This document shows positions 1 through 6,263 of a DNA stretch of 6,263 nt, piece by piece (the first letter of the stretch is position 1; the number at the start of each line of letters is the position of its first letter). The notes under the pieces were generated by a model. The model was not told where the DNA came from, made no database searches, and saw only the letters and a list, made by a program, of their open reading frames with translations. Both the position numbers and the translations under genes were made by a program. The stretch spans positions 1 through 6,263 of the forward strand of contig JADFQR010000079.1 in the NCBI GenBank assembly GCA_022561735.1, read 5' to 3'. This DNA is from Chloroflexota bacterium. GTDB lineage: Bacteria; Chloroflexota; Dehalococcoidia; UBA1151.

Positions 1-1
1 C

Positions 2-868
2 GCGGGCGGGATGGAGATTGGGGTGCTGGAGCGCGCGGACTGCGAGGCGCTGGAGATGGGCGCGTACGTCGGCGTATCGCACGGCAGCCATCAGCCGCTC
101 AAGTTCATACACATGACCTACGAGGGCGACCCCGGTGACCCGGACAACAACCTGTGGATTGTGGGCAAGGGGATCACCTTCGATTCCGGCGGCATCTCCA
201 TTAAGCCGGCGGCGAACATGGGCGCCATGAAGGGGGACATGTCCGGGGGCGCGGCCGCCATCGCCGCCATGCAGGGTATCGCCGCGCTTGCGCCTGCGTT
301 GAACGTGCATATGGTGTGCGCTGCGACGGAGAACATGCCGGGCGGGGGCGCACAGCGGCCCGGAGACGTGGTGATCGCCATGGGCGGCAAGAGCATCGAG
401 ATCGACAACACGGACGCCGAAGGCAGGCTGACCCTTGCGGACGCGATCGGGTTTGCGAAGTCGAAGGGCGCGAAACGGATCGTCGATATCGCCACGCTGA
501 CCGGGGCGATGGTCGTGGCGCTGGGCAACGGTCATTCCGGTGCGTTCAGCAACGACGATGAGCTGGTAGGGCAGGTTATCGCGGCGGGAGCGACGCGGGG
601 CGAGCCGATATGGCGCATGCCGCTTGACCCGATAACGAAGAAGCAGAACAAGTCCGATATCGCGGATCTGAAGAACACCGGTGGCCGCGGCGGCGGGTCT
701 ATAACCGCAGCCCACTTCATCGGCGAGTTCGTGGGGGACACCCCGTGGGTGCACCTCGACATCGCCGCCACCAACATGGGGCGTTCCGTCCACGACTGGG
801 AACCGACCGGCGCGACCGGGGTTCCGACCCGGGCCTTGATCCAGTTGGCGCTGGATCTTGGAGCCTGA
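2..868 (+). CDS. pepA: Leucyl aminopeptidase (M17), 3' part; 5' end outside window
   Basis: Cytosolic di-metal aminopeptidase that removes N-terminal residues (leucine preferred in the family) from peptides, usually as a homohexamer. The frame is open to the window edge, so the gene starts upstream. Numbering from the Met at position 11, the visible part has the whole C-terminal catalytic domain: VGKGITFDSGG at residues 51-61, SIKP at 63-66, KGDMSGG at 74-80 and the signature NTDAEGRL at 133-140. Metal ligands K53, D58, D76, D135, E137 and catalytic K65, R139 keep a constant offset of 217 from E. coli PepA (K270, D275, D293, D352, E354, K282, R356), so about 217 residues of a roughly 500-residue protein are missing. 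The C-terminus is of normal length and ends at TGA. Family assignment is secure; substrate range is not visible. It is separated by 86 bp from the next gene and is probably not functionally tied to it. Confidence 0.96.
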   Translation, partial: AGGMEIGVLERADCEALEMGAYVGVSHGSHQPLKFIHMTYEGDPGDPDNNLWIVGKGITFDSGGISIKPAANMGAMKGDMSGGAAAIAAMQGIAALAPALNVHMVCAATENMPGGGAQRPGDVVIAMGGKSIEIDNTDAEGRLTLADAIGFAKSKGAKRIVDIATLTGAMVVALGNGHSGAFSNDDELVGQVIAAGATRGEPIWRMPLDPITKKQNKSDIADLKNTGGRGGGSITAAHFIGEFVGDTPWVHLDIAATNMGRSVHDWEPTGATGVPTRALIQLALDLGA

Positions 869-937
869 TCCCTGGTTCTGATCGAGGTTAGACGAGCATC
901 CCGCATGGCTGCCATTCGTACCGCTGCATAGCTGCTT

Positions 938-946
938 AAAGGAGAT
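938..946 (+). promoter_or_regulatory. Shine-Dalgarno site of first RraA-like gene
   Basis: AAAGGAGAT lies about 8 bases before the ATG at 955. It supports that start over the internal Met at codon 6. Confidence 0.8.
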
Positions 947-954
947 ATCGCCTG

Positions 955-1686
955 ATGGCCGAGAGGTCTATGAAACCTGTCCGCGTGGAGGACGCCCTCC
1001 TGGAAGAGTTCAAGAAGCTGCCGGTCGCCACTATCTGGGGCGTCGTGCACACCACGCTGGGCGTCCCGTTCCCGTTCATGGAAAACGTCAACCTGATGTT
1101 CGCCCCGGGCGGAAAACGGCTCGCGGCGCGCGCCCGGACTCTGCGCTACCACCCGATGCGCGTCGATCTTATAAACGAGGTCCGGGACGATGAGAACTCG
1201 CCGGAGTACCGGGCGATGGGCCGATGCGGCCCCGGAGATGTGCTGGTGGCCGATCAGCAGGGCATCCGCTACGCGGGAATCGCCGGTGACGTGAAGCTGT
1301 TGCAGCTCAAGATGAACAACGCAGAGGGGCTTGTGACGGACGGGGCGATCCGCGACCTGAGCATCATCAGGGACGAGGATTACGACCTGATCGTGTACGC
1401 ACAGGGCAGAACGCCTTACGGCCAGCAGCCCTGGGGTGAGCCCGCCGAGGAGAACATAGACATCCAGTGCGGCGGCGCACTTGTGCGGCCCGGTGACGTG
1501 ATCGTGGGCGACGAGGACGGCTGCGTTGTAGTGCCTTCCTGGTTCGCCGAGGAGTGCCTGAAGATCACGATCGAGCACGAGGGCGCTGAGGCGTGGGTCA
1601 AGGAGAAGGTACTTGCGGAGGGCGTGCCCCCGGGCAAGTATTACGGCCCCAACCTGATGGAGAACTACCGGAACCGTAATGCGTAA
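955..1686 (+). CDS. RraA-like / HMG-aldolase-fold protein, copy 1
   Basis: A 243-residue protein of the RraA-like family (often annotated as dimethylmenaquinone methyltransferase or RNase E regulator; many members are divalent-metal-dependent 4-hydroxy-4-methyl-2-oxoglutarate / 4-carboxy-4-hydroxy-2-oxoadipate aldolases). Visible family marks are GPGDVLV at 92-98, a Gly (G111) followed about 21 residues later by TDGAIRD with the Arg-Asp pair R133-D134 that serves the active site and metal in the aldolases, and GDEDGCVVVPS at 185-195. The N-terminal stretch FKKLPVATIW (19-28) and the C-terminal tail VPPGKYY are shared with the next gene. The length is slightly above the roughly 160-230 residues of many relatives because of the C-terminal tail. 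The start is set by a strong Shine-Dalgarno. A soluble cytosolic enzyme is likely, but whether it is an aldolase, a decarboxylase or something else cannot be read here. No aromatic-degradation genes lie nearby. Confidence 0.88.
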   Translation: MAERSMKPVRVEDALLEEFKKLPVATIWGVVHTTLGVPFPFMENVNLMFAPGGKRLAARARTLRYHPMRVDLINEVRDDENSPEYRAMGRCGPGDVLVADQQGIRYAGIAGDVKLLQLKMNNAEGLVTDGAIRDLSIIRDEDYDLIVYAQGRTPYGQQPWGEPAEENIDIQCGGALVRPGDVIVGDEDGCVVVPSWFAEECLKITIEHEGAEAWVKEKVLAEGVPPGKYYGPNLMENYRNRNA

Positions 1687-1794
1687 CGGCCAGCCGGGCG
1701 TTTACGTTCAATTAATCTAGATTATGGGCAACTATTAACGTCAAAAGGGGATTGCTGGTCCCCGGATCCCTGAAATCGGAGATCGTCTAAGAAA

Positions 1795-1810
1795 TCGCAC
1801 GCCAGTGCGA
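1795..1810. repeat. Small perfect hairpin, 6-bp stem
   Basis: TCGCAC pairs with GTGCGA around the loop GCCA, in the 179-bp gap between the two RraA-like genes. No T-run follows, so it is not a standard terminator. It may be a transcript hairpin or chance. Confidence 0.35.
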
Positions 1811-1833
1811 CCGGGACTTCTCCCTCACCCTCG

Positions 1834-1854
1834 CCCTCTCCCGCCGGGAGAGGG
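1834..1854. repeat. REP-like palindrome
   Basis: CCCTCTCCC and GGGAGAGGG form a perfect 9-bp stem around a 3-base loop, preceded by a pyrimidine-rich run (TCTCCCTCACCCTCG). This matches a type of dispersed intergenic palindrome common in GC-rich bacterial genomes. No T-run follows, so it is unlikely to be an intrinsic terminator. It ends only about 20 bases before the Shine-Dalgarno of the next gene and could affect transcript processing or translation. Confidence 0.6.
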
Positions 1855-1865
1855 GATTTGACCCT

Positions 1866-2621
1866 TTGTTCCCAAGGAGAGACATCGATGGCAGACCGGT
1901 CATTCACCCCGTGGACATCCCGGACAGCGTCCTGGCTCGTTTCAAGAAACTCCCCGTTGCGACGATCTGGAGTCATGTCGTGAGGGACGCGGGTGTCGCA
2001 CTACCGTTCATCGAGGGGTTGACTCTTTACACGCCGGGCATGGAGCGGCTTGCCGCTCGCGCCCGCACGCTCAGGTTCCTGCCGCCTCGCCCGGACCTTC
2101 TATCCGAGGTTCCATCCGGAGAGCACGCGCCCGAGTACGTGGCGATGGGCCGATGCGGCCCGGGCGATGTGCTGGTGTGCGACATGATGGGCAACACAGA
2201 CGCTTGCGTCTTCGGAGACGTGAAGGCGCTCCAGCTCAAGATGAACAATGCCGATGGGATCATCACCGATGGCGGCATGCGTGACCTGGACGTGATGGAG
2301 GACGAAGGCTACAACCTGATCGTGTACGCACGGAGCCGGACTCCTTATGCGTCAAACCCCTGGGCGCATCCTGCGGAAGAGAACACACAGATCCAGGTCG
2401 GCGGTGTTCTTGTGCGTCCCGGGGACGTTCTGGTGGGCGACGGCGACGGGGTTGTAGTGGTGCCGTCATGGTACGCCGAGGAGTGCGTCCAGATTGTCGA
2501 AGATCACGAAGGGGTAGAGGCGTACGTCAAGTTGAAGATCGAGCGCGACAATGTTCCGCCCGGTCGCTACTACCCGCCGTCCCCAGAGATGTGGGAGGAG
2601 TGGCGGCAATCCCTGAAATAG
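1866..2621 (+). CDS. RraA-like / HMG-aldolase-fold protein, copy 2 (apparent 5' frameshift)
   Basis: Paralogue of the preceding gene, identical at more than half of positions by eye, with the same motifs. Residues counted from TTG 1866: FKKLPVATIW at 26-35, CGPGDVLV at 97-104, G117 followed by TDGGMRD with the Arg-Asp pair R139-D140, GDGDGVVVVPS at 191-201, and a C-terminal VPPGRYY tail. The catalytic-type residues are intact. The in-frame start is a TTG at 1866 giving an unrelated lead (MFPRRDIDGRPV). The natural start is very likely ATG 1888 behind AAGGAGA: it reads MADRS, and inserting one base near 1901 joins it to IHPVDIPDSVLARF, which aligns without gaps to MAERS-MKPVRVEDALLEEF of copy 1. 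This is either a one-base sequencing/assembly error or a real deletion. If real, translation would depend on TTG 1866 (a GAGAGGGGAT stretch lies about 8 bases upstream) or GTG 1911. Hetero-oligomers with copy 1 are possible but not shown. Confidence 0.85.
   Translation: MFPRRDIDGRPVIHPVDIPDSVLARFKKLPVATIWSHVVRDAGVALPFIEGLTLYTPGMERLAARARTLRFLPPRPDLLSEVPSGEHAPEYVAMGRCGPGDVLVCDMMGNTDACVFGDVKALQLKMNNADGIITDGGMRDLDVMEDEGYNLIVYARSRTPYASNPWAHPAEENTQIQVGGVLVRPGDVLVGDGDGVVVVPSWYAEECVQIVEDHEGVEAYVKLKIERDNVPPGRYYPPSPEMWEEWRQSLK
1874..1880 (+). promoter_or_regulatory. Shine-Dalgarno of the ancestral ATG of RraA copy 2
   Basis: AAGGAGA stands 7 bases before ATG at 1888. That ATG encodes MADRS, matching MAERS of copy 1, but it is out of frame with the body of the gene. 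The site therefore marks the original start and supports a frameshift just after it. Confidence 0.7.
1888..1904 (+). other. Probable one-base deletion / frameshift site
   Basis: ATG GCA GAC CGG TC runs in one frame and ATT CAC CCC GTG continues in another. One extra base after position 1901 would give MADRS-IHPVDI, aligned residue for residue with copy 1. No slippery heptamer is visible, so programmed frameshifting is unlikely. Confidence 0.65.
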
Positions 2622-2649
2622 GGGCGTGTTCAGGCCGTTTTCGGTCTCG

Positions 2650-2656
2650 AAAGGAG
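2650..2656 (+). promoter_or_regulatory. Shine-Dalgarno deciding the start of the MerT-like gene
   Basis: AAAGGAG lies 7 bases before ATG 2664. No comparable site precedes the GTG at 2736 that would open the frame after the double TGA; the bases there are TGGTGATGA. Translation therefore most likely begins at 2664 and meets the TGA pair in frame. Confidence 0.8.
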
Positions 2657-2663
2657 ACCTGTT

Positions 2664-3008
2664 ATGGCACGTATTTTTCACGTAGAGGCGGTGCTGGCGC
2701 CGGTGAGGGCGCTGCTTCCGCTGCCCTGGTGATGAGTGGTTCCGGCCGCCCTGGGCCTGCTGGGATCCAGCGGGTCAGGGGTGGCTCTGGCGCCCGCGTT
2801 GCGGTTGCTGAACGGACCGTTCCTGGTACTGACCGTGGTCGTAATAGCCCGCGGCTGGTACCTGCAGTTGCCTCGGGGACAGTCGTCTCACGTGCGGGGA
2901 ACGCTGTGGCAACGCAGGTCGTTCTGGGTCCTTGCGGCGTCCACCGTTTTTTCGGTTGGCGTGTGGGGGCTTCGGTTTGCCGGGTTACTCGGAGGCGCCC
3001 CTTTTTGA
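2664..3008 (+). CDS. MerT-family-like membrane protein with TGA-TGA in place of Cys-Cys; candidate Sec-Sec selenoprotein
   Basis: Seen: from ATG 2664 the frame runs 22 codons (ending LLPLPW), meets TGA TGA at 2730-2735, and stays open to a third TGA at 3006, 114 residues in all. After the double TGA the protein reads VVPAALGLLGSSGSG, then a hydrophobic segment FLVLTVVVIARGWY (about 53-66) and a last membrane segment starting SFWVLAAS (about 86-108). Known: Tn21-type MerT is about 116 residues with a Cys-Cys pair at 24-25 in the first membrane helix that takes Hg(II) from MerP. Placing U23-U24 on that pair gives a gapless match: Pro at +3, Leu +6, Leu-Gly +9/+10, Ser-Gly +12/+13, Leu +22, Phe +29, and a Phe-Trp at the third helix. 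Inferred: both TGAs are read as selenocysteine, helped by the hairpin at 2745-2785. The protein has no Cys at all, including the second Cys pair of classical MerT. No merR, merP or merA is in the window, so mercury is one candidate substrate among soft metals. Alternatives are a pseudogene, or a 22-codon leader plus a separate 90-residue protein from GTG 2736. It lies 42 bp after RraA copy 2. Confidence 0.75.
2730..2735 (+). other. Tandem in-frame TGA codons, candidate selenocysteine pair
   Basis: Codons 23 and 24 of the MerT-like frame are TGA TGA, directly after TGG (Trp). They sit exactly at the MerT Cys-Cys position. TGA is a normal stop elsewhere in the window (pepA, and the end of this same gene), so a code change to Trp is unlikely. 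Confidence 0.7.
2745..2785 (+). promoter_or_regulatory. Candidate bacterial SECIS hairpin
   Basis: Upper stem of 8 bp: 2756-2763 pairs with 2767-2774 around the apical loop GAT (2764-2766), including one T-G wobble. Below a small internal loop (GG 2754-2755 opposite T 2775), CCCTG 2749-2753 pairs with CAGGG 2776-2780. Further down, GCC 2745-2747 pairs with GGC 2783-2785. Bacterial SECIS elements lie inside the coding region just after the UGA, with a G among the first two apical-loop bases and about 16-37 bases between UGA and loop. Here the loop starts with G, 31 bases after the first TGA and 28 after the second. SelB binding is inferred, not shown. Confidence 0.65.
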
Positions 3009-3034
3009 ACCGTTACGCCGTCTCCTGATCGACC

Positions 3035-3068
3035 GGGCCGTCGCCGCTTTTGACCCGGGTGACGGCCC
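3035..3068. repeat. 8-bp inverted repeat after the MerT-like gene
   Basis: GGGCCGTC (3035-3042) and GACGGCCC (3061-3068) are perfect reverse complements separated by 18 bases. It begins 27 bases after the MerT-like stop codon. No T-run follows, so it could be a 3' mRNA-stabilising hairpin or a factor-dependent terminator. Nothing gene-like is seen in the rest of 3009-3230. Confidence 0.4.
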
Positions 3069-3230
3069 AATTGCGGCCCGACGGCGATTGAGGCGGTGTC
3101 TGGCGGGTGATAACCTCAGTAGTAGAGTCACCCGCGCGAGAGATCGCGTTGGCGGCGCTGCGCGTGCCCTGCAAGGCGACCCGATCCCGGGAAAAGCACC
3201 GGCAGGGGAACGCTGGCGGCGATGCAACGT

Positions 3231-3307
3231 GGTGGGCGTAGTGTAGTGGTTAACACGTCAGGTTGTGGCCCTGAAGATCGAGGGTTCAATCCCCTCCGCT
3301 CACCCCA
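3231..3307 (+). tRNA. tRNA-His (GTG)
   Basis: Full cloverleaf. The acceptor stem GTGGGCG (3232-3238) pairs with CGCTCAC (3297-3303). D-stem GTGT/ACAC. Anticodon stem TCAGG/CCTGA holds loop TTGTGGC with anticodon GTG at 3265-3267. T-stem GAGGG/CCCTC carries loop TTCAATC. The extra G at -1 (3231) faces C73 (3304), the identity mark of tRNA-His, and CCA is encoded. It reads CAC and CAT codons. Confidence 0.96.
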
Positions 3308-3332
3308 CGCATCAGCTTTATAAACGGTTCGG

Positions 3333-3356
3333 CGGGTCCTTCTCCGAAAGGGCCCG
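3333..3356 (+). terminator. Terminator-like hairpin after tRNA-His
   Basis: CGGGTCCTT (3333-3341) pairs with AAGGGCCCG (3348-3356), 9 bp with one T-G wobble, around a 6-base loop. Only TATT follows, a weak T-tract. Its place 25 bases after the tRNA suggests it ends the tRNA transcript. Confidence 0.5.
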
Positions 3357-3467
3357 TATTCATGTGTGGACGCGACCCTGAAATTGGGAAACCGGGAAAC
3401 CGGCTCCCGGGACTGACCCCGGAACGGCAAGGTCACAACAGGGCCGGAACGCGTACCGGAGATTTGT

Positions 3468-4685
3468 ATGCCAGGAACGACCGAGTCGGACGTGCCGCCC
3501 GGCATAACGGTGCGCCGGTGGGGCGACGATAGCGGCGACGGTCTCGTGATCGACGTCGACAGCAACGGCGGGCCACCGGTACATGGCATCGGCGTGGAAC
3601 CGCCGGACAACTCATCCCGTGCGAACGGACCGACCTGGGCCTACGTGATAGAGGACGACGGCGTGACGCTGATCGACCCCGGTCATCTGGGGTCGTTCGG
3701 GTTTCTATCGGACGGGTTGAAGGTGCTGGGGATGTCGCCGGCGGACGTGGACCGCGTCGTGGTTACGCACGGCCACTGGGACCACGATGGCGGAGTGGCG
3801 GAGTTGTTGGATGCCAGCGGCGCCGAGTTCTGGGCGCACGAATTGTGGCAGGTGTACTCGCCGTACTCGTACGGCCAGCTTCTAAGGGCGGACAGATCTC
3901 CGTTGCGCATGGAGATGTCACGCATGGGGGAGCGGGTGAGGGAGAACGGGTCGCGGAGGTACGGCGGTTCTGCCGATAAGTCGAGCGACACCGGACGCAA
4001 GCCGGGCGGCGCCGGGCGGGACAACTATGAATCGTTACGGGCAGGGTTGAAGGTGGATCGCGCGCTGGTTGACGGCGAGAAGCACGGATCGATCGAGTAC
4101 CTGCACACGCCGGGGCACTGGCCGGACGAACTCACCATCAGGCTCGGCGATCTTATCTTCACGGGCGATCATGTTTTGCCGGAAATCACGCCGCACCCGT
4201 CGATGGCTTACGGCCACCCGGAGGAGCTTGCAACGACTCTTCCGGCCAGATACCGGGAGGCGCGTGACGTGTGGGGGTTGTCGGCTTACCTGAAATCGCT
4301 GCACCGGGTAAGCCAGCTCGGGTCCGGGCTGACGGTGATGCCGGCGCACCGGCTGTTCAACAGGGGCCAGTTCCGCATGACGGATGAACAGCGGGCGACG
4401 GAGACGATCGTATTTCACCTGGAACGTTGTGACACCCTGGTCCAGGCTATCGAGAGCGGCCATTCCGATCTTGAATCAGCCACCCGCGAGCTGTTCTCGT
4501 ACCGGCCGCTTACCGATAGCTACCACCTGATGTCGGCGGCCTCCGAGACGATCTCGCATGTCGAGTTGCTCGAAGAGAGCGGTGATATCAGGGTTGGCGA
4601 TGTTGAGGACGGAGACGGGGTACGCCTAGAATTGACAGGTAGCCGTAACTACCGGGAAGTGATCGGGAAGTTGATTCCCGGATAA
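3468..4685 (+). CDS. MBL-fold metallo-hydrolase (LACTB2/glyoxalase-II-like)
   Basis: A 405-residue metallo-beta-lactamase-fold protein, probably a cytosolic zinc hydrolase; no signal peptide is seen. The motif HGHWDHDGG at 101-109 gives H101, H103, D105 and H106 of the two zinc sites. TPGHWPDE places the next His at 217, FTGDH the bridging Asp at 234, and MPAH the last His at 294, so the full ligand set is present. Residues about 305-375 look like the winged-helix tail of LACTB2-type proteins, followed by an acidic stretch. Between the first and second zinc motifs lies a long, partly low-complexity insert (about 150-190, rich in Gly, Arg, Ser, Asp). Family members act on thioesters, lactones, RNA or beta-lactams, and the substrate here cannot be inferred. 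ATG 3468 follows a GGAGA about 5 bases upstream. The neighbours are tRNAs, so it is probably a monocistronic unit. The last codons and stop lie inside a 14-bp tandem repeat. Confidence 0.92.
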   Translation: MPGTTESDVPPGITVRRWGDDSGDGLVIDVDSNGGPPVHGIGVEPPDNSSRANGPTWAYVIEDDGVTLIDPGHLGSFGFLSDGLKVLGMSPADVDRVVVTHGHWDHDGGVAELLDASGAEFWAHELWQVYSPYSYGQLLRADRSPLRMEMSRMGERVRENGSRRYGGSADKSSDTGRKPGGAGRDNYESLRAGLKVDRALVDGEKHGSIEYLHTPGHWPDELTIRLGDLIFTGDHVLPEITPHPSMAYGHPEELATTLPARYREARDVWGLSAYLKSLHRVSQLGSGLTVMPAHRLFNRGQFRMTDEQRATETIVFHLERCDTLVQAIESGHSDLESATRELFSYRPLTDSYHLMSAASETISHVELLEESGDIRVGDVEDGDGVRLELTGSRNYREVIGKLIPG

Positions 4686-4718
4686 GTATCCCCAGATAAG
4701 AATTCCCAGATAAGAATT
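4677..4718. repeat. 14-bp tandem repeat, three copies, across the MBL stop codon
   Basis: Copies are CCCGGATAAGTATC (4677-4690), CCCAGATAAGAATT (4691-4704) and CCCAGATAAGAATT (4705-4718); the last two are identical. A decayed fourth unit with GGGATAATCGTT follows. Copy 1 contains the final Pro-Gly codons and the TAA of the MBL gene, so the array may have grown by slippage from the gene's 3' end. Confidence 0.75.
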
Positions 4719-4750
4719 TCAGGGATAATCGTTCCTCCGGGTTAAACAAA

Positions 4751-4779
4751 AGCCCCGGGCTTCAAAGTTTCCCGGGGTT
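4751..4779. terminator. Terminator-like hairpin, possibly bidirectional
   Basis: CCCCGGG (4753-4759) and CCCGGGG (4771-4777) form a 7-bp GC stem, extended to 9 by an A-T and a G-T pair, with an 11-base loop. On the + strand TTGAAAC follows, a weak tail. On the - strand the tail is CTTTTGTTT, a better U-tract. It probably ends the MBL transcript. No - strand gene is seen that would need it. Confidence 0.55.
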
Positions 4780-4867
4780 GAAACAAAGTCGGCCAATGCG
4801 ACCTCGGATCGTCACGGGGAGCCGGTGGCCCCGGGAATAGAAGCGGCAGCGGCTCCAGACCTAATGC

Positions 4868-4943
4868 GCGCCCGTAGCTCAGCGGATAGAGCACCAGGCT
4901 TCGAACCTGGGTGTCGGGGGTTCGAATCCCTCCGGGCGTACCA
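4868..4943 (+). tRNA. tRNA-Arg (TCG)
   Basis: Full cloverleaf. The acceptor stem GCGCCCG (4868-4874) pairs with CGGGCGT (4933-4939), including one G-T pair, with A73 and an encoded CCA. Anticodon stem CCAGG/CCTGG holds loop CTTCGAA with anticodon TCG at 4901-4903. T-stem GGGGG/CCCTC carries loop TTCGAAT. It reads CGA codons. Confidence 0.96.
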
Positions 4944-5433
4944 TCACCTTCCCTTCAAGAACGCTGGCCTGCCGGCCCGGGACTGGTCCGGTCTGAAAGA
5001 GGCCTGAAGGCGGATTTGGGGACCTGCGTTGCGCTGCCGACGCGGGGAACAGTGTCTTTACAGGCCGAATATCCCGAGTTGGCGGATGTCATCTCCGAGC
5101 TAACCGGGCGCGCTGCACTCGTAAAATCGCGCAACATGGAGATACCCTTAACGGCGCTCACGTTTTCCGGTATGCTATGGGGTGCTTTTCGTTCATAACG
5201 AATGGGACAGTGATTGGAAAGCGAGGCATCGAGACGTAGCGGATGCCGTTTCCCGCTGCGTCGTGACGTTGCGTCAGCGGCACGTCTGAACCTCAAGGCG
5301 GAGAACGCTCGGCTACCGTGGGCCGATTTTGAAACTGTTCCCGATGACACCCAGGCCAGAACCTGGACCGGTACCACACCCTGCCAGGGTGAATTATCGG
5401 CTCAAGCAACTCTACGTAAGGCGGTCTTGATCT
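4944..5433. other. 490-base region without a convincing gene; probable sigma-factor leader
   Basis: Open frames here lack Shine-Dalgarno sites and familiar motifs, and the longest runs out of frame into the sigma-factor gene. What can be seen is a candidate promoter (5148-5176) and two hairpins, GGCATC/GATGCC (5225-5230 with 5242-5247) and CCGCTG/CAGCGG (5253-5258 with 5275-5280). It probably holds the tRNA-Arg 3' flank and a long 5' leader of the sigma-factor gene. Confidence 0.5.
5148..5176 (+). promoter_or_regulatory. Candidate sigma-70-type promoter upstream of rpoD-like gene
   Basis: TTAACG (4 of 6 to TTGACA), a 17-base spacer, then TATGCT (4 of 6 to TATAAT). Transcription would start near 5183 and give a leader of about 250 bases. 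This is pattern matching only. Confidence 0.4.
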
Positions 5434-6263
5434 ATGCCCCGACGCCCCGGCCGACCCTCGGCAAATCAATCGTACGACGAAGAACTGGACAAGCCGTCCG
5501 GCAACCAGGTGCTTGAAATCGCCCGATCTGTCAGCCGGGACGATGACGATACCGATGACGAGGAGCCCACAGTTGTCATAACCACCCAGGGCGCTGCGAC
5601 AGCTTCCGAGCTTGACCGCTGGGAGGCTTCCCGTTCTGCGGTCCAGGCCGCCAACGCCAGCGAGGCGTGGGTCCAGCAGGCCGCCGAATCCGAGCTCACG
5701 GATGACCCGGTACGCATGTACCTCCGCGAGATCGGCCGGACCAATCTGCTAACCGCTGAGGATGAGCGAGTCCTGGCGCGGTCGCTGGAGTCAAACAGAC
5801 GTTTGATGGAGATCGAGGCCGAGATTACCGAGGAGACCGGCCAGCAGCCGGCCACCCGCGTTATCGTGCTCGGCCTGCTTCGTCGCCTGTACTCGGTGCG
5901 GGAAGCGGCGGTCGCCGTGGCCCGTTTCCTGGGACTCCCGGATGACGTGTTGCTCTCCACGGTCATGCACGACCCGGATATGCGTGTCCTGATCGACGGA
6001 CCGATCGACGAAACCCTCGTCAACTACCTTTCTGACACCCTCCAGATCGAGCCGGAAGATGCTCAGAAGCTGGTGGTCGAGCTTTCGATCGTCACCCGGC
6101 TCCTGCCTCCGGAGGTGATCGACGTCCTTGACGACGACCCACCTGTTTTCGAGATCGAGAACGAGATTGCAAGGGACGGGATTGAAGACAAGCTCGGAAT
6201 GTACGAGCTGCTTTTCCACTCCCACCTGCTGCGCGTGCGCGAAGAGGCCACGAAGTCCAAGCG
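5434..6263 (+). CDS. rpoD: Primary RNA polymerase sigma factor (RpoD/SigA-like), 5' part; runs off window
   Basis: Initiation subunit that directs RNA polymerase to promoters. The frame is open to the window end (276 complete codons). Residues about 90-118 are sigma region 1.2: DDPVRMYLREIGR, then LLTAEDERVLARSLE, the classic DPVRMYLREIG motif of group 1/2 sigma-70 factors. Before it is an 89-residue N-terminal extension that is basic for the first few residues (MPRRPGRP), then acidic (DDDDTDDEE at 36-44); it does not resemble a canonical folded region 1.1. After region 1.2, residues 120-276 fill the place of the non-conserved region between 1.2 and 2.1, rich in charged residues. Regions 2-4 lie beyond the window. 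ATG 5434 is the first start after an in-frame TGA at 5428; AAGG about 12 bases upstream is a modest Shine-Dalgarno. A group 2 sigma factor is possible, since regions 2-4 cannot be seen. Confidence 0.85.
   Translation, partial: MPRRPGRPSANQSYDEELDKPSGNQVLEIARSVSRDDDDTDDEEPTVVITTQGAATASELDRWEASRSAVQAANASEAWVQQAAESELTDDPVRMYLREIGRTNLLTAEDERVLARSLESNRRLMEIEAEITEETGQQPATRVIVLGLLRRLYSVREAAVAVARFLGLPDDVLLSTVMHDPDMRVLIDGPIDETLVNYLSDTLQIEPEDAQKLVVELSIVTRLLPPEVIDVLDDDPPVFEIENEIARDGIEDKLGMYELLFHSHLLRVREEATKSK

What the first reader, a model, noticed from the sequence alone, without database searches (positions are those of the whole stretch)
2664..3008. MerT-like transporter with two consecutive in-frame TGA codons exactly where MerT has Cys-Cys
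A strong Shine-Dalgarno plus ATG opens a frame that meets TGA TGA after 22 codons and continues in the same frame to a total of 114 codons, the size of MerT. With TGA-TGA laid on the vicinal Cys pair, the flanking residues match MerT without gaps (Pro +3, Leu +6, Leu-Gly +9/+10, Ser-Gly +12/+13, Leu +22, Phe +29, later Phe-Trp). Cys codons TGC/TGT become TGA by one base, but decay would need two adjacent hits with the rest intact. Sec-Sec in a membrane metal site would be an unusual selenoprotein arrangement, and selenolates bind Hg(II) very tightly. A conventional gene caller would miss or truncate this gene.
Basis: partly seen in the sequence, partly recalled or inferred. Interest (0 to 1): 0.95.

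Follow-up and report, generated by a model that had tools for sequence, protein, structure and literature searches.

The report
MerT-like membrane selenoprotein with Sec-Sec pair
A small membrane protein of uncultured Chloroflexi bacteria, cut short in databases, appears to carry two selenocysteines side by side where mercury transporters carry two cysteines; no bacterial Sec-Sec pair appears in the catalogue of selenoprotein families read here.

Summary
A frame with a Shine-Dalgarno site opens at ATG 2664, meets TGA TGA at 2730-2735 and runs on to TGA 3006-3008 (114 codons). It is not a sequencing error or decay: of 140 homologues seen, 136 begin at or after the codon just behind TGA-TGA, 93 exactly there. 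Two JGI homologues (P0060, P0125) are full length, share the N-terminus (LLPLPW) and read W-W at the two sites; P0125 also reads a W right behind the family's usual end. I take W-W as TGA-TGA translated with TGA=Trp; their DNA was not seen. Behind the TGAs lies a -36.6 kcal/mol hairpin that fits the published bacterial SECIS model; 2 of 1000 synonymous shuffles reach it. With the sites masked, the family profile aligns to MerT without gaps, in the register that puts the sites on Cys-Cys. Best reading: a MerT-like selenoprotein family of Chloroflexota with a vicinal Sec-Sec pair. Not shown: Sec machinery in this genome, selenium in the protein, metal transport. The known Sec-Sec case is algal PDI_e; a 2026 table of 119 prokaryotic selenoprotein families lists none.

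The parts
2650..2656 (+). Shine-Dalgarno site AAAGGAG, 7 nt before ATG 2664
   Evidence: sequence
2664..3008 (+). read-through gene, 114 codons and stop: MerT-like small membrane selenoprotein candidate
   Evidence: translation with TGA read as U; 140 homologues
2664..2729 (+). N-terminal 22 codons MARIFHVEAVLAPVRALLPLPW, conserved in the two full-length homologues P0060 and P0125
   Evidence: 13 and 11 identical residues, 0 of 5000 shuffles as good for each
2730..2735 (+). TGA TGA, proposed Sec23-Sec24
   Evidence: in register with MerT Cys-Cys
2744..2786 (+). SECIS-like hairpin: 9-bp lower stem, 1x1 mismatch, 10-bp upper stem, loop GAU 2764-2766
2736..3005 (+). 90 codons behind TGA-TGA; databases hold the matching part of the homologues as separate proteins, mostly 81-90 aa
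   Evidence: P0002 (90 aa) is 97% identical

Best explanation
The gene makes one 114-residue membrane protein. The ribosome reads both UGAs as selenocysteine, directed by one hairpin whose loop lies 31 and 28 nt behind them (shown: frame, hairpin in this sequence, family-wide truncation; inferred: selenocysteine). The Sec-Sec pair lies where MerT-type mercury carriers have Cys-Cys followed by x-x-Pro. The inferred function is to take up or pass on a soft metal ion, Hg(II) being the first candidate, through two vicinal selenolates; redox work by a diselenide is the alternative. The family belongs to Chloroflexota (Dehalococcoidia, SAR202) and is cut at the TGAs in public databases.
For: Truncation at one place: 136 of 140 homologues start at or behind codon 25, 93 at codon 25 (the 140 fall into 125, 78 and 35 greedy clusters at 90, 80 and 70% identity). 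Their starts differ (codons 25, 26, 29, 33, 40 and others), as expected if gene callers take the next usable start. Two full-length JGI homologues with matching N-termini and W-W at the sites; P0125 goes on with W-ARKVL behind the F where its close relative P0081 ends, which suggests translation with TGA=Trp; P0060's nearest relatives at 78-87% identity (P0037, P0089, P0044) are truncated. Hairpin: 2 of 1000 within-gene and 2 of 1000 neighbour-codon synonymous shuffles as stable; in 61-nt windows at 5-nt steps on both strands only the start 2126 and the starts 2726-2741 are as stable; of 179 TGAs in the window only these two have an uninterrupted stem of 10 bp or more at SECIS distance; geometry within the published model (PMC13188914 section 5). 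Profile match of 23 family sequences to 17 MerT frames with the sites masked: score 24.8, E 0.0012, 49 columns without gaps, 0 of 300 locally shuffled MerT alignments as good (best shuffle 23.3); same register with Trp at the sites (E 0.0014) and with Cys (E 1.5e-6). TGA is an ordinary stop in this DNA: pepA ends in TGA, and so does this gene.
Against: No Sec machinery could be looked for in the same genome. The DNA of no homologue could be fetched, so there is no covariation for the hairpin and no direct sight of TGA-TGA outside the window; P0060 and P0125 could hold TGG-TGG. P0125's tail is not unique: P0095, P0103 and P0124 also run a few residues past the usual end, without W; P0125 has further W where relatives have A/F/V and R, so it may be a degenerate copy. 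No Cys homologue was seen within the family, unlike most selenoproteins. Pfam MerT does not match, P0060, P0006 and P0026 match no MerT model, and no mer gene lies in the 6.2 kb. The published SECIS rule is loose: 134 of 179 TGAs in the window pass my version of it. Folded with 30 nt more upstream the stretch is less unusual (z -1.66, 12 of 200 shuffles as good). AlphaFold models are weak (pLDDT 67 and 65, pTM 0.35).
Confidence: 0.77

Rival explanations
1. Two products: a 22-residue leader peptide that ends at TGA-TGA, and a separate 90-residue protein started by translational coupling at GTG 2736.
For: A GTG follows TGA-TGA directly, and 93 of 140 homologues are annotated from that codon.
Against: The upstream peptide is conserved and joined in frame at exactly two codons in window, P0060 and P0125; the other homologues are annotated from differing later codons; the sequence before 2736 shows no Shine-Dalgarno site by eye; the MerT alignment begins at the stops themselves.
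Confidence: 0.08
2. UGA-UGA is read through in this family, but as another residue (Trp, or Cys by an unusual tRNA), without selenium; or the family has Trp-Trp and the window is the odd one.
For: P0060 and P0125 show W-W; MerT has Cys there. UGA-reading tRNAs other than tRNA-Sec exist (recalled, from no call).
Against: TGA is a stop elsewhere in the window, so reading must be local, which is what a SECIS hairpin gives. If the family had Trp-Trp, gene callers would not cut 136 of 140 members at or behind the site. P0125 carries a W behind the usual end as well, a likely mark of a TGA=Trp gene call.
Confidence: 0.1
3. Pseudogene or sequencing or assembly error in a MerT-like Cys-Cys gene.
For: One base turns TGC or TGT into TGA.
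Against: 136 of 140 homologues are cut at or behind the same codon, from several sources; the frame behind it is conserved; no Cys-Cys version was seen among the 140.
Confidence: 0.02

Closest known systems
MerT, mercuric transport protein (PF02411), and MerTP fusion (NF033556)
   Same: Size, vicinal chalcogen pair followed by x-x-P, spacing of the L-G and G-A/S positions behind it; profile alignment without gaps over 49-52 columns from the pair on
   Different: Proposed Sec-Sec instead of Cys-Cys; no second Cys pair (134 of 140 homologues have no Cys); below the curated cut-offs; no mer operon in the window
MerT/CopZ fusion-like heavy metal transport selenoprotein NF045683; putative mercuric transport selenoprotein ABB16073.1 (tables of PMC13188914 and PMC9312934; a mercuric transport entry also in the table of PMC2398784)
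   Same: MerT-type proteins with selenocysteine are known; NF045683 matches residues 9-80 weakly (E 0.021)
   Different: PMC13188914 gives motif C/SxxU and one Sec; here two adjacent Sec are proposed, and the protein has 114 residues against 235 model positions of NF045683
Algal PDI_e with GUGUU motif (PMC7539508, passages)
   Same: Two consecutive selenocysteines, described there as the first found
   Different: Algal protein disulfide isomerase subfamily with three Sec; unrelated family
Metal-binding double selenoprotein MbdU NF045648 and other bacterial families with two Sec (PMC13188914 table 1)
   Same: Bacterial proteins with two Sec, some named as metal-binding
   Different: Listed motifs are CU, UxxU, CxU, UxxxxU and the like; none is UU

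Membership tests
MerT (PF02411) | Score above the Pfam gathering cut-off | tested here: not met
   P0001: no Pfam family at E<=1; MerT is not among the 11 families listed for the 23 members of A1
MerT (PF02411) | Homology at profile level | tested here: met
   hhalign with sites masked E 0.0012, 0 of 300 shuffles; with Cys E 1.5e-6; tool run A3 against A4, Cys in the first row, E 9.4e-5
MerT (PF02411) | Vicinal Cys pair in the first membrane helix | tested here: inconclusive
   The place holds TGA-TGA, in register with MerT Cys-Cys; that it is Sec is inferred; helix placement only from weak models
MerT (PF02411) | Second Cys pair in the cytoplasmic loop | tested here: not met
   No Cys in 134 of 140 homologues, nor in the window protein apart from the TGA sites
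MerT (PF02411) | mer operon neighbours (merP, merA, merR) | tested here: not met
   Only 6.2 kb seen: Peptidase_M17, two RraA-like, a metallo-beta-lactamase-fold gene, two tRNAs, a sigma factor
bacterial selenoprotein | In-frame UGA kept in homologues | tested here: inconclusive
   136 of 140 are cut at or behind the place and 2 full-length ones read W-W there, but UGA itself was seen as DNA only in the window
bacterial selenoprotein | SECIS hairpin behind the UGA | tested here: met
   Fits the model in PMC13188914 and stands out against synonymous shuffles and other TGAs; one sequence only, no covariation test
bacterial selenoprotein | Cys in the aligned position of homologues | tested here: inconclusive
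   None in the 140 family members seen; Cys-Cys in the remote MerT frames (17 of 17 have CC, 16 of 17 CCxxP)
bacterial selenoprotein | selA, selB, selC, selD in the genome | not testable with these tools
   No genome held for the window; no Chloroflexota genome handle could be had
bacterial selenoprotein | Selenium in the protein | not testable with these tools
   needs 75Se labelling or mass spectrometry

The most novel reading that the evidence does not exclude
A bacterial protein family in which a Sec-Sec dipeptide is the rule rather than a variant: one SECIS hairpin serves two successive selenocysteine insertions, and a membrane protein that mostly lacks Cys uses a vicinal diselenolate as a soft-metal (Hg) site, spread through uncultured Chloroflexota and cut short in databases.
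Probability: 0.6. Interest if true: 0.9.

Novelty: new variant of a known kind. Interest (0 to 1): 0.83.

Why it matters
Two adjacent selenocysteines behind one bacterial SECIS would raise a question the SECIS model I read does not treat (PMC13188914 section 5): whether SelB can deliver Sec-tRNA on two consecutive codons. A vicinal diselenolate in a MerT-like site would be a natural test of selenium as a mercury ligand in transport. It would also mean that about 140 database records (35 groups at 70% identity) lack their proposed active site, and it points to selenium use in Chloroflexota: a search for SAR202 with seleno* found 3 papers, none by title about SAR202 selenoproteins.

Tried and rejected
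Sequencing error and pseudogene: rejected on the family-wide truncation. Chance TGATGA: the hexamer alone is common, so it is not used as evidence. The published SECIS rule alone passes for 134 of 179 TGAs, so only hairpin strength and stem length are used. Rfam: only the two tRNAs at gathering scores; around the gene six weak hits below cut-off, four of them microRNA families, no SECIS family. Cytochrome bd subunit II (PF02322 in 9 of 23 members, best E 4.6e-5; source name of P0018): judged a membrane-helix likeness, not pursued. PDB by sequence: nothing useful for the family; the MerT profile finds MerF weakly (E 0.033). AlphaFold twice, too weak for a fold search, so none was run. Viral contigs: no relative in three protein scans and no hit in a pattern scan. 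Searches had 232 and 184 hits with 120 listed each and scored only the 7992 and 7990 candidates sharing most words, so remote Cys-Cys relatives may sit among what was not shown.

Papers: PMC13188914 sections 5 and 7 read in full and passages; passages only of PMC9312934, PMC2398784, PMC5424206, PMC5736913, PMC1794560, PMC7539508, PMC12013277 and PMC5715351; all else search listings, several of them capped. That no bacterial Sec-Sec is in print rests on table 1 of PMC13188914 and the searches, within the held library only.

Full report
What is there. The window holds, on the + strand, a frame with AAAGGAG at 2650-2656 and ATG at 2664. After 22 codons ending in TGG it meets TGA TGA (2730-2735), then GTG, and continues for 90 codons to TGA at 3006-3008. 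Neighbours are the end of a Peptidase_M17 gene, two RraA-like genes, tRNA-His, a metallo-beta-lactamase-fold gene, tRNA-Arg and the start of a sigma factor. The peptidase gene ends in TGA, so TGA is a normal stop here.

More than chance. The hexamer alone is not unusual (3 found, 2.55 expected). The family is. Three searches (22 hits; best 120 of 232 and of 184) gave 140 different records, P0002-P0141; they are not all independent: 125, 78 and 35 greedy clusters at 90, 80 and 70% identity. Aligned to the window, 2 start at residue 1 (P0060, P0125), 2 have unrelated N-termini aligned from column 24 (P0076, P0115), and 136 start at column 25 or later, 93 of them at column 25, the codon right behind the two TGAs (among these P0075 and P0083 begin with unrelated residues, and so does P0134 at column 27). 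Where the source keeps the first codon as read, 13 begin with V and 2 with L, as GTG and TTG starts would. The ten records that bear an organism name are Chloroflexi, Dehalococcoidia or SAR202. So gene callers cut the same gene at the same place in many contigs.

The full-length homologues. P0060 (112 aa, on a 20-kb contig) begins MFRLLHIEKPFLAVVSGLLPLPW-WW-VVPGLLG, and P0125 (119 aa, on a 10-kb contig) MQKLIHVEKPLVALLIGLLPLPW-WW-VVPSLLG. The window has MARIFHVEAVLAPVRALLPLPW-TGA TGA-VVPAALG. The N-terminal parts share 11 to 14 identical residues per pair; 0 of 5000 shuffles score as well for each pair. 136 of 140 records end at the window's last column; P0125 is one of four that run on, the others being P0095, P0103 and P0124. 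P0125 continues W-ARKVL behind the F with which its relative P0081 ends, which is what translation with TGA=Trp would give; I take W-W in both as TGA-TGA. Against this, P0125 has W at two more places where P0081, P0101 and P0111 do not, so it may be a degenerate copy. For P0060 the argument is that its nearest relatives at 78-87% identity (P0037, P0089, P0044) are cut at or after the site. Real TGG-TGG cannot be excluded without the DNA, which I could not fetch.

The hairpin. 2744-2786 folds into a 9-bp lower stem, a 1x1 mismatch, a 10-bp upper stem and a GAU loop; 2730-2790 has -36.6 kcal/mol (z -3.35, 0 of 200 dinucleotide shuffles as good; with 30 nt more upstream z is only -1.66, 12 of 200). 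Synonymous shuffles reach it in 2 of 1000 (codons of the gene) and 2 of 1000 (codons of neighbours); among 2482 windows of 61 nt over both strands, only those starting at 2126 and at 2726-2741 are as stable. The loop lies 28 nt behind the second and 31 nt behind the first TGA. The bacterial SECIS model asks for 16-37 nt, a 3-9 nt loop with G in the first two places, and a 4-16 bp upper stem (PMC13188914 section 5). That rule alone is loose: 134 of 179 TGAs of the window pass my version of it; only these two TGAs have an uninterrupted stem of 10 bp or more. By distance one hairpin can serve both codons; that it does is inferred.

Likeness to MerT. With X at both TGA sites, the profile of 23 family sequences aligns to MerT over 49 columns without gaps, beginning with the second site on the second Cys, at E 0.0012; 0 of 300 locally shuffled MerT alignments reach the score of 24.8 (best 23.3), and the reversed one scores 12.9. 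With Trp at the sites the register is the same (E 0.0014), with Cys E is 1.5e-6. In NCBIfam the window protein with Cys matches MerTP (E 0.0035) and the MerT/CopZ selenoprotein model (E 0.021), far below cut-off; P0060, P0006 and P0026 match neither. Pfam MerT does not match. In MerT the first Cys pair is needed for Hg(II) transport (PMC5715351, passages). The second MerT Cys pair is missing: 134 of 140 homologues have no Cys at all. So it may work like MerT at the pair, but it is not a member by Pfam's test.

Mechanism. Most likely UGA-UGA is read as Sec-Sec by SelB on the hairpin, and the pair binds a soft metal or does redox work at the membrane. Shown: frame, family, hairpin in one sequence, register with Cys-Cys. 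Inferred: selenocysteine, metal. Sec use is reported in deep-sea Chloroflexi single-cell genomes, with Sec-containing formate dehydrogenases (PMC5736913, passages), and 3 selenoproteins in Chloroflexi in 2006 (PMC1794560, passage), but the machinery was not tested here.

Novelty. A Sec-Sec motif was reported as first in algal PDI_e (PMC7539508, passages). Table 1 of PMC13188914, described there as 119 prokaryotic families or subfamilies, shows no UU motif in the rows that I read; it does list a mercuric transport selenoprotein with one Sec. Hence a new variant of a known kind.

Noticed in passing
window 955-1686 and 1866-2621: Two adjacent RraA-like genes (PF03737) directly upstream of the small gene, ending in TAA and TAG; they look like paralogues.
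   Followed up: partly
window 1834-1854: GC-rich inverted stretch CCCTCTCCCGCCGGGAGAGGG between the two RraA-like genes, possibly a terminator or a dispersed repeat.
   Followed up: no
P0060, P0125 (JGI records; no window coordinates): Proteins that look as if translated with TGA=Trp in a public metagenome annotation; such records may serve as a finder for other hidden UGA-Sec genes.
   Followed up: no
window 2126-2186: The only other 61-nt stretch of the window as stable as the one behind the TGAs, inside the second RraA-like gene.
   Followed up: no
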